Source: Cyanodermella asteris (Eukaryota; Ascomycota; Lecanoromycetes; Ostropales; Stictidaceae). Taken from it: a stretch of 64,000 nucleotides of DNA. The notes beneath the pieces are model-generated. The model worked only from the letters and a program-made list of their open reading frames with translations. It made no database searches and was not told the DNA's origin. This document shows, one piece after another, positions 1 to 64,000 of the stretch; the stretch's first letter is position 1, and the number at the start of each line of letters is the position of its first letter. The stretch lies in assembly GCA_900618795.1 (NCBI GenBank), contig UYJD01000005.1, forward strand, positions 1,282,522-1,346,521, given 5' to 3'. The translations under genes and the position numbers were made by a program.

Positions 1-294
1 ATATTTTTCCGCAGCATAATCCTCAAGCAACTTCTTGTTCTTCTCCAGGTCGGCCTTTTTCTGCATCAGCTCGGAAGCATCTCCCTTGGCTTTCCGAATC
101 TGCCCAATCTCTTTCTGGGTGGCGTTGATCTGGGCGCTGATCTGGGACGCGTCGTACTTTGTCTTCTTGTGGTCCTCGAATTGATGCACGATATCGTCAA
201 TCACCGATTCGGGAGCGTAGCGGCGGCGCTGAGATTCTTTGAGCTTTTTCAGATCACCGCCCTTGTCGGTCTGAAAGTCGACGATGTCGAGCAT
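1..294 (-). CDS. SES1: Seryl-tRNA synthetase, cytosolic (N-terminal part, runs off the window)
   Basis: The minus strand from the ATG at 294 reads 98 uninterrupted codons to the window edge. The protein begins MLDIVDFQTDKGGDLKKLKE and continues with QRRRYAPESVIDDIVHQFED. This is the standard start of cytosolic seryl-tRNA synthetase and its tRNA-binding antiparallel coiled-coil arm, rich in Lys, Glu and Gln (about residues 40-98). The enzyme charges tRNA-Ser with serine in the cytosol. The class II catalytic core lies outside the window, so activity cannot be judged. The start is firm because the conserved MLDI(V/N)xF motif sits at the first codon. Confidence 0.93.
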   Translation of the reverse strand, partial: MLDIVDFQTDKGGDLKKLKESQRRRYAPESVIDDIVHQFEDHKKTKYDASQISAQINATQKEIGQIRKAKGDASELMQKKADLEKNKKLLEDYAAEKY

Positions 295-960
295 CTTGAT
301 GAGTTGCCAGATTGCGATGACTTGTTTGAAACAGCCAAACAGTGTTGTTTGGGCAGAGACTTGTGCTGATTTCTTCGGCTCACGTTGAGTGACTGTAAAC
401 AGAAATGGTGGATGCGGGGCGAAGGCCGCCTGAGCCGCAAGCAATGCGTGGTGGGGCCACAACTATGCCGAGTCCATAGAGATATTGAGCAACGGACTAG
501 CCTATCCAATAATGCTCATGCGTTTGTGCCCGCACGCGGTGCTTGGGAAGATTGACTGAAACGTCTAGGTCGTCGTTCGGTTTCAAAGTAGAAGCTTGTC
601 TGTTCCCCTGCCCGTTCCAGCTGCCTGCGTTTGTCGAGTCTACATATGCCAGCACCCGCAGCGACCGGCTTATCAGGAGTTGCATTGGAGGGCAGAAAGA
701 GCTAGGGAATGGCAAATGCCTGATCACAACCTGGTCTCTGTACTTCCACGGCGGTGTCTCTCCAGAAAAGCTCGCTTGCCGCGCTTAGAATGTCCTTCGG
801 AATATCAAATCAGGGTGAATCATTGAATTGTGTCCAAATCCCTAAGACGGCCATCTTGAGCCCTTGTTCGACGTGATTCGGACCGCGTGGCTGAATCTAA
901 CTTGGAAAGCCTACTTGCGCATCGCCCCAATACCACAGCACCATGATGACAGCTTCTTAT
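295..960. other. Intergenic: SES1 promoter side and RHB1 3' side
   Basis: No supported gene. The short open frames here start at non-ATG codons and resemble no family I know. It should hold the SES1 promoter and the RHB1 3' UTR. Confidence 0.6.
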
Positions 961-1790
961 TTACATCATAGCACACTTGGATCCTCCCGTTGGCTCATTC
1001 GGGTTCTGTGCCTTCTCCACCTGGGCGATGACATTTTCGAATGCCTTAGCCACGTTAATATCGCTTCGAGCGCTTGCCTCGACAAATGCGCACTTCAGTC
1101 GCTCGGCAAGCTTCTGTCCTTCTGCAGCGGCGACTTGTCGTTGGCCATCCTTGAGGTCGCTCTTGTTAGCGACAATAGCGGCAGGCACCCAGTCCGCTCC
1201 CTGGGGCAATATGTCAGTCGAATTACAGTGATTGCTTTGACGGCAGTTCGCATACCAGGTGGTTGAGAATCTTGTCGTAAATAATCTGTACCATCTCAAA
1301 TGACTGCTTCGACGCCACAGAGTAGACGATCATATAGCCATGAATGCCGATGAAGTGCTTCGAGTTGAGCAGACTGTACTCATCCTGTATATATGTGAGA
1401 ATCGCGAACAGACTGAATTGCGAGCACGTAATCGGCGCTATCTCACTCAAGAAGCGCAATCGATGCACTTTCACCGTGATCGACTTACTTGGCCTGCCGT
1501 ATCAACAATCTCGAGGTTGAAATCGTTGCTCTGATATTGTAAACTCTTGCTGAAGGTGTTCTCAATGGTAGGATAATAACTTTCAACAAAATGACCTTCC
1601 ACGAAACGCACGGTCAACGATGATTTGCCTGGGGCACGTCAGGTCAAGCTTGCAGTCCAAATCGAGTCGAGCAGGAACGGGATGTCCGAACTTCCATGAT
1701 AGTTGTGGACACGCGGCGCGTGGACGGGGACGACTTACCGACCGATCGGCTCCCAACAATGGCTAACTTGCGCTGCTTGGCGGCAGGCAT
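961..1790 (-). CDS. RHB1: Rheb-type small GTPase (TOR pathway)
   Basis: Four exons on the minus strand: 1739-1790, 1489-1628, 1256-1384 and 961-1200, joined by GT-AG introns, giving 186 aa. The P-loop reads VGSRSVGKSS and keeps the Arg that Rheb has where Ras has Gly12. Switch I is VESYYPTIENTF. Switch II is DTAGQ with Gln at residue 64, as in human Rheb. The guanine motif is NKSDL, followed by a SAR motif. The protein ends KCAMM, a CaaX box for farnesylation. Rheb in its GTP form activates TOR complex 1 on endomembranes and is controlled by the TSC GAP. In fungi it is also tied to arginine and lysine uptake. Length matches the family (about 184 aa). Exon 2 ends exactly after DTAGQ. Confidence 0.95.
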
Positions 1791-2690
1791 ATCGTGGACT
1801 GGACTCGATCAATAGGATCTCAGAGATATGGGCTTAACGAATGCGGAGCTTGCGGGATGCCTCTGGAGCCGGCACCTTACCCAGGGCGTGAGGGCGCAGC
1901 TGTGGGAAGGGTCACACGACCAGCTTGCCTGCCGGAGTTGCTGACGGACTAATAAGAATACTGCAGTCGGTCGCCTGTGTTGGAACCTCACAATGAGTGG
2001 CCCGGATACCAGGTAGCTACAGGGTGACTAGTGCTGGTCGAGCACCAATTCACCGAAAATATCTGCGAATTCGAAAGTCCTCTCCGAACACGATGCGCAC
2101 CGATGCTCCCTTACGTAATTGTTATCGCCGCTTCGACAAGGTGGGTCAAATCAACGCTGGAAACTAGGCCACGGCCGCGACGAGCGACTGCGTTTCGGTA
2201 GCATCAAAAAGGGCTGCAATGGCCATGCTATACCTTTGTTCTGGTGGAGTTTCAAGCCTCGACAACGTCCTTCACTGGAGAAACGCGCATATGAGTGCCG
2301 GGCAGCGAGTGGTCATCATCCTAGAGAACCGGAGCGCTCTGTGTCCGAGAGACACTGGCTGGCTTCAACAGGCTCATGCGAACAGCCCTCGCAGGTCTAC
2401 GGTCTCATTGAGCGCAGCAAGTAGACTCTGTGTGAGCTGGAGAACAAGACCAATCGTAGCATTACTTTCACCAACTTGTATGAGCCTGTTCGGACATCAT
2501 TTGCTCTCAAATTCGACCTCCTCATACCTACTTCAGGTCGGTAATGCATCGATAGATCATGATGGCTAGCCCTTCCGTACTAGACCTCTATTGCAAGTCT
2601 TCGTTTTGCTGATATGCGCTTCCCCACGCGAATACGTCCCCAGCAGCAATGTCTTGTAGCACAGCCCGTCAGCCCGAATTTTGTGTCGCC
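1791..2690. other. Intergenic: RHB1 promoter side and WAPL 3' side
   Basis: About 900 nt with no supported gene. Open frames near 2119-2569 on the plus strand have no recognisable product and no splice pattern. I see no RNA gene. Confidence 0.55.
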
Positions 2691-5522
2691 TCAATTATCC
2701 GCACACGCAGAGCTAATTGCGCTGAGAACTTGCTGCAATCTGCCAATAAAGATCACCTGCGGATCAGCCATGTCAGCATCCTGAGGTTCAACATCCATTT
2801 CGATACTCTGATGGAAGACGATGAACTGAGCCATAGCTTCCCGCAATTTTAACAGAGTCTTGTCCTTCATTTCGAAAGCGACAAGCTCTCTGATGCCATC
2901 ATCCAGACATAGCGAACAGAGAAGGACCGCAATGTAACCGAACGCAACATTGACCTTCGTTTCGAATTCTGTCACAGCGCTCGAGGCACGCTCATGTTTC
3001 GTTTGGAAGATAGCCAGTAATGTTTGCAGACAGCTCTTTCCGCCTTCCACAGGCTCCAAGAACGTCGAGCGGCACTCTGCGAGCTCCTCGGTCAGGTTGG
3101 TCAAGAATCCGAGGCCGAGGACTAGGTGATCAACCACCAGATCCTGTTTTCCGGTATCAAGTACGGCTTCTGTCTCGGCAAAGCCCCGACTGACCATGGA
3201 GATGGCGCCTGTGATAACGTGAGGATTTGCGAAGACCCTACAAGCTGCTGCGTGTTTGGTCGTAACATTCAGACAAAGACGGAGCGCAAGGCTTGTCTCG
3301 TCGCGGTCCAAGTCCTTGCTTGAATCCAATATGCGAGGCAAGCTGAGGGCAATGTTCTTGAAGCCAATATTCGCCTTGGAGCGCTCAGCTGGACCATGCC
3401 CGGCAAAGTCGCCCGTTGACAAAGATTCCAGTATCGAGAGCGCAAGGCCGGCTTCAGCACTAGCGTTGACTGTCGCGAGGCCGTTTTCGGAGAGTGTTCG
3501 CATTATCTGACTAACACGATCAAAGACACGCGAATTCACAAGCTGCCGCATGTCACCGGCCTGACGTAGCCGGCGGATACAGATATCCAGGGCTCTGAGG
3601 CCGATCAATCGAGGTGTCATGAAGTCACAGTCGATCCCGACCCAAGAAGGCTGCTCCGAAGCAATACGACACATTTCACCGATATCCTTTTGGTGAATCC
3701 TGGACATGTTCGACGTCCTCAATTTGCCAAGTTTGATCAATGTTGTTTCCATCCCCAACAGCGATGAGCAATGCTGGAGTAGTGTCAAGTTCTGTGGCTG
3801 CGCTTCAAACTCTGCTGTTGGGGCTAGCGGCAAGACTTGCACAACAGCGATGACATATGCAGACTTGGTGAACAGGTCGTCTCCAGCAATCTCCAGCGAA
3901 ACCAATCGAGAAAGTGAACCATGTCGAACGAATTCCGCTGGAAAGGCAGGCTCCATCAGCTTAAAGGCAAGTCTGAACATCGCCCCACGGGCCGATCCGG
4001 TCGTGCTAGCGGCCTGAACATCATCCAAGAAAGAGTCAAGCATGAACCCAGTCCGACGGGCTTCTCCTGCGGCCCTCAGCTCGTGCACGTTACGAAGCGG
4101 CTTTTCGAGACCTGTATCTTCGTCATTTGAAGGATCTTGGGTGGATCCCTGGCCTTCTGGCAGCTCTTGTGGCTCCACCAGCTTGAGACGGCGAGTTGGA
4201 CTTTGATACAAGACATCATCAAGCGGAGTCGACCAAGCCGCGGCTTCGTCTAGCTGAGCCTCGCTTAGATGTGAGCGCTGCCTGCTGTAGGTGAATTTCC
4301 GTCGTCCTATGAGCGGTTCCACAGCCCCACTTCTCTTTGCAGGCCCGTGTGATCTTGGGGAGCTAGTTTCTGGCGAGTCGCGTTTCTTTGCCAAGGCTTC
4401 CAAGTGATCGTCGAAAGCATGACGGGTACTTGTAACTGCTTGTACTCCCTCGTTCTCGAAAGCAGCTTGACCGAGCCTGTCCTTGAGCTTCCGTCGCGGT
4501 TGATCGGAAGCACCGAGGGGTTGCAGATGAACCAAGGGCCTTGTTGGCGATAAAGCCGCAGCATGTGCAACATCATCCTGCACAGAAAGATCTGTCAAAT
4601 TCAAAGCTCCTGGGGTGATATGTGGTACAGGAAAGTGTTGGTGAGGACCTGAAACGAGTGCATCGTTAGAGTCTTCGATAGCTGGGGGTGTGGATGGATG
4701 GCTATCATGGCCTCTCTGGGCAACGCCGTATTTCCGCCTGGGTATAACCGAGGCTGAAGAGCTTGTATTTAAATCAACATAAAGATCTATCCGGTTGCGA
4801 GATGTAACTGCAGGCCGAACGTTGGCCTCGTGAGCTATTGAATTGAATCTCCTCTTGGTATCGCCTTCGTGATCTACTAGTCCCGGTCGGTGAAGTCTGT
4901 TTGGGCGTTTGCTATGCCCATTGACACTGCAGGATTGTGGAGGCCCAGCCTGGCTTGAAGGTTCCGAGCACCATTCCTCAAGATTAAGGCGGTCTTGTTG
5001 CTGTCGCACGCGATCCTGGACCTTGGCCTGTCGACTTGGATCGGGCGACTTTTGACCAATCTTGCGTTTGGACAACAGCTTGGGCGCAGACTTCTTTGGC
5101 GGCTGGTTGGGTTCCTCATCGGAGGATGGAACATCGAAGCTTACAACCTCCGATACCTCCGTCTTCTTGAGGTTCTCTGACATCTGGGTCTCAGCGGCGC
5201 TCTGCCTTTGATTCAAAGACTTTGGTCGCTCTTTTGCCGATGATAGCTTGTGCGCAGGAGGCGTTATTTTCCGCTTCTTGGACGGTCGTCCAATAGGTGG
5301 CGCGGCAGCTTCACTGTCCGAAGATGGAACATCAAAGTTGAAAACACGGTCTTGATTCTGCCGCTTCCCTGCGTCGTAGCCAGGTGGAGGAGGACTATCA
5401 TGGGAGCTCGGGCTTGGCTCGCGCCAGAGTTGATTCTGTGGCGACTCTGCTCGAGAATCAGACAGCATGTAACGTCTGGTGGGCTTGCCATAAGTCACTG
5501 AACGACGCGCGCCTTTCAACAT
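2691..5522 (-). CDS. wapl: WAPL family cohesin-release factor
   Basis: Single exon of 943 aa. The open frame extends upstream of 5522 only through a TTG, so the first ATG at 5522 (MLKGARRSVTYGK) is the likely start; fungal WAPL proteins often begin with a similar basic VTYGK segment. Roughly the first 480 residues look disordered, rich in Ser, Pro, Lys and Arg, with stretches such as KKRKI that could be nuclear signals. From about residue 490 (RNVHELRAAGEARR) to near the end lies the helical WAPL domain. WAPL proteins unload cohesin from chromosomes together with Pds5. The disordered part holds two copies of FDVPSSD, each followed by a basic KRKI patch (see findings). There is no intron, unlike most neighbours. 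Confidence 0.88.
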   Translation of the reverse strand: MLKGARRSVTYGKPTRRYMLSDSRAESPQNQLWREPSPSSHDSPPPPGYDAGKRQNQDRVFNFDVPSSDSEAAAPPIGRPSKKRKITPPAHKLSSAKERPKSLNQRQSAAETQMSENLKKTEVSEVVSFDVPSSDEEPNQPPKKSAPKLLSKRKIGQKSPDPSRQAKVQDRVRQQQDRLNLEEWCSEPSSQAGPPQSCSVNGHSKRPNRLHRPGLVDHEGDTKRRFNSIAHEANVRPAVTSRNRIDLYVDLNTSSSASVIPRRKYGVAQRGHDSHPSTPPAIEDSNDALVSGPHQHFPVPHITPGALNLTDLSVQDDVAHAAALSPTRPLVHLQPLGASDQPRRKLKDRLGQAAFENEGVQAVTSTRHAFDDHLEALAKKRDSPETSSPRSHGPAKRSGAVEPLIGRRKFTYSRQRSHLSEAQLDEAAAWSTPLDDVLYQSPTRRLKLVEPQELPEGQGSTQDPSNDEDTGLEKPLRNVHELRAAGEARRTGFMLDSFLDDVQAASTTGSARGAMFRLAFKLMEPAFPAEFVRHGSLSRLVSLEIAGDDLFTKSAYVIAVVQVLPLAPTAEFEAQPQNLTLLQHCSSLLGMETTLIKLGKLRTSNMSRIHQKDIGEMCRIASEQPSWVGIDCDFMTPRLIGLRALDICIRRLRQAGDMRQLVNSRVFDRVSQIMRTLSENGLATVNASAEAGLALSILESLSTGDFAGHGPAERSKANIGFKNIALSLPRILDSSKDLDRDETSLALRLCLNVTTKHAAACRVFANPHVITGAISMVSRGFAETEAVLDTGKQDLVVDHLVLGLGFLTNLTEELAECRSTFLEPVEGGKSCLQTLLAIFQTKHERASSAVTEFETKVNVAFGYIAVLLCSLCLDDGIRELVAFEMKDKTLLKLREAMAQFIVFHQSIEMDVEPQDADMADPQVIFIGRLQQVLSAISSACADN

Positions 5523-6644
5523 GACGGCAAAGTGTATGAAGCCAAAGGTCAAGCGAACGGCGGTTCAGAAGGCCAGCAACATGCAGCCAGCGACAGTGTT
5601 AATCCAAATCCGGCGTGGCAGTACCAACAGCCGAAGACCACCTGCGTGGCGCACAGAGCAAGTCAGAAGCGAATGGCGACCAGATAATTCGGACAAGAAG
5701 TTGGCATGCTATTGCAGGCACAATGCTGCATGGCTCCCGCAAACGATATCCAGCAAGTTCAGACAGTGCAAAGACGAAGGTGGGGAGCTGACGGCCCGCC
5801 GATGTGCGCCGGAGTTGCAAGCACCAGTGATGTTTACTCCGAGGTGAGTTGGCAGTCAGATTCCAGAAGAAGTGCGATAAAGGAGCAACAATGTTGTGCT
5901 GGCTGACCTGGGTTTTGCAATAGTATCTTGAAGCTTTGGCAGGGCGCATGCGTTGATGGCGCGTGCTGCTGATGTTGTTACGGTACGCCTGCGTGGTTCG
6001 GACCCTGCTGGAGATGAGTCAGCAAAGGCAGATGGCCAGCGCGGAAGACGGTATAGCAGCCTCCAGGCGATGCACAAATGGCCGCCAGCTCCACTTCCGG
6101 CATGTCGGTGCTCGCGCCAACTAAATTGTGCTCTGTGCGCCCTGTCAGGAAAGCCGACCCTCGCCCGCCGATTTTGAACGGCGACTTGCTTGTTACTTTA
6201 TCTGGCACTTAGTACTAGCAGTACTTAGCAGTGTCGAGTACTGCAAATCAACAGTGGCAGGACTTGAACTCCATTCCTACCTGTCGTGCTACCAGTATGC
6301 GAAGCTGCGTGACTTTGCAAGGAGACATGGACTCGTCGAAGCGCCCATGTCGGCCGCTTGTTGCATCTTCATCACCTCACTTCGGGGTCCCGTGCTTTTT
6401 CGTCTGATGAGAAGATAACGTTCTGAGCGTAGCAGGCCCTAGCATCCAGTCCGCCCACGAACCGCCGTGCGTTTGCATCTCGCCTACGCCGACTCCGCCT
6501 CCTTCACTCCCCTCCGCCCAATTGACATTCACCCGCCTGGACGCACCAAATTTCTCTTGCCAACTGAGGTCTGCACCCGCTTCTGCAACGTTTGGACACT
6601 TTGGATCAGACCACTTGCCTGCACATCGTTCTGTATCCGCGCTC
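5523..6644. other. Divergent intergenic region between WAPL and UPRT
   Basis: About 1.1 kb with no supported gene. It holds the promoters of the two flanking genes. Both strands have overlapping short open frames without family resemblance. A pyrimidine-rich stretch lies near 6470-6550, about 100-170 nt before the UPRT start, as is common for fungal leaders. Confidence 0.55.
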
Positions 6645-7526
6645 ATGATGGCTACTGAAACTTCAATCGACTCTCCTGCTCACTCTCTTGGTCCGGATTA
6701 TCGTCCAGATGAGCAGAAGCCGACCGCCACAGTGTCCACCGTGGTTGCCCACGAAAATGTCCACGTCCTCCTCCAAACACCTCAACTCATCGCACTCTTG
6801 ACGTGAGTTTGCGCGCATGTGACATTTCGATTCAACTAACTTGTGCAGTATGATCCGGGACGGACGAACCCAGAGAGCCGACTTTATCTTTTACTCGAAC
6901 CGTATAATCCGTCTGCTCGTTGAAGAGGGCCTGAACCATCTTCCAGTCGTCCAACACAGTGTCACAACCCCGGTTGGGAGGAGCTATTCGGGTGTCAAGT
7001 TCGAAGGGAAAATTTGCGGCGTGTCAATCATGCGAGCTGGTGAGGCTATGGAGCAGGGGTTGCGAGACTGCTGTCGCTCCGTGAGGATCGGCAAGATTCT
7101 CATTCAAAGGGACGAGGATACGTCAAAACCGCGTTTGTTCTACGATAAGTTGCCGGAGGACATAGCCTCTCGATGGGTCCTCCTCCTTGATCCCATGTTT
7201 GCCACAGGTGAGATGCATTTCACGGTTGACAGGCCACAGCTGACAGGAGAAGGGGGTTCCGCAATCATGGCTGTCGAAGTTCTCATTAGCAAAGGTGTTC
7301 CCGAGGAGCATATCCTCTTCCTCAATCTCATTGCGAGTCCCGAGGGCGTGAACCGCTTTGCACAGAAGTTCCCCAAGCTCAGGGTCGTGACAGCTTTCAT
7401 TGATCAAGGCTTGGATGAAAAGAAGTGAGTGAGCCACGGAAGGCGCCTGTTACTTGAACTGACTTGCATGATAGTTATATTGTGCCTGGTTTGGGCGACT
7501 TTGGCGATCGTTTCTATACCTTGTAG
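6645..7526 (+). CDS. FUR1: Uracil phosphoribosyltransferase (URC6/FUR1 type)
   Basis: Four exons: 6645-6802, 6849-7207, 7253-7424 and 7475-7526, giving 246 aa. The enzyme converts uracil and PRPP to UMP (pyrimidine salvage). It carries MIRDGRTxRADFIFYSNR, the IMRAGEAMEQ segment, the PRPP loop LLLDPMFATGGSAIMAVEVL and the C-terminal GLGDFGDRFYTL. The third exon is set by the PRPP loop: only removal of 7208-7252 (45 nt) restores ATGGSA. Reading through adds 15 residues there, with no stop and no frame change. Two ATGs in tandem open the gene (6645, 6648). In yeasts with the URC pathway, UPRT is URC6; URC1 lies 1.5 kb downstream here, with ELF1 between on the opposite strand. Confidence 0.95.
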
Positions 7527-7811
7527 GCGGCGAACGACGAGACAGCAGGGAAATTTTCTTGAGACTTAACACGTTCTATATCAATGTCTTCCTTTGTCTC
7601 GGTCATTTCGGGGCCGCAGTCTTGTCGGGTGAGTGCCTAGGTCTAGCGTCAGGACGAGACGTAAGACTTGGAGGCGAGTCCTTGGTTTGGCGGTCTTGAT
7701 CTCGGTAATCTGTCACACTGACGGGCGCCGATTCGACGCCTCGTTGCCGTGGGTGACAGGCGTGGTCACTGCCGAGATATCGTGTAGAAACGCATTCGAC
7801 TTTGGGTGGCA

Positions 7812-8302
7812 TCATTCGTAATCGTCGAATTCACCTTCCGGTTCGCGAGCCTCCTCGTCGAATCGCTCCGTTTGTTGGCCCAGAACTTTTCGCCTTACGG
7901 CCTGGTCGATGGTATCGACGTCATCGTCACCGCCTAATCCGGCAGCTTCTTTGGCGACGCTGTCACAGGCATCGACCCAGTCGGAGAATACATCAACGGG
8001 ATCAGAGAGTGCTGCCGTGGAAGTTCAGTAGCAGTTCAAGCGTGATACAGAACCAATCTTCTGCTTACAATTGATGCTTGTCTGGAACTGTTGTCCGCAG
8101 ACCTTGCACGAAAGCTCACCGGTGCCTGCCTTGCGATCCATGGAGACTGAGACCGAGTTCTCGTGGTTGCAAAAAAGACAATCAAACTGTGATGGCAAAA
8201 CAGCCTTTGCCTTCTTGGGCGGCGGTTTTGCTTTCGCTTTGCGCTTGCCCTAGCACGGCAATCAGTACATGGACAAAGCGGGCACAGAGAAATACAGACC
8301 AT
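7812..8302 (-). CDS. ELF1: Transcription elongation factor 1 (Elf1/ELOF1)
   Basis: Three coding exons: 8300-8302, 8069-8249 and 7812-8011, giving 127 aa. Exon 1 carries only the ATG. Exon 2 reads GKRKAKAKPPPKKAKAV, then the zinc ribbon CLFCNH...CKVCG, then FQTSIN. Exon 3 starts SLSDPVDVFSDWVDACDSVA, the conserved Elf1 core that follows the zinc site. An acidic tail (EEAREPEGEFDDYE) is added, as in other fungi. Elf1 binds the RNA polymerase II elongation complex and helps transcription through nucleosomes and DNA damage. It is convergent with UPRT (285 nt between stops) and divergent from URC1. The donor of intron 1 (GTCTGT) is weaker than usual, but without that intron the conserved MGKRK start is lost. 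Confidence 0.93.
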
Positions 8303-9010
8303 CTTGTTCAAGCAGTGTGATTAACGATAGAAGCGGTGATTTATCCGGCGACGGTGGCGGCGGGCGCGAGAAAGGATGTTTGAGTCGTTGGTATGCAGCG
8401 GGCGTCCGTCCGCATCCGGCATGGCTGAGCTGAGAGATTGTCACGTGACGGGCGATGCTCAGCTCCTCTTTCCACGCCTTCCAATGCACCGCTATACAGA
8501 AGTACTTGGCGGTGCCGCTCTGGCTGCGACTCTGGCGCTCTACCGCTGTTCACGAGATGCACCGGACTCATGGAAGCGCCGTAGCTGCCAATCTGGTTGG
8601 AGCGCAATCCGTCCATGTGCCCTCCCGGTATTCGGACCCACTCTCGGCGCGACAACCAATTCGCCCGCTCAGCTGCGTTCCAGTCGCCGGTAGTGCTGCA
8701 AGCCAAAGAATCAAGGTCGTCTACGTGCTGTAGACCGTAGGCACTCTATTGTGAGGGCCCGGACCGACCCCGATCAGGACGCATTGCGGACACTGCGCGC
8801 TGCACTTGCTCGTCCTCCGCTGCCGTGACTGCGAGCTCCATCCAGTCAGTACTTCCCAGAGCGGCGGAGCACGATAAGCAAAGCCCCTTCGACAATCCGT
8901 CGCCGTGGCTCGTTTGCGATATCTATGTGTCCTGCACTGCGCCCGCTCGCTCCCATCTCGAAACGCCTCCATCTCTACAATCTTCCTCCCAGCCCCTCTA
9001 TATGCCGACC
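8303..9010. other. Divergent promoter region of ELF1 and URC1
   Basis: About 700 nt without a supported gene. The URC1 reading frame stays open back to a GTG at 8825, but no ATG lies in frame before 9002. I treat it as leader and promoter. Confidence 0.5.
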
Positions 9011-10679
9011 ATGGCCACCTCTGAACAGTCCGGCGCCACGACTGCTCAGATCCTGCTGAAGTTGACCGCCACCTTGCAGGAGGTGCAGCGCGATGTCCAA
9101 GCTCTCTCAGCTTCCGTCGAAACCATCAATGGCCGCGTGAATGTGCTTTCGGGTGTGAAGGCTATACAGGACAACGCTGGTCCGGCCGTCGCCAGCTTAT
9201 CGGCACCGCACCAACTTCCTGCGGCGCCAGTTGATGAACAAGTTCTCAAGCCCCGGGATCCGCGATCGGACCCTGAAGATGCTCCCTCGGGGGTGGTCAC
9301 AAGCCCTGGCCGTCGGCCTAGCGCCATCTCACGAATCATTCTTACTACTCATCCTGGTCACTCGGTGGATCCTGTACCACTGCAATGGGGGGAGGTCGAT
9401 CCTCTGAAACGAGGTCCCGTCGTTGTGTCAAGGGCCTCAAGCACCATCAAGAAGAGAAATGCCATCGGAGCTCACGGTGGTTCCTACTCCATCTATCACG
9501 CACTCGCAGTAGCAAGCAACAACCTCGATGTTGACCACCGACCTGATTTTACCAACACCGAGCCGGCGGCTAACATTGGGCCTTTTCCCGCATGGGCTGA
9601 CAAGGAGAAGATCGTTGCGATGGATCCACTCGGTCATCTTGCTCCCTGGCTTTTCAAGGACATGATTGTCAAAGACCATGTCGATATCAGACCGACCATC
9701 GCCATCACGAAAGCTCACATGAAAATACCCGAACTGGAGCAAAGCGTGCGAAACGGTCGTCTCGTTCCCGACGGTAGAATATGCCTTAACGAGCAAGGTG
9801 AGCTGGCCGTCACCAAATTCGCCGTCGAGCCGGTTTGGTATCTTCCAGGGGTGGCAAAGCGCTTCGGCATCGATGAAGGCACTTTAAGAAGGACTCTTTT
9901 TGAGATGACTGGCGGCTCATTTCCAGAGCTGATAACCCGCTCGGATATCAAGGTGTTTCTGCCGCCGATCGGTGGGCTTACAGTATACTGCTTTGGAGAC
10001 CCGGCGAAGATGTCAAATCCCAACGTGCGCCTGGCGCTGCGTGTTCACGATGAGTGCAACGGTAGTGATGTCTTTGGTTCTGACATTTGCACATGCCGTC
10101 CGTATTTAATCTTCGGCATCGAAGAAGCGGTCAAAGAGGCGCAGAAGGGCGGAAGTGGCGTCGTGATCTATTTCCGCAAGGAAGGACGTGCTTTGGGAGA
10201 GGTGACCAAATATTTGGTATACAATGCCAGGAAAAGGGGCAGTGACCGAGCCAGTGAATACTTCAAAAGGACGGAGAATATCGCCGGCGTCAAGGATATG
10301 AGGTTCCAGGCGCTCATGCCAGACGTTTTGCACTGGCTCGGAATCAAGAAGATTGACCGCATGTTGAGCATGTCAAATATGAAACATGACGCCATCGTTG
10401 AACAAGGCATACCGATCATTGAGCGCGTCCCTATTCCTGACGAGATGATCCCTGAAGACAGCAGAGTGGAGATTGATGCCAAAATCCACGCTGGTTACTG
10501 TAAGAAAGGCCGTTTGTTGCAACGAGTTGTGCTAACTAGGTGCAGTTACGACCGGCAAAGTAATGAGTATGGACGAGCTCTCCGAAGTGCAGGGTAGGCC
10601 GTGGGAAGATGTTGATGTGAGATGATATTCCAAGTTCCGATTGACAATCGTCACTTACTAACGTGCATGATAGCATTGA
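9011..10679 (+). CDS. URC1: URC1, GTP cyclohydrolase II-like protein of uracil catabolism
   Basis: Exons 9011-10499, 10546-10616 and 10674-10679, giving 521 aa. The first in-frame ATG is at 9002, but the one at 9011 has a strong context (ACCATGG). After about 100 variable residues the conserved part runs from IILTTHPGHSVDPVPLQWG. The GTP cyclohydrolase II-like domain has CNGSDVFGSDICTC, matching the zinc-binding Cys residues of RibA, and a RKEGRALGEVTKYL segment. The C-terminus reads FTTGKVMSMDELSEVQGRPW and ends EDVDH. URC1 belongs to the yeast URC route that breaks down uracil by way of UMP or uridine. The last coding exon is only CAT TGA; without splicing the protein would end in VR instead of H. 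Confidence 0.92.
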
Positions 10680-11630
10680 TCAGACACTTCCATACACACT
10701 GGGCAAGCTGCTGGTCGCAGGACTTTGCAAGCGGATTGCTCGTCAATGCGAGAGGTGGATGCTGACGAAGTGGTTGCTCGATTGCTCAGCCGTAAAAGAC
10801 CGATCAAACCTTTGAATTGGCAGGGCATGCATCGGCATATCCAATCAAGTCAGCCTTGTAGGCTCACTTTATCCGGTGTCAGGAGAAGACGTACTTCTCG
10901 GTAGCGTCGCTTACAGGACTGCCTGGAATCAGCTGGCAGCTTGCCCTCTGTACGTTGCACATCACGCATGCAATTAAACAGGCGCGCTAGCTTCATGTGC
11001 CATGCCATTATCTGTTCCAGCAAAGCTTCTGTCTTGTTGTGGGTGCCATGCTGAACAAGAGAGGCCGCATCGTACACAGGCTGACCCGACGCAATATCGG
11101 GCAACGTCCACGTAGCTGGCTTTTCCAGGGCGAACTTGTAGAAATCGCCCGCCGTCACCCGCTTGGGAAAGCGTCGCCTCAACAGAGGCTGGCCTAAACC
11201 ATTAATCCTCCAGTAGCTCTACAGGGCACAAGTCGCGCGAAACGTTCATCGAATCTGCTTCCGGCATGGATATCTCGGCGGCTGGGTTGGGGTTCCGATG
11301 CAGCTTTGGCGGCCGGACACGTGTGCTAGCTCTGTTTTGGGCACACATACATTACAGTCCTTGCCGTATTACTTGCACGCCTCGCCAACAACGCTCGGGC
11401 GCTGGAATTTGGCCCTGTGGTCGTAATGATGCCGCAAGTGGGAGCCGACATGGGCCCCGATTATGCGGGCTATATAGTCAGCGAACCTCCAGGTGCGTCC
11501 CAAAGTCCTATTTTGACGTTCTAACGGTCAGTCGCCTGTGCTCTGAGAGACGATACAGCCGGCATCATCGTCACGGCCTCCAGCTGCTGTTGACCGGCCG
11601 CTCCTCACTCTTCTTGGTTACTGCTTGAGA
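10680..11630. other. Intergenic stretch, nothing clear
   Basis: No gene I can support. A minus-strand frame at 10850-11182 looks protein-like in places (RFPKRVTAGDFYKFALEKPA) but opens with TTG and has no good exon partners. A TATA-like GCTATATAG lies near 11470, 160 nt before the small frame at 11631. Confidence 0.4.
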
Positions 11631-11894
11631 ATGGCTCGAAGGCAAGTCATGGCCGAAATAAGTGGAAATGGAAGCATTGAACAACGCCGTCGTCCACCTC
11701 TGTCTCCATCACGAACCGTCTGCCCCATCGTGACCGAAAGAGCTGCCTCCCAAGAAGTCAACGTCAACGGCGAAGGCAAAATCAGTCAGGCTACCTCGAT
11801 CCTGTCGAAACTCAACGTGCAGCGAACACAACCAGGGGTTCAGTCATGCCTTGACAGCGCCAGTTCTGATGGCAGCAAGAGTGCGTTTTCGTAG
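11631..11894 (+). CDS. Small hypothetical protein, doubtful
   Basis: An ATG-started frame of 87 codons (MARRQVMAEISGNGSIEQRR...) ending at a TAG. Third codon positions are often C, as in the neighbouring genes, and a TATA-like sequence lies about 160 nt upstream. It matches no family I recognise and contains no obvious domain, signal peptide or membrane segment. It could also be chance. Confidence 0.25.
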   Translation: MARRQVMAEISGNGSIEQRRRPPLSPSRTVCPIVTERAASQEVNVNGEGKISQATSILSKLNVQRTQPGVQSCLDSASSDGSKSAFS

Positions 11895-12822
11895 CAGCAA
11901 GCATTCTATCGAAACTCCAGCGGACACGATGTTAACTCTTTTGTATTTAGCTTCGTCATATTTCAGTTTTCCCGCATTTGAAGGCCATTATATGGTCTCA
12001 AACGCGCACGATTCAGCAGCGCAGACTACCACACCCCAGTCTTGAGCCTTGCAGGACTCAGCGGCGGTCCAGCTCAATCCATGGCATCGTACATAGCAGC
12101 CGACTTCCTTTCGTCTTGCGAGCAAGCCTGATTCACCGGTTGACGGCGAGCAAGTAGTTTAGAGATACCCATTCTGTATCATAATGAGATGATGACTACG
12201 AGCTACATCTAAAAGTAACCTTCTGCAATCCCGACACAATCAAGGCATCACTTCTCGAGCATGCGATCTGCGGGTAGGCTGCTGAATCTGTACCGTGAAA
12301 AGCGCGGGCTTCAGGCATATATCAGGGCTGCGGTCAGGAACAGCACATGTCGAGCAATGAGATTTTTGATGGTTTATGCTGTCAAAGGCAACCACGGACC
12401 TCGAACATAGAGGACATTCCATGCCATAGTCACTCGCTCGAGGCGGGTTACTAAAAGTCAACGTGAGAAGTCCTTTGTATTCTACGTGTAGAATTGCTAT
12501 CATATCCCTCCCGGTGATATTATTAAAACTGTCATGAGGCCGAATACTAGCGTACGACGTACTGTTATAAGCCGATGGCAATGTCGTCAACAAAGGAGTC
12601 TGGTGGTGTTCTGATGCGCCACGAATTTTGAATGCCCGTCTTGCAGCCCATTTGGCCCGAGTAGGTGCCAAGCCGGAACTCGGTTTAGTTTTTTCCGGGC
12701 GCGCATCTCCAATAGCCCTAGCCCACTTTTTGCCCGGATACTCCGATCTGGATTGGTAGGTTTTCCCGCAGCAGAAGCGCTGTCTCCGATCGTCTACTCA
12801 ACAACAGACCAGCACATCAACT
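11895..12822. other. Intergenic, upstream of eS1
   Basis: No firm gene. On the minus strand an open frame (12240-12671) includes a short Cys/His segment (CPLCSRSVV...HCSTC) that resembles half a zinc finger, but it has no ATG at its start and no family match. Confidence 0.45.
12713..12724. promoter_or_regulatory. Tandem TAGCCC repeat upstream of the eS1 gene
   Basis: TAGCCC occurs twice in direct tandem, 99 nt before the eS1 start codon. It resembles the CCCTA-type (telobox/HomolE-like) elements seen before fungal ribosomal protein genes. Position and sequence are seen; the role is inferred, and I found no equivalent before eL28. Confidence 0.3.
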
Positions 12823-13744
12823 ATGGCGGTCGGAAAGTGAGTTGACGACTTCAACGCGCTCAGAGCGAGCACTAATCTTGACGACAGGAACAAGCGCTTG
12901 TCAAAGGGCAAGAAAGGCCTCAAGAAGAAGACTCAGGACCCCTTTGCTCGCAAGGACTGGTATTCAGTCAAGGCCCCTTCCACGTTCAACATCCGCGAGT
13001 ATGCATCCATCGTCTCCCGAAAAGATTCGGAGCTGATTGGGATTCTAGCGTCGGCAAGACATTTGTGAACAGAACAACCGGTCTCAAGAACGCCAACGAT
13101 GCCTTGAAGGGACGCATCATTGAAGTCTCTTTGGCCGACTTGCAGAAGGATGAAGACCACGCTTTCCGCAAGGTAAAGCTTCGGGTCGACGAGGTTCAGG
13201 GCGCGTCATGCCTCACCAACTTCCACGGCCTCGACTTCACATCCGACAAGCTGCGCTCGCTCGTCCGCAAGGGTCAGACATTGATCGAGGCAAACGTCAC
13301 CGTCAAGACCACCGACGACTACCTCCTACGCCTTTTCGCCATTGCCTTTACCAAGCGCCGCCCCAACCAGATTAAGAAGACCACCTACGCCGCGTCATCG
13401 CAGATCCGATCAATCAGGAAGAAGATGTTCGAGATTATTCAGAGGGAGGCGTCCAGCTGTACACTGTCACAGCTGACTGCCAAGCTCATTCCCGAGGTTA
13501 TCGGTCGTGAGATTGAGAAATCAACCCAGGGCATCTATCCTCTGCAGAACGTACGTTGTGGCGATGATTGAACACCATGCACTTGGGCTAACATTCATAG
13601 TGTCACATCCGTAAGGTTAAGCTGATGAAGGCTCCTAAGTTCGACCTCGGAGCGCTGTTGCAGTTGCACGGCGAGTCGGCGACAGACGAGAAGGGACAGA
13701 AGGTTGAGCGGGAGTTCAAGGAGACGGTTCTTGAGAACGTCTAA
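12823..13744 (+). CDS. RPS1: 40S ribosomal protein eS1 (S3Ae)
   Basis: Exons 12823-12836, 12888-12998, 13049-13550 and 13601-13744, giving 256 aa, as long as yeast Rps1 (255). The protein reads [59 protein letters not shown] and ends [10 protein letters not shown]. It is a structural protein of the small subunit near the mRNA exit site. The first coding exon holds only four codons and two bases, a pattern typical of fungal ribosomal genes. All four exon joins keep the conserved protein intact. Confidence 0.97.
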
Positions 13745-14318
13745 GGATTGCATAAAATTTATGGTCAGGCGTGGAAAGCCTTTGTGCTGGCAATTATGAC
13801 ACTGGGCTGAATGATTTTTATGCTGTCAACGAAACACCACTGGGCCGTCGACACACAACAGACTCGTACAATTTTTTTCTTTCGTCTATTCCGTCGAAGC
13901 CGGCTACTGACCCACCATGACCATTTGCGCCAGCACTCGCGATCCAGCTGTCTGAAACATTGCGAATGTCTTGAGGCTGCGAACGACGGCCTCAGATACG
14001 TTTTAAGAGAGTTGAGCGTCGTGGCATTTGAACATTGGTCAGATTTTAGATTTGAGTCCTTTCGCTGGCTTCGGTTTCGGCAAAGTTGTGCTCCTGTGTG
14101 CCGTGTCATCTGGTGTTTGGTCGAAGGGGGCGTAGACGATCGCAAGTCCTGTCAGTATTGCATGCAACCCAACATCGCATCCGCCATGAACTTTCGCTCC
14201 TGCCTAAGTCGGAGCAAAGCAGCCTGGAATGACCATTGGCCCAGGCTGTGGCCAATAACGCTCGTAATGCACTTAATGATCCGCCTGGCTTGATCGCCAA
14301 TCACACATGTCTGTGACT
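13745..14318. other. Convergent 3' region of eS1 and the hydrolase gene
   Basis: Nothing beyond 3' UTRs is supported. Open frames on both strands here are unlike any known protein. Confidence 0.5.
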
Positions 14319-15215
14319 TCAATCTTTGAATTGCAGGAACTCCACCACGGCTCTGCGGAAAGCCTCGGGCTGTTCTGAGATGACCCAATGGCCACTCTCA
14401 ATATCGACAAGCCGAAACGCCGGGAAGAATTGGCCGATCAAGGGCAAGACATCATCGGCGACATAATGACTCTTAGTGCCTCTGATGAAAAGCGTCTTGC
14501 CTTTGTACTGAAGGCTGCTGGGATCTTTGTAGGGAAAATCGCCCATGTTATCGAGAGCATTGCCAAGGGTTTTCAACGGTACCCTGAAACCAAAGTCGTG
14601 AGTTTCTGCGTTACGAACGAGGTTGGTAAGGAGGAACTGTCGTATTGGCACCGAATCTTCGTACTCTTTCAGTATGCTATCGGCTTCTGCCTGCTTAGAA
14701 ACTTTAGCATCAATGATTTGCCTCATTCCACGGACATATTTGTGGAAATCCGATTTCAAAAGAGCATCGATTGGCGCGTTATCGACGGGAATCAAGCCAG
14801 ATACCCTCTGAGGAGCTTTCAAGGCGACGGTCATCGCGACCTTTGCGCCCATTGAGTGCCCGATCAGCGTTGCCGAGTCCAGTTCATGCTCATCGAGGAA
14901 TTCCTGTACATCTTCTGCCATAACTGTATAATTGTGTTCGGGGGCATGAGGGGACTGGCCGTGGTTTCGTAAATCAATGGCATAGACAGGCACCCCTAGA
15001 TCGCGTGCAAGAACTTTGCTGATAGATCTGTTGTTCTGTTTGGAGCCAAACAAACCATGTATGATCACGATTGGTTTTCCTGACGAGTCCACTCTGTCTT
15101 TCGCGGGTTCATGCAACGCAAAGGCCAGGGAAAGATGCCGACGTGCAGCGCCATGTTTTTTGCTTCCGAGGCGATTGAGCCGAGTCGCTGATTGAGGGCG
15201 AAGTCGAGACAGCAT
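14319..15215 (-). CDS. Mitochondrial alpha/beta hydrolase, ABHD11/IMO32-like
   Basis: Single exon of 298 aa from the ATG at 15215; the frame upstream opens only with TTG. The first 30 residues (MLSRLRPQSATRLNRLGSKK...) are rich in Arg and Ser and lack acids, as in a mitochondrial presequence. The fold follows: IVIIHGLFGSKQNNR (oxyanion-hole loop, about residues 49-63), AIDLRNHGQSPH, the nucleophile elbow GHSMGAK (Ser121), DNAPID, and the catalytic His in the SGHW segment near the C-terminus. Relatives are human ABHD11 and yeast Imo32, mitochondrial serine hydrolases; ABHD11 supports lipoylation of 2-oxoglutarate dehydrogenase. The substrate here is not known. Confidence 0.9.
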   Translation of the reverse strand: MLSRLRPQSATRLNRLGSKKHGAARRHLSLAFALHEPAKDRVDSSGKPIVIIHGLFGSKQNNRSISKVLARDLGVPVYAIDLRNHGQSPHAPEHNYTVMAEDVQEFLDEHELDSATLIGHSMGAKVAMTVALKAPQRVSGLIPVDNAPIDALLKSDFHKYVRGMRQIIDAKVSKQAEADSILKEYEDSVPIRQFLLTNLVRNAETHDFGFRVPLKTLGNALDNMGDFPYKDPSSLQYKGKTLFIRGTKSHYVADDVLPLIGQFFPAFRLVDIESGHWVISEQPEAFRRAVVEFLQFKD

Positions 15216-16251
15216 CGGAGCCCGATTGCAAGGGTCAGAAACCGAAAGCAACAATCATGAGTTGAGCTGCAGCTTCAACTGGTGTTGTCTATGTCGTTGC
15301 GCGGCGATGGCTCGTTGAGATAAATGAGATACCGCAATCAGACCAATAAATGTCGCAGTCTGATAGCAGTCGAAAACAGTAATACGCCAAGAAACGCACG
15401 TAGTGCTAAACTTTGAGTTGGGCCTTGCGGCACAATAAGCAAAAGTTTTGACCTCTGATGCAACTGCCCCACAGCTATGGCCTTTAGCTGAGTATCTCAT
15501 CAGCACAGGCAGCCAAGGGCAATTCTGTTTTCCGAAGGCGAGCCGGCGATTCAATGAGAAGCCCAGGATTTGAACTCTGAGTGCCAAGCGTCGGCAGAGC
15601 TAAGGACAGCCCAGTGGCACAATCAATAACCGCTGCAGAAGCACAGGAGGACCACGACCGAACGGCCGACCGGAGCTTGATTGACGGATAGAGATGATGG
15701 ACTGCTTCATGCTGGGCAGGCTCATATTTCACATGGCAGGAGATACAGCGTAGGTCGCGAAGCAGCGTGTCCAGCAGTCCCGGGCCAGCCCGATTTCACA
15801 CGCCCGTCGAGCTTCCGGTACGGCCAGGCCCGGCACGCAATGGAATCGACGGCGAATCACGGCGAACGTACAAGCTGGAGAAGGCGATGAAGCATCATGC
15901 CGTGCTCGCTCGAGGCAGTTTGTGCTAGTCTCAGCATCATTGCTGTGATGCCGTAGGCGCATCAATGGGTGGGACCGGTGGATATATATTGCTCTCGTTG
16001 CGCCTGCCCCGCGACTCAGAGGTCAGCTTCAGTCGTTCCTGCCTTTGCACCGCAGCGCCCCGCATCTCCGTCGAGTAGCACCGTGCACGCTACTACCGCC
16101 GTCGTTTCTGCCCGTCAATATCAGCTTGTCCTTCTTCTCAAATTCTCCCTTGATCTCTGTCCTGCCTCTGCATTCTCCCGCCAGCTTCACCTCCAGTGTC
16201 GCTCTTGCCTCCACTGAAGCAGAACTCATCTCTACTTCCCTCTCAGACACC
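15216..16251. other. Divergent region upstream of malate dehydrogenase
   Basis: About 1 kb. A TATA-like GATATATATT lies at 15981-15990, and a CT-rich leader fills about 16080-16250 before the MDH start. No gene found; a tRNA-like patch near 15560 was rejected. Confidence 0.5.
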
Positions 16252-17509
16252 ATGGTCAAGGCAGGTACGTCGTCGGCTTTCTCGGTCGAGCCCAGCAGCG
16301 AGGGAAACACGTGCTGATCCATTGCGTCCTAGTTGTTCTCGGTGCCTCAGGCGGCATTGGACAGGTAAGCTCGATTTCAATCCGATTGTCCCAGAGATAG
16401 CTCCCTGACGCTTGCGCAGCCCCTCTCCCTCTTGCTCAAGGCCAGCCAGCACGTCGACCAGCTCGCCCTTTACGATGTTGTCAACACACCCGGCGTCACT
16501 GCCGATCTCTCCCACATCTCCTCCGTGGCTAAGATTGAGGGCTACCTGCCCAAGGAGGATGGATTGAAGAAGGCCTTGACTGGGGCGGATGTCGTGGTCA
16601 TTCCAGCTGGTATCCCTCGCAAGCCCGGCATGACCAGAGACGACCTGTTCAAGATCAACGCCGGTATTGTTAGGGATTTGGTCCAAGGTGTCGCCGAAAA
16701 CTGCCCCAATGCCGCTGTGCTCGTCATCTCCAACCCTGTCAATTCGACAGTGCCAATTGCTGCCGAGATCCTCAAGAAAGCTGGAGTGTTCAACCCAAAG
16801 AAGCTCTTTGGCGTCACAACCCTCGACGTTGTCCGAGCCGAGACCTTCGTGCAAGAGATCACAGGAGAGACTGATCCTTCCAAGACCGTCATTCCGGTCA
16901 TTGGAGGTCACTCAGGTGAAACCATTGTCCCCCTCTTCAGTCTCGCCAAGCCCGCTGTGAAGATTCCCGAGAACAAGCTCGATGCATTGACAAACCGTGT
17001 CCAATTCGGAGGTGATGAAGTCGTCAAGGCAAAGGACGGCGCAGGTTCAGCCACGCTCTCAATGGCCTACGCTGGTTACCGCTTTGCTGAGAAGGTCATA
17101 AGAGCCGCTAAGGGTGAGAAGAGCATTGTCGAACCAACATACGTCTACTTGCCTGGCATTCCCGGTGGAGACGCAGTTGCGAAGGAGACTGGTCTGGATT
17201 TCTTCTCAGTTCCAGTTGAACTTGGCGTGAGTATAGCCCCTGATGTACAATGGCGCATGCACTAACATATGTCCCAGCCCGACGGTGCTGCTCAAGCTCA
17301 AAACATTCTCGGAAACGCCAACTCTTACGAGAAGAAGCTTATCGAGAAGTGCGTCGCAGACCTCAAGGGCAACATTACCAAGGGTATCGACTTCGTCCAC
17401 AACCCGCCAACAAAGTGAGTCCTTTTCGCAGTGGAACCGCCGGGGAGGGTCCGAATGCGCCCTACGCCTGGATACCAACTAATGTTCGTTTGACCTAGGT
17501 AGGCTGTGA
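16252..17509 (+). CDS. MDH: NAD malate dehydrogenase, cytosolic with a possible peroxisomal splice form
   Basis: Coding exons 16252-16264, 16333-16364, 16420-17226 and 17278 onward. The NAD-binding loop is VVLGASGGIGQPLS, the substrate Arg segment is GIPRKPGMTRDD, and the catalytic His lies in GGHSGETIVPL. It interconverts malate and oxaloacetate. There is no mitochondrial presequence, so the main form is cytosolic, 330 aa ending NPPTK. The TGA stop at 17416-17418 overlaps a strong donor (GTGAGT at 17415). An intron with branch-like ACTAATG and two acceptors four bases apart, TAG at 17498 and TAG at 17502, follows. The first acceptor again gives ...PTK and stop. The second gives ...PTKL and stop at 17509, a PTS1-like tripeptide. 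The coordinates include this alternative end. Only 299 nt separate it from the convergent TRS33 gene. Confidence 0.95.
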
Positions 17510-17808
17510 ACGTTGACACCTTTCGTTCGTTTACACGATCAGCTGGGAATATAGCGATCGACAGTAGACTTGCAGTTCTGCTCGGAGATAGAAACAAAGT
17601 CTTATCAGCAGTAGCAGAGCTGTGCGGAACAAGGAAAAGCGCAAAGTTCAGAAAATAGGTTGGAGTTCGTGTGACGGTACTGCACCTTCTATGATGATTA
17701 GCAATGAATCTCAAATGACCATCGACAAACCCACTTCACATCAAACCGACGGTTTCTTTGTCGATGCTGAGCTTTGCAACAGGCCGTTGCTTCCAAAAAA
17801 AATCTCTA

Positions 17809-18484
17809 TCATTTTTGCGGCGTAGTCTTGATCTGGAAAGTAGCTGCTGGAAGTTCAGACGTTTCCGCATGCACCGTAGCCTCGATCCCTAAGCTTGCGA
17901 GCGTGCCTCTTATGACGCCGCTGGGAAACCACAAATACTGAAAGCGCATTAGCACTGACGACAAACTCCTTTAGATTTACTCACAGCCTGAGCCTGAGCC
18001 ACGGCATCTGCAGGCGATTTCGTGCTCATTCGGCGAAACGTGTAGAACGAATTGTCTGACAGCACGTAGACGCCCTGGTGCCTATCAGTACGCATTCAGA
18101 GCCAACTCGCACGAAAGTTCTTACCCGATGGTTCGTCTTGAGGTTATCGATTTGCTTCCGAAATAGTAACGTCCACAGATCCTTGCACAGAAACTTGATG
18201 ACCTCCAAATGGTCTGTGAAGCGCGGCTTGTCGCGCGCGAATCGCTCTGCCAGACCTTGACCGACACGGTAGCCTAATGCCTCGAGTCTGTGCTTGCGAA
18301 GCTCAGCCAAATCTTCAGGCTTTGTTGGCGCGTCTGATGTTCGCTCCCGAAGCTCGTCTTTGGGTACTAGCCTGGCAGTCATCGGCACGAGTTCACCCAG
18401 CAAGAAGTCCAAGCACGAGGCGTTGACAAAAGTCGCCATCGGATCACCCGCGTTATATGGAGGCATCGACGTTTCGAAAGACAT
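17809..18484 (-). CDS. TRS33: TRAPP complex subunit Trs33/TRAPPC6
   Basis: Exons 18125-18484, 17985-18074 and 17809-17937, giving 192 aa. It starts MSFETSMPPYNAGDPMATFV; longer frames upstream have no ATG. Conserved parts are CLDFLLGELVPM, RLEALGYRVGQGLAERF, VIKFLCKDLWTLLFRKQIDN, LKTNHRGVYVLSDNSF and YLWFPSGVIRGTLASLGIEA, ending TFQIKTTPQK. This is the Bet3-like fold of TRAPPC6. In the TRAPP complexes it takes part in Rab activation for ER-Golgi and intra-Golgi traffic. Both junctions fall inside conserved segments. Confidence 0.94.
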
Positions 18485-19427
18485 CGTAGGGGTCGAGGAT
18501 AGTATCACGGTCCGCAGACGGTAGCGAGATAAGTGATCGGAACTTGTCCCTGGCAATCAGTGTGATCAAGGAGTTGACGCGAGTGCCAGGAAAGGCGCGT
18601 TGGCACGGATTGGCAAAACGCACCGAGCAGCTGGTCCCCCGAAGTATTCGAATTTATGGCTTGAGAGCACCAATCTGGGCACAAAGGTCACAGGGCACAG
18701 ATGATTTTAGCTCGATTGGTAGATTTCACGGCTACAGGCCTGTAGAAAGTGCAGGGTTTATTGGAGCATGGATGCGCCTCCCGCTCTCGCGCCACAAACA
18801 CATCACGCTCACACCGACGACACTTTTTTGGCTACCAGTGGACGGTCGCGGATCGATGCAAAGACATCGTCGTGGAGGCAAGCGCTGCCACTTGGCTTCT
18901 AGATTGTGCTACGACTGATTCATGTTATATGGCCACGCAGACCAGAGCTCGCCGACGCTGTGTTTTGTTCCTTTTGACTAGGTGTTGAAACGCAGTTTCA
19001 CCAGTGGGTGAAAAAAACTCATCCGATTATCATACCCGGATATTGTTCACTTGTAGAACTTCCTCTGTTCCTCGTATTCTCGTCTTTCTCTTTCTGCTCA
19101 ACTCCTTCCGAGACTACAAGAACTCGAACGTGCCTCAGCATCGTCGATCGCGCCAAGCCAAAGCAAGATTGAGGCAGCAGATGTTTGTCCTCGTAATTAT
19201 CTGCACCGTTCACGGAAGTCGAGCAACTCGGAAGCTCATATTCCATCGCATGGAGAGAACGAGTCCAGCTCTTGTCCTGAATCTACCGGGAATTCCAACC
19301 TTGGGCTGGCTGCTCAAATAGTAGCTGGAAGCAGTTGATGAATGATAAACCGTAGTCGATATAGTCGCGAGATATCGCGGCAACGGAAAATCACCCCAGA
19401 GGTCCCACAGACTTGCAATGTATGCTC
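18485..19427. other. Intergenic between TRS33 and the SUMO ligase
   Basis: About 940 nt without a supported gene; it holds the TRS33 promoter and the SUMO ligase 3' end. Confidence 0.5.
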
Positions 19428-21099
19428 TCACTGGAATGACAGATCGGATTGTAATGGTGCTCGTGGTCTTGGGGGCAAGGGAAAGCCAACCCGACCGGAT
19501 GGTTGCCCTTGTGGTGGTGGCGCTTGACCAAGTCCGGGTGGCCATCCACCGCCGCCAATGCTGCTTGTATGTTGCCGCTTAGCAGGCGGCCTAATTGGTG
19601 TATCTTCTTCGTCCTCATCCGAATCACCTGTAAGATCAATCACGGCGGGTGCTGGCCGCTTCCGCGGGCCTGAATGCGGCGTGCTCGCTGATGATGGTGC
19701 TAGAGATTCCCTTGATGTTCCGTTCGTGAAGGTGGTGAATGTAGCTGGCGTTCTGAGAGAGTTGCCAATAACCGGAGCCGATACCTCGATTATATCATCA
19801 CTTAACTCTGTTTCCTCGCGTTTGACTGATGGCGCAGCGCCGTTATCCGACGAGTCATTATCTTTGACAAAAGACCACTGCCCATTTGGGTCTACTGTGA
19901 CTTGTTCGATCGATGAGGGGCTGTTTCGTAGAATATCCTCCACGTACTCGTCGATCTGGAGAATATCAAAAGGTATGTGTTGTTGACATACTGGACATAG
20001 GAATTGGGGTGCCTGAAGCTGTAATTGGAAGAAAGATAAGGCATCGAAACATTGGTTGTGCCTGCAACGCCTTGACCGAATCGGTGTGTGGATACGCAGC
20101 GTTGAGAGAGGACATTTTAATGACATCCGTGACGAAGTAGCCACGATTTCTTGGTCGTTCGCCCACCGGCTCATCTCCTGGAGCACTGAAGCTTTTGTTA
20201 TGCTCTTCGCCTCTCGAAGTTTTCGAACCAGGTCGTCAGCATCGTGCTGTCGTACCAAGTAGGAGACTAGGCTGTGCCGGCGAGTTGTTAGGGCCCATGT
20301 CACCGAGACACGGTTATCCTGGAGAGAAGACTGGTGTAAGAGATCAGTCACATCAGCAGGCCTTGTTGTGCCAGGCTTGTTCTTGAGACCGCGGAAGTTG
20401 GCTCGGACCTCTTGGCCATTGATGCGGACTTCGAAAGATGTCGGGAAGGTGACATGTGCCGGGCCTCTGAAGGCGTCATCCGTAGCACAGAAGAGGAAAA
20501 TTCTAAGCTTTTTGTCGAGGCGCATGCGTTCAACAACATCTCCACGAAGCTTGAAGGCAAACTCCTTTGTATCCCGACTGTGCTCCCGTGGATCAAGGTC
20601 AATTCGCGGCGACACTTTGTCCATCATCACCTGGAACGGCGAGTCAACGAAGCTCATGTCCGAACCAAGCTCAGCACCGTGATACGATTGGGACAAGGGG
20701 GCGCCGGCGCTTCCGCGGCCACTGGCCTGCCCTTTGAAGCGTGGTGAGGGCGTGAATGAGGAGTTGAGGGCGGAGGTGGGTTGAATTGCTGAGGATGCTG
20801 GCGGCGGAGGCCTGTCTGGATTTTGAATCATGAGTCGCAGGCGATCAAACCCATCTTTATTATGCGACTGCAATAGTCTGTTCAGTTCTGATGAAACACG
20901 TCAATTGTTGTTGTTCTTTCCGGAGGCGCTGGAGGTGCTGATGCTCACCGTCTTTGATCCTGGCGACGAGAACGCCCTTGGTGCCTGAAACAGGCAAGTT
21001 GCAGTATCGAAGTACGATTTTGAGCTTCTCCACCGTAAGGCCGGTGGCATCTCTCTCGAGTGCCTGGGCGATGTGATGGGAGCTGCCGGAGAACGACAT
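19428..21099 (-). CDS. PLI1: SUMO E3 ligase of the Siz/PIAS family
   Basis: Two exons, 20949-21099 and 19428-20887, giving 536 aa. The 61-nt intron is placed so that the SAP domain reads through as ARIKDELNRLLQSHNKDG. Domains in order: an N-terminal SAP DNA-binding motif (residues 15-55); a PINIT domain (from about SPFQVMMDKVSPRIDL to SVTWALTTRRHSLVSYLV); an SP-RING (CPLSTLRIHTPIRSRRCRH, CPVCQQHIPFDILQIDEYV); then two likely SUMO-interacting motifs, DDIIEVS and AVIDLTGDSDEDEED. The C-terminus is Pro/Gly-rich. The family transfers SUMO from Ubc9 to nuclear targets. The symbol follows S. pombe Pli1; yeast Siz1/Siz2 are equally near in layout. Confidence 0.92.
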
Positions 21100-21925
21100 G
21101 ACGAAGGATGTAAAAGTTGGGCAACGCCTTTGATCTGAAGTAAGATCAAGAAGCCAATGTCTGCGTGGGGCGTGCCTTCTGCCTTGCTGGAAATGCCGGT
21201 CCAAGTGAAGCTACGGCAAGCCACTGACAAACATGATCTAGGCCAACATGCAAAATTCTTTGACCGGATCTCGTTTCTATACCGGCCACGACCGGGCGCG
21301 GTGCGTGCCAGAGCGGAAGGGTACTCGACGGCTGGCACCCTGATGATGAACGGGGACCGACTCAGCGGTGATGACAGCCGTCAGGGCAGTGGCGTTTGCA
21401 GTGACAAGCGATCTGAACGCACACGTAAGCGTATCCTGCTGAAGTGAGTGAGCTAAGACGGATGGAACGTGAGCCAAGCTGTGGCAAAGGCAGCCCAGAG
21501 AGCGAAGAGGTGGGTAAGATGGCGGCAGTTTCACGAAGTGAGCCAATCCGTGAGCAGTCTCGGCACTGGCGGAGATCACCTCAGCGAAGATTGCTACGAT
21601 CACAAGACCGGCGCGTATGCGTCTGCAGATGGCACGTTCCGGTCTGCAAGGGTATTGCAGAGTGTACGATCATGATACACGACGGCCTTGAGTTTTGTGA
21701 TGAAGTCCGTCCACCTTCGGCAAAGAAGGAACGCAAGACAAGTTCAACGGCCAAACTGCGCTGCTGAGCTTAACGCCGCCAACGCCGCAGAGACACATTT
21801 TTTCTGCCACCAATCTCATGGTAGCAGGCCCGTTCTGCAAACCCTCAACGACAGCACCTTTTCTTCATCGGATCAAGTTTCTCTGAATCTTCACTGTTTG
21901 TCTGTACCTTTGTTGCGGACTAAGA
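21100..21925. other. Divergent promoter region, SUMO ligase / DUF2423 gene
   Basis: About 830 nt with no supported gene or RNA. Confidence 0.5.
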
Positions 21926-22404
21926 ATGGCGAAAAGCTCGAGAGCCAGCACCAGGAAGGCCAACCGCTCAGCCCTGAGATCAAAAGTTTTTGGCCCAGTC
22001 GAAGATGCTCGAACATCCCGCCTCGCCGACAAGCTGATGGAGATCGCAACAAAATCGTCAGAGCCTGATGTGGGCATCGCAAACGACGAGTCTGGTAAAT
22101 CAAGCCCTCAACTGCAATGAGTCTCCCATTATACGAACTGACCGAATTTCAGTCACAGCTTCCACGAAAGAGTCCCAACCTGTTGCAGAGAAGGTTCCAA
22201 GTGAAGGTGTGTCCACCTTGAACCTGAATGCAGTATTATTTTGCTAACCTCATGGCAGCAATGGATGTCGAAACTTCCAACAGGCCCAACAAGATCGTGA
22301 AAAGTACCGCGATACGAGACAAGCGTGAAAAGCGCAAGACGCTCCGCAAAGGCCGCTCTTCGACATCTTCCAAGGCAAAGTCAACGCGAAGTAAGAAGCG
22401 TTGA
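21926..22404 (+). CDS. LLPH/DUF2423 nucleolar protein (Ybl028c-like)
   Basis: Exons 21926-22094, 22153-22206 and 22259-22404, giving 122 aa. The N-terminus MAKSSRASTRKANRSALRSK followed by VFGPVEDARTSRLADKLMEI is the DUF2423 signature shared with yeast Ybl028c and animal LLPH. The C-terminus is strongly basic (KREKRKTLRKGRSS...TRSKKR), fitting a nucleolar or preribosome-bound protein. The function is not well defined. The small middle exon and the last exon are joined by phase-1 introns; dropping either breaks the frame. Confidence 0.88.
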
Positions 22405-23658
22405 TGCGCCAGGATGCTATGATGCTAGGATGCTACTTGCATGCTTGCAGATCGCAGCTGGCAACCGTAACGTCTCTCTAGCACGCCAAGTCTAAAGCCT
22501 GTCACTTGTCCCTGCAACCTTATGTCCGCCGGCTAATTCACAGAGTATTTCGAGCAATTTCAGGACCGTCAAGAAGGGAGCTTATCGCGCTGTGTCGACC
22601 CTTGCACATCCAGCTTCATCTTTGAATCAAGCGCATCGCGAGGTTTCGGCTGGATGAAACCCGAGCCCCCCAGGTCGACATGCTCTGCATGCTCATGGCG
22701 GTTTCGTAGAACGTCACCTGTGTTATCAGGGCGCGGCGGAGGCTTCGGTCGCGAGGAAATGGATGCAATAAATTTGAGGCTATCAGAATTAAGATGCGAA
22801 GGTTGGCCACGGCAAGCTTTACTTGGCTTTGACCTCGGCCTTGCCGTCGGATACGACTTTCAAACTACATACCGACGTGCTAAAGAGTTTTGCATTCGAC
22901 GTTGACCCCCGAGCCATGTCGCGCGTCGCTCTGCGCGCCGTGCAATCCCTTTCTTCCGGAAAGACAACGTGGGTCCCATGGCTTCTCTCGTGGAATCTCT
23001 GTCCTAAGGAGGAACGTCAATCTGCAAGGGTCGCAGAACAAGGGGCATGATGAATGTCATCAAGGCGACCCGACACTGCGTTGAGCTGGTCGGAAAGTCT
23101 GGCACGCTGTTGCGTACCTCTATTAGGGCCACTCAGCATGAAGCACTCGCACCTGTATCTAACTCATATACCTTGACGATGGTGAAATTGACGAACTATC
23201 AACAACAGGGAGCACGTTTGCTGCAGATCGATCACGATTTGCGGTTTGCTTGACGTTCACGTATTGGGTCCATTGTGCAATTCATACTTGTCTTTGACCA
23301 CAAACCTGCAAGGCGGGCTGACAGAAGTCGTGGCGCACGTACATGCCTACCTACTCTGAATGCTACTTTTGTGAGTCCTCCTACCATTACAGAAGTGAGT
23401 AGTAGGAAGAAGGCTATGCCTTCGGCAACTTATATCGGTAGCCTTCTGAGCACGTCTGATAGTATTGACGGAGCCACTTAGGCAGATTGGCTACTGAGTG
23501 CCGCCGTCTGGATCTATGTCAGCCCGTCGTGCTTATGATCACTATTTGCAGGATCGTTGAACTGTCCCCGACTGTCGTTCTCCCAGCCAAAATGAAGGGA
23601 ATGCCGGCCGCGGTGTTCAGTTGACTACAACCGGAACGTGGAGTGGGGCAAAAATTAT
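22405..23658. other. Intergenic, upstream side of the tRNA region
   Basis: No protein gene found. At 23408-23447 a perfect 9-bp inverted repeat (AGAAGGCTA / TAGCCTTCT) encloses a 22-nt loop. Its meaning is unknown. Confidence 0.45.
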
Positions 23659-23749
23659 TGCGTCAGCCGAGATTCGAACTCGGGTCCCTTGCTGATCCTG
23701 TATGTAAACAGTTGGGAAGCAAGTATCATAACCTCTAAACCACAAACGC
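23659..23749 (-). tRNA. tRNA-Gly (anticodon CCC) with a 19-nt intron
   Basis: The minus strand folds as a tRNA. The acceptor arm pairs GCGTTTG with CTGACGC, with one T-T mismatch and one T-G pair, and the discriminator base is A. The anticodon arm is CTTGC / GCAAG with loop TTCCCAA, so the anticodon is CCC (23714-23716). The T arm is perfect, CCGAG-TTCGAAT-CTCGG. A 19-nt intron (23694-23712) sits after position 37, the standard site for eukaryotic tRNA introns. A run of five T follows the gene (A's at 23650-23654), a Pol III terminator. The acceptor mismatch makes slight decay possible, but every other part is intact. Confidence 0.88.
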
Positions 23750-24269
23750 GCGTATTTACTAGTAACCGCGATGACTTTGCAAACATATAGACTCTGACTA
23801 AACTCTTCATTTTCTGGACTGACCTCGCTATTGATCGAGACACTCAAATTGGTTGCATTATGCAAGCTCAAAGGGCAGCAGCGATTTTCTTTCGAGTCCC
23901 CGACCGAGATTCCTTAATGCATTTGTCTCATGCAGGGCACGCACTGTAGCGGCATTGTTCTGGCTTGGCGTGGAGTCTTTGCCTGACGTTTAAGACTCAT
24001 GTCTTGCATCTTGAGGTCTGCAATCCTTATGAGCCTCTATTGACCTTTGATATTGATGCGATTGCACCTGAACTCGTTGAGCGGCGTCGGCCAGTTCACG
24101 ACTTCAGTCAATGCAGGCTTGCCGTAGGCAAATCGTTGAGCTGGTCCGCATTTCGCTTGAATCCCGTTTCCAGTTCCAAGACATCAGGCTGTCTCAATTT
24201 TCCAGCTCGACGAAGTGCTCCCGGAAAGAGAAACATTGGCGTTACTGAACAGCACGCGCTCTATTGCTA
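23750..24269. other. Intergenic between tRNA-Gly and MOD5 3' end
   Basis: 520 nt, nothing further supported. Confidence 0.5.
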
Positions 24270-25720
24270 TCAGTCAGGCCGGGTGATTGCAAGCTGTTCC
24301 GTGTTCCTTGCGAAGCCCTTCCGCGGACGCGACTGTGCTTTGTGCTTTGCGCTCTTCAGATGCAGATCCCACTGCTCAGCAGTAACCGTTGTAATCTGGC
24401 AGGTCTCGCACGTGTTCTTCACTTTGATGGCCTTGTTCTTCTGGTTGTAAATGGCTGCAGCGCTGCCCATTGCCTGTGGGTCTGGGAGCGCGGCCTGCTT
24501 GAGGAACTTCGCTACCACGGAAAATGCTGGATCTGCCACAGAAGAGCTCCACGTTGAGCGGTTGGTGGCATCCAGGATGAAGAAACTATTGCGGCATCCA
24601 GCTGCCTCGAAAGCCGGCAACAGTTTGTTTTTCACCCATCGACTTTGCCTCACAGCGTACTGCCTTGTGGCGATTCGAGTTCGTTCGCGACCTTCGGCTT
24701 TGGCGCTTGCGATGTCATCGTCAGTTGAGACTGCTTCCAGAGCTTCAAAGTACTTGGAGAACTCTTTGTAGCCGATGGCGACCCATATACCTTTCGTCTC
24801 ATCGATTACGGTCCCAGACTTATGCAGCCTGGAGCGCTCGGAACGCATGTAGCGTACTTCTTCCAACAGACCTCGCTGTAGCATTTCGTCAACGCGGGCA
24901 TCCAGACGCTCAACTAAAGCCTCACGTTCAGCATGGAGGTGGAAGCACAGGCTGTCATGCTGCTGCAGGCGAGTCAGTCCCTTGTTAGGTGTGGCGAGTT
25001 TCTGCTCCTTGTAAATGTCGGAAACTTTGCGGCCGCTGTCCAGGCAGACCTCCAGACTTCTCCGTATCTTGCGCCCATCGCGTGGATGCCACCACGCTGC
25101 CGCTTCCGGATCGAGCTCGTGGAGGCGCTGCATCATCTCTTCGGGTGTTGCGTTCAATATGGGCCACTTGCGCTCATGGTCTGCGCCGTCTTCCTGTTCT
25201 TCTTCCGGCTTTAGTATGTTGTTCTCGAATAGAACAGACTGTACATAGTAATGCGTTCCACCAGTGAGCACTGGGACTTTGCCCCTGGCATGAATCTCGG
25301 AGACCAGACGCTGCGCTTCGGAGACGAACCTGCCAATAGTCCAGGGTTCTTGATCAAGCTCCACGCATCCCAACAAATGATGTTTGACTCCCTGCATCTC
25401 TGCTGCGGTTATCTTGTTTGTTGCAATTGGTAGTCCCGTGTAGAGTTGCAAAGCATCTGCATTGATTACCTCGCCGTTGAACCTATGCGCGATTTCGACT
25501 GCAAGCTGACTAGGTTAGTACAGGGAACGGATCGGGGGAGCTGTTGACGTACTTGTGATTTTCCTGTGCCTGTAGTTCCTGTTATTGCGATCAGGGGCCG
25601 AAACTTCGCCATTTTCACGAACTCTCGTCCCAATACAGATGCCAACTGGTGTTGCATTTCCTCTAGTTGGTGCGCGTTTTTATTTTCATGTTGATTCTGA
25701 TGGTGACTCGAAGTGTACAT
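24270..25720 (-). CDS. MOD5: tRNA dimethylallyltransferase (i6A37)
   Basis: Exons 25553-25720 and 24270-25505, giving 467 aa from the first ATG. The P-loop is ITGTTGTGKSQLAVEIAHRF, followed by INADALQLYTGLPIATNK, GGTHYYVQS and the IGYKEF segment. A matrin-type C2H2 finger near the C-terminus reads CETCQITTVTAEQWDLHLKS followed by AKHK, as in eukaryotic MOD5/TRIT1. The enzyme adds an isopentenyl group to A37 of tRNAs reading UNN codons. Two further in-frame ATGs exist, one for MQHQLAS and one at 25612 for MAKFRPLIA. In yeast, two starts give mitochondrial and cytosolic forms. Here the longer N-terminus is rich in His, Gln and Asn rather than Arg. Confidence 0.94.
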
Positions 25721-26483
25721 GCAGCTTCGCGCCGTGACTGCTCAGACTCTTTGCGAAGTCCAATTTACGCATGGAAGATCCACACGAACGAAAAAAATCT
25801 GCGAGACAGTTGAGCACCAGGGATTTTGGAATGTTCGCATTGACGCACAAAATAAGCAGGATTTTGAACTGATCACTACGATCATCGACTTATTCGTGAT
25901 CGTTGATGATTTTGTTTCCGCTGGCTGCGTGGAGGTGGTGGCCATGCGATAAATTTTGCGATGGCGAGGTGTTGTGGCTGGTCCAACGTCGGAAAACAGG
26001 GCCAATGTACTGGAGAGATTGGTAGAACAGTGGGAATTAGTTTGCGAGACCTGGACGGCGAACTCGGCTTGATGACAAGCCAGAACGAGTGGCTGCTGGA
26101 ATTAAGTCCCGCTGCACGAACCCAGCTCGATATTTTGCCCCAGTGCGAGGCAAGACAATGCACGGATTATTCGGCGACGAACACGCGAGTACTGCTGAAG
26201 CCGCCCGCCGAGTTCCGGCCGCCGCCCGCTGGAGCAGAGGTGCGATCCGCGGCGCAAATATACGCCATCAGCATCATGATGTATGAGACCGCTTTCATAG
26301 CTCTGCCCGATGTAAGTTAGCACAACTATTGCACCCTATTGTGTTGAATACGTTATCCACTCCGAACACCTCTCGACTCAATCTGCGTCATTTCTGCAAT
26401 CTGTTTCCATCGCTTGCCATACCAGAGTGGCTTGCATTTTCCCTACCTTAGCAATTTGTCGATCAGCTCCCGTTGTTGCAAGT
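25721..26483. other. Divergent promoter region of MOD5 and CAF16
   Basis: About 760 nt without a supported gene. Confidence 0.5.
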
Positions 26484-27364
26484 ATGAATATGGCCGCCAG
26501 GTCCAATGTGGAACAAAACGCCGCCAATATCGAAGTTCGCTCCCTCAGCTACAAGTTCCCCAACGGTCAGAATGGTCTAGAAGATGTCACGCTCTCATTA
26601 CCAGAAGGCAGCCGGACGCTGCTCGTGGGAGGTGAGTGGATTCTGCGGCAAACAACAGCCATGCCAGGTCAGGCCCAAACACATGCCGCATGAGCTAACT
26701 TAATTCCAAAGCTAATGGTGCCGGGAAAACCACCCTGCTTCGTCTCTTGTCTGGCAAGCGCCTAGCTCCCACAGGCGCCATATCAATTGCCGGGGTGGAT
26801 CCATTCAAGCACGGTCTTGAGGAAACCACCTATCTTGGGCCGGAATGGGTGCTTAACCCCACTACTCGTACGGATATGGACGTGCCGACTCTGCTGAGAT
26901 CCGTTGGGGGCGACTTCTATAAAGACCGCCGGGATGAGCTGATACGGATTCTCGACGTTGATGTTAGCTGGCGTCTTCATGCAATTTCAGATGGCGAGCG
27001 GCGCAGGGTTCAACTGGTTATGGGTCTGCTACGCCCGTGGCGAGTGTTGCTTCTCGATGAGATCACAGTAGATCTGGACCTCCTGAGTCGGGCGAATTTT
27101 CTGGAGTTCCTCCAGAGAGAGACGCAACAGCGACCCTGCACCATCGTCTATGCAACTCACATTCTCGACAATCTTGCGGCCTGGCCCACTCATCTCGTTC
27201 ACATGCATATGGGACAGGTAAAAGAATTTGGGGAAGTCTCTAAATTCCAGGTCCAAACTGTCGGGACCAAATCAGGAAACAGTCAGCTTGGGGAATTGGT
27301 TTTGAAATGGCTAAAAGAGGATCTCGCAGAAAGAGGTCCCCGTAAAGGTCTCAATCAAACTTAG
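26484..27364 (+). CDS. CAF16: ABC-type ATPase CAF16
   Basis: Exons 26484-26631 and 26712-27364, giving 266 aa. A single soluble ABC ATPase domain without membrane segments. Walker A is VGANGAGKTTLLRL, completed only by splicing; the signature is SDGERRRVQLVMGLL; Walker B is LLLDEITVDLD; the H-loop is ATHI. The YLGPEWVLNPTTRTDMDV insertion is typical of Caf16 and plant I-type relatives. Yeast Caf16 is linked to the CCR4-NOT complex and transcription. Two ATGs in frame (26484, 26490) could both start. Stop codons of CAF16 and ELP2 are only 153 nt apart. Confidence 0.94.
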
Positions 27365-27517
27365 ATAGCATCAGTGCGTCATATCTGGGGAAGTGCTCAA
27401 CGAGAAGCTCCTGATGAGTTCAACCTCAAAGAAAATATGTATAAACTCTTCAAGCTGAAAGGGGTCAATGTCCGCTGTCATCGTACTCCTTACTGTCTCA
27501 CGCAGAACAAGGATAGA

Positions 27518-30097
27518 TCAAACTCGGTTGTCGCCGCCCTGTCCTTGGCTTATAGCCTTACTCATTGCATCTGGTAGCGGGTTCTGCGAAGACAGCCCGA
27601 TTAATCTCACTGAATGGTCATCGCTAGCTATCGCCAGGACATGATCCTGCGAGTCATGCAGAGAATCCTCCCCATTGGCAGGATGGGGCCTCCAAAGGAT
27701 TTGGTTTACCGCAAGCGAAGGGCAAATACTATAATTCATTAGCTCAAATCTTCATCCTTCGACCATGACCAAAGGCTTACCTGGACTCCAACACTACCAG
27801 CTTCCCAATCAAGCCTGGGGCGGAAGTATCAACATCGAGAATGTGTACCCCACCAGTCTCTAGCCCAAGTGCAAGCAGTGAACATTGTTTTGACCTATCC
27901 CAAATTGCGGTAGTAGCGAGGACAGGTGCAGGTGTTGCGTGAGTGCAGACAGCGTTAAAACTTCCTTCGCTCTCAGTCCATAGCTTAACACACTTATCAC
28001 GACCCCCCGTGGCAAAGAGCGCAGTTGGTCCACCCATTATCCATGCAGCGCACAGGATCATCCGTGTATGAGCTTTAGTATCCGCAGCTTTTAGCCCGTA
28101 GAAGCTATCTGTACTATCGCTACGCTCCCAAATCGCCCATTGACGATCACGACCTACGCTCAGAAGCATGTTATCGTCTGGGCTGAATTCGAGACCAGTG
28201 ACAGTCAGTGTGTGGGCTTTCAACGGCGGAACGACTTGCAACCAAGTGCGCGTGTCGAAAAGTCGTATCACTGCGTGATCTATGGAGCTCGCTCTGCAAG
28301 AGCTCGCTACAAAGTGACCATCGTGACTGACGGCAACCGAGTTCACTTCAAATCCGTGCCCGTAAAGCTTTTCCTTCTCGGGCCACAGACTGCTCTTGCT
28401 GAGGTAGTCCTCCAGAGGTGGCTCACTGTTGCCGGAACCTGGAGGTGGTCCATTGGCGATTGGAGGTTCGGCATTGCTATCGCCGGCATCTTGTTCGTGC
28501 GAATCGACAGCAGTCGCTTTATTGGACAGACCAAGCACAGGAATATCTGCAGCTAGAAGATCTCTGGGCTCCGGGGCTTTGATGTGGCAAAGACTCTGCA
28601 AGAGTGCAGCAACATCGTCGGGCTCTTCGAAGACACGAAGTAGCTTTTCGTCAGCTCCGGACACAAAAGTCGTATCATTAATAGCAGAGATGCAATTCAA
28701 ATCATATCCGTGAATTTGAGGCCTCGAGAACTCGTGCCAAGAGGTTGGGGCCGAGCCCTGCAATTGTGCGTGGAGTCGTGTTGTTTGGTCGGCAGAGGTC
28801 GTCAAGAGGTAAGAACCGTCTGGAGACCAGCTTAAGCCTCGTGCGCTTTTAACATGCCCCCCAACCGCTGATGCTTGACGCCATCTCTGGGAAAGATTAT
28901 CAAGCTCCCATCTGCGCCAACCACCAGTCTTAGCAAGGGCGACTATGGTATTGCCGTCTGGGCCCCAGAGACCATTCCACAGACCGCCCATGCTGCCAGT
29001 TGCGGTGGTGGAGCCTTTCTGAGCGCTTATATCACCAAATCTGTGAAGGACATACCACACGCCTTCGTGCAGATCTGCTTCCCAGACGGCGACTGAATTA
29101 TCAGCCGACGCAGATAGCAACTGCAGATTGTTACCTGTGATGAGCCATCGCGCAGAGTAGATCCAGTCTTCATGGCCAACGAGAAGTGCCTCAAAATTGA
29201 CCGTGTATGAGGCATTACCGGCCGTGATCTTGTGTACTTTATTGGTCAATGACCGATCAAGAGTCCGTGGTTGCGCTCCATCCAGGTATGATTGACTTGG
29301 TAGTCCCAACCCCTGTTGGAAGCGCCAGATTCTGATGTATTTATCCTGGCTGGCCGAAGCTAGCAAAATATCGGTTGTTTCCCCAGACACCTCCCGTACA
29401 AAGTCCAGAGATCGTACCCAGCCATCATGGCCCGCCAAGCTTGCCTTTGGGAGAAAGTCTCCCGAGTTCGAAGAAGCGAAAACCTGGATCGTATTTCGGG
29501 TTCCGCCAACCGCCAGAATAGCGCTGCGACTGTCTGTTTGAACCATCGATAAAGCTAACGGAAGAAGAGAGGGCGATAGAGACAGCTTCTGAATACAATA
29601 CAACTCGGTCCCCTCGGAGTCATTTGAAAGCTTCCAAATTTTCACTAGCCCATCTGCTCCTCCTGACGCCAGAAGGTCTGGAATCTGTAATGACGATGTG
29701 AGGCAGTTGATGGAAGCCTCGTGACAAGCCGGGTAATACTTGAGGAGACTGCCTTGAAAAAGGGATGATGGTGTCAACGCTTCGATGGTCCACAGTGCCA
29801 GAGATTTATCAGCTCCGCCGCTGACAAGGTACAGGTTGCCACCAGAGCCGAATATGAAACGGACGGCATGGACTGCATCTCGATGTGCCTGAAGTAGCTG
29901 GTTGATGCCTTGTGGTGATGAAGCCTTTGTGGTTAGCAGAAGCCTGTGTGTGGTCAGGTCATGAAGCTTACATGAGGATGCCACAGCGCGAGATTTCTGC
30001 CCGCCCCATACGCTAATAAATTGTGGCCATGATACCAATCAGCAGCAGCAGGGTGGCAATTGCCACCGATGCTGATATATTTCAGGCTAGCATCCAT
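27518..30097 (-). CDS. ELP2: Elongator complex subunit Elp2
   Basis: Exons 29972-30097, 27781-29924 and 27518-27728, giving 826 aa. The first exon reads MDASLKYISIGGNCHPAAAD and LLAYGAGRNLALW, the usual Elp2 start. Splicing to ASSPQGINQLLQAHRDAVHA is in frame. Two seven-bladed WD40 propellers follow, with repeats such as VSGGADKSLALW, LLASASQDKYIRIW, LLTTSADQTTRLH and LFATGGRDKCVKLW. Elp2 is a core scaffold of Elongator (Elp1-3), which makes the mcm5/ncm5 side chain on wobble uridines of tRNA. It is divergent from URM1 with 138 nt between the two start codons. Confidence 0.95.
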
Positions 30098-30235
30098 TTT
30101 GTGAGATGTTTGTCACGTGGACGTTGAATCAGGGTGCTGAGAGGACAACTTTTCGCAAGCTGCGGCAACGGCAGCTTATCGGGCACCTAAAACCCGCCTT
30201 TTCACATATTCATCTCGGACGTGGTATAGTCAACG
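30098..30235. promoter_or_regulatory. Shared 138-nt region between ELP2 and URM1 start codons
   Basis: Both start codons face away from this short interval, so the two genes must share promoter sequence and leaders. It contains a CACGTG palindrome within TGTCACGTGGAC (E-box/CBF1-type core, 30114-30119). No TATA box is clear. Confidence 0.7.
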
Positions 30236-30682
30236 ATGGCAACAGCTGCAGAAACAAAGGACGCCGAGACCTCTTTTCCGATCACTGTCGAGTTCAGGTA
30301 AGATTGTGCACGCAAGCCGGTGCACCCGTCGGACTGACTGAGCTTGACACAGTGGCGGGCTCGAGCTCCTTTTCGGAAACGAGCGCACACACAAATTGTC
30401 GATCCCCAGCAAGAATGGCACGAACAGTTCGTTTACGATCCGGGACCTGGTCACACACCTCTGTGAGGACGTCATGCAGGATGACAGACGCGAAATGTTC
30501 GTCTTGGACGGTGGCGTGTATGTTGTCCGTTCTGTAGCTAATCTCATGCAACTGACGTGCGCAGACGGCCTGGTATTCTGGTCCTGATCAACGACGCGGA
30601 CTGGGAGCTGGAAGGAGGCCAGTCATACGAGCTTCAATCCCGGGATAATATTCTATTTGTCTCTACACTTCACGGTGGATGA
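30236..30682 (+). CDS. URM1: Ubiquitin-related modifier Urm1
   Basis: Exons 30236-30297, 30353-30517 and 30565-30682, giving 114 aa. It reads [20 protein letters not shown], then [60 protein letters not shown] and ends STLHGG. The C-terminal Gly-Gly is essential: it is adenylated and thiocarboxylated by Uba4. Urm1 carries sulfur for 2-thiolation of wobble uridine 34 and is also a protein modifier. Both introns are needed to keep the frame. It is convergent with the PFK26-like gene (136 nt between stops). Confidence 0.96.
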
Positions 30683-30818
30683 GCGTTGTCGCACAGCATT
30701 CGTGTCGATTGCTGCCGGACACGAATGATTGAGCCCTGCCGATTCGCATTCTATCTCACAATGATATTATGATATGGCAACTTTAAGGCAGCCTCCTGTC
30801 AGCACTGCGGATCTGACA

Positions 30819-32547
30819 TCACCGATCATTACTGTTAAGTGAGCCCTTCAACTTGGACGTTCCCAGTGCCCGAAGAAGCCCGTGAGGTCCTTCTGCGCCA
30901 TCTCGTGGAGTTATGCTACCAGGCACGGGCGACCTGGATCTGTCGACGGGCGATAACATCCCGGCTGTAGATGGTGTCACCATTCCACTCGATGGAACGG
31001 GAATGTGGATGTCTTGGGGTGACGGTGGGATGATTTCCGCCGGCAGATCTTTAATGGGGATTCGCTTGGCCTCGTTCTGGTAGCTTGCAGGAATTATCTC
31101 GATGATCTCGTTTCGTGGAAATGAAAGTATCGGAATGTCAATTGCGTTGCAAGCCATCAGGTAGCCATACAGAACTCTGAGAACACTCTCGTGGGCTATG
31201 ATCAACAGATCGTTACGTTCTCGCTCAAGCTCGAGAATTATTGGCTCAAGGCGTACAGCGAGGTCGTGGTAGGACTGAAACATGATGTTAGCGGCGAATG
31301 TCGTTCCATCAACGCCTACTTACCTCTGCACGAGGATAGCGATGGTGATACGGATCCGCATCATGCTTCGCGACCTCATCCTGGCAATCTCCTTGTCAGC
31401 GTGAACTCTGTTTCCACTCAAAGTCCAGACGACTTACCGGCATTTCTCGCATGATTTTCTCCTCGGACATTTTCTCACAGACGCCCGGATTCAAAGCACT
31501 CATCAGACTGCGGTGGCGGACACTGAACCCCTCGTTCTGCAGGAACTGCGCTGTCTCCATGGTACGTCTTCGTGTGGAGGTCCAGACAATAAGAGGACGC
31601 GCAGGTTGCTCGACGCCGCTTATTGAGTTGCGAATCTCGCGCTCACGTTCACGATGGGCGAGCAGAGCCTGCGTCATTTTTTGAGCATAGTCAACGCCTT
31701 GTTTACACAGCGGGCTGTCCGACTTGTAGTTATCTTTTTCCCCAGTGGTACCGGCCCTTACAAAGTAAGTGTAGCGTGATTTGATGTGGAGATTGTTGAG
31801 GTAGAACACAATACGATGGCTCAGATAGCCGAAAGATCGATTGTTGACAATCAAGCGTTCCCCCGCATTGATCATCTTGACGTAGTTCAACTCCTTCTCG
31901 TTCATGGTCTCAAAATCAGGGATCTTGGCTGTGATACGCTTGAGGTAGTCCTTGACAGCTTCGTCCGCAGACCAATTCACGTAGTCAGGTGAGGAGATTT
32001 TCACGCTTCTCACGTTCTCTTCTATAAGCCTTTGATCGTCACAGTATGACTCGATAAACAAGGTCTGGATGTCTTGTTTCTGCATCTCTTTTGCGAGCGT
32101 TCGTCGTCCGTTCGCCACCGGGTTCACGGCATCGTAAATAGCAATCTGGCCATTCTCATGCTGAAAGAAGTCGTAGATGTCCTCGCGACATTTCCGGAGG
32201 ATCTTCTGCCGAAGCAAGACCGAAGAGGCGGAGGCATTGACCCAAAAGTAGTCGTCAGGGACGTCCTTGCCGGGACCAGTTGCTGCTCTCCTATAGTCGC
32301 CCAAATGAAATACACGAGTCTTAACACCTAACCACCGCAGATAGCGTGCAATGGCCACAGACATGTGAGTCTTGCCCCGCGCCGGCAATCCGACTGTGAC
32401 TAGACATATCTTGCCCGAGTGGAACAACCGACCGGACTCGGTGCTATAGAGTTGGGCTGGAGCCATGTCTACCTTTTCGGGGAGATCATGAATGGCATCG
32501 ACCCAGGTGCTCGACTTTCGTCGGAAGCGCGGGGATTCCACAACCAT
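30819..32547 (-). CDS. PFK26: 6-phosphofructo-2-kinase, bisphosphatase site degenerate
   Basis: Exons 31438-32547, 31324-31380 and 30819-31274, giving 540 aa from the ATG at 32547. The kinase half has Walker A GLPARGKT (53-60), VKTRVFHLGDYRR and IAIYDAVN. It makes fructose 2,6-bisphosphate, the activator of glycolysis. The phosphatase half follows, but its nucleophile motif RHG reads RAG (264-266, YTYFVRAGTTGE), so the catalytic His is Ala. The later histidine (IIAHES) and the TSTRRRT segment remain. Yeast Pfk26 also lacks that His. The tail is Ser/Pro-rich (SRSPVPGSITPRDG). The frame stays open upstream of 32547 towards a possible small first exon near 32655, so a few N-terminal residues may be missing. 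Confidence 0.93.
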
Positions 32548-33741
32548 GTCGGCGGTGCTATTGGCTTCAATTAGCTCTGCCTTGGGCTTCTGTTGAGGTA
32601 CTGCGGAACATGCATGCCATCACAATGAATAACTAGCTTACAGGAGAGTATCCATCTTGCTGCCGAGCCTGTGCGGCTTGGGCCAGATTGCAAGAGGGGG
32701 GCAAGTAATGCGATTGTGAAGGCGGCAGCACGATCCTCACGGTCCAGCCGGTCTCAATACGAACGCAAAGTTCCCCGACGTGGGTGGGGCCGGCTGACGG
32801 TCAGTACGTTCGTGATGGGCAACCTAAGGTTAGAGGTGCTCGCGACAAGTTAAAGGACGAGAGCTGCCAAAGTGAGTAACGATGAGCCCGTGTTTTATTG
32901 ACTTGGGCAACATGACAGAGCTGCACGGCGGCAGTGGGTTTGCTAGGTAGATACTAGGTAGTACCTTAGTTGAGGAGGCCTCTGCCCGTCTCCCGGTAGA
33001 TTTTCGTCATCAGCAGAGGCAGTGATACGCCCGTCATGAGTCGTCGTCAGTCAGTCCCCGTTGTAGCCGGCGAGCCATGGGCGACCGACAGTGAATCAGC
33101 TACAAGCACCCGCACGACAAATTCTTCAACTTCCAGCTTCTGCTCAATCGAGGCCGAGCGCACAAAGCGCCTTGCAGGAAGAATCATTGGCCTTGGCTTT
33201 CGTAGACCACCTTTCTGAGCTTCAAGACAAAGATGGCGAGTTGGCAAGGCGCTCCTGCATGCTCGCGATCTTGAGACAAGCGCACCGCGAATTTACTCTA
33301 GATCGGCTGCGTCCCTGTTGGATTGTTGATTTGGAACAAGCGCGTCCCCCTCGTGCTGGACATCATCCTTCGGTCTGCTACCTCGTGTCTCGCGTGTTCA
33401 TGTCGCTAACGGCCACGTTATATGGCAGTGGGCGGAGCTGGCTGCCGGTATGCGCTGGGCGCTCGCGCCAATCAAACTTTGGATGCTCGTCGAATAATGT
33501 CGGCCATCATATCTTTTTCCCAAGGCTCTCGTCGAGTCGGCACCATCGAGCTTCCTCCACGTTTGCTTTTGGCATCTGCGTGTCCAGCATTATCACTGCC
33601 TTGCGTGCCTGTGATCGCGCTTCCCTGATCCGCTTCAAACTCTCCTTCACTTGATTCCTTCCGGCCACCTGAGACTAGCCACCGTCTCGTCACTCCTGTC
33701 TACCGCAGCTTCGAGCTCGGCTCGACAGGTCTTGTACAACC
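32548..33741. other. Divergent region between PFK26-like gene and TOM40
   Basis: About 1.2 kb. It may include a small first exon of the PFK26-like gene (ATG near 32655, donor GTAAGC). Frames at 33091-33654 open with GTG and resemble nothing known. No RNA gene found. Confidence 0.45.
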
Positions 33742-34930
33742 ATGGGCGACGTTCAGGCGACGTTCGCGGCGCCTCAGGGAGGCAATGCCTTCTTGTCTAC
33801 GCTCTCCCAGTATTGGGCTGCCTTCGCAGACCGGCGAGAAGCTCTAGGGCTCAAGAATCCAGGGACTGTTGAAAATGTGGCCAAAGAGGTACAGAGGGAT
33901 GTCTTTCTCAACAATCAGATGTTCACTGGTCTGCGAGCGGATCTATCCAAGACGTTCAGCGCGTCTCCGATGTTCCAAGTCGCCCACGCGTTCTCGCAGG
34001 GCGCTCAAGCGCTCCCTCCGTATACTTTTATAGCATCGTTCGGAACACCCAAAGTGAGTCATCCACATAGCAGCGCCATCACCCTCAGCAGCTAACTAGC
34101 GTCAGATGTACCTGCAAGGCCATACCGACAGCGAAGGCATGATTGCCGCAAGAGCCAATTACCGATGGGCCGACTGGTGGACTACCAAGACACAGACGCA
34201 GATCGCACCCGGTGGAAGCCAGGCGATGTTACAGATAGACCAAGACTTTGTGGGCAATGACTTCAGTGCCTCGATCAAGACGATCAACCCGTCCATACTC
34301 GAGGGCGGCATCACGGGCGTTTTTATGGGTACTTATCTACAGTCTGTCACTCCCCGTCTGGCACTGGGCCTGGAGGCTATGTGGTCGCGCCCATCTACTC
34401 AAATGGGCCCCGAGACAACAACGTCGTACGTGGCAAAGTACAAGAGCAATGACTGGATCGCCAGCGCGCAGTTCACCGGGATCGGTGCTATTCAAACCTC
34501 GTACTGGCGGAGATTGACTGACAAGGTGGAAGTCGGCTCGGACCTTACACTTCAATTTCAGCCTACCATGGGCGGCCAGGGCGGTTTGATGGGAGGTCTT
34601 CAAAAGCAAGGAACCGCGACTCTCGGTGCGAAATACAACTTCAGGACCTCTGTTTTCCGCGCCCAAGTCGATAGCGCTGGCAAGCTCAGTGCATTGCTGG
34701 AAAAAATGATCCTTCCGAACGTGAACGTGGCTTTCGCTGGAGAGATCGACCATGTCAAGGTGAGTCACTGACTGATGCAAGACGGGTCATGACTCCAAGG
34801 ACTAATCTTCATGCAGCAATCCGCCAAGGTTGGCGTCGGTGTTTCAGTAGAAATCCAGAATGAAGAAGTGATGATGCAGCAGGAGCGAATGATGCAGACC
34901 GGGGGCAGTATCCCCTTGCCGCCAATCTGA
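33742..34930 (+). CDS. TOM40: Mitochondrial import channel Tom40
   Basis: Exons 33742-34053, 34106-34759 and 34817-34930, giving 359 aa. After a short N-terminal arm, the porin-3 beta barrel begins around [20 protein letters not shown]. Typical strands include [54 protein letters not shown] and [20 protein letters not shown]. The family's terminal beta-signal region follows as [10 protein letters not shown]. Tom40 is the pore of the TOM complex in the outer membrane, used by nearly all imported proteins. Both introns are phase 0. Confidence 0.96.
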
Positions 34931-35515
34931 TGCGACTAGGGACACGGCCAACTTGCATCGATCGAAACGATTCGACTCATTCTGATTCTCAACTTTGTGT
35001 TAATACTTGTCGACAAAAGCATGATGGGATAGACTCAATCCAAGGGAAGCGAGAAGAGGCAACGGCGCCATCGTTGTAATGATGGGCCGGCAGGCGTACT
35101 GGAAGCATTGGCGATGATTGTGAAACTCTGGCAGACAGATGTGGGCACTGCTTTAGTTTCGTGTGATGTATTCTACGTTTAGGTCTCGTGTATATTAGCT
35201 GCGAGCCTAGGACTGGCCTTTGCCACGCCAGCACTTGAAATGTGAGTCGAGCGAGCTAGGGCGCCTAGACACAAGGGACTGGAAGATTGAGCGAACGTCG
35301 GTCCGAGGCGAGCCCAAACCCGGTCTTCATAGAGCGAGCTCGTTGCCGAACTGTTTGACCTAGTCCAAAGAACACGGCTTTGACGCAAGGCTCGTCACTC
35401 TTGCTGTTGTATATCAAGACCGCACCCTATGCAATTTTACAGTCTGACGCGTAATCTATGGTAGCGTCGATAGATGGCTCGCACGGACAAGTTCCGATGA
35501 TGTACGAACGGTGTC

Positions 35516-35728
35516 TCAGTGAGCATTTCGCATGCAAGCAATGAAGCCTGGCAAAACTTCCAATCCCGAAAACGTACCTTGGCCACGTAGCAAGAATTTG
35601 CTAGACGTAAAATCAATGGTTCGCACTGTGTCGAGATCGGTACTCAGCATACTTGTGGGGTATGTACTCGGCAAAATCTGGCCAAACTTGGTGATGCACT
35701 CGCGCTGAGAAGCATCACTCATGGACAT
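35516..35728 (-). CDS. Possible first exon of an unrecognised gene
   Basis: An ATG-started frame of 70 codons reads MSMSDASQRECITKFGQILP and later DTVRTIDFTSSKFLLRGQ. A canonical donor (GTACGT) follows the GGC CAA codons. The composition is protein-like. I do not recognise it and could not find a convincing second exon, so it may be a decayed gene or chance. Confidence 0.25.
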   Translation of the reverse strand: MSMSDASQRECITKFGQILPSTYPTSMLSTDLDTVRTIDFTSSKFLLRGQGTFSGLEVLPGFIACMRNAH

Positions 35729-37150
35729 ACTGAGACAGGCGCCGAGCAGGTGTATTTGCCGAACCGCGTAATTATGATAGTGAGGGAGCGTTCGACTGGG
35801 GGCTGAACTTGAACACCGCGAGGAAAACCAAGGCTTCCAGCAGTGGGCTCAAGTTGGTAGCGATCTTGCACTACATTGCTGATGCGTCGAGCCATCGAGT
35901 CTCATGCGTTGCAAATCAACAGCAACCTCTACGTTCGCCTCATTCTCAGTTGGATTGATGTTCGCAGCCTGCGGATGGCATGGATGAAACGGCAAGATAT
36001 GACGATTGCAGGGCGACTGTGGATCTGTAGGCCGCACATGTTTGTATGAGAGGGTCACCTGGTCTGCGACTTTGACATGTTCCATCGTGACGGCAGGCCC
36101 AGAACGGCAAGGTGCATTTTTGCTGACGCCCGGGCCTGCATCAAAGCCTGATCAGTGATCACGCGCACAGTAGACAGCCGTGACCTGCGGCGTCGGATTC
36201 ATTTGCAACATATGGAGGCAAAGAAGATACACTCCATAACATCGGCACAGCAGCGGCAGAACATTTGAGACAGGATGGACCACTACGTCATGCGACGACC
36301 CAAATAGCACCCAGTGTGCCAATCGTCGCTGAGTCGGTGTTGAGCTGTTGAACAATGTTCTGTCGCAGGCCGAGGGCAGTCATAAGATCCCTGTCAATAC
36401 ACGTCAGTAGTGAGGTCGGAGTTACACTAGTCAATCCTCTTGACTGTCTTGCAACAAGCCTGCTTCATTCGCGCTGCGGTAGCCACCGTGCTATGAATGA
36501 ACCATGTGGTTGCGTGCAGGCAAGCCAACCAACTGAATGATGGGTCGCCTTTAAGTCATAGTACTAGACCATGATCCCCCCCTCCCCACGACGTATCTAA
36601 GATGTCAACGCGTCGCGCCCAGCGTTTGGATTGAAGTCTGGAGCGGGCTCGGGTAGTAGAGGCAGCTGGCGCGAACAGCACGGCAGCTGAGCCGAACAAT
36701 GTAGGCAATGCCCACGGAGTCAACCTGGAAATTTTCCTCCAGTCATACATTGCTCAGGGCATTGGAGCCGTCTGTTGCAATCCAAAGTGAGTTGCACGCA
36801 AACAACGGTCACCACAAGGTCTCATCATAAACGGAAGCAAAAAGCAGCTTCAAGGTAGTGTTCGACGAATGACTCGAGAAGCAGTTACGCGTTGGCTCAA
36901 GACGAACCATGAAATACAAAGCGTGTCGACGATGTCGCTACGCTGAAGCCGGAAAGGGTACTCGCTCGGCAGGACAGTAGGCACTTCTGGATCAGTCGAC
37001 TGCTCGGACTACGCGGAAGTGAACAGAGCTGTTGTGAGTCCGCTCAGTCGTCAAGTGCATCTGTCGTTGACTGGAAAGTCAGCGCGATGCTACCAGCCCC
37101 ATTCGGGTGTGGAGGAAGGTTTCCCTCAATCTGCCAAAAGAATAGTAGTG

Positions 37151-37173
37151 AGAAGCAGAAGCAGAAGCAGAAG
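37151..37173 (+). repeat. Short AGAAGC microsatellite
   Basis: AGAAGC is repeated three times, followed by AGAAG, about 830 nt upstream of the GSK3 start codon. Confidence 0.8.
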
Positions 37174-38007
37174 ATGAGGGTGCCTCGCGCTGTGGTCCTA
37201 CACGTAGTCCTAGCCTCCAACAGTAGGTAGGGGGAAAGCTGTGTCCGGCCTGGCCGGCCGGCGGGCAAGCGACTGCTTAGGGCTGTAAACCTCCCAATGA
37301 CAACAAGGGCGAAATAAGGGCCAGCGTGCCTACCACCTGTGCCCAAGTAAGTTACTCCCTGCGAAGCGCCGCAAATGTGCAACCTTCCTTCCACGCCTGC
37401 TACTATCCATGCTGTGTCGACCTCGATGCTTCCTTACCACTCGCGAACAACGGCCTAAATCTGCCTTCCGAGCATTCATTGTTCCCGATCCCGTGTTCTT
37501 GCAGGGCGGCCGTGCCAGAAGAGTTCACTCCGACTCTTACAACATTTCCTAGGTCGCTACTACTACCCCGCCGCTGCAGCATTACTGCCGCTGGCCCCCC
37601 TCAAAACGACAACTCCATCTGCACCCGCCTGCCTTCAATCGCCATCGATCGCACATCTGCAGGGCGCGACGTACTTCGATTCCATTCTCGACCTCAGGCA
37701 AGGAAGGCATCGCGCCGCCTGTGCCCATTGCCACCCACTCATCGACTGGACCAGTCCAAATTCCCTCTCGATTCGCTGAACACATCAGGTCGCGTAAACT
37801 TGTGTCTTCGTGGGCCATCTTCGAGCCGACTTTACTCAACATCCACAACGCTGCAGGTCCTTCGCTGCCGACCACCCTTTCCCATCTCGTCGTCGGTTCA
37901 TCCACACCGCACCGTACCCCTGTAGCTGGCCTGTTCAATCCAACGCAGAGGGCCAGCAGCATCAACCGCCGACATTCGCGCATTGTTCCGAGGTTCATTG
38001 ATCCATC

Positions 38008-39582
38008 ATGTCCAGCGGAAGACCCTCAAACTTTTCCAGCCTGCGTGTAGGCGAGGTCATCAGGGAAAAGGTGCAAGACGGGCTGACGGGCGAGACAAGA
38101 GAGATGCAATACACACAATGCAAGATCGTGGGCAATGGTTCTTTCGGCGTAGTCTTCCAGACCAAACTTTCGCCCAGCAACGAGGATGCAGCCATCAAGC
38201 GTGTGCTCCAGGACAAACGATTCAAAAATCGCGAACTTCAGATCATGCGCATCGTGCGGCATCCCAACATTGTCGAACTCAAGGCATTCTACTATTCGAA
38301 CGGTGATCGCAAGGATGAAGTCTACCTGAACCTTGTCCTGGAATTCGTTCCGGAGACCGTCTATCGTGCTTCGCGTTTCTTCAACAAAATGAAGACTACG
38401 ATGCCTATTCTGGAAATCAAGCTGTACATCTACCAGCTCTTCAGGTCACTTGCCTACATCCACTCCCAGGGCATCTGCCATCGAGACATCAAGCCCCAGA
38501 ATCTGCTCCTTGACCCCAACTCGGGAGTACTCAAGCTTTGCGATTTTGGAAGCGCCAAGATATTGGTTGAGAATGAGCCCAATGTTTCGTACATCTGTTC
38601 CAGGTACTATCGAGCGCCTGAGCTCATTTTCGGTGCTACCAACTACACGACAAAGATCGGTAAGCCGTTCCCCATCTGACTCTTTTGACCTGCAGGTCCT
38701 ACTCCCTTCAGATATCGTTCTCCACGCATACGAACGACGCGCGAAGCATCGTGTGTTCGCTTTGATTTCCTTGCTTCGGGCCACGTTTCGAATCGTCACT
38801 AATCTGAAACTGCAGACGTTTGGTCTACCGGCTGTGTGATGGCTGAGCTGATGCTTGGCCAACCACTGTTCCCTGGCGAATCGGGCATCGACCAACTGGT
38901 TGAGATCATCAAAGTCTTGGGAACGCCCACACGCGAGCAAATTCGGACCATGAATCCCAATTATATGGAACACAAGTTTCCTCAAATCAAGCCACACCCC
39001 TTCAATAAAGTAAGCATCTTCTATTCCGACGCAGCTCTGCAAGGGACAAGTTTTTGTCCTCGGCAGCACCGCAACAGGTGGCGGCCACATTCTCATTTTG
39101 ACCACGTAGAAAGTTCCCAATCAACCACAACGAGGGACTTCCTCTCATTGCGAAACCTGAATGCTAATCTGAGTGGCAAGGTGTTTCGCAAAGCTCCCCA
39201 GGAAGCAATTGAACTCATCGCAGCGTTACTCGAATACACTCCCACACAACGCTTGGCTGCGATACAGGCCATGGTTCATCCGTTCTTCGACGAGCTTCGT
39301 GATCCTAGCTGCCGATTCCCCGATTCGAGAAACAACACCGGCATTATGAAGGATCTACCAAACTTGTTTGATTTTACTCGGCACGGTAAGCGCTTTGCTC
39401 GCATTACGACGCCTACGACTATCTGATTGCTAATTCTCAATACTCCAGAGCTGTCAATTTCTCCTGACCTCAATGCCAGGCTGGTCCCGGCACACGCCAA
39501 GAAGATGATTGCCGCGAGAGGTCTGGACATGGACAATTTCACGCCCATGACACGAGACGAGATGGCTGCAAGACTTGATTGA
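38008..39582 (+). CDS. gsk3: Glycogen synthase kinase 3 family protein kinase
   Basis: Exons 38008-38659, 38816-39009, 39181-39385 and 39449-39582, giving 394 aa, the usual length. The Gly-rich loop is [10 protein letters not shown] (41-50), the catalytic Lys is in AAIKRVLQD (K64), followed by [10 protein letters not shown] (158-), DFGSAK (179-) and [13 protein letters not shown] with the activating Tyr195. Splicing continues to [12 protein letters not shown]. The C-lobe ends [20 protein letters not shown]. Fungal GSK3 acts in development, stress responses and glycogen control. Introns 1 and 2 are long for this window (156 and 171 nt). Confidence 0.96.
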
Positions 39583-40513
39583 TCCAGACATTGTTCCTTC
39601 ATAGAGATGGCCCCGAGGTTGAGACTCATCTGGTACTCGACCAAGCACCTAAAGCATGCCTCGATACATTCGTAACCCTGCATGGGAATGCTGGACTCCG
39701 CACCAGATGATCTCCCAAGCACGCTACCGACCACATGCATGATGGAAACACGACACCGGAAAAATCTCTATTCCCGAGCAATTTTTCTGCCAGGATGCAG
39801 GCAGCAAGGTCCACGGCCAGGACGGTTTTGGAGAGTATGCAAAGCTCGGAAGCGGCACGTGCTGGAGGCTACAAGATTGGAATCTGTAGAGGAAACGGTC
39901 TGATTTCAAATGATCAACAGACTTTTGTCGCGCTTAGGCCGTAGGCTCAATAATGGCACCTCCTTCGAACGACGGCTAGCGCAGACAACCAAATACTAGA
40001 TGTTTGTCTCCTTCTACATGTTGCTCTAGTAGATTAATCGACGGTGCCTTCTATTCCAGGCAACGATCACAGATAGAGCCCATGACAGCACGGTGGTTTG
40101 AATATGCCTTATTAAATCAGAGAGATGAGATCTATGTTCTGAAATTCCTTGTAGCCCCGGTGAATCTGGTAGGGGCTCCTATGGGCCAGTGATAGCTGTG
40201 TGACATTTCCCATATCCAACTTTGCCTGATGCCAGGCAGCAGCCGACAGTTGAATTACTGTCACGGCGCCAGCCAGCTCGGGCTAACAGAAAGCAAAACA
40301 GGATACCTTAACAGGCGATCCGCAAGCTGATCTACTATGTCGAGAACGTACGACCGGCGCAAACGTAGGATTGATTGGTCACGTGGTATAGACTTCGGCG
40401 CGTTCGCGGTCATTCTTCCCGTCGAGGCGCGGCCGATCGAAGCTATCCAGCCCCGGAATCTGCAGCTGTGGCCACATATCACGTTGCTCTCCGTACAAAG
40501 AATTGACGCAGAC
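39583..40513. other. Intergenic between GSK3 and CBC1
   Basis: About 930 nt; nothing beyond the GSK3 3' end and CBC1 promoter is supported. Confidence 0.5.
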
Positions 40514-43035
40514 ATGGACTACGGTCGAAGAGACAGCTACAGAGGGAGTAACAATCGAAAGCGCCGTTTCCGAGGTAAGAATTGCTGGCGCCACCAACCA
40601 GCACTTGGAATTTCTCCAGCTAATACTTGCATCTAGACGACGACGACGGCTACGACAGACGCCATAAACGCAGGCACTACGAAGAGCCTGCCCATACCAA
40701 ATTGAGAAAGTATCTGCTCTCCATTGCCGAATCTCCTTCAAGGACCCCACAGGAAGATGTGTCCGGCATTGTAAGAGTGGTGACCGACACCAGCGAGGAC
40801 GAGCAGCTGCGCAAGACTTTTCTGGAGACAGTGCTTCAGCTGACGACGGAGCAACCCTTGAAGATACCGTTCTTGTCCGCTGTCGTTCTATCTGTCAATG
40901 AGACACAGGCGCCTCTCGTCAAGCGGCTCATCGAAGAGGCTTGTGAGGAACTCAATCTCGGGCTTCAGCATGGAGACTGGACTCAGGTCAAGCTGCTCAT
41001 GAGACTTCTAGGGAGTATACAGCCAATCCTCGATGGCGACGGCATATTTCCAGTCCTCGACGAACTGTTTTCGCGAGCGGCGGACCTTCAAACGGCGTCA
41101 GCCGAAGATGCTCTTGGACTGGAGCTCGTGAAAATCATTCTTCTGACGCTTGCATACACCATGAACAATGCCGGTACGGGGCATCATGAACGAGCGACGT
41201 CCCTTTTGGACAAAACAGACATCATTGCTGCTGCTCCTCATAGCTTGCACTTGTTAGTAAGCCCAGTGATCAGCAAGAATGGAGAAGATGTACTGCCTTG
41301 CCGCAGTGTAATTGCGATGCTTCAAGAACAGCTCCAGCAAGAGTCAAGCGAAAGTTGGCCGCTCAAGTGTCTCCCGATGCTGTCAGAGAAAGCAGAGCAT
41401 GGCGGCAAGCATACTCTACCACAGATCAACGTGCCGGCGCATGTCATTTCTGACACAAATCCAAAGTTACCTGAGCTTTTCTTTTCGGTTTATGCCGACC
41501 AGGAGATCGAAACCGTTCCACGACAAGATAACATTGCCTCTTCGCTCATGCGAGATGTCCTTGTTGACGCTTTAAACCTGCTCGATTTTAATCGAAACGC
41601 AACTGCAAAGACCATTGTCGACCTCAGCTGCTATTTCGCCCCGGATATTTTTGTCAAACGAGGCACCCCTTTTGACAAGCTCAGAGAAGTCGAGGCTGGG
41701 TCACCCACCTGGAAACCAGAAGATGTAGCTATCGATGCTGTCTTTTCGCAGTTGACAATGCTCCCTTTGCCGGAGCACAAAGTGGTCTACTATCACTCGG
41801 TACTGACAGAGGCGTGCAAAATTGCGCCAGCTGCTATCGCTCCGAGTCTTGGTCGTGCAATCCGTTTCCTGTACAAGAACCTCGAAAACATAGATCTGGA
41901 GGTCGCGTACCGCTTCAACGATTGGTTCGCACATCATCTCAGCAACTTCGGTTTCACGTGGAAGTGGTCCGAGTGGATTGGCGACCTCGAGCTGCCGCTT
42001 ACACATCCCAAAAAGGCATTCATTGTCGGAACTTTGGACAAAGAAATCCGACTCAGCTTCGCACAGCGCATTCGAGGCACCCTACCTGAACAGTATGCTC
42101 CACTGATACCAGAGTCCAAAGACAAAGACATACCTAACTTCAAGTTCGATGATCAAACCGAGGCTCATTCGCAACAAGCAAAGGAGCTTCTACGCCTCGT
42201 TCGCTCCAAGGGGCCAGACACAGAAATTCAAGAACAAATTGACGCCATCGAAAGACAGGCTGTCGATGGCCTTGCAGGCGACCCATCGATCGTATCCACC
42301 GATGTCTTCGTGACATGCATTTGTGCTGCTGGGGCCAAGTCCCTTTCCCATGTGCTTAACTGCATCGAGCGTTCTCGGGAGCGATTGCTGTCGATTTCGT
42401 CCACGAACGACGCATCAAAGCGCCAGATCATCGAGAGCGTCATGACTTATTGGCAAGACAAGCCCGGCGTGGGCGTCAATATTGTCGACAAGCTCTTGAA
42501 CTACACTATTCTTACTCCAATGTCTGTGATCGACTGGGCAGTCGTTAACCGCCTCAGCCGTGGGGAGCTATTGGCCCAGAATCACGTTTTCGAGATGGTA
42601 GCTGGTACTATCAATAAGGTTGCTCGCCGAATCCGTCAGATCGTCACTGCCCGCAGGCAGCCCGGCCTGACTGAGCAGCAAGTGGAATCGCTCAGCGCCG
42701 CGTTCGACGCGGAGAACGGCCAGATGAAGCAATTATTTACCGTGCTAGAGGATGCCCTCAGAGGCGTCGCGGAGTCTGCAAACGACGAGACCATCGAAGC
42801 CAAAGAGGAAGATGGAGCAGATGAGGCAGTTCTAAGGTCCTGGAGCCGCCGTTGGCTCAAGACGTTCACTCGTAAGCTGGCCGTCGAACAGGCTTGGATC
42901 GCGGAAATCACATCACGACCCCTACCTGCACCTGAAGCGAGACAGGTGTCGCCGCAGGAACAGGCCGAACCAGTCGCTATCGAAACTACAGCCGAGGTTA
43001 ATTCCAAAAAACTGGACATGGCTGACGCGAGTTAG
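40514..43035 (+). CDS. CBC1: Nuclear cap-binding complex large subunit (CBP80)
   Basis: Exons 40514-40574 and 40637-43035, giving 819 aa. It starts MDYGRRDSYRGSNNRKRRFR, joined by splicing to DDDDGYDRRHKRRHYEEPAH, a basic and acidic N-terminus that may carry the nuclear signal. Three MIF4G-type helical blocks follow; recognisable parts include LRKYLLSIAESPSRTPQEDV, FLETVLQLTTEQPLKIPFLS, WTQVKLLMRLLGSIQPIL and LFFSVYADQEIETVPRQDNI. With CBP20 it binds the mRNA cap in the nucleus and links capping to splicing, export and decay. It is convergent with ERG3 (170 nt apart). Confidence 0.93.
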
Positions 43036-43205
43036 AGGAATTCATGACATTTCAATTGCGACGGTTGAATGTACGATGATTCGGATCAAGACCTGTATTT
43101 TGGACTGCCGATGCAACCTTGTTCAGTAAACGCTCATTGGTATATCCGCGCCCACCTCGCGAGTGGTCAATAGTAGACCAGCCGCCGCAGCGGAAATGAG
43201 ACTTT

Positions 43206-44330
43206 TCATTGCGTCTTCTTGACGCTGCCGTAATGTCTATCATCCTTGCCTTCAACCACTTGTTGAATCTTCTCCATCTCTTTGGTCTGGCGTGCCCATT
43301 CCTCCTTGCTCATCTTGCTTTCCCGGCTGAAGAGCTCATCATTTGGCTTGCGGTAGGAGCCTCCCAAGCGATCCCAAAGGGTTGTGAATTGTCCGTAGTT
43401 GTAATTGAAATAGAGATGATGCATGGTGTGACAAGCAGCACCATTTATGACTGGCGAGTTCGCAACGTATTCTCCGTCGTCTGAAAGAAGTTAGTTCATG
43501 TATACGAAAGCATAACATTGTGGGCCGACTCACGAATAATTATGGTCCAGATGTTGATAAAGAAGAACAGCACGACATATGCGCCTTTCTGCAGCGGAAA
43601 CACGAATGGAAAGACATGATACGGAATACTCTGAGCAAAGCCGTCCAGGGGATGAAAAGCATGGCTTGCAAACGGTGTCGGCATGATCCACTTATGGTGA
43701 GGCTTGTGCAGAGTCTTATACACCATGGGGTGGTGCAAGCCGCGGTGGATCCAGTAAATGAACAAGTCGGTGAAGCAGATGAAGAATGGGAACTGCAGTA
43801 TGTTGTATAAGGAGAAAGGTGCCTCTTCAAAAGTGTCGTAAAGCTTCGAGTGACCGCGAACCTCGGCAACGAAGCAAAGCGCTGTCATAATGGACATCCC
43901 AGGCATCGCTGACAGAGCCTGCTTCATTTCCAACCATATCTGGTTCTTGAGATACTTTGGGTGCGTGAAGGTCGCATGGTCGAAGACGAAGAAGTATGAT
44001 AGACCCCCGAAGAGAAAGTAGAGGAGAATGGCGAATATCCTTCACCGAGGTCAGCTGCAGCCAGCACAGATGTCCGTCTTGGGGGGCTCACCAAGTGATC
44101 ATGTACAGACTTATGGCTTGTCTGTAGACGTTGTCCCTTTCGAGCGAACTTGCATATGTGTAGTCCGTCGTGCCCAATGGTAAATACTGCGAGGCGGGAA
44201 CATATGGCTTCTGGGATAAATGCGAAATCCCATGGAATGTCGCATTGGCAGACGGCGTCTGAAGGGGTGAGAGGGTGCTGTAGACTCGGTCCAGAACCAA
44301 GAAGTCTGCAAGCTCAAGTATAACATCCAT
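43206..44330 (-). CDS. ERG3: Delta7-sterol C5-desaturase
   Basis: Exons 44092-44330, 43534-44039 and 43206-43480, giving 339 aa. The three His clusters of the fatty acid hydroxylase superfamily are present: HRGLHH, HKPHHK and [14 protein letters not shown]. Hydrophobic membrane spans include [19 protein letters not shown] and [18 protein letters not shown]. The enzyme adds the C5-C6 double bond in ergosterol synthesis in the ER membrane. The last junction builds [20 protein letters not shown] exactly, so the exon ends are reliable. The tail (KKTQ) is weakly basic, not a clear KKxx signal. Confidence 0.95.
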
Positions 44331-45313
44331 TCTGGCGATGAAGCTATCGTAGGTATAGGTCAATTGTCGGTTACAGGAGTCTCTGCAGCGCAGATGTTGC
44401 CAACCACTCTGCGATTGCCGGTGGTGCCGAGACGGTACCTGATACTGCACAGACAGAAAGCGCGACCGTCGAAGGGAGGGGCAATGGAATGGACGAGAGG
44501 AAAGGTGCAGGAGAGAGCATTCCAGTCGGACAAAGTCGAAGATAGTTTTCCATTCGACTAGCGCTTAGGTGAGCAGGGCCACTTCCCATGATCGGAGCCC
44601 GGCAAGGGTCCTCAGGAGCGGCAAGCCGCAAGCCCGCGATCAGGTTACCTGCACGCAGCGCGGTTCCGCCCTTCCCGATCGCCACCGGGTTCAGGACTAG
44701 GTGTAATGATTCTGAACCACGCTGTAAACACGCTGGAACCTACTTGCAGATCTGAAGCAAGTCCGTTTATATGCAGAGCGTGCTCTGGTTCGTTGCACAA
44801 CTTGTCACGCCGTCTCCGAGACTAACCACTATTCAATCCTGTGCCCACATGCAGGGCCCTGAAAAGCAGAGCTGCTGCACCACACCTTGTTTTGACAGGA
44901 TATGGCTTATGCAGGTCCCAAGGGCCGTCAATTTGGAAGTTGCGCGATTATTGACAATCAATGAATCGGCCACAATGCCAAGAGAGATCAGTGGCTTGGG
45001 ACACCGCTCAGATAGTGACCGAATACATGATGTCAATTGCGACTAGCCTAGAATATGACCATTGCAAAGACTGTGTAATCTCAAGACGTAGGATTGCAAC
45101 GCTCCCAGCCTGGGCGACAATCTTTTCAATATGCTCGGACTTCGCGGCACTCCACGTCAAGTTTATACGTCGTACAATCAAGCAGCTCTCTGTTTCGCAG
45201 CTTTCCCTACCGCAAGATGCTCTGTTTGAACATCACGCCGTCTTCATGAGCACTAAATACATGAGCTTCCGGCAAGGTAAAAGGACAAAAACCAAACAGG
45301 ACAACAATCGGCT
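44331..45313. other. Intergenic between ERG3 5' side and TUP1 3' side
   Basis: About 980 nt, no supported gene. It holds the ERG3 promoter. I did not find a convincing sterol-response element. Confidence 0.45.
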
Positions 45314-47270
45314 TCACCGCTGGTCCATTCTTCCTCCGACGCCTTGCCAGTTGAAATATCTCCAAATGCGGGCGCGCATGTCGCCACTGCCAGTGGCAAA
45401 GAGCTGGCCTTGTGGGCTGGGCGCAACTGAGATGACAGAGTTCTTGTGCCCTTGAAGCATCAATTGTACGTCTCCAGTGCGAGGGTCCCAAAACTGTACG
45501 CCGCGATCCTTGGATCCGCTGAGGACCCAGGAGTTGTCGGGAGTCAAGGCGACACTGAGTACGTAGTCCTGGTAAAAGCATCAGCCTCAAGCGCATAAAC
45601 GGACGTGGCGGAATGTTGAAATTGTTACAACTTACCTTATGGCCTTCGAATGTGCGAATGCAACGTCCCTGTCGCTGCGCACCCACCAGGACATTGCGAT
45701 TATCACCCAACTCCCACATCTTGATGGTCTTGTCCAGACTACCACTCACGAGAGTCCGACCATCTGGGGCAAAAGCCACAGAATAGACGCTGTCTTTGTG
45801 ACCTTCGGGGCCATCAAGACGCTCGGTGAGAATTCCACCGCGTGTATCCCACACACGCACACTACGGTCCAAGGAGCCAGCAGCAACCAACATGGCATCT
45901 GGAGACATTGCCACAGTGGTAACCCCGTCCTCAATCGTCAATGAAAGAGCTTCGCGGTTCATCTCCAAATCCCAAACACGTACAGTCCTGTCACCACTGC
46001 CTGAAGCAATGCTCCGGCCATTGCGAGAGAAGTCGAGCGAGTAGATGTCCTGTTCATGGCCGGCGAAGGTATGTTTGATCCGCTTGGTCTCAATATCCCA
46101 GACACGAATCAGTTTATCCTCGGCGCCTGTAGCGAGATACTTGCCGTCAGGGCTGAAACACACGCTTCGTATGTACAGATCACCTGGCTTGTCGACAGTC
46201 TCGTCTTGAAGCTCAACAACTTTCTTACCGGTGCTAACATCAAAGATCTGGGCGGAATGATTGCAGCCTGTAGCAACGTAACGACCATCTTGACTGAAGC
46301 GGACACAGCAGACGACGCTGTCATGTGGCAGATTGTGAACGAGCTCAACGTCAAGCGTTCGCGGAACTCTAGGGTTGAAAACGGCATACCAGTCATCTGC
46401 CTCTCTCTTCTGGTGAGCTGGAAGGTTTTCGGGAACCAAATCGGCAAGCTGATTTCCCACATCAGTCATACGGGGAGGCGTCGGCCTCGTCATTGGCGAT
46501 CCTGGTCCTGGGTAAGCGTTTGGGTTCTGCTGAGGTGTTGCAGGGTTGCCAGGCGGAGGTCGAGCTGGCGGTGGCTTCCTGCGGCCGGGCGATGTCGGAG
46601 GTGCCGGGGCATTGTTACTTGGATAGCCACCTTGCTGGGGGAATTGGTAAGGAGCTTGCCCCGGGCCAGTCGGCTGTCCAGATGGTCCTGGAGGTCCGCT
46701 GGGTTGCGGAGGCTCGCCAGCCGTCGGAGGCAGATTAGGTACACCGGGGCCACCGTGTCCGGTCATGATGTTTCCGAATAGCCCATTACCGCCACTGTTA
46801 CCTATAGTCGGTGGGTTGCTGTGGGGTGCAGCATGAGAAGGGCCGGTCACGCTGGACGGTCCTCCTCGCATTTCCAATTCATGACGGAGGCGCGCGAGCT
46901 CATCTTCGTATCTAATCATCGTGAGCTTTAGTGACACAAGTGGCGTAGATTACAAACCTCTGTTTGATTGCCATATGCGCCTGCTCGAGGCTGAAGATCT
47001 TTTGGCGTACCATTTCCATCTCTTGCATCTGGCTTGACACTGTCTGTCGTTAGCTGGGAGATCGAAGCAGTGCCTCACGGCTGCAGCTTTCGACCCGCAC
47101 TGCGATGATCATTCGTCCGGGCCGAATAGGTGCGGATTGGCAAACATACTCTGTTGGTCATATTCGGCGCTTCGATTGGTTTGACCCTCGAATTCCTGAC
47201 GAACCTGGTCGAGCAACTCGTTCAGCCTGTTCGCGGGGGCAGGCCCCATGCCTCGATGCGCATTGTACAT
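45314..47270 (-). CDS. TUP1: Transcriptional corepressor Tup1/RcoA
   Basis: Exons 47150-47270, 46958-47039, 45636-46911 and 45314-45568, giving 577 aa. The N-terminal tetramer coil reads [40 protein letters not shown], then [20 protein letters not shown] and [18 protein letters not shown] Gly/Pro/Gln-rich linker follows (about residues 85-220). The C-terminal half is a seven-bladed WD40 propeller: [76 protein letters not shown] and [20 protein letters not shown]. With Ssn6/Cyc8 it represses genes of development, metabolism and stress. Confidence 0.97.
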
Positions 47271-48291
47271 GGCGATCCCCGGCCGAAGCCTCTCTTTGCT
47301 CAGGCTGAAGTCGATGTGTAGAGTACGGGCCTAGACAAGAATACTAGTGCGGTTTTGCATGCGCGATCAGGTGCTTTTGATTTTTGAGACAGATGCTGGA
47401 TGGCTAACGGGGTCGGAATGGCGGGGCGTTCAGGCTGCTGGATAACGGATGTAGCACCAACACGGGAAAAGACCAATACCGTGAGAAACTGGCTAGATAC
47501 ACGGTACCATCTGTATAGGGCCTCGCAAGTGATATGTGAACAGCTTGCGGCCCGTGGTTGGGTGTGTCAGGTGAAGCAGAGTCGGCGAAGAGGCAGTAAA
47601 GACGAGACGCCGCGACAGCAGAGTCGTGCAGAATACAGCATAAGAGTAGGCGTGTGGTTACAAGCGGTCATCAAACAGAAGGTGGTTTGTGAGGCCAGCC
47701 TCCAGCCGCTGTTGTCCAGCTTGGGCTGTCGGCTTGTTTGGGTGGAGCAGCCTGCAACTTTGCCTTTTCCCGTCACCTACCCGCCTGGGTCGAACGCACG
47801 TCCCAGGTCCCCCCGACTTGACGGCTGCGCGTTGGCGCAAAACCAGCGAGAGCCCGCGTCAGGGCCAAACACCGCCGCTAGACTTGTTCTGCAGGCCCGA
47901 GCTCGGCACAGTCAGCAGCCTTCGATCATCGATCTTCGCGGCCACCGTTTTCGCCTTGCTTTGCACCTTTTACGTTGTCAGGCTGCCCAGTTCCATCACA
48001 GCGGCGACGCTCACAGGCAAGATCGTCCACAAACGTTTTACGATCATGAAAAGTTACAAAACTCCGTCCGAGTCCAAACGGTCGCGTCATGTTGCGGTTC
48101 GCCTATGTAAATGCGGGATGCCCGCGCCATGTTGAGCTCCTCATAGCTGCTTGTTTTCCGAACTTGAGCAGCGCACAAGCTCTGGCTCGAACAGGCACTA
48201 TAGCCGCTTGTGAGACTTTACGGACATTCGGACGCACTTGCCTCTCTCTGCATTAGAGTAACCGACCGTGTAGCGCCCTTGTCTAATGGTC
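47271..48291. other. Intergenic between TUP1 5' side and FLX1 3' side
   Basis: About 1 kb, probably the long TUP1 promoter and leader. No gene recognised. Confidence 0.5.
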
Positions 48292-49391
48292 TCATTTCCA
48301 TGTGCTGTTGGCAGAAAGCAGTAGTGCCTTGGTGTTCTCGTATGCAAGGAAGGTAACGCAGCTGCTGGGGATGATGCGAACCAAATTCGGCACGAGACCT
48401 TTGTAAAACCCCGATAGTCGTTCCTTCTGCCATATTGTTGAGAGAGCCGCGAAGAGCCCCTGGTAAGACTCGCCAGCCTGGAAGGTCTGCAACCTCGATC
48501 GCAAGACTTGGTACGGGTACGTAATGCTGCCAGCCATTGCTTTGCTGACCCCGCTGTACAGTAAGAATTCCAGATTGGACGGACCTGCAGAAGAGTCGGT
48601 ACGGGACAGAATTCGCGATCTTTTGAGCTCCTCATATAGCATGAACTGTATGGCTCCGTGGGAGACGCCAACAGTCGAGGGTAATAGGCCACGATAGAAA
48701 CCGCGCCAGCCCTCCTCGTGCATAATGTGTCTCACACCGTCCAGAATGGATCGATACGCCCGTTTATCGCTCGATGAGGTCGAGAGCATCCGCGTCTTGA
48801 TGACCCATATTGGATTTGTAACAACTGTGATCAGAATGCCTGGGTAAATAACCATCGGTCAGCAGGATGGACATGGTCATGAGAATGGACAAACTTCTTA
48901 CCAGCTGCTCCAGAGGCAACCAGGTAGTCTGTAGCTTTTAAGTTGTCGGCCTCCATCGGCTTGGACCTTCGTATTGTGGTCTTGATTGCATCGTAGGTGT
49001 AAAAATAAAGTGCCCAGCTAGATGCATTGCCAATGAGGTTGGAAGTCAAGCCCCTATACAACCCAACGAGGCCACCTTCCTTGAAATAGACGTTTCGTGC
49101 GAGCAAAATGGAAAGGCCTGTCCGTGGGCCGGCGGAAGTGTCAACTGCAATATGTCAGTCGAAGCAATTTTAGTGTCAAGAGGATGCTACTCCGGTAAAC
49201 ATGCTGTAGAACGTACGTTGAAGACGCGTCTTGATCAAGTCCAAAGGATGGGCTACGATTGTCGTCGCAGTTCCAGCAACGAGCCCTGAAATGAGTTCGA
49301 CTGCCGCGGACATCAATAGGTACGTAGGGCGATGTGATGTCGAAAGCGGAAGGATTTGAAGCCCAACGGCCGATGAGGCTTCATAGCCCAT
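48292..49391 (-). CDS. FLX1: Mitochondrial FAD/folate-type carrier
   Basis: Exons 49217-49391, 48902-49144 and 48292-48839, giving 321 aa from the first ATG. A start at 49313 (MSAAVELISGL, 295 aa) fits the family better, because the first helix begins there. The three carrier signatures are PLDLIKTRLQ, PIWVIKTRM and PYQVLRSRLQ, with the repeated GLYRGL/GFYRGL/GFYKGL motifs. PIWVIKTRM in repeat 2 is characteristic of the FLX1/SLC25A32 (FAD, folate) and NAD-pyrimidine nucleotide carrier branch. Yeast Flx1 serves FAD transport across the inner membrane. The exact substrate is inferred. Confidence 0.88.
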
Positions 49392-50359
49392 TCACGTAAG
49401 GTAGTTCCGTCATGCTGCTTTCAGGGACGGTGACGGAACTCTACGACAGCATGTGTCATGTCAGACAGCGCATCTACGTGTCAGATCTGAAAGACCTTAT
49501 CACTCGCGCTCTTTGTTGGCGCCATCGACGTCTTGGACCATACTTCTAATAAGGTGTAGAAATAATGATTGCGAACGGCCTCGAACGCCCTTGAATCAGA
49601 CCCAGAACGTAAATATCGCAGCTCGTTTCTATGTTCTTGCAACTATAGTACAGTATTCCAGCGCCAATAATGCAAGCCCAATCTTGTACGTGCGTCGTAC
49701 CATCTATTTCCTAGAGCATCACTCAATTGGCGACAGGAGTCTAGTTTGTCAGCCTCCGAATGCACAAACCAGACATTTCGCCTACCTGATAATCGAGGGT
49801 CGAGGGTCACTTCGAGTGTATCCTTGTCAAGTTTAGTCCAATGTTCTGAACCGTTTCCATGCTCTTAAAACCAACCGAGATATAGAATCAGAGGAAGGTA
49901 GCCACTGAGGATGTTAGCAATTGCCATGGGGATCTGCGCTAGGAATCCTCACTATTGTACGGCCACTCTCGACAGATCAATCGCTCGTGCGATACGTTCC
50001 TGTACTCATGTCAGCGGCTGCTCATGTGGTGTGCAGTTCAGTGACTTGCCTTGGTTTCTTCCGAGAATTGAAACATGCTGTAACGAACAGAATCTGGAAG
50101 CTTTGGTGAGCTGTAAGCAGCTCTTCCTGACGGCTGGAGGTCTGTGATCGGTGTGAATAAGGTTCGGAACCAGCGTCGTTGACAAGCAACTGAAGTTGTG
50201 TCTCAAGCAGGATTGTCGACCCGGATTCCGCGATAGATGTTCACACTGGAGCAATGGCGATCAATGAAACCGAGCCATAATTTGGTCTTTCGGAGATCGC
50301 TCCGATATCAGTTTGACCTTCTCGTCGTCGAACCAATTTCATCATCTACATATCCAGAC
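49392..50359. other. Divergent promoter region of FLX1 and HSH49
   Basis: About 970 nt with no supported gene or RNA. Confidence 0.5.
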
Positions 50360-51455
50360 ATGGCCGCTGCAAAACATTGGTGAGTCTCCATTTGAGTCAA
50401 TAGGCATACCTCAAGTGACTGACCGAAGCGTAGTGAGCAAGACAAGGAAGCCACTGTGTACATTGGCAACCTTGATGAACGTGTCACGGATGGTCTAGTT
50501 TGGGAGCTCATGCTGCAGTCAGGCCGTATCGTCAATGTCCATCTGCCCAAGGATCGTGTCACTCAGACACACCAAGGCTATGGCTTCGTCGAATTCGTCA
50601 GTGAGGAGGATGCCGAATATGCTGCTCGTGTCATGAACCAGATTCGGCTCTACGGCAAGCCTATCCGTGTCAATAAGGCTTCTGCCGATAAGCAGAAGAC
50701 TGCGGAGGTTGGCGCAGAGTTGTTCATAGGCAACCTAGATCCGATGGTGTCCGAGCAGACCTTGTACGACACCTTCGGTCGGTTCGGCACGTTGCTTTCA
50801 CTTCCAAAAGTACGCTACCCGACCTCCTACCAGCACTGCTGCTAATGAAACTTGACAGGTCGCGAGAGACGATGCTGGGTTGTCCAAGGGTTATGGCTTT
50901 GTGTCATATTCGAATTTCGAATCATCTGATGAGGCGATCGCGAATTTACACGGGCAGTTCCTTATGAACAAAGAAATATCAGTTCAGTATGCGTACAAGA
51001 AAGACGGTAAAGGAGAGAGACACGGCGATCAGGCCGAAAGAATGTTAGCCGCTCAAGCTCGACAGCACAACGTCGCCCCGCCAGTCCAATCTTTGCCGAC
51101 AGGCTTCGCTCAGGGAGCTCCGCCAGCAACCCCCACTCACGGCGACGCTGATATTGCCAGGGTCGGGCAATCTTCAAATAACGCTTCGTATCAACCTGGC
51201 CGGCCAATGTCGAGTTCGAATCTTCCGGGTCAGACCCCCATGCGGCCTCCCAACCCTGCACAGCCATTACCGCCGCCACCGTCTGGTCTTCCAGCACGAC
51301 CGCCTCCATCTCAGGCGGGATACGATGGGCCTCCTCCAGGCTTTATGCCGCCAGGGTTCGCGCCTCCGCCTCCTCCTGGCTTTCCGGCCGGGCCACCCGG
51401 GCCAGCAGGGTTTCCTCCACCCACACCACCAAACGGATATGCTCGAGGTAGATGA
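50360..51455 (+). CDS. HSH49: U2 snRNP protein SF3b49 (SF3B4/Hsh49)
   Basis: Exons 50360-50379, 50434-50809 and 50859-51455, giving 330 aa. Two RRMs lie in tandem. RRM1 runs from [20 protein letters not shown] to [23 protein letters not shown]2 from [20 protein letters not shown] to [20 protein letters not shown], with a splice site inside it. The C-terminal third is very rich in Pro and Gly ([20 protein letters not shown]), as in human SF3B4. The protein binds pre-mRNA around the branch site as part of SF3b and contacts SF3b145/Cus1. The first coding exon has only 20 nt. Confidence 0.95.
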
Positions 51456-51725
51456 TATACCAGAAGCATCCAAGTTTTACCCTTTTTGCACCTCCACTTT
51501 GGGTGAGAGGAAGGATCATTCCCATCCGAGAAGCATCCCAATTGTAAGACCATCGAGCGGAGAAAGCGTGCGAGCCTGCGTTGAAGCAATGGCGGAATTG
51601 ACAGGGTAATCGCGTCGGGTATCACCAATAACATTCCACCTTCAGCACCAATGGCTGGCAGTGACGAACACCTGTCGCCAGGACGAACGCAAGTACGTCG
51701 GTTCCGAAAAGCTGAGCCACCTGGG

Positions 51726-52150
51726 CTACGAGAAGGAAACGAATTTGGGATCTCTGGGCCGACCATCCGCGCCAATGCCGTGCTTGGCAAAAGATCCCTC
51801 CATACAGATGCGCCGCGCTTCGTCGAAGTTCACCCGGCGCGATCTCATTATGCGTTTGATCTCCTGCTTGGCCATCACATCAAGTCCAGCTCTTGTGTCT
51901 CCTGAGGTGATATTCTCCGTGAGATCGAATGTCGTGGAGGTCAGACCATCTTCGATATCCGAGGCGAAGGAAGTTGGCAGTCGGGAGTAGATGTAATCGG
52001 GCACTGTCAAACGGTGAATCCATCGGTTACGTGTGAAGAAGAGGGCTATCAGCAGTTAGTGCGCCGGTCGCATCATGAGGATGCTGAATGACAACCTGTG
52101 GCTACAGCTAAGCAGAAGAAAATGGTCGAATAAAGAAGATAACTGGCCAT
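51726..52150 (-). CDS. DUF2015 family protein, membrane-anchored
   Basis: Exons 52096-52150 and 51726-52045, giving 124 aa. The N-terminus MASYLLYSTIFFCLAVATAL followed by FFTRNRW is one hydrophobic anchor, then a basic stop-transfer. The conserved part reads PDYIYSRLPTSFASDIEDGL, STTFDLTENITSGDTRAGLD, EIKRIMRSRRVNFDEARRIC and ends GADGRPRDPKFVSFS. This matches the fungal DUF2015 family as I know it; no function is established. The donor (GTTGTC) is unusual, but the joined anchor supports it. It faces HSH49 tail to tail and eL28 head to head. Confidence 0.88.
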
Positions 52151-52536
52151 GGCGATAAACATCGGACGTTGGAGGTTGTTGATGATTGCAAAGTTCTCGC
52201 AGCCTTGTGAGGCCGTTTCGCTGTCAGGAGTAGTTTGGAGCACTGGCGATGCCAGTCAAGTGCACTTGCAGCATGACAATTGTCAACAATTTGTCGACTG
52301 TGACGATAAGAAACCACACTTTGGTCTGTCGTTGACAACCGCGGCTAGTGGTGATCCGTATTCGTCAGCCTCGCCAGCGCACGGGTCCCCCATCCCAGCG
52401 GGCCGGCGTGTCCGCAGATCTAACATGCCGCGGAACGGAAAAATGAAGTTCCGGCCGGCGCATCAGTCGGGAGGGTTCACGCACACAGAAGAGCTCAGAG
52501 AGTTGAACTTGACGGTTGCTCACCACAGATTTCACC
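52151..52536. promoter_or_regulatory. Divergent promoter region, DUF2015 gene / eL28
   Basis: 386 nt between the two start codons. No element I can name with confidence. Confidence 0.5.
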
Positions 52537-53143
52537 ATGTCAGCTCAAACTCAGTCCAACGTTTCGGCCGACTTGATCTGGGAGATTTCCCGTATGAAAC
52601 CGCCCGAAAATCATCGAATTATGAGCTGACAGATCCACCAGGTACCAACAATGCCTTTCTCGTGAAGCGCGCCGCCGCGGGAGGCGTTCGTTTCTCTCGC
52701 GACCCCCTGAACGTTGCCAATTTGAGCAGTCGCAAGCATGCTGGTTTCGTCAACGACAAGGTACGGTCTCAATCACGCCAACTTGACTATGAGGCAGCAT
52801 CTGACAGTCCTAGGCCGTTGGAATCCAGGCGACGGAGAAGGGTGGTGCCGTTCTGACCACCAAGAGGACGAAGAATAAGAACCGTCCAGCTACACAGTTG
52901 AGCGAGTCTCCTCTATCTGGAGAACGCGGTGGCCCCAAGTGCGTCTATCGATTTTCAAGTCAAGGCATCGCTAATGTGCTCCGCAGGACCTACAAGTCCG
53001 TTGCCAGTGTTGTGGCAAAGAACGGCTACCGTCCCGACCTACTGCCCGCCGCCGTTGCCAGGACTAGCCGCATCCGCCAGACCTTGAGGCCGACAAAGGA
53101 GTATGAACAGAAGGAGCGCGGTGCGAAGGCAAGGAAGCAGTAA
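52537..53143 (+). CDS. RPL28: 60S ribosomal protein eL28
   Basis: Exons 52537-52591, 52642-52760, 52814-52938 and 52987-53143, giving 151 aa. It reads MSAQTQSNVSADLIWEISRT, NNAFLVKRAAAGGVRFSRDP, LNVANLSSRKHAGFVNDKAV, then TYKSVASVVAKNGYRPDLLP and ends QKERGAKARKQ. This family (eL28) is present in filamentous fungi and animals and absent from S. cerevisiae, so it also argues against a budding yeast. The first acceptor is set by the required C+GT = Arg codon. It is the last gene before the AT-rich block. Confidence 0.95.
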
Positions 53144-54392
53144 ATCCGAAGTTCGAAAACAATAGCATGTCCAAACCTGATGGGAACCCCTAAGGGTCCA
53201 TGATCGCACAAGGGTTGAGTCGGAATGAAGCCTTGCGGCTGGTCAGCATAGCAATGCCATGATTGCATGAAGCATGTAAACGGTCGCTGATGCGCTAATA
53301 TCGCATCTCAATTATGTGGTATATCTCTTTGCACATGGAAGCGAATTTTATAGCGTCCCAGATTTGTGAAAGCGGTTAATATGTTGCCGTACAAGTGGCT
53401 ACTTAATAAAATCATAGGAATTTGTAGAAGAATTGACAACTTTTATCGAGGCTATTGGCAAGGAGCACATTTAAATTGCATACATTATTACTGCGCCAAG
53501 CTCTTCTTAATCTAGGTTCTAATACAATGAATTGTTGCAGCAACGGTTTTGTATTACTACAGCACTGCGACTTAGCTGCTACTTTAAACCTGTAAGCTTT
53601 CCTATTTCTCAAAGTCACGAGAGTGCATCTAGTCGTTACGGTAATGTTTTTGTAACAGCGAAAGTTCTGGCCTACGCAAGTCATACATCATAAAAATAAA
53701 AAAAGCCAAACCGAAATGGTTAAAGATAATAATAGACTTTGCTTAAACTTGCCGCGAAATCGTACGGGCCTATTTAGTGGAATTTTGGAAGAATAGTATA
53801 GTAAGACAGAGACAACTGTCTATGATTTATAAGGCCCATAAGAAATAGCTACAGAATGACCTAATCATATAACCTTAGTGCTTCTAGCTGGAGGATTTAA
53901 CATAGCTGTAGCATTATTATTGCTGTATCAGTGTGAGACTGCCCTATGAGTTATATAATTATGACACTCTATTGTGGGATAGGTTCTAACCTTTTATTTG
54001 AATATGAGTGCTTAAAGCTACAATTGCTCATGGATATACATATTAAAATTGACTTAGAACCAAGTTTGACAAAGCCAACTTTGTAACTTTGGCTTTAACG
54101 TTTTGAAAGTATCCGTTAAGTTCAAGCCTTTCTCTTGTGATTTATTTTGGTCACGAGATTTTGAACAGAAGGTCAGAAGCTATTTGACAATGAAACGTAA
54201 AAGTCATGTATAATTTATAGTGATCATTGGAATATGATGAATGCTATCAGAGCTTAATGTTTACAGACCTGAGGGAAGTGTGACACTACACTAGTTCAAC
54301 TATTGTATTATAGCGACAGAAACACTATAGCAGTACGTGATTGTGAAAATAGTAGCGTAGTATTATAGCTGTATTTCGGCAACACTATAAGT

Positions 54393-54408
54393 ACTGCAAT
54401 ATTGCAGT
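54393..54408. repeat. Perfect 16-bp palindrome
   Basis: ACTGCAATATTGCAGT equals its own reverse complement. Its core GCAATATTGC recurs in variants through the AT-rich block. Confidence 0.85.
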
Positions 54409-57400
54409 GTACTTACAGCAATATGACAAACTGTAATGATGTCACAGTAAGATCACATAAAATTACGGCGACAGTACTAAATGACACAAAGCTTGCAATA
54501 ATGCTGCAATTCTATTACCTAATACTAATCGGGTGAATTTGAGTGAAATTACTTGGATGGCTATTCGCAAGCTTCAGGAGACGGTTGGTGGACTTATCTG
54601 GAGACTAAGTAGCAACTATAGTAGCTATCTTAAGCTGAGTTATCTAGTTAGATGTTGCTATGAAATATCCTAGATTGGCTATAATAGCCACGAGTTAAAC
54701 TATACAGCTCTCCGTATTTGTTTTTTTACATTATGGAAGGACATGAATAGGCGAAGTAGCATTATAAAAGGTCATCTGTCACATGGCCGCAACGCTATGT
54801 TTACAGTGATTCGTCCACCAATAGCTTGTCCAGCTATCACATGCTAGCATAGAGAAACACAATAAGTGCAGTGCACATTCGAGTTGTTAGCTTAGAGAAG
54901 AGATCGAGCATTGCCGCTGTAAGATTATAAATTTCTTAAAATAGAGTTCTTTTACGCTATTTAGCGACGAATAGTCCCAAAGTATAGAAGTCTTGCATTG
55001 GAAATAGGACATTAAGCATAGCTATTACGCGAAAGAATCTAGTAGCATAAGCATAATAAACTTTAGTACTGCCAATAAGGAGGTTAATAGATTAAGGCTT
55101 TAATACTATCGTTACTTTCGGGCTCAATAGAATACTACGAAGCACTGTTTTGCATTGACTCTATGCAATTTCACAGCAATTTTTACAGAATAGTATAACG
55201 TGAAAGCATAAGACCAATCTACACTAAGTTATCTATCTTACCACTACTAGCATCAATTTCGACTTTGTATATGCTATTACACGTTAGACTTCTTACAACA
55301 AGGAATACATAGTAGTCTTCTAAATTGTGATACTCTTATGTTTGACTATTTGGTGTTAGTATCATTAGCTTTCTAGGTAACAAATTGCTTATTAGAGTAT
55401 CAAAAATTGCAACTGGCAATCTCGCTATGTTGCTAGAAATGTAAAGCCGCGCAGATCTAATGACTGCAATGCTAATGTAATATTTTGCCTTGGCTGTCTA
55501 GTTTGAGTAGCCTAGGGTTACACTATTATTGAGTAACTATAGCAGCTTTTAACGGAACCATAGCTTGAGAATAACAGAATGTGATAACAATAATACAGCA
55601 TTGTCATAAATCTAAATGAAGAAAATGTATATATGGAACAAAATATTCTATTGCTAATATGCAATCTGTAATATAGACCCTAAATTTGCATTCACTTAAA
55701 AGATAATTTGCTACCGGTTAAGTAGCTAGTTATAAATAATTAAAGTCACTAGAATCTGTCTATACTTCTCAAGTCGTACTACATATAGACTTGAAAACAA
55801 AAGTTCTGTAATCTCAAAGAAAATATAGCGTCATAACACCGGTTTATAGATATTGTTACAAGATTCTCTACTTATAGTGATGTATAATGTTGTACTAGCA
55901 TTGCATAATTGCATCATCTATCATGCATTTACTATATTAATATTCTCTTCTTGCGTTTAGTTGTAGTCTAGCAATACTTTGTACACAACACTAGCAATAT
56001 ACAATGCTGAAGACTTTCATCTAGCAAAAAGATGGAACGAAGTGGGGTTGTAGTATTACAATGTCTAATCACAACATTACCGCTACATCTAAAGACTAGA
56101 TAGTAAGTTGAGAGCGTAGTAATAGTGCCGTAAATGACTGTCTCATTGTTCTTGAAAAGTATTACCTTAATACTTTCTTTTTTCTTGGATTCAAGAGCTT
56201 CACATACAAGTAATCAAAGAGCAGAACTGGTGTGTTGCATCTACAGCGGACTCAACTACAGGATAATTCTGCGGCAATTCGACTATGACATTGCCGCAGA
56301 ATAATCATTATTTATAAATTGCATTATTCTCAAGTTTACAGTGCTGCACCTATGTTGCAATGATATTCTGTCGTCATTATAAATTTTATTAGTAGAAAGA
56401 TATTATAATGTTAGGCAATTACCGAGACATTACCGTAATACTGCATGAGCAACTACATTTTTTAGGACAAAATTTCTGTCTTGGAATTTTAACTAAAACT
56501 AAGTAACAGCAGTAAAGTAACGTTCTAACTAAGACGCCCAATACTCAAGATATTCTAAGCAATCCAAACTCTGTTGTTTCTAATATTAATCACCTAGTAT
56601 CCTAGCCACTTGCTAACGCTTGTTATCTCACCTCTTTTTAATAATTGCTATGTCTAACGGGCTAATCGTTCCAGTTATTACCGAATTAGGTCCGAAGCTT
56701 ATTTAGTGTCCAAAGTCTGTTAGGAAGGTTTGCAAGGGTTTGTAGTCTGTTTCCACTTATATATGTTACTTTTAATAGATATATATTAGAATATTGTTCA
56801 TTATCTTTTTAAAGAAACGTCTAAAATAGCGTATGTAATGAGTGGGCTGTGGAAGCTTATACTTTACTTAAGACAAGACAGTAGCATAGGGCCCCTGTAG
56901 TTTTGTGCCCATAGACTGAAGCAAAATTGCATGGCATTTTTCCAACGTTGCGGCCACAGAAAGTATAATGCTAAGGTATATTAAAATAAAGCTTGTAAGT
57001 ACTAGTAAGATTTTGCAACCATATGCGATTTTTATACAGCCGGGTATTGTATTTTCTATTGAAATAGTTAATGTTCATTGCCACCACTTTAATATCGAAA
57101 GAAGGCATAGCGTCACAGTTGCACAATATAATACAATACACAATATTGCAACAATACAGCGCCAACAATGAAGCAAAATCCAGCCATATTGCTAGAACAA
57201 AGTATCATACAATAAAGTATTGTAGGAATATTATGGCAAGACTATATGTGTATTTTAATATAATATTATGACATTTATAATGGCAATTTTATAGCAATTT
57301 TGTTTCATACTACCATTATATTATTACTGAAAGTAGTTATCTACCGAGCCACTTACTCTATCATTGCTTAGATATAAGCCTCTCTATAATACGATCATAA

Positions 57401-58529
57401 CTCTAGTATTGTTAAAGTGTAATGATTGGAATTTACCTAGTGTTTCTTAAAGAATCCAAGCCACAACAAGCTCTTGTGACACCAGATATTTGCATCATTT
57501 AAACATTGCAAATGTTACGCAAGACTTGCATCAATAGTGCAGGACTAACAAAAACGAGTACGAGCCTTTCAACAGCGCTGGAGCGTATAAATATCGATTG
57601 TAAAAACATGGGCTTGGTATAAGCGCTAATATAAACGTTAAGAGCATGAATTGTGAATATTTGATGAATCTAACAAAGGTTACCTAATAAAAAGTCTCTC
57701 GAAACGTCAATGTTCACTAAGAACAATATCATGGTTTGGTCGATGTGACCGCCTTCAAACTAGTGGAAAACTTTTTATATTTTATTTTTACTTGGACCTA
57801 TAACAAAAGTAGATAGTGTAAATTTGCTAGGCATTATACTTGAAAAAGACGTTCTATTATCTGACATTGGTTGCTAGTGCTCTCTAAGCGCTCTCTTTCC
57901 TTTTTGAGGCCTTACAAGGTTATAGCTCTGTTATTAAACATTTCTCATTCCAGTAAGCACGGGTTATAATTCGGTACTTGAGGTCATGAGATATCGCTAG
58001 TGCAACACTCCAATGGCTCTTTAGGATTGATGTGACATTACATAATTACAAAATGAAACTATAAGATTGTGACACGTTTTAATAGTATCTAAGAAGTTTC
58101 ATGAGGAGAAAACTTATGTAAATAGCCTGCACCTTTTATTCAATTACCACAACACTTACAAGCCCGACGGCGGCATAGCATCACGGTAGCGCAACTGTTG
58201 CGTCATTGTAGCATATTCCAGAGACATTGGGAGCTAGTAGCCTTACTACATAGTTCTAGTAATTACCTGACTTAGCTACATATCACTATACAAGTTCTAC
58301 CTACTATAATAATACCCGGCATAGTATTATGTTGCCATGATGCAGCTAGACTCTATCCATTCTTGCGAGAGTAAAAAACTCTTAGTAAGGATAAAAGATT
58401 CTCACTATACTTGCTACGTTTTTTGAACGCTATCTTTAGTCTATCTAGTACCCTTACAGCATGCTTGCCACTGTCGAATATGGCATCGCGCAAGATAGAG
58501 ACTAGTAGAAAAAGCGTTGCAAAGAGTTT

Positions 58530-58554
58530 AGCCGCAGGCACGTCGCCTGCGGCT
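58530..58554. repeat. GC-rich hairpin in AT-rich DNA
   Basis: AGCCGCAGGC and its exact reverse complement GCCTGCGGCT are separated by five bases. Eight of ten stem pairs are G-C, in DNA that is otherwise about 30% GC. Confidence 0.85.
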
Positions 58555-58695
58555 GAGCTTCAGTGTAATCACTCTTTATTATATTTTCTTAGAGGTTGAT
58601 CGGCATTTCAAGCCAAGAGTAAATTGGACATATGGCTTTTACTTTATTGTGAAACATTTATACCAGCTTTTGAGTAGAGATGAAGCAAATAAATA

Positions 58696-58823
58696 AGGCG
58701 TAGAGCACACGGCCTAAGTTTTATTCTCCAGAGAGTTTCCAACGCAAGTCAAACAGAATCACAGCTATTAGTTATCTTCCCTTATAGACAAGTAACGCCT
58801 CGGTAAGAGGATAAAGCATCATT
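58696..58823 (+). repeat. Left arm of a ~130-bp diverged inverted repeat
   Basis: This segment, beginning AAGGCGTAGAGCACACGG, matches the reverse complement of 60042-60170 along its whole length at about three quarters identity by eye, including the shared run TTTTATTCTCCAGAG. The two arms enclose about 1.2 kb. It is either the end repeat of an old DNA transposon of about 1.5 kb or one of two separate copies in opposite directions. Family unknown. Confidence 0.75.
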
Positions 58824-59053
58824 AGCAAATAAACATATAAGAGAATAAGTATTTCTTCTATTAAGAACCAACTATGAAACTTTTTCTAGCATATTTGTAT
58901 AAGATTGGAAATTGCGTCAAAGTCTTAGATGTTTGAATTACAGTATCCGGCTTTACGTAATAGACTTACTAGTTTCTGCGGTCTCAGTGAATTTTAATTT
59001 CAATTTTCACAGATAAAGACATATTGCTTGTAATTTTTAAAATTTATAATTAA

Positions 59054-59185
59054 AAGTGTGCAGACGGTAGTCGCACGGGCTAGCTATATATAGTAGGTTA
59101 GGTGTGAATAGTAACGTTCGTTACTATTATAGGTCTTTTGGCCTAGTTAGCTAAAGTGTCACACCAGCTCCCGTCTACAAGTGTG
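59054..59185. mobile_element. MITE-like palindromic element with 7-bp direct repeats
   Basis: AAGTGTG occurs at 59054-59060 and again at 59179-59185. Between them lies an imperfect palindrome: the ends CAGACGGTAG and CTCCCGTCTAC pair, TAGCTA appears on both sides at the same distance from the centre, and the centre is a perfect AATAGTAACG/CGTTACTATT stem with a TT loop at 59117-59118. This is the build of a small non-coding DNA transposon with a target-site duplication. It codes for nothing. Seven bases is not a typical duplication for the main superfamilies, so the ends may be off by one. Confidence 0.5.
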
Positions 59186-60041
59186 ATTACAATATTCGGG
59201 TTGATGCAAGTTGCAAATAGTGAAATGGATTGATAGATTAATAAGTGACCAAGTTCTCAGTTGAAATACTCTATATGTTACATTCAAGTACAACAAAACA
59301 TGAATAGAATGTTAATGTCTCTTTAAAATGCTGTATCACATTAAGATTAATATGTTATACGATTAGTATAGAATGACTGCATACTATTCTGTCATTACAT
59401 ACTACTGCAATACAATCACACTACGGTAAACCTATCAAGCCGCGACTAAACAAGAAGTCAGGAAGAGTCAATTCACTAGCTGCGAATTAAATATACTATT
59501 TAGAAAAAATGGCTTCTATCCAGAGACGGTATTTGATCAACCAAATGCAGCATTGTAAGCTTAGTCAGTCCTTGGCTATTTTTTTCAAAATTTTGACGTA
59601 GATTTAGCTCTGAAAAGAGACTGTTAAAGTGGTGAATGTAGAGCACTCCCGAATCAAATAGACTTGACTCATAGTATCATGTATTTGACTAAAGCAACAG
59701 TTTACAGTTTTCAGCTGAAATCACACTACTTATAGAGTACAACATGCTTATATACTCTTGTCAAGCTATGTTTCTATCGCTGTCAAGTCAAATGCTTAAG
59801 GCTCATGAAAATTATTGCCTCACAGTTGGATAACAGCAGCGCCACGAGCATACAACTGTTGTGCATTTATAACAACAACATTGCAGTTTCATACCGCTGT
59901 CCAATAACTTTCCGCAGATACTACTGCTAATTAAAATATTATTGTAATATTACGGCAATATTACGGCAATATGATCACTTTTTGAAATGTCTACGTAACA
60001 TTATAGCAATGGTATAATAGCATTAGTACTTGATGATGATG

Positions 60042-60170
60042 ATGATTTATACTTTTGCCGAAGCGTCAGTCATCTATAAGGGGAAATATCCAATAATCGT
60101 GGTTCTGTGTAGCTTGCCTTAGAAACTAACCCTCTGGAGAATAAAACCTTAGTCGTGTACTTTACGCCTT
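60042..60170 (-). repeat. Right arm of the diverged inverted repeat
   Basis: Partner of 58696-58823 in opposite orientation. It ends inward in a short ATG/CAT microsatellite (GATGATGATGATGAT, around 60032-60046). Confidence 0.75.
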
Positions 60171-62627
60171 CTTGACGCTAGCTTTCTTACCTGTATACCT
60201 TTCGTAATTACTACGATCCTCAGTTACGAATATGTCCTATCTTAGCTGTAAATGTTAGTGTTAGCCTTAATTTCTTTGCCTATTTACCGCGTGCTTCCCG
60301 CGTACTTAGGTCCCGGAGTTGTGGCTCTAAGCCTGACCTTAGACCGGAGCTGTAGGTTAGACCTTGTGGGGTATCATGTTTCCCTTGCCTTCGGTGTTGT
60401 AGTCCGTTGTTGCTTAGTGGGCACGCGCAATATTACTACTTACTATAATGCTATAGTAATATCATGTGATATGCAATAACGTAGACAAAATTGAAGACAA
60501 TACAAAGGAATTTCAATGTTAAAACTTTATATAGGCATTTAGCTAGCTTATAGGAGGTCTAGGAGCTATGTTATCAATATACAAGTAACTAGTTCATTTA
60601 GATCTAGCTCTTAAACTACTTAACGTCCCTATTGTTATCACTTAAGTAAGGTATATATCAGTTTCTAAATTCTACTTTTTGTAACAATAGAGATAAGATA
60701 GTCTAGTAGAATAGAGAGGCCTATACGTAAGCAACTCTAAAGCGAAAAACTAGGTCAATATGCGACTTTCTTTTGCTAAATCTATATCTATACATGTGTA
60801 TATATTGTACGATGTTATACTAATACTACGGTCATTTTGCCGCGATATTGCGGTTATAAAGATTATAATTCTCCATTAGAGTAAACTTGCAACATTGCCG
60901 CAATATTGTACCATCGTGACGCTATCCTTTCCTTGAGCAGTAAGGTACTTTAGGCTGATGAAGTATTTTTTGTTGCTAGAGTAGTTTACAAAGTCTCTGG
61001 TATTGTATCCTCTATTTTGTTATTCAAGAGATCCTATCTAGCTAAAGACTATTAGAAACGGAACATATATCTTGAGGTTTCAGAACGTCACTCTAGACTA
61101 GTCATGCTGTTTCTTTATTAAGTAGTGACAGAAAAAGTTATTTTCGGCACTTTGAATTGACCTGTTACAGTATACAGAAGCAGTAAAGTCCTAAAGTAGA
61201 CTCTTCAAATGGCAATCATACAATACTAGAGTGTCATAGAGGTTACATTAATAGTCAATAACACTCCCAATTAAAAGCCATTCTTGTAATGCTAAAGCAT
61301 TATCGTTTTTTCAAGTACAAAAAATCATAGTTACTTTTCAGTGCAATAATAATGTAGAAATGACACAAAAAGTCACACCGTACGGCAAAATTGTGACAAT
61401 AGATTCCATTACTATGAGAGAGCATTACGGAACAGTTAGAATCTAAACTTTTAGTATTTATGCATCTGTGTCACTAGTTTACTGCCGAGCAATTGGATGA
61501 CATTACAGCTGTGCTACCAGTCACGCAATGGTGCCGTAACATTACGTTCTAGCACTGTAATGCATTGTCACAAGGCTCTTATAATGTTGCAATACTGTTA
61601 TGATGTTACTATAACGTGATAGATCCGTTCTAAGCCATTACAATTTTGAAATAATGATTATATTACAGTAATTGTAAAGCAATAATACGTCATAGTTTAT
61701 TATAGTTACCTTACTATTACAGTTATACTAGTGTAATTGCTACACTATATAATATGTATAGTACCTTTTTTTTTAATAAAAAATAATAATATGTATACAG
61801 TCACCCATTGCACTATTACAACGCTATAGTTTTAATTAAGTATGAACCTGTTTAGACCGCTAAACGCCTCCAAAAACATTTCGATGGTAGGGCCCGAGGT
61901 TTTTTTGGGTTTTTTTTGCCAGGGCTACTTAGCGTCACATGACGTTATATTTCTATAGTATTACGTTATAGCTTACTAATAAAAAACATTACGTCTAAAG
62001 CTGAGCGGCATTTGATGTCATTAACATACTGAAATATTATAGTAAGGTCGTTCAACTATTGCAAACCTAACTGAATATATTTCTAGGGTATATTAGATCT
62101 GCAATAGTAGCTTAACTAGATACAGCTATACGTGCTTTAGTTAGTATTAATATCTTGCGCGTGCCATTTTCTTTAGTTAAAGACTTCCGGCATCTAAATT
62201 GTCTCATTCAATCGTTACAATGAGTCTATATTCTATGCAATTCTATATTATAGGCGCAAAATACTAGATGGCCATGTCTCATAATCTCTGCATACTGCAT
62301 ATTCCAGCCTGCTAGTGCAAACACTGCCGCTAAGTACTAGTAATATTTGATACTATGATCTTACTTTAGAAGCTTGCCGTGAAAATTTGAACTTTAGGTC
62401 TGCTTGTAAAGTTGTAATATAAACAAACTGAATATTTTCCTGCGCTTACAGAAACGAAACAGCTTATGACTTTGTGGTAAAATTGTATTTAGTACCATTT
62501 TTTGCTGTTGGAATAAGGTGAAGATGCACGGCCTAAACTAGATAGACAAATCCATTGCAAGAGTAAAATAAGCTATAAATGGACTTGATTCATTTTTCAG
62601 TCACACGTTCTGGCCATTTTCTAGCTC

Positions 62628-63937
62628 TCAGAATCCCGACATGCCAATAGCTTTATACACATCCTTCACCGTCCGACTCGCGTTCTCTTTCGCGCGAGCG
62701 GCACCACTCTCGGCTATGTCTGCCAGCCTTCGTTGTCCGGTCTTAGAGTTCATCAACTCCGAATACGCATCTCGGATAGGAGATAGTCTCGAAGAGATCT
62801 CATCCGCAACCAGCTCTTTCAGAGCACGGAGACTGAGTGTGCTGACACGTTGTGCATGTTCATCCGGACTTTGTCGAACGTCGCTTGCGTAGGTGAGCAG
62901 ATGAAGAAGGTTTGCAACGCCTGGCCGTTGCTTTGGCTCATATGAGATGCCGTCTATCGAGTCGGTCAAGCTTGCTCTAACCTTGGCATGAATCTCGGCG
63001 TGAGTATCCGTGAGGAGAATTCTTGATCGTGGATCGGGATGCGATTTCGACATTTTTTGAGCTGGATCCCGAAGAGACATTACGCGGGCGGCATCGGCTA
63101 CAAGCATTAGCAGGACCCGAGAAAGGCTGCAGTACACTCACACAAGATAACTTGTGGCTCTTTCAGAATCTGCCCATGTATAGCATTGAAATTCCTCGCA
63201 CACTCACGGGCGAACTCGAGGTGCTGAACTTGATCGGCTCCGACCGGGACCAAGGTTGCTCTGGGCGAGTGAGAACCAGACCATGATCATCTCGAGTTCG
63301 ATGACTTACCCATGAACCAGAATATCCGCGGCCTGGAGGACCGGGTAGGCGAACAGGCCTAGTTTCGCTTTGGCCTTTGCTGCCGCATCAAGGGAATCTG
63401 ATCCATCGGGTATGGAGGCTTTGCTCTTGAACGATCAGCAAATGCTCATGCGAGACTCAGGATGAGTGAGCTTGCCTTCCAGGTGGTCATTCTAGACAAG
63501 TAGCCAAGTGAAGAAGTGCAACTCAGCACCCACATCAGCTCTGTATGGGCCGGTACATGCGACTGATAGAACAGCGAACATCGCTCCGGATCTAGGCCAA
63601 TGGCAAGAAGAGTCGCCAGTGCCTCCTCCCTCCAGCGTCTCAACTGCTGCGCGGGCTGAGGAATCGTGATAGCATGCAAGTCAACGATGGAAAAGAAAAG
63701 TCGGCCAGGTGACTTCTGAAGGCCAACCCATTGCTGTAGTGCTCCGAGCCAATTGCCGAGATGAGGAACGCCAGTAGGTTGAATTCCGCTGAAAATCACG
63801 CTGTCGCTTGTGATTGCGTTCGTGCTGGCAAGGCGACGACTAGGACGAATGGGAATCTGCCGTCGCACGACTGATGAGATGCGAAGGGTAGGGACACACG
63901 TGTGCCGCCCTTTATCAAAGATTGGATGGAACCTCAT
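62628..63937 (-). CDS. MSW1: Mitochondrial tryptophanyl-tRNA synthetase
   Basis: Exons 63476-63937, 63310-63425, 63142-63260 and 62628-63097, giving 388 aa. The N-terminus MRFHPIFDKGRHTCVPTLRI followed by VVRRQIPIRPSRRLA is a basic mitochondrial presequence. The class I signatures are GVPHLGNWLGAL (HIGH) and KMSKS. The core FSGIQPTGVPHLGNW, DLHAITIPQ, GADQVQHLEFARE and VMSLRDPAQKMSKSH is of the bacterial TrpRS type, fitting an organelle enzyme. Intron 1 must start with GC, not GT (AAG|GCAAGC), to give WKSKASIPDGSDSLD. The frame upstream of 63937 has no ATG before the window ends, but an exon beyond it cannot be excluded. The AT-rich block begins right after its stop codon. Confidence 0.93.
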
Positions 63938-64000
63938 CTGGCTCCCACATCGACTCGCCAGCACTCGGGTTGCCCAGGAACTATGGTGGCAAGCAAGTTT

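What the first reader, a model, noticed from the sequence alone, without database searches (positions are those of the whole stretch)
17401..17509. Malate dehydrogenase: tandem acceptors four bases apart switch a C-terminal -TKL on or off
The coding end reads AAC CCG CCA ACA AAG TGA. The G of the last Lys codon and the TGA form a donor, GTGAGT, at 17415. Downstream lie ACTAATG (branch-like, near 17479) and two adjacent acceptors, CTAG (ends 17498) and GTAG (ends 17502). Unspliced RNA ends in PTK. Use of the first acceptor also gives PTK (AAG TAG). Use of the second gives PTKL (AAG CTG TGA). T-K-L resembles the peroxisomal signal PTS1 ([SAC]-[KRH]-L; Thr at -3 is a weaker variant). Fungi are known to send some metabolic enzymes to both cytosol and peroxisome by alternative splicing or stop-codon read-through. 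One gene could thus supply cytosolic and peroxisomal MDH, which yeast makes from two genes (MDH2, MDH3).
Basis: partly seen in the sequence, partly recalled or inferred. Interest (0 to 1): 0.78.

Follow-up and report, generated by a model that had tools for sequence, protein, structure and literature searches.

The report
Splice switch for peroxisomal malate dehydrogenase
The last intron of this fungal malate dehydrogenase gene could end at either of two points four bases apart, and the choice would add or omit one final amino acid that may send the enzyme to peroxisomes, much as is known for the same enzyme in the yeast Yarrowia; no RNA data were available to prove it.

Summary
The sequence facts are right. 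The MDH gene (ATG 16252, three internal introns) reads ...NPPTK-TGA when unspliced. A donor GTGAGT (17415) overlaps the stop, with CTAAT at 17479-17483 and two TAG acceptors ending at 17498 and 17502. Acceptor 1 gives ...PTK, acceptor 2 ...PTKL; the products differ only by the last Leu. Of 912 open frames of at least 40 codons, 20 have a donor, branch site and acceptor at their end, and only this one yields a PTS1-like end. The likeliest reading is cytosolic/peroxisomal dual targeting by alternative 3' splice-site choice. [quoted passage not shown] So this is a new member of a known kind, not a new mechanism. Weak points: no RNA evidence; no fungal genome collection to test conservation; no own genome to look for a second peroxisomal MDH; TKL is a middling PTS1; and the PTS1 acceptor is the distal one, while the three internal introns, as inferred, use the first AG after the branch site. 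The peroxisomal form would probably be the minor one.

The parts
16252..16264 (+). MDH exon 1 (start codon at 16252)
   Evidence: reading frame rebuilt; no RNA
16265..16332 (+). intron 1, GTACGT...CTAG, 68 nt
16333..16364 (+). MDH exon 2
16365..16419 (+). intron 2, GTAAGC...GCAG, 55 nt
16420..17226 (+). MDH exon 3 (NAD-binding and start of C-terminal domain)
   Evidence: Pfam PF00056 and PF02866
17227..17277 (+). intron 3, GTGAGT...CCAG, 51 nt; same donor hexamer as the terminal intron
17278..17414 (+). MDH exon 4, ends ...AAC CCG CCA ACA AA (phase 2)
17415..17420 (+). donor GTGAGT overlapping the TGA stop (17416-17418) of the unspliced form
17479..17483 (+). branch-like CTAAT, presumed branch A at 17482
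17415..17498 (+). terminal intron, proximal acceptor CTAG (84 nt); product ends PTK, stop TAG 17500-17502
17415..17502 (+). terminal intron, distal acceptor GTAG (88 nt); product ends PTKL
17503..17509 (+). G CTG TGA: completes Lys, adds Leu and stop when the distal acceptor is used

Best explanation
A real terminal intron sits across the stop codon of the cytosolic-type MDH gene. When it is retained or spliced to the proximal acceptor (17498), the protein ends in PTK and stays in the cytosol; when it is spliced to the distal acceptor four bases on (17502), one Leu is added, giving -TKL, a PTS1 that Pex5 can bind, so a fraction of the enzyme enters peroxisomes, where it would serve the glyoxylate cycle and reoxidise NADH from beta-oxidation. 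Shown here: the sequence layout and its three products, and that such a layout is rare by chance. Inferred: splicing, the ratio of the two acceptors, Pex5 binding, localisation and purpose.
For: Layout exact and the two acceptors the only ones in range. Donor hexamer is that of MDH intron 3 and of 3 of 9 introns found by a coding-score heuristic. Branch A to AG distance 16 nt for the proximal site against 11-15 in the three internal introns; tract 69% pyrimidine against 62-75%. Rarity: 1 of 912 open frames; 8 of 100,000 Markov flanks; 0 other switches in 127,221 slices. The enzyme is the NCBIfam equivalog TIGR01772 (E 1.5e-128), whose match ends at residue 325 of 331, so the NPPTK(L) tail lies beyond the conserved core. 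Precedent in the same enzyme: Y. lipolytica MDH isoforms from transcripts that differ in intron size by four nucleotides, one with a functional PTS1 (PMC3798809 section 5), the ratio depending on medium (PMC8124512 passage). MDH is described as universally present in peroxisomes with varied targeting strategies (PMC5133446 passage). TKL is in a published PTS1 pattern (PMC4207609), and a natural -TKL end (HPGDS) binds the PTS1 receptor with apparent affinity 1.79 against 5.11 for SKL in the same protein and 2.54 for the AKL of HSD17B4 (PMC6770196 Table 3 passage).
Against: No RNA evidence. Distal acceptor needs the first AG to be skipped, while the three internal introns (inferred) use the first AG after the branch site. 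The same human study lists the PTS1 predictor's verdict for the HPGDS -TKL end as 'Not targeted'; two prolines precede TK here and no fungal PTS1 predictor could be run. TKL fails the strict [SAC]-[KRH]-[LM] pattern. No conservation data. Alternative 3' sites are rare in some yeasts: 1 in Hansenula polymorpha and 2 in Pichia pastoris (PMC3866509 passage). The terminal intron (84/88 nt) is longer than the gene's other three (51-68 nt).
Confidence: 0.55

Rival explanations
1. The terminal intron is real but its use is neutral: it is a 3' UTR-type intron whose wobble between two acceptors makes a trace of PTKL without function, since TKL after NPP is too weak.
For: Intron signals are good; TKL is a middling signal and was predicted 'Not targeted' in its human context. 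Tandem acceptor-like sites are not rare: 31 of 226 acceptor-like sites in the window have another within 10 nt, 6 of 226 exactly 4 nt on, this locus included.
Against: A random tandem would rarely give a PTS1-like end on one side and the unchanged protein on the other (8 of 100,000); MDH is the enzyme for which this switch is already known.
Confidence: 0.22
2. The terminal intron is not spliced; the gene ends at TGA 17416-17418 and the donor, branch and acceptors are chance matches.
For: 20 of 912 open frames show donor, branch site and acceptor at their end, so intron-like signals at a frame end are not by themselves rare. The unspliced form makes the same protein as the proximal splice form, so the protein gives no reason to require splicing.
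Against: Full-consensus donor, CTAAT branch and typical spacing, plus the PTS1-like outcome.
Confidence: 0.13
3. Distal acceptor is the main one and the enzyme is chiefly peroxisomal, another gene supplying cytosolic MDH.
For: None beyond the existence of the site; S. cerevisiae has separate cytosolic and peroxisomal genes (PMC3798809).
Against: The proximal AG lies 16 nt from the presumed branch A, close to the 11-15 nt of the gene's other introns, and comes first.
Confidence: 0.06
4. Peroxisomal form arises by stop-codon readthrough rather than splicing.
For: Readthrough makes peroxisomal MDH1 in animals (PMC4207609 passages).
Against: The stop context here is TGA GT, not TGA CT, and the readthrough extension ends ...YQLMFV, not a PTS1.
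Confidence: 0.02

Closest known systems
Yarrowia lipolytica MDH2 alternative 3' splicing (Kabran et al. 2012, known here only through PMC3798809, PMC8124512 and PMC5133446; the paper itself is not held)
   Same: Same enzyme, same kind of choice (intron sizes differing by four nucleotides), same outcome (one form with PTS1, one without), by section 5 of PMC3798809.
   Different: Different fungus. The Yarrowia junction sequence was not seen here, so homology of the intron cannot be judged; from recall, its PTS1 and tail differ from TKL.
Ustilago maydis GAPDH and Aspergillus nidulans PGK, cryptic PTS1 by differential splicing (Freitag et al. 2012, through PMC3798809)
   Same: One gene makes cytosolic and peroxisomal enzyme through splicing near the 3' end of the coding region (the U. 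maydis form is described as C-terminally extended).
   Different: Other enzymes; extensions not described as a single residue in what I saw.
Animal MDH1 readthrough (PMC4207609, PMC5133446 passages)
   Same: Peroxisomal MDH from the cytosolic MDH gene by a hidden C-terminal PTS1.
   Different: Uses UGA CU stop readthrough, not splicing.
Saccharomyces cerevisiae MDH2/MDH3 (PMC3798809)
   Same: Cytosolic and peroxisomal MDH activities.
   Different: Two genes; Mdh3 ends in SKL (PMC8124512 Table 1).

Membership tests
NAD malate dehydrogenase (TIGR01772, MDH_euk_gproteo) | whole-protein score above the curated cut-off | tested here: met
   428.5 bits against 273.05, E 1.5e-128; Pfam Ldh_1_N and Ldh_1_C on exon 3
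Splicing-based cytosol/peroxisome dual targeting of MDH (Y. lipolytica MDH2 type) | two acceptors four nucleotides apart downstream of one donor | tested here: met
   acceptors end 17498 and 17502
Splicing-based cytosol/peroxisome dual targeting of MDH (Y. lipolytica MDH2 type) | exactly one of the spliced products ends in a PTS1 | tested here: inconclusive
   PTKL fits the Stiebler pattern but not the strict [SAC][KRH][LM]; PTK does not fit
Splicing-based cytosol/peroxisome dual targeting of MDH (Y. lipolytica MDH2 type) | both transcripts are made | not testable with these tools
   no RNA data
Splicing-based cytosol/peroxisome dual targeting of MDH (Y. lipolytica MDH2 type) | isoforms are found in cytosol and in peroxisomes | not testable with these tools
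   needs microscopy or fractionation
Splicing-based cytosol/peroxisome dual targeting of MDH (Y. lipolytica MDH2 type) | no other gene for peroxisomal MDH | not testable with these tools
   no genome held for the window
Splicing-based cytosol/peroxisome dual targeting of MDH (Y. lipolytica MDH2 type) | switch conserved in relatives | tested here: inconclusive
   no relative found in viral contigs (35 with a faulty pattern) or genome contigs (one search used a faulty pattern); these collections hold viruses and prokaryotes
UGA CU stop-codon readthrough to a PTS1 | TGA CT context and PTS1 at the end of the extension | tested here: not met
   context TGA GT, extension ends YQLMFV

The most novel reading that the evidence does not exclude
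The four-base acceptor switch at the end of MDH is an ancient splice event shared by descent between Yarrowia and this filamentous-type fungus, and S. cerevisiae replaced it by two genes (MDH2, MDH3). Here it would be in its most economical form: the two proteins differ by one terminal Leu, and intron retention and the proximal acceptor give the same cytosolic protein, so that only one of three RNA fates makes the peroxisomal enzyme.
Probability: 0.22. Interest if true: 0.62.

Novelty: new member of a known kind. Interest (0 to 1): 0.42.

Why it matters
If true, it adds a second fungal lineage to the Yarrowia case of peroxisomal MDH made by a four-nucleotide acceptor choice, and makes a simple test possible: whether such switches are inherited from a common ancestor or arise repeatedly. 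It also means that gene annotation, which normally ends this gene at the TGA, would miss a peroxisomal isoform of a central enzyme of the glyoxylate cycle and peroxisomal redox balance.

Tried and rejected
Stop readthrough: rejected on the stop context and the end of the extension. Conservation search: a full-length MDH query in viral contigs matched 24 stretches by pattern, none confirmed; a C-terminal alignment query matched 295 stretches in genome contigs and 92 in viral contigs, none confirmed; the C-terminal 87 aa had no match in plasmids. Search of solved structures: 171 distinct sequences matched, best 60 listed; organisms are not named in that list, so it says nothing about fungal tails; the three alignments shown end at query residue 325 or 326. 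A first intron scan with too high a threshold returned nothing; the lowered one gave 9 introns and missed MDH introns 1 and 2, so it is only a rough guide. One search's real-slice null included the locus itself and was replaced. A structure prediction was not run: the spliced protein is not one open stretch of the window and the tail question would not be settled by it. Papers: ten searches; in their listings I noticed no report of this switch in a filamentous fungus, but most papers are not held, the listings were capped, and the Kabran paper is not held, so this is no proof of absence. Passages of PMC12316961, PMC3764329, PMC3597508, PMC5611559, PMC9549241, PMC7758625, PMC1929074 and PMC11842775 gave context only; PMC1929074 calls TKL over-represented at mammalian C-termini but of unknown function.

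Full report
What is there. The window holds a malate dehydrogenase gene on the + strand. Its rebuilt coding sequence starts at ATG 16252 and has three internal introns (16265-16332, 16365-16419, 17227-17277) that keep one frame. The protein passes the NCBIfam equivalog cut-off for MDH (TIGR01772, 428.5 bits against 273.05; match to residue 325 of 331) and the Pfam domains on exon 3. It has no upstream ATG in the 240 nt before the start. Other open frames in the window match WAPL, GTP cyclohydrolase II, PINIT/MIZ, IPP transferase, WD40, 6-phosphofructo-2-kinase and MIF4G-like cap-binding families. Together with the short introns with CTRAY branch sites this fits a fungus; the species was not identified and no genome is held.

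The observation. Unspliced RNA ends the protein at PTK-TGA. The same G-TGA-GT is a donor. The proximal acceptor (ends 17498) gives AAG TAG, the same protein; the distal acceptor (ends 17502) gives AAG CTG TGA, PTKL. So of three RNA fates two give one 330-aa protein, and one gives the same protein plus Leu.

Is the intron credible? Donor GTGAGT is also the donor of intron 3, and of 3 of 9 introns in a rough coding-score scan that includes intron 3 and missed introns 1 and 2. CTAAT is followed after 16 nt by the proximal AG; the three internal introns have 11-15 nt. The intron is longer (84/88 nt) than the others (51-68 nt). In those three, as inferred, the first AG after the branch site is used, so the proximal site should be favoured and PTKL should be the minor product. 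There are no RNA data.

Is it more than chance? I joined this exon end and donor to random flanks from a first-order Markov model of the 3' region: 10,502 of 100,000 had a usable acceptor, 128 a PTS1-like product, 50 one with at most three added residues, 26 a switch within 10 nt, 8 a compact switch. With real window slices, the locus left out, 9,580 of 127,221 had an acceptor and 80 a PTS1-like product, all from a single site with 11 added residues; no switch. Scanning all open frames of at least 40 codons, 20 of 912 had donor, branch site and acceptor at the end and 1 of 912 a PTS1-like product, this one. At minimum lengths of 100 and 150 codons it is 0 of 133 and 0 of 46, since the last MDH frame has 50 codons. 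The odds depend on the broad PTS1 pattern of Stiebler et al., chosen because it contains TKL; TKL does not meet the strict pattern. Tandem acceptor-like sites as such are common enough (31 of 226 within 10 nt, 6 of 226 exactly 4 nt on, the locus included). At the scale of a whole genome a few chance cases would be expected (inference); that this one falls on MDH is what makes it persuasive.

Precedent. [quoted passage not shown] A Pichia paper adds that the ratio varies with medium (PMC8124512, passage). The original paper (Kabran et al. 2012) is not held. Similar splicing for GAPDH in Ustilago maydis and PGK in Aspergillus nidulans is reported there too. Animal MDH1 reaches the same end by readthrough (PMC4207609, PMC5133446, passages). 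Against a high prior, very few alternative 3' sites were seen in two yeasts: 1 and 2 (PMC3866509, passage).

Does TKL work? In a human study a natural -TKL end (HPGDS) bound the receptor with apparent affinity 1.792, its SKL mutant 5.110, and HSD17B4's AKL 2.544; yet the predictor calls the TKL end 'Not targeted' (PMC6770196, table passages). So TKL is plausible but middling, and partial targeting is the natural expectation. The tail lies beyond the conserved MDH core (the three alignments stop at 325-326), which would leave it free (inference).

What could not be tested. Conservation: the available collections are viral, plasmid and prokaryotic, and gave no confirmed relative; searches used a pattern with an error and do not count. 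A second MDH gene: no genome held. Splicing and localisation: no data.

Verdict. Observation confirmed; interpretation plausible, at 0.55, unproven; in kind already known from Yarrowia, hence a new member of a known kind. The bolder reading, common descent of the switch, is open and easy to test with public fungal genomes.

Noticed in passing
15949-16251 (+): The frame of the MDH start codon is open upstream for 101 codons without a stop, and the 240 nt before the start hold no ATG; the other two frames are open for 11 and 32 codons. The stretch 16000-16251 is 67% pyrimidine, which alone could explain it, but an N-terminally extended form from a non-AUG start was not excluded.
   Followed up: partly
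23659-23749 (-): Rfam finds a tRNA of 91 nt (44.8 bits, gathering 29) that ARAGORN, run with the bacterial code, does not report; the length suggests an intron or a long variable arm.
   Followed up: no
7423, 12835, 17413, 21442, 23393, 32870, 34052, 36785, 49289: AARTGAGT occurs 9 times, all on the + strand, against 4.41 expected over both strands; 1 of 100 shuffles reached 9. May only reflect donor sites.
   Followed up: no
19428-20873 (-): A PINIT and MIZ/SP-RING zinc finger protein, as in Siz/PIAS SUMO ligases (the SUMO ligase name is recalled).
   Followed up: no
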